From Dehalococcoidia bacterium (lineage in GTDB: Bacteria; Chloroflexota; Dehalococcoidia; GIF9; AB-539-J10): DNA of 8,688 nucleotides. The notes below the pieces were generated by a model. The model was not told the DNA's origin and did not search any database. It saw nothing but the letters and a program-made list of their open reading frames with translations. Location of the stretch: contig DAOUSX010000024.1 in NCBI GenBank assembly GCA_030627025.1, positions 1-8,688 on the forward strand, in the 5' to 3' direction. How positions within the stretch are numbered: the first letter of the stretch is position 1; each line of letters opens with the position of its first letter. Shown one piece after another: positions 1 to 8,688 of this stretch. The translations under genes and the position numbers were made by a program.

Positions 1-1216
1 GGTTCTCGGAGGAAGCGCCACCGGTGGGTAGTTTAGTGGGCTCTTCCCACTTAGGGGGGCAACCCTCAGGATTAGAACAAATATGAATTAAGGCGTTAGC
101 GGAATTACCTTTGCCTAATACTTCCCCGGCAAGGAGTATGCCTCCCTGGTAATCAATCGAAGCTATACCAACATCATTGCCCCCTTTGACATCCAGTCTG
201 TATACCTGTTTGCCAGGTTCTACTATCCGGTATACATCATCACACCCGGTGGTAGAATTAGAGTAATAACTGGCGTAGGCAATCCAATTCTTTTCACTAT
301 AATCTTGGTCTGAACGGAGTGCTAAATCGGAGAAGATGATTTCATTTTCGTCGGGTGAGTCACCCAAGCTGCTGTCAATGATTTCTATGAATTTCTCTGG
401 TAAAGTCCATGTTGTCTCCTTGGTTTCAGTATTCCTTTCTCCAGTGCACAGGAATGTCCTGTCTTGTAGTGACGACGGAGCTATATCATTTGCTGAGGAG
501 GCGATGGCGAGTATCGCTTTGTCTTCGGCATAGTTAGGCGAGAAGCGGACTGTGCTTACATCGGCGGTGGTGTTTGGTGTAGTTGGGTCTATCTGCAGTT
601 CTTGAGCCTTCCAAAGAGGTGTCAGGCTTTCCCATTTAATTACCCAGACATCACCATTGGTCAAGCCATCGGGTTTTCTGGTGCCTATAGCGCCGTCATA
701 GTAGGTGTCGTCATATTTCTGAGAAATGGCGATATCTGAGATAAGCGTGCCATTTAAATCGAAATCGGTGCTGTTTTTCCATTTGCCTTCCCACTTATCC
801 CCGCCATTATCGGAGAGATACACGGCGGTCCTGTTATCAGTGACTACTGCCACCCAATCAGGGTTATCCGGGGCAACAGCGATATCCCAGGCGGGCAATT
901 CAGCGTCGGCTTCAATGAGAGCATCGGTTATATTTTCCCAGGTAACGCCAGCATCAGTCGACTTATAAACCGTTCCATTGGGAATATCTATGGCGTAAAA
1001 AGTTTCATTCTGGCCGGCAACAAAGGCGTTTATCTCGCTGGGGCTAACCACTACATTTCCTTCTTCACTGGGAGTGTCAACAACAGACCACTTTAGCCTG
1101 TCTGGATTGGCTGAAGTTGGCTGGCTGCCAAGCAGGGGAACGAGAGTGGCAAAAAGAAAAAAAACAATCAGTATTGCAGATAACCTTGCACATCTATCTC
1201 TATGCATTATGCTCAT
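1..1216 (-). CDS. Secreted Asp-box (BNR/VPS10-like) beta-propeller protein, C-terminus missing
   Basis: The reading frame is open from the start codon to the left edge, giving 405 residues with no stop, so the C-terminus lies outside. Residues 1-36 look like a Sec signal peptide: positively charged MHRDRCAR, a hydrophobic stretch at about 13-30, and a likely cleavage after TSA at 35-37. The mature part carries two Asp-box motifs, STDAGVTWENI (86-96) and SDNGGDKWEG (135-144), the hallmark of BNR/sialidase-like and VPS10-type propeller blades. Further blade-like phrases such as VRFSPNYAEDKAILAI (223-238) follow. Such proteins are exported or surface-attached. Asp-boxes are structural and do not identify an enzyme, so no activity is assigned. 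The ATG at 1216 is used here; an ATG at 1207 is equally possible, and neither has a clear Shine-Dalgarno. The gene is divergent from the pilus operon, so a shared role is not implied. Export and propeller fold are fairly sure; function is unknown. Confidence 0.85.
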   Translation of the reverse strand, partial: MSIMHRDRCARLSAILIVFFLFATLVPLLGSQPTSANPDRLKWSVVDTPSEEGNVVVSPSEINAFVAGQNETFYAIDIPNGTVYKSTDAGVTWENITDALIEADAELPAWDIAVAPDNPDWVAVVTDNRTAVYLSDNGGDKWEGKWKNSTDFDLNGTLISDIAISQKYDDTYYDGAIGTRKPDGLTNGDVWVIKWESLTPLWKAQELQIDPTTPNTTADVSTVRFSPNYAEDKAILAIASSANDIAPSSLQDRTFLCTGERNTETKETTWTLPEKFIEIIDSSLGDSPDENEIIFSDLALRSDQDYSEKNWIAYASYYSNSTTGCDDVYRIVEPGKQVYRLDVKGGNDVGIASIDYQGGILLAGEVLGKGNSANALIHICSNPEGCPPKWEEPTKLPTGGASSEN

Positions 1217-1243
1217 TATTAAACAACAGGTTAAGGTTTGGCA

Positions 1244-1275
1244 ATACCCCTCGTGGTATCCCCTTGCATAGCAAG
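1244..1275. repeat. Two adjacent small hairpins in the divergent intergenic region
   Basis: ATACC (1244-1248) pairs with GGTAT (1255-1259) across a 6-nt loop. CTTGC (1263-1267) pairs with GCAAG (1271-1275) across a 3-nt loop. They sit in the 5' leader of the minus-strand secreted-protein gene and just upstream of the promoter for the pilus-side operon. They could be operator sites or leader structures, but both are short. Confidence 0.35.
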
Positions 1276-1283
1276 CTAAACCG

Positions 1284-1312
1284 TTGACTATCTTACTGCC
1301 TTGCTATATCAT
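1284..1312 (+). promoter_or_regulatory. Sigma70-like promoter for the Roadblock/pilus operon
   Basis: TTGACT (1284-1289) matches the -35 consensus at 5 of 6 bases. It is followed, after exactly 17 bases, by TATCAT (1307-1312), which matches the -10 consensus at 5 of 6. Transcription would begin near 1319 and give a leader of about 170 nt that includes most of the tandem duplication. It is the best-matching promoter I found in the window and faces the first operon gene. The -10 overlaps the perfect inverted repeat ATATCA-TTT-TGATAT (1306-1320), which could serve as an operator. Confidence 0.55.
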
Positions 1313-1462
1313 TTTGATATTACGTTAGTCAGGTATTTTAGAAAAAGGGATTGTGGCAATAATGACTAAATTCCTATTTACTGCCTTACTATATCGTTTT
1401 AGTATTACATTAGCTAGGTATTTTAGAAAAAGGGATTGTAGCGATAATGACCAAATTCCTAT
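1293..1462. repeat. 85-bp tandem duplication upstream of the Roadblock operon
   Basis: Copy 1 (1293-1377) and copy 2 (1378-1462) align without gaps at a constant offset of 85 bp and differ at about 10 positions. All of those differences are transitions. Both contain TATTTTAGAAAAAGGGATTG. Copy 1 holds the predicted -10 element and the ATATCA/TGATAT inverted repeat; copy 2 has lost perfect symmetry (ATATCG-TTT-TAGTAT). The region encodes no protein. 85 bp is close to eight DNA helical turns, so equivalent sites in the two copies would lie on nearly the same face of the helix, as expected for paired regulator sites. Confidence 0.85.
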
Positions 1463-1474
1463 TACGAAAGTATG

Positions 1475-1486
1475 AAAGGAGGTGAT
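1475..1486 (+). promoter_or_regulatory. Strong Shine-Dalgarno that sets a TTG start
   Basis: AAAGGAGGTGAT is a full 12-base complement of the usual 16S rRNA 3' end. It lies downstream of the in-frame ATG at 1472 and ends just before TTG at 1490, with 7 bases between GGAGG and TTG. The ATG at 1472 overlaps this site and has no Shine-Dalgarno of its own, so TTG is the better start. Confidence 0.8.
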
Positions 1487-1489
1487 AAG

Positions 1490-1936
1490 TTGGCAGTAGA
1501 AGAAGATAATAAAGAGACGGAAGAGACAGAAGAGGTAGAAGAGACAGAAGAGACAGAAAAGAGGAGTATAGGCGACGTTGTAAACGAGATAGCAAGCACG
1601 ACCGATGGCTTACTGGGGGTGGGAATAATGGACATGGAGGGTGTTCCTGTTGCCGTTGTTACACCGCCCGGCGCAACACTCAATGCTGAATTAGCGGCAG
1701 CCCAGTTGGCTGTGGTGGTGCGCCTGTGTAGTTTGACTGCTGACAAGCTAAAGCTCGGCGATTTTGATGAAAATTTGATCACCACCGCTTCAAAGTATAT
1801 TTTGACTAAGGCTCTCACTTCCGACTTCTATCTGGCAATGATTTTATCCAAGGAGTCCACTACTCTTGGTATGGCGCGTTTAGTGGCCAGAGAACATGCT
1901 GCCCAGGTATATCAAGCGTTGCCTAAATTTGAATGA
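1490..1936 (+). CDS. Roadblock/LC7 domain protein with acidic N-terminal tail (MglB-like)
   Basis: This is a 148-residue protein from the TTG start, chosen because a perfect Shine-Dalgarno precedes it; starting at the ATG at 1472 would add six residues. Residues 4-24 are almost entirely Glu and Thr, encoded partly by a 9-bp tandem repeat. Residues 25-148 form a Roadblock/LC7 domain: an opening helix, then DGLLGVGIMDMEGVPVAVV (39-57), the helix LNAELAAAQLA (64-74), TADKLKLGDFDENL (83-96), YLAM (114-117) and a closing LGMARLV helix. No signal peptide or membrane segment is present, so it should be cytoplasmic. Proteins of this family dimerise and commonly act as GAP or scaffold for Ras-like GTPases such as MglA. 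Its neighbour is a paralogue, and its stop overlaps a possible start of that gene. A GTPase partner is not in the window, so control of the pilus motor is an inference from position. Confidence 0.88.
   Translation: MAVEEDNKETEETEEVEETEETEKRSIGDVVNEIASTTDGLLGVGIMDMEGVPVAVVTPPGATLNAELAAAQLAVVVRLCSLTADKLKLGDFDENLITTASKYILTKALTSDFYLAMILSKESTTLGMARLVAREHAAQVYQALPKFE
1520..1555 (+). repeat. 9-bp in-frame tandem repeat encoding E-E-T/V
   Basis: Four consecutive 9-bp units, GAAGAGACA with one GAAGAGGTA variant, encode EET-EEV-EET-EET in the acidic tail of the first Roadblock protein. The unit is a multiple of three, so slippage would lengthen or shorten the tail without breaking the frame. Confidence 0.85.
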
Positions 1937-1992
1937 TGGCTGATTTATCTAGGTTTACCTGGGGCAAGGGGAAGAAGAAGGGTGAGCCAGGA

Positions 1993-2000
1993 AAAGGAGG
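1993..2000 (+). promoter_or_regulatory. Shine-Dalgarno favouring an internal start in the second Roadblock gene
   Basis: AAAGGAGG lies 4 bases before ATG at 2005. The same 4-base GGAGG-to-ATG spacing occurs at the pilC start in this window. The upstream alternatives, ATG at 1933 and 1936, overlap the stop of the preceding gene and have no clear Shine-Dalgarno, but could be used by translational coupling. Confidence 0.6.
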
Positions 2001-2004
2001 TAAA

Positions 2005-2388
2005 ATGGGAGCAGGAGGAAACTTAAACAGCATATTGGAGGAGATGGCAGGGCAAGTTGACGGGTTATTATGTATTGCAGTGGCAGGTAGTGACGGGGTT
2101 GCCATTTCCAGCTATGTGCCTTCTGGTTCTATGCTTAACGCAGAGTTAGCTGCAGCTCAACTAGCGGCAATATTCAGGATCGCGCGAACGAGCGCAGATA
2201 AGCTAAAGGCTGGTGACCTTGAGGATAACTTGTTCACTTCAACTGCAGGTCAAATTTTAATTAGACCTCTGGGTCAAGAATCCTATTTAGCCATGGTGAC
2301 TACTAGGGATGCCCCGTTGGGCATAGTGCGATTGGTGGTTAAGAGCTATGCTAGCAGAGTGGAGCAAGCTCTGGGTAGAGGCAGTTAA
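2005..2388 (+). CDS. Roadblock/LC7 domain protein, paralogue of the preceding gene
   Basis: From the ATG at 2005 the protein has 127 residues, which is a bare Roadblock/LC7 domain of normal size. It aligns along its whole length with the preceding gene, about 45% identical by hand count over ~105 residues. Shared blocks are DGLL (19-22), LNAELAAAQLA (44-54), SADKLKxGD, YLAM (94-97) and LGIVRLV (105-111). It is cytoplasmic with no signal peptide. An alternative start at 1933 (ATGA overlap with the upstream stop) or 1936 would add a 23-24-residue basic, Gly/Lys-rich extension including WGKGKKK, opposite in charge to the acidic tail of its paralogue. Adjacent paralogues suggest a heterodimer or a pair of homodimers. 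The expected partner is a small Ras-like GTPase, not seen here. The pilB ATPase gene begins 85 bp downstream, so a role in pilus control is plausible but inferred. Confidence 0.86.
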   Translation: MGAGGNLNSILEEMAGQVDGLLCIAVAGSDGVAISSYVPSGSMLNAELAAAQLAAIFRIARTSADKLKAGDLEDNLFTSTAGQILIRPLGQESYLAMVTTRDAPLGIVRLVVKSYASRVEQALGRGS

Positions 2389-2404
2389 AGATAAATCGCC
2401 GGTC

Positions 2405-2440
2405 AATATCAAGCTATCTCACGTTAGTTTGATATTTTAG
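2405..2440 (+). promoter_or_regulatory. Inverted repeat plus shared motif upstream of pilB
   Basis: AATATCAA (2405-2412) is an exact inverted match of TTGATATT (2429-2436) across 16 bases. Within and after it, ACGTTAG (2421-2427), five bases, then TATTTTAG (2433-2440) reproduces with identical spacing the arrangement at 1322-1341 in the first 85-bp repeat. An ATATCA lies 15-16 bases upstream of ACGTTAG in both places. This looks like a third, diverged copy of the same regulatory element. It could be a regulator-binding site or part of a second promoter; no convincing -35/-10 pair was found here. Confidence 0.45.
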
Positions 2441-2473
2441 TTATTGTTTCTTAAAATATAGCTGAATAGGAAG

Positions 2474-4933
2474 ATGGGACAGAGTAACAAGAATAAGAAT
2501 GAAGGTCAGCTAAAGGGTGCTGCGCATCCTGAGTTTCAATTTGAGAATCAACTGCAAGATGTTGAGGGACAGTTTATCAGGAAGGTCACGGCGCTGGGCT
2601 ACAAAGTTGAGCGCCATGTTACCCTTGAAGGTAAGTTTAGAACTGAATATACCTTCGATTTGTTAGCTCGCAAGAATAATGGACTTATATCCTGTGTCAC
2701 CGCTATAGGTATCGTCAAGCATGATAATGGTCAGCCGATAGGATTAACCGAAGTTTTCGAATTTGATGACAAATGTTATAACTGTGACATTTGGGACAAA
2801 GTCCTCATTGCCCTTCCCGGGCTTGATTCTGTAGCAGCTCAATTTGCCCGTGGGCAGCAAATAAAGATTTTATCTGAAGAAAGCCTTAAGGAATTTTTAG
2901 CCTTATCCATTGCCAAACGGGACAGGAAAACTGTGGTGGTGGGATTTAACTCCAAGGAGCAATTACTGTCCTCTCTTACTGAGTTGGGATACACAATTGA
3001 ACAGGACAGTAAAGTGAAAGGGAGATCTGGTGCTGAATATACCTTTGATATTTTGGCCAGAGAAGATGACGGGTTTATTCCTCACCAATTAGCTATAGAC
3101 GTGCTAACTGGGGGGCGAGTGGACTTGGAAGAGATGTCTTTATTCGACAAAAAGGCCTATGATGCTGAAATCCAGCAAAAGGTTTTGTTCATTTCGGGTG
3201 AGCTTACTGCCGAGGCTGCGGAGTTTGCTCAGCAGCAAAAGATCAATGTTATCAGGCTTGGTAGCCCAAGCAAAGAAATATCTATCGGTGAGGAAGTTGG
3301 TGAAGAAGAGGAAGTGGCTGCCAAGGAAGAGACTCGCCAACAGGGTATGTCTGCCATTGAAAGTGCTCTTTCGGAGATATTAACCAAAGCACCGGAACCA
3401 AAGGCAGAGGTGAAACCGGAGGAAGCAAAGCCAAAAGCGAAGGCGAGACTACTCAAAAAGGCAATCGTCCCTGAGGTATTGAAGTTGGTTCCTGAGTCTA
3501 CCGCAAGAAGATTTATGGCCATACCGTTGTCCGTTAGGGGCAATACCTTGGAAATGGCGATGGCAAATCCTGCTGATATATTCGCTCTTCAAATTCTAGA
3601 GCACCAGAGCAAGATGAGGGTAAAACCGGTGGTTGTTGAGGAAAAGGAAATTCAGGAGGCCATTGACTTTAATTACAGAGGTTTTGGGCAAATTCAGGAG
3701 CAATTAGCCGGTATTTCTGAAGATACGGCTGGTGGTGGGGAAATGGACTTAATCGCCGCTACTGCGGATGCTCCAGTAGCTAGTGCTTTACACCTTATTA
3801 TTGATGAAGCGGCTAAAGCCAGAGCCTCCGATATTCATATTGAACCAGAGGAAGATAGATTGAGGGTACGCTACCGTATTGATGGCGTCCTTCAGGATAC
3901 CTTGTCCTTGCCTATAACCATACATCCCGCACTGACCTCTCGAATCAAAATAATGAGTGATATGAACATCGCTGACCATATCCGCCCCCAGGACGGTCAA
4001 TTCACCATTGAAGCTAGTGGTAGACCTATCGATGTTCGTGTTGCTACTTGTCCCACAGTTCACGGTGAGGGAACTGTGTTGCGGCTTCTGGATAAGACAT
4101 TGGCTGCGCGTGAGTTAGCTGGATTGGGTTTTCTCCCTGAAACTTTGGAAAAGTATCAGGAGATGCTCAGAGTTCCCTTCGGAATGATCGTAGCTAGCGG
4201 ACCTACCGGCTCTGGGAAAACTACTACGCTTTACGCTTCCATCAATCAGTTAGATAAAGTATCTCGGAAGATCATCACTATTGAAGACCCTGTGGAATAT
4301 CGCTTTCCAAATATAAATCAAATTCAGATTAACCCCAAGGCTGGACTTACCTTTGCCAGTGGGCTGCGGTCTATATTGCGTCATGACCCTGATATTATAT
4401 TGGTGGGCGAGATACGAGATGACGAAACAGCCAGAATAGCTGTTCAATCTGCCTTGACAGGGCACCTGGTTCTCTCTTCCCTGCATGCCAATGATGCCGT
4501 GGGCGTTGTTTACCGTCTGCTCGACCTTGGTATAGCGCCGTTCCTCGTGGCTTCAGCACTTATTGGCGCGGTAGCTCAGCGTATGGTGCGGCGTGTTTGC
4601 CTCGATTGTGCCCATTCCATTACAGCCTCAAAACTGGAGCAGGTAGCTTATGAAAAAGAAATTGGGGAACATAGGGAGGAATTCCTCTATGGTAGTGGTT
4701 GTGAACCGTGTGCTTATTCGGGATATCGAGGCAGGGTGGGAATGTTTGAGGTGCTTCATATGAGCGATGAACTGAGGATGATGATACTGAGAGGCGCCAG
4801 TAACGTTGAATTTCGAGAACAGGCGTACAAGGAAGGTATGGTTCCCCTACTTAAAGATGGTATGCTCAAGGTGAAGGAGGGCATAACTACTCCATCTGAG
4901 GTACTACGTAATGCGTATAGCCTAGAGGAGTAA
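2474..4933 (+). CDS. pilB: PilB/GspE-family pilus assembly ATPase with duplicated nuclease-fold N-terminus
   Basis: This 819-residue protein is far longer than typical PilB (~560-570). The C-terminal half is a complete secretion ATPase: Walker A GPTGSGKT (576-583), Asp box TIEDPVEY (602-609), Walker B region DPDIILVGEIRD (638-649), His box SLHANDA (669-675), and a zinc-type tetracysteine C709/C712...C743/C746. Residues ~328-402 match the second half of the GspE N-terminal (T2SSE_N/MshEN) domain. Residues 33-143 and 162-263 are two copies of one domain (LGY...EYTFD(L/I)LAR...), resembling Mrr-type PD-(D/E)XK folds but lacking a complete catalytic triad. An acidic and then Pro/Lys-rich linker (272-327) follows. 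The family forms cytoplasmic hexamers that power pilus extension through PilC, encoded 23 bp downstream. ATG 2474 has only AGGAAG immediately adjacent, a poor ribosome site, yet no better in-frame start was seen. The ATPase call is certain; the N-terminal fold is inferred. Confidence 0.96.
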   Translation: MGQSNKNKNEGQLKGAAHPEFQFENQLQDVEGQFIRKVTALGYKVERHVTLEGKFRTEYTFDLLARKNNGLISCVTAIGIVKHDNGQPIGLTEVFEFDDKCYNCDIWDKVLIALPGLDSVAAQFARGQQIKILSEESLKEFLALSIAKRDRKTVVVGFNSKEQLLSSLTELGYTIEQDSKVKGRSGAEYTFDILAREDDGFIPHQLAIDVLTGGRVDLEEMSLFDKKAYDAEIQQKVLFISGELTAEAAEFAQQQKINVIRLGSPSKEISIGEEVGEEEEVAAKEETRQQGMSAIESALSEILTKAPEPKAEVKPEEAKPKAKARLLKKAIVPEVLKLVPESTARRFMAIPLSVRGNTLEMAMANPADIFALQILEHQSKMRVKPVVVEEKEIQEAIDFNYRGFGQIQEQLAGISEDTAGGGEMDLIAATADAPVASALHLIIDEAAKARASDIHIEPEEDRLRVRYRIDGVLQDTLSLPITIHPALTSRIKIMSDMNIADHIRPQDGQFTIEASGRPIDVRVATCPTVHGEGTVLRLLDKTLAARELAGLGFLPETLEKYQEMLRVPFGMIVASGPTGSGKTTTLYASINQLDKVSRKIITIEDPVEYRFPNINQIQINPKAGLTFASGLRSILRHDPDIILVGEIRDDETARIAVQSALTGHLVLSSLHANDAVGVVYRLLDLGIAPFLVASALIGAVAQRMVRRVCLDCAHSITASKLEQVAYEKEIGEHREEFLYGSGCEPCAYSGYRGRVGMFEVLHMSDELRMMILRGASNVEFREQAYKEGMVPLLKDGMLKVKEGITTPSEVLRNAYSLEE

Positions 4934-4956
4934 GCGCAGGCGTATGAGGAGGTTCT

Positions 4957-6165
4957 ATGGATTTTGAGTATCTAGCGTATACCAAAGAGAGGCAATTACT
5001 CAAAGGTAAAATCAGTGCTGTTTCGGAGGAGGCGGCCGTCAATACCCTTAATTATAGTGATTTGCGCGTGGTGACCTTGAAAACAGTTACTCCATTTTTC
5101 AATGTGGAAAAGTTGACCGCTGCCTTTACGACGATAAAGCCCAAAGAGGTGGTAATGTTCTCCAAGCAGCTAGCCTTGCTTCTCGAATCAGGAACTGACG
5201 TCGTCGCTGCCCTTGAGTTATTGCAAGGACAAATTAGCAATCGCGCCTTGAGGACGATGGTAAACGAGGTAATCACCGCCGTTCGCGGTGGTGCCAAGCT
5301 ATCCCAGGCGTTGTCAAGACACCCCAAGGCTTTCTCCAGGCTCTATTGCCGCACTATTGCTATTGGCGAAGAGACTGGTAACCTGGAACAGGTGTTGAGG
5401 CAAATAGCTGATTATATTGAAAAGGAAGCCCTCGCTGCCAAGAAGGTAAAAAGCGCTATGATTTATCCCATAATAGTGACGCTATTGGTGATCATGGTTA
5501 TTGCCATAATGGTCTTCTTTGTTATGCCTAATTTTATGGGCCTTTATGGGGCACTTGGTGCTGAACTGCCTATGGCGACCAGAGCTCTTCTCGCCGTAAG
5601 TGGCTTCCTGTTAAGTTACTGGTGGGCAATTCTGCTTGCCGTACTCGGTGTCGCCGCTGGTCTTTATGTCTATATCAAGACGCCTGCGGGTAGGTATCGG
5701 TGGGATTCGTTTAAACTCAAGATGCCTCTTCTCGGTCCTGTTACCCTGTTCAGTGAGCTTTCACGTTATGCTAACACTGTAGCCACTTTGTTTCGTGCTG
5801 GTGTCCCGTTGCCTGAGATAATGACTCTGTCCATCGATAACGCTGAAAACAAGGTGATTGCTGACGCACTGACCACTGTGCGTGACGAAATGCTTAAAGG
5901 GCAAGGGCTATCACGCCCTATGTCTCGAAATCCCATCTTTCCCGCTCTCATAGTGCAGATGGCTGCTGTGGGTGAAGGAACCGGTAACCTCGATGCCACC
6001 ATGGAAACCGTGGCGCAGAGTTACGAAATGGAAGCCAATGACCGCACTGATGCTCTTATCGCTGCCATTACGCCAGCCACCACCCTGATTATGGGGGGTA
6101 TAGTGGCGTTCATCGCTCTGGCTCTCGTCTCTGCTATGTATGGTGTTTTTGGGCAGATGGGTTAA
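4957..6165 (+). CDS. pilC: Type IV pilus inner-membrane platform protein PilC/GspF
   Basis: At 402 residues this is the normal length for PilC/GspF. It has the two-fold repeated T2SSF architecture: cytoplasmic domain one (about 64-168) with FSKQLALLLESG (68-79) and GEETGNL (137-143), then domain two (about 265-370) with LSRYANTVATLFRAGVPL (268-285) and GEGTGNL (339-345). Three hydrophobic segments lie at about 170-192, 214-240 and 372-396. The protein sits in the inner membrane and couples the PilB ATPase to pilin insertion at the pilus base. A GAGGAGG Shine-Dalgarno (4946-4952) stands 4 bases before the ATG. The gene begins 23 bp after pilB and is almost certainly cotranscribed with it. A repeat-filled island follows its stop, so the minor pilin genes downstream may need their own promoter. 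The family assignment is secure. Pilus versus type II secretion use cannot be settled from this protein alone. Confidence 0.96.
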   Translation: MDFEYLAYTKERQLLKGKISAVSEEAAVNTLNYSDLRVVTLKTVTPFFNVEKLTAAFTTIKPKEVVMFSKQLALLLESGTDVVAALELLQGQISNRALRTMVNEVITAVRGGAKLSQALSRHPKAFSRLYCRTIAIGEETGNLEQVLRQIADYIEKEALAAKKVKSAMIYPIIVTLLVIMVIAIMVFFVMPNFMGLYGALGAELPMATRALLAVSGFLLSYWWAILLAVLGVAAGLYVYIKTPAGRYRWDSFKLKMPLLGPVTLFSELSRYANTVATLFRAGVPLPEIMTLSIDNAENKVIADALTTVRDEMLKGQGLSRPMSRNPIFPALIVQMAAVGEGTGNLDATMETVAQSYEMEANDRTDALIAAITPATTLIMGGIVAFIALALVSAMYGVFGQMG

Positions 6166-6360
6166 ACAGCCATTGCTGCACTGCCGTTTAACGGTGCTGG
6201 CAAGTTACAGAAAGTAGCCTGGTAATCTCTCTGTCATTGTAGCCCCATCTTAACTGTCATTGCGAGCCCACTTCACCTGTCATGCGAGCGCTTTTTATTG
6301 TCATTGCCGGCCTTTTTTTATTGTCATTGCGAGCGTAGCGTGGCAACCTCAGCGGGGTAT

Positions 6361-6481
6361 GGGATTGCTTCGTCGTTGACACTCCTCGCAATGACAGGAG
6401 GGGGAGTCATTGCGAGCCGAAGGCGTGGCAATCCCGGGAAAGCAAAACTCAAAAATCAAAGGGCAAAATGACAGAGCAAAA
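6361..6481. repeat. 121-bp composite repeat, copy A
   Basis: This unit recurs at 6544-6664 at an offset of 183 bp. Order within the unit: inverted element beginning GGATTGCTT, CTCCTCGCA(A/G)TGACAG, forward element TCATTGCGAGC...GTGGCAATC, then an A-rich tail. The tail is identical between copies over 43 bases (6439-6481 against 6622-6664), while the front half has small substitutions and indels. Confidence 0.85.
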
Positions 6482-6543
6482 GTGAAAAAGCAGTCGGCAT
6501 GAAGCTGAAGGCTGAAAGCTGATAGCTGATAGCTACTAACCTG

Positions 6544-6664
6544 GGGATTGCTTTGTCGCTTCCGCTCCTCGCAGTGACAGAAGGGAGGTGTCATTGCGAG
6601 CGAAGCGTGGCAATCTCAGGAAAAGCAAAACTCAAAAATCAAAGGGCAAAATGACAGAGCAAAA
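6544..6664. repeat. 121-bp composite repeat, copy B
   Basis: Second copy of the unit at 6361-6481, separated from it by 62 bp that include the AGCTGATAGCT tract. The uneven divergence between a variable front and an identical 43-bp tail suggests either recent gene conversion of the tail or composite origin from two repeat families. Confidence 0.85.
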
Positions 6665-6684
6665 ATAAGTCAAAAGTCAAAGTG

Positions 6685-6713
6685 CAAAATGAAGGAAGTA
6701 TTCTTGCATTTTG
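6685..6713. repeat. 13-bp-arm hairpin at the A-rich/T-rich junction
   Basis: Bases 6685-6697 can pair with 6701-6713 around a 3-base loop (GTA). The stem has seven perfect outer pairs (CAAAATG/CATTTTG), one mismatch, one G-T and four inner pairs. It marks the point where A-rich repeats on the left turn into T-rich ones on the right, as if two related repeats lie head to head. It lacks the GC-rich stem and directly adjacent T-run of an intrinsic terminator. Confidence 0.5.
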
Positions 6714-6748
6714 AGTTGTAATTTTGCTTTTTTACCTTTGCTCTTTGG

Positions 6749-6776
6749 TCTTGGTATTTTAGTCTTGGTATTTTAG
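6749..6776. repeat. 14-bp perfect tandem repeat
   Basis: TCTTGGTATTTTAG occurs twice without a gap (6749-6762 and 6763-6776). It lies at the end of the T-rich part of the repeat island and is probably part of that repeat family. Confidence 0.85.
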
Positions 6777-6824
6777 TACTAACATAACTGTGGGTCCTTG
6801 CCCCCGGGATTGCTTCGGCACGTT

Positions 6825-6866
6825 GTGCCTGGCAATGACAAGAGGGGAGCGTGCCTGGCAATGACA
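6825..6866. repeat. 16-bp direct repeat within dispersed elements
   Basis: GTGCCTGGCAATGACA occurs at 6825-6840 and again at 6851-6866, 26 bp apart. Each is the end of an inverted copy of the TCATTGC-type element, so this looks like a local partial duplication. Confidence 0.8.
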
Positions 6867-6980
6867 TGCCTCTTCGTCATTGCGGCCCCTTTTTACTGTC
6901 ATTGCGAGCGAAGTGAAGCAATCTCGCTGGTTGCTAGCTAGAGCAAGATATAGTAGACTTAAAGACATAAAGGAGACGAG

Positions 6981-7418
6981 ATGAGGCTTGTAACCGGTCA
7001 AAAGGGACAGACTTTAATCGAGGTGCTTATAGCTGTAGCTTTGCTGGGCATGCTTGCCACTGCCTTTCTCGGTGGCCTATTTGCCGCGCTCAAGGCTGAC
7101 ATCATTGCTGATGAGAGAGCTGTGTGCCAGAGCCTGTCTCAAAGCCACCTGGAATTCGTTAAGAGCCAGGTATGGTCTTCAACTGCAGGCTGGGATTACA
7201 CTGTTACCCCCGATGCTGCTACTCCGGGAACTCAGCCAAGTTGGTGGGATCCTGCTAATGGTGTGCCTCCTCTTGTCTCTGAGGCAGAATGTGGCACTGG
7301 CTATAGTGTGCTGGTCAAGGCTGAGGACATTGAGGGTGATCTTCGGGAGATAACCGTTAAGGTCTACCGCATCGGCGAACTCAAGCTTACACTGGAAGGC
7401 TATAAGGCGAAGATATGA
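6981..7418 (+). CDS. Minor pilin/pseudopilin, PilV/GspI-like
   Basis: This 145-residue protein has a class III (type IV pilin) signal. The short basic leader MRLVTGQKG (1-9) is followed by QTLIEVLIAVALLGML, so prepilin peptidase would cut after Gly9 and leave Glu at mature position +5 (residue 14). Mature +1 is Gln rather than the more usual Phe. The hydrophobic helix spans about 11-37. The C-terminal part, YSVLVKAEDIEGDLREITVKVYR (108-130), resembles the ITVxV strand region of PilV/GspI-type minor pilins. The product would sit in the inner membrane and join the pilus, probably in the tip or priming complex. A GGAG motif at 6972-6975 precedes the ATG at usual spacing. It is the first gene after the repeat island and overlaps the next gene by 4 bases. 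Pilin class is secure; the PilV/GspI label is by order and size. Confidence 0.88.
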   Translation: MRLVTGQKGQTLIEVLIAVALLGMLATAFLGGLFAALKADIIADERAVCQSLSQSHLEFVKSQVWSSTAGWDYTVTPDAATPGTQPSWWDPANGVPPLVSEAECGTGYSVLVKAEDIEGDLREITVKVYRIGELKLTLEGYKAKI

Positions 7419-8014
7419 AAAAGCTGAGATTGATTAACCGGAACCAGAAGGGGTTTACCTTAATTGAGCTACTTGTAGCTATCGCCATAGCCGCGGTCGT
7501 TGGTGCCACCGTCACCGTTTGTATCCAGCAGGTAATGGCAAAAACGGTGTTCAGCAATAACCAATTGACCACTCTAAATCAGGTGCGCAATGTGGGTTAC
7601 TGGATTAACCACGATGTCGTGATGAGCCAGCCTGATGAAGGTGACAATACAACTGTAAAGTGCATGTATGATGACCCAGATAATGATAGGTATGTGCTGC
7701 TTCAATTGAAGAGAAGTGAATGGAATGAAACTGAAGGTAAGTTGGTTGATATATGCAACTTCACTTACTATTTCCTTAAAAGCCCTGATGAAGAGAGCAT
7801 TCAAGACCTTCACCGGGAGGTCTCCAATCCAACGACTGGCATAACACGCATCATCATTGCCCGGTATATTGATGTTGCCAATACTAACTGTACTTATGAA
7901 CCGCCAGACGAAGAAGGGGAAACGAAGGGTTCAATTATGCTAAATGTGACGGCACAATATAATAATGTAGTCAAATCCAAGTCGTTCCAGATTGGCTTCA
8001 GGCTGACAGCATAG
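7415..8014 (+). CDS. Minor pilin/pseudopilin, PilW/GspJ-like
   Basis: This 199-residue prepilin has the leader MKKLRLINRNQKG (1-13) cut before FTLIELLVAIAIAAVVGA. That gives Phe at +1 and Glu at +5 (residue 18), the canonical type IV pilin processing site. The hydrophobic helix runs from about 14 to 38. The segment QVRNVGYWINHDVVMSQ, just after the helix, resembles the start of the globular domain in PilW/GspJ-like minor pilins. Several extracytoplasmic Cys residues (in VKCMYDD, DICNFTYY and NTNCTYEP) could form disulfides. Its ATG overlaps the stop of the preceding gene (ATGA, 7415-7418), which implies translational coupling and matched expression. It is expected in the inner membrane before incorporation into the pilus tip complex. 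The specific PilW/GspJ label rests on size, position and the post-helix motif. Confidence 0.87.
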   Translation: MKKLRLINRNQKGFTLIELLVAIAIAAVVGATVTVCIQQVMAKTVFSNNQLTTLNQVRNVGYWINHDVVMSQPDEGDNTTVKCMYDDPDNDRYVLLQLKRSEWNETEGKLVDICNFTYYFLKSPDEESIQDLHREVSNPTTGITRIIIARYIDVANTNCTYEPPDEEGETKGSIMLNVTAQYNNVVKSKSFQIGFRLTA

Positions 8015-8022
8015 GAGGAATG

Positions 8023-8688
8023 ATGAAGTATGCGATAAAATTGGGTAAGTTAATAAGGGGACAGAAAGGACAGGCGACCATATCAGCAGCAATGATTCTG
8101 CTGTTGATAGGTGGTATTCTCATCCCGCCCTGCCTTGGTTTTGCCGTGGTCAGCCTTAAAGCCAGCCAGTCGGGGGAGCAGGTGTTGAAGGGGCGCTATG
8201 CTGCCGACTCCGGTGTAGAAGCTGCCATATGTAAAATAAAGGATGGGAACCTAAGCATGCCGGTATATTCATATTCCTTGGATGAGAAAGTAAATGACAG
8301 AGATGTAAATGTTACCATACGGGAAATAGTTGGGGGAGTTTATAAGATTATCTCTAATGCTACCAGCGATAGTGGAGGTAATACCACGATTGAATGCTAT
8401 GTGTTAAATATTCCTAGTTTTCTCAACCTCTTTGATAACGCCATTACCAGTAATGGCACCGTATGCGTCAAGGGCGACGTCAACGGTAGCGTCGTTGCGG
8501 AAGATTGCACAAATCATACTGGATGTAACAATACTAACTGCACCGAGCTAGGCGACCTAGAAGAGCCAATAATTTGGCCTTCAGCGGTGCAACTTTCGAC
8601 ATATTACTGGGACGATGTCAAAAATTTAGAACCACCCTTCCCTTACAACGACCCCCTGGATATTGCCGGTACCAACACTACCATAGAA
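8023..8688 (+). CDS. PilX/GspK-like pilus assembly protein, C-terminus missing
   Basis: The frame is open to the right edge, giving 222 residues with no stop. ATG 8023 is preferred over ATG 8020 because GGAGG (8014-8018) is then 4 bases away, as at pilC. The N-terminus has a basic leader ending GQKG (13-16), a hydrophobic segment (about 18-46), then RYAADSGVEAAICKIKDG (58-75), which fits PilX_N-type proteins. If cleaved after Gly16, mature +5 is Ser (residue 21), not Glu. GspK tip pseudopilins likewise lack Glu5. The rest is an Asn/Thr-rich extracytoplasmic region with several Cys (125, 148, 162, 168, 173) that could form disulfides. It begins 8 bp after the PilW-like gene stop and completes a V-W-X (I-J-K) order. 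The PilX/GspK assignment is likely; the C-terminal domain is unseen. Confidence 0.82.
   Translation, partial: MKYAIKLGKLIRGQKGQATISAAMILLLIGGILIPPCLGFAVVSLKASQSGEQVLKGRYAADSGVEAAICKIKDGNLSMPVYSYSLDEKVNDRDVNVTIREIVGGVYKIISNATSDSGGNTTIECYVLNIPSFLNLFDNAITSNGTVCVKGDVNGSVVAEDCTNHTGCNNTNCTELGDLEEPIIWPSAVQLSTYYWDDVKNLEPPFPYNDPLDIAGTNTTIE

What the first reader, a model, noticed from the sequence alone, without database searches (positions are those of the whole stretch)
2570..3262. PilB ATPase with two tandem nuclease-fold-like domains at its N-terminus
Residues 33-143 and 162-263 align with each other (19 of the first 49 positions identical by hand; offset 130 residues) and share LGY, EYTFD(L/I)LAR and a later KVL...(A/E)AxxFAxxQ(Q/K)I pattern. 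The layout (LGY, acidic beta strand with FD, AI strand, later helix, I-x-(I/V) strand) resembles Mrr-type PD-(D/E)XK folds. Aligned at the usual (D/E)xK site, copy 1 has G79-I-V and copy 2 has D209-V-L, so neither has the catalytic Lys and both should be inactive. PilB normally starts directly with a GspE N-terminal domain. A pseudo-nuclease pair could bind nucleic acid, a nucleotide or a protein partner such as the adjacent Roadblock proteins. The fold call is inference; the internal duplication is visible.
Basis: partly seen in the sequence, partly recalled or inferred. Interest (0 to 1): 0.72.

Follow-up and report, generated by a model that had tools for sequence, protein, structure and literature searches.

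The report
Pilus motor with dead nuclease pair
The motor protein predicted to build this bacterium's pili (surface hairs) carries, where related motors have a sensor for a common signalling molecule, two copies of a domain predicted to fold like a DNA-cutting enzyme but lacking its usual cutting lysine, and the pair likely acts as a different on/off input for the motor.

Summary

New: the pair stands where the c-di-GMP-binding half (MshEN_N) of the input domain should be. A MshEN_N profile scores 60-117 bits in the 25 canonical PilBs it was built from (leave-one-out 45 or more in 24) and at most 3.4 bits in the window's PilB clade: 43 with the pair fused, 5 with the pair on a TackOD1 zinc-ribbon protein encoded directly upstream, 10 without a pair. 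Copy 2 of both forms shares one side of a 100/99 branch, so the same pair exists in cis and in trans. In one checked case it ends a receiver-domain protein.

Best reading: a pseudo-nuclease pair replaced a second-messenger half-domain as regulatory input of a type IV pilus motor. Partner or ligand, and regulation itself, are inferred. The papers listed by my searches do not describe it.

The parts
2474..4933 (+). PilB/GspE-family pilus assembly ATPase, 819 aa, with the tandem pair at its N-terminus
   Evidence: ORF; T2SSE PF00437 E 2.7e-123, MshEN PF05157, Mrr_cat PF04471
2570..2875 (+). pseudo-nuclease copy 1 (residues 33-134); Asp62 kept, Gly79-Ile-Val at the (E/Q)xK site
2957..3259 (+). pseudo-nuclease copy 2 (residues 162-262); Asp192 and Asp209 kept, Leu211 at the Lys site; Lys227 nearly invariant in the following helix
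   Evidence: Mrr_cat match 167-260
3260..3460 (+). linker (residues 263-329), acidic at its start, with short motif IESALSEILTKAP; probably flexible
   Evidence: pLDDT under 50 for 274-291 (292 on not modelled); motif pattern found in 56 of 115 PilB homologues
3461..3679 (+). MshEN_C half of the input domain (residues 330-402); the c-di-GMP-binding MshEN_N half is absent
   Evidence: (match to MshE 5htl begins at chain residue 68)
3761..4909 (+). T2SSE ATPase core with Walker A (576), Walker B (638), His box (662) and CxxC...CxxC (709)
1472..1936 (+). Roadblock/LC7-like protein 1, upstream neighbour
   Evidence: Robl_LC7 E 1.3e-4, 22.1 bits against a cut-off of 23
1933..2388 (+). Roadblock/LC7-like protein 2, upstream neighbour
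   Evidence: Robl_LC7 E 2.3e-5, 24.5 bits against 23
4957..6165 (+). PilC/GspF platform protein
   Evidence: T2SSF E 8.2e-58
6981..8688 (+). two genes with pilin N-methylation motif (6981-7418, 7415-8014) and a third gene running off the window (8020-), pilin-like by position
   Evidence: N_methyl in the first two; the third has no Pfam match

Best explanation
The N-terminus of this PilB-family ATPase is a tandem pair of Mrr-like domains, predicted to have the PD-(D/E)XK fold and lacking the catalytic lysine at its usual place, that stands where canonical PilBs of the same class and phylum have the c-di-GMP-binding MshEN_N half-domain, and it likely works as a regulatory docking input to the pilus motor. 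Shown here: the repeat, the Mrr relationship, the missing catalytic motif, the missing MshEN_N, and the existence of the same pair in trans, on a TackOD1 zinc-ribbon protein whose gene directly precedes a short PilB. Inferred: the pair is a compact unit tethered by a flexible linker to MshEN_C and the ATPase ring; binding of a partner (most likely another protein of a two-component or TackOD1 pathway) at the pair would shift MshEN_C and so set whether the hexamer extends pili. In the trans form the TackOD1-pair protein would bind PilB non-covalently; the cis form would be the same complex fused into one chain. A receiver-TackOD1-pair protein beside glycosyltransferase genes suggests that the pair is a portable signalling module.
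For: Mrr_cat match; model and fold matches to AF1548, a Pyrococcus repair endonuclease, AspBHI, RPB5. 0 of 559 unique copies has [DEQ]xK at the aligned site. MshEN_N profile: the 25 canonical PilBs it was built from score 60-117 bits (leave-one-out 24 of 25 at 45 or more, one 7.1); 43 cis, 5 trans and 11 short PilBs at most 3.4 bits. PilB tree: the clade without MshEN_N (58 rows) holds 43 cis, 5 trans, 10 short; all 25 canonical rows lie outside. In 5 of 5 trans loci the TackOD1-pair gene lies directly upstream on the same strand, gap 9-27 nt. Copy 2 of PilB lies with copy 2 of 6 TackOD1-pair proteins, 5 of them from PilB loci, on one side of a 100/99 branch. In the class sample of 244 genomes, 39 of the 42 with the pair also have the PilB core against 46 of the other 202 (my count, taken as the same 244). 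Receiver-TackOD1-pair protein beside glycosyltransferase and epimerase (L055 only). ATPase motifs intact. TackOD1 and Roadblock proteins are reported in archaeal pilus loci (PMC5847659, PMC4858521, passages).
Against: No experiment shows regulation. Ten PilBs of the clade have no MshEN_N and no pair, and their 9 genomes are not among the 42 with the pair (genomes may be incomplete), so the pair is dispensable and MshEN_N loss may precede it. GGDEF enzymes persist in 52 of 61 relatives, the window's genome included, so c-di-GMP signalling was not given up. Only 1 of the 11 cis genomes in the TackOD1 sample has a TackOD1 protein (G011), so that partner is not general. No interface was modelled: the structure tool gives monomers without coordinates.
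Confidence: 0.55

Rival explanations
1. The pair binds a small ligand (a cyclic or linear nucleotide) in the remnant of the active-site cleft and is a direct second-messenger sensor that took over from c-di-GMP binding.
For: It occupies the place of a nucleotide-binding half-domain. Asp62/Asp192 are kept in 111 of 126 and 122 of 130 PilB copies and Asp209 in 124 of 130 copy-2s, so the dead cleft is conserved. Fold neighbours include Card1/Can2, though there the ligand binds CARF domains (recalled).
Against: No ligand-bound relative of this domain type was found in the searches made. Copy 1 keeps an acid at the 79 site in only 39 of 126.
Confidence: 0.18
2. The pair binds DNA or RNA, for instance to couple pilus action to DNA uptake or to a nucleic-acid signal.
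For: Inactive PD-(D/E)XK domains presumably keep nucleic-acid binding in described cases (PMC1189080, passages); type IV pili serve DNA uptake (recalled).
Against: Copies are mostly acidic: net charge -3 and -8 in the window, medians -3 and -4 over 116 homologues, ranges -10 to 3 and -13 to 3.
Confidence: 0.1
3. Structural only: after MshEN_N was lost, the pair serves as a spacer or stator contact of the ATPase ring without sensing anything.
For: MshEN_N is missing also in 10 PilBs without a pair, so the motor can do without either.
Against: The pair is also found as a separate gene and on a receiver protein, and its helix motif FDxKxYD and first Asp are conserved, more than a spacer needs.
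Confidence: 0.12
4. Copy 2 is still a nuclease whose lysine has migrated to the next helix (Asp192, Asp209, Lys227).
For: All three are conserved in PilB copy 2 (122, 124, 128 of 130); lysine migration is known in the superfamily (PMC1189080, passages).
Against: Lys227 lies nine residues past the start of the helix (218-230), probably too far from the cleft (my estimate; no coordinates to measure). TackOD1 copies have Gly at the 209 site in 126 of 128 copy-1s and 116 of 132 copy-2s, and the Lys in only 73 of 132 copy-2s.
Confidence: 0.05

Closest known systems
MshE / PilB with MshEN c-di-GMP input domain (PMC5013675, abstract and passages; PMC11656802, passages)
   Same: Same ATPase core and MshEN_C half; N-terminal input in front of it
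   Different: MshEN_N, which holds both 24-residue c-di-GMP motifs, is absent; a pair of Mrr-like domains stands in its place
Mrr_cat restriction endonuclease domain (PF04471), nearest solved fold AF1548 (1y88)
   Same: Sequence match above Pfam cut-off and predicted fold
   Different: No (D/E/Q)xK at the aligned site in any of 559 copies; tandem; fused to a pilus ATPase
TackOD1 proteins of thaumarchaeal type IV pilus loci (arCOG06883; PMC5847659, PMC4858521, passages)
   Same: TackOD1 proteins in pilus loci, also as REC-TackOD1
   Different: The passages I saw describe zinc ribbons only; here TackOD1 carries the pseudo-nuclease pair and PilB can carry the pair itself
NACHT-associated and other inactive REase (iREase) domains (PF22722; PMC10853773, passages)
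   Same: Inactive restriction-enzyme-fold domain on an NTPase
   Different: Those are in defence-type NTPases (PMC10853773: an iREase within Orc/CDC6 ATPases); 1 of 19 copies touches PF22722 weakly, and PADLOC gives nothing for the window pair

Membership tests
PilB/GspE assembly ATPase | T2SSE ATPase core with Walker A, Walker B, His box and tetracysteine | tested here: met
   Pfam E 2.7e-123; motifs at 576, 638, 662, 709
PilB/GspE assembly ATPase | NCBIfam equivalog cut-off for PilB (TIGR02538) or GspE (TIGR02533) | tested here: not met
   515.7 bits against 675.65 and 521 against 630.25; so called PilB-family, not PilB proper
PilB/GspE assembly ATPase | Locus with PilC, pilins, PilM/PilN, retraction ATPase | tested here: met
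   PilC and pilins in the window; PilN, a sub-cut-off PilM match and a PilT-like gene in the related locus L049; not visible in the window itself
MshEN c-di-GMP receptor | MshEN_N with two RLGxx... motifs | tested here: not met
   No strict or relaxed motif (relaxed motif in 6 of 8 canonical controls, strict in 3 of 8); MshEN_N profile at most 3.4 bits in the clade
MshEN c-di-GMP receptor | MshEN_C half | tested here: met
   residues 330-402; aligned to MshE 5htl from residue 68
PD-(D/E)XK superfamily, Mrr_cat | Family profile above curated cut-off | tested here: met
   25.1 bits against 21 for the whole protein; copy 1 alone has no match
PD-(D/E)XK superfamily, Mrr_cat | alpha-beta-beta-beta-alpha-beta core | tested here: met
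   predicted model, both copies
PD-(D/E)XK superfamily, Mrr_cat | Catalytic D...(D/E/Q)xK | tested here: not met
   Asp kept, Lys absent at the motif site
PD-(D/E)XK superfamily, Mrr_cat | Nuclease activity | not testable with these tools
   needs purified protein
NA-iREase1 (PF22722) | Family profile match | tested here: inconclusive
   1 of 19 copies at E 0.0058; no match for either window copy

The most novel reading that the evidence does not exclude
A restriction-enzyme fold has been turned into a portable signalling module that gates surface machines: it replaced the c-di-GMP half-domain of a type IV pilus motor in one bacterial class, works fused or as a separate TackOD1 subunit, and as the output end of receiver proteins beside exopolysaccharide genes.
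Probability: 0.4. Interest if true: 0.78.

Novelty: new variant of a known kind. Interest (0 to 1): 0.58.

Why it matters
The PilB review that I saw in passages treats c-di-GMP at MshEN and PilZ/FimX as inputs of PilB. Here a whole PilB clade has lost the c-di-GMP half, and 48 of its 58 sampled members have a pseudo-nuclease pair in cis or in trans instead. It offers a natural domain swap to ask how an N-terminal input controls a pilus motor, and a likely function for a large protein family of which one member is filed as 'restriction endonuclease' (P0268) and which may be pilus regulators.

Tried and rejected
(1) That c-di-GMP signalling was lost together with MshEN_N: rejected, GGDEF in 52 of 61 relatives. 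(2) That the glycosyltransferase beside the receiver-TackOD1-pair protein carries MshEN_C, giving a common partner: not supported, its N-terminus reads as membrane helices by eye and is not among the profile's printed matches. (3) Roadblock proteins as the general partner: not supported (4 of 59 rows). (4) Sequence search of single copies and of the 19-copy profile against the PDB: no useful match (none; one unrelated hit, E 0.23). (5) A defence-system reading: PADLOC gave nothing for the window pair and three weak hits (E 1e-4 to 0.02, one to a CARF-PDDEXK model) for two TackOD1-pair proteins. (6) Lys227/active-site distance: not measurable, the tool returns no coordinates. (7) Fold of TackOD1 itself: the P0103 model matched mainly through its first pair domain (residues 205-390 spanned); its TackOD1 part is barely tested. 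(8) The viral structure library gave restriction-enzyme and RPB5-like matches only of middling E (best 3e-4).

Faulty or partial steps: one search read 9 loci but 6 were in the wrong orientation, so only 3 served as stronger Mrr_cat references, two of them (L067, L068) aligning with a clear QxK. One search crashed and was redone. The first linker-motif pattern (1 of 115) was wrong and was rewritten after seeing the window's own sequence (56 of 115), so that count is descriptive. L140 was labelled short but is cut by its contig end and lies among canonical rows, so I dropped it from the 10 short PilBs. The 43 cis rows include three cut by contig ends (L040, L041, L060), one with copy 1 interrupted (L100) and one identical pair (L101, L104). 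L128 and L129 (2 of the 10 other-class loci) did not appear in the script. The tree used 81 of 85 copies (short ones and L022, which repeats L002, left out). Protein searches list only the best 120 of 137 and of 823.

Full report
What is in the window. The ORF at 2474-4933 encodes an 819-residue ATPase of the PilB/GspE family, preceded by two Roadblock-like genes and followed by PilC and pilin-like genes. Its core is intact (Walker A at 576, Walker B at 638, His box at 662, CxxC...CxxC at 709), but it stays below NCBI's equivalog cut-offs for both PilB and GspE. The contig L002 is named Dehalococcoidia bacterium; it has the same length, 9872 bases, and mirrored genes as contig C38 of the same-genus genome G001, so the window is from that class of Chloroflexota.

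Catalytic site. Aligned with stronger Mrr_cat proteins from related genomes, QxK falls on G79-I-V and D209-V-L. Of 559 unique copies from homologues and loci, 0 has [DEQ]xK at that site. In 33 of 126 copy-1s of PilB, the window's included, a Lys comes one residue later. The first Asp is kept (111 of 126 copy 1, 122 of 130 copy 2), Asp209 in 124 of 130 copy-2s of PilB, and Lys100/Lys227 in 122 of 126 and 128 of 130. Copies are mostly acidic. So the pair is most likely catalytically dead; a migrated lysine is not excluded.

What it replaces. A profile of the family aligns with MshE (5htl) only from chain residue 68 and with PilB (5zfr) only from 83. In MshE, residues 1-64 (MshEN_N) hold nearly all c-di-GMP contacts (PMC5013675, passages). 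A MshEN_N profile built from 25 canonical PilBs (17 of the class, 8 of the rest of the phylum) scores them 60-117 bits (leave-one-out 24 of 25 at 45 or more, L159 7.1) and scores the other PilBs at most 3.4 (43 cis, 5 trans, 11 short, one of which, L140, is cut by a contig end). In the PilB core tree (84 rows, quick search, SH-aLRT only) the rows without MshEN_N, L140 aside, form one clade of 58 (support 91), 57 of them under a branch with support 99: 43 cis, 5 trans, 10 short without any pair; canonical rows lie outside. Whether the pair came with the loss of MshEN_N or after it, and whether cis or trans came first, is open; short PilBs fall in four places on the tree (L138; L134 and L135; L139; a group of six).

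In trans. In L047, L049, L050, L051 and L166 the short PilB (518-526 aa) is directly preceded, 9-27 nt away on the same strand, by a 447-473 aa protein with TackOD1 and the pair (Pfam TackOD1 E 1.8e-40 for L047). L038 has both forms and three Roadblock-like genes. In the tree of 81 copies, the 20 PilB copy-2s plus one contig-cut copy and 6 TackOD1 copy-2s make up one side of a 100/99 branch; five of these proteins lie in a PilB locus, the sixth (L048) at a contig end. PilB copy-1s fall on the other side with all TackOD1 copy-1s and the other 14 TackOD1 copy-2s. So the duplication is older than the fusion. The tree is unrooted and has few columns (109).

A third place. In L052-L059 and L061 (9 loci) mostly longer TackOD1-pair proteins occur; in the one checked, L055, the protein starts with a receiver domain and neighbours a family-2 glycosyltransferase, an epimerase, a response regulator and a histidine kinase.

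Range. The pair is found in 35 of 61 near relatives, 42 of 244 genomes of the class (E 1e-6) and 17 of 301 of the phylum, all 17 in the own class. Twelve loci of f5 and f7, fetched because they matched, have the pair on PilB; in L100 copy 1 is interrupted by a stop. Of the 42 class genomes with the pair 39 have the PilB core, against 46 of the other 202 (my count, taken as the same 244 genomes). TackOD1 passes its cut-off in 3 of 99 class genomes, all three with the pair, and in 1 of the 11 cis genomes of that sample (my count).

Mechanism. The position of the pair, its use in cis and in trans beside the same motor, and its presence on a receiver protein point to a regulatory module; the acidic make-up and dead site point to docking of a protein rather than to cutting or DNA binding. 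This step is inference. A PilB review (PMC11656802, passages) describes c-di-GMP at MshEN and PilZ/FimX as inputs; words beginning with restriction, nuclease or Roadblock do not occur in its main text.

In print. Searches for TackOD1 (1 paper), inactive restriction endonuclease sensors (none), archaeal pili and arCOG06883 (8 of 1227 listed), Dehalococcoides with type IV pili and PilB, pili with restriction endonuclease-like domains (10 of 75 listed), iREase, Mrr with Dehalococcoid and pili and D. mccartyi pili listed no paper whose title or shown abstract describes this; the library lacks most subscription journals.

Noticed in passing
2-1216 (-): Divergent gene for a BNR/Vps10-like repeat protein (Sortilin-Vps10 E 6.7e-5, below cut-off); relatives lie beside the pilus operon in many of the related loci.
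   Followed up: partly
6165-6981: About 800 bases between PilC and the pilin genes with dispersed repeats around TGTCATTGCGAGC.
   Followed up: no
L141:1570-4866: PilB with four pseudo-nuclease copies (1098 aa); L142-L144 have pairs in PilBs of 880-1282 aa with very long linkers.
   Followed up: partly
L055:7969-10293: Receiver-TackOD1-pair protein beside glycosyltransferase and epimerase genes; other TackOD1-pair proteins of this group in L052-L054, L056-L059 and L061, receiver domain checked only in L055.
   Followed up: partly
L044, L045, L046, L148: Stand-alone TackOD1-pair genes near pilin-like ORFs and, in L044 and L045, a PilT-like ATPase ORF.
   Followed up: no
L034, L097, L100, L134, L147: LuxR-type response regulator gene directly upstream of PilB (5 of 5 tested with Pfam); genes of about the same size stand there in other loci.
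   Followed up: partly
L130-L139: Ten short PilBs without MshEN_N, in 9 genomes where the pair was not found; how these are regulated is unexplained.
   Followed up: partly
L023:2733-3134: A 23S rRNA-intervening-sequence family protein gene sits between PilB and PilC.
   Followed up: no
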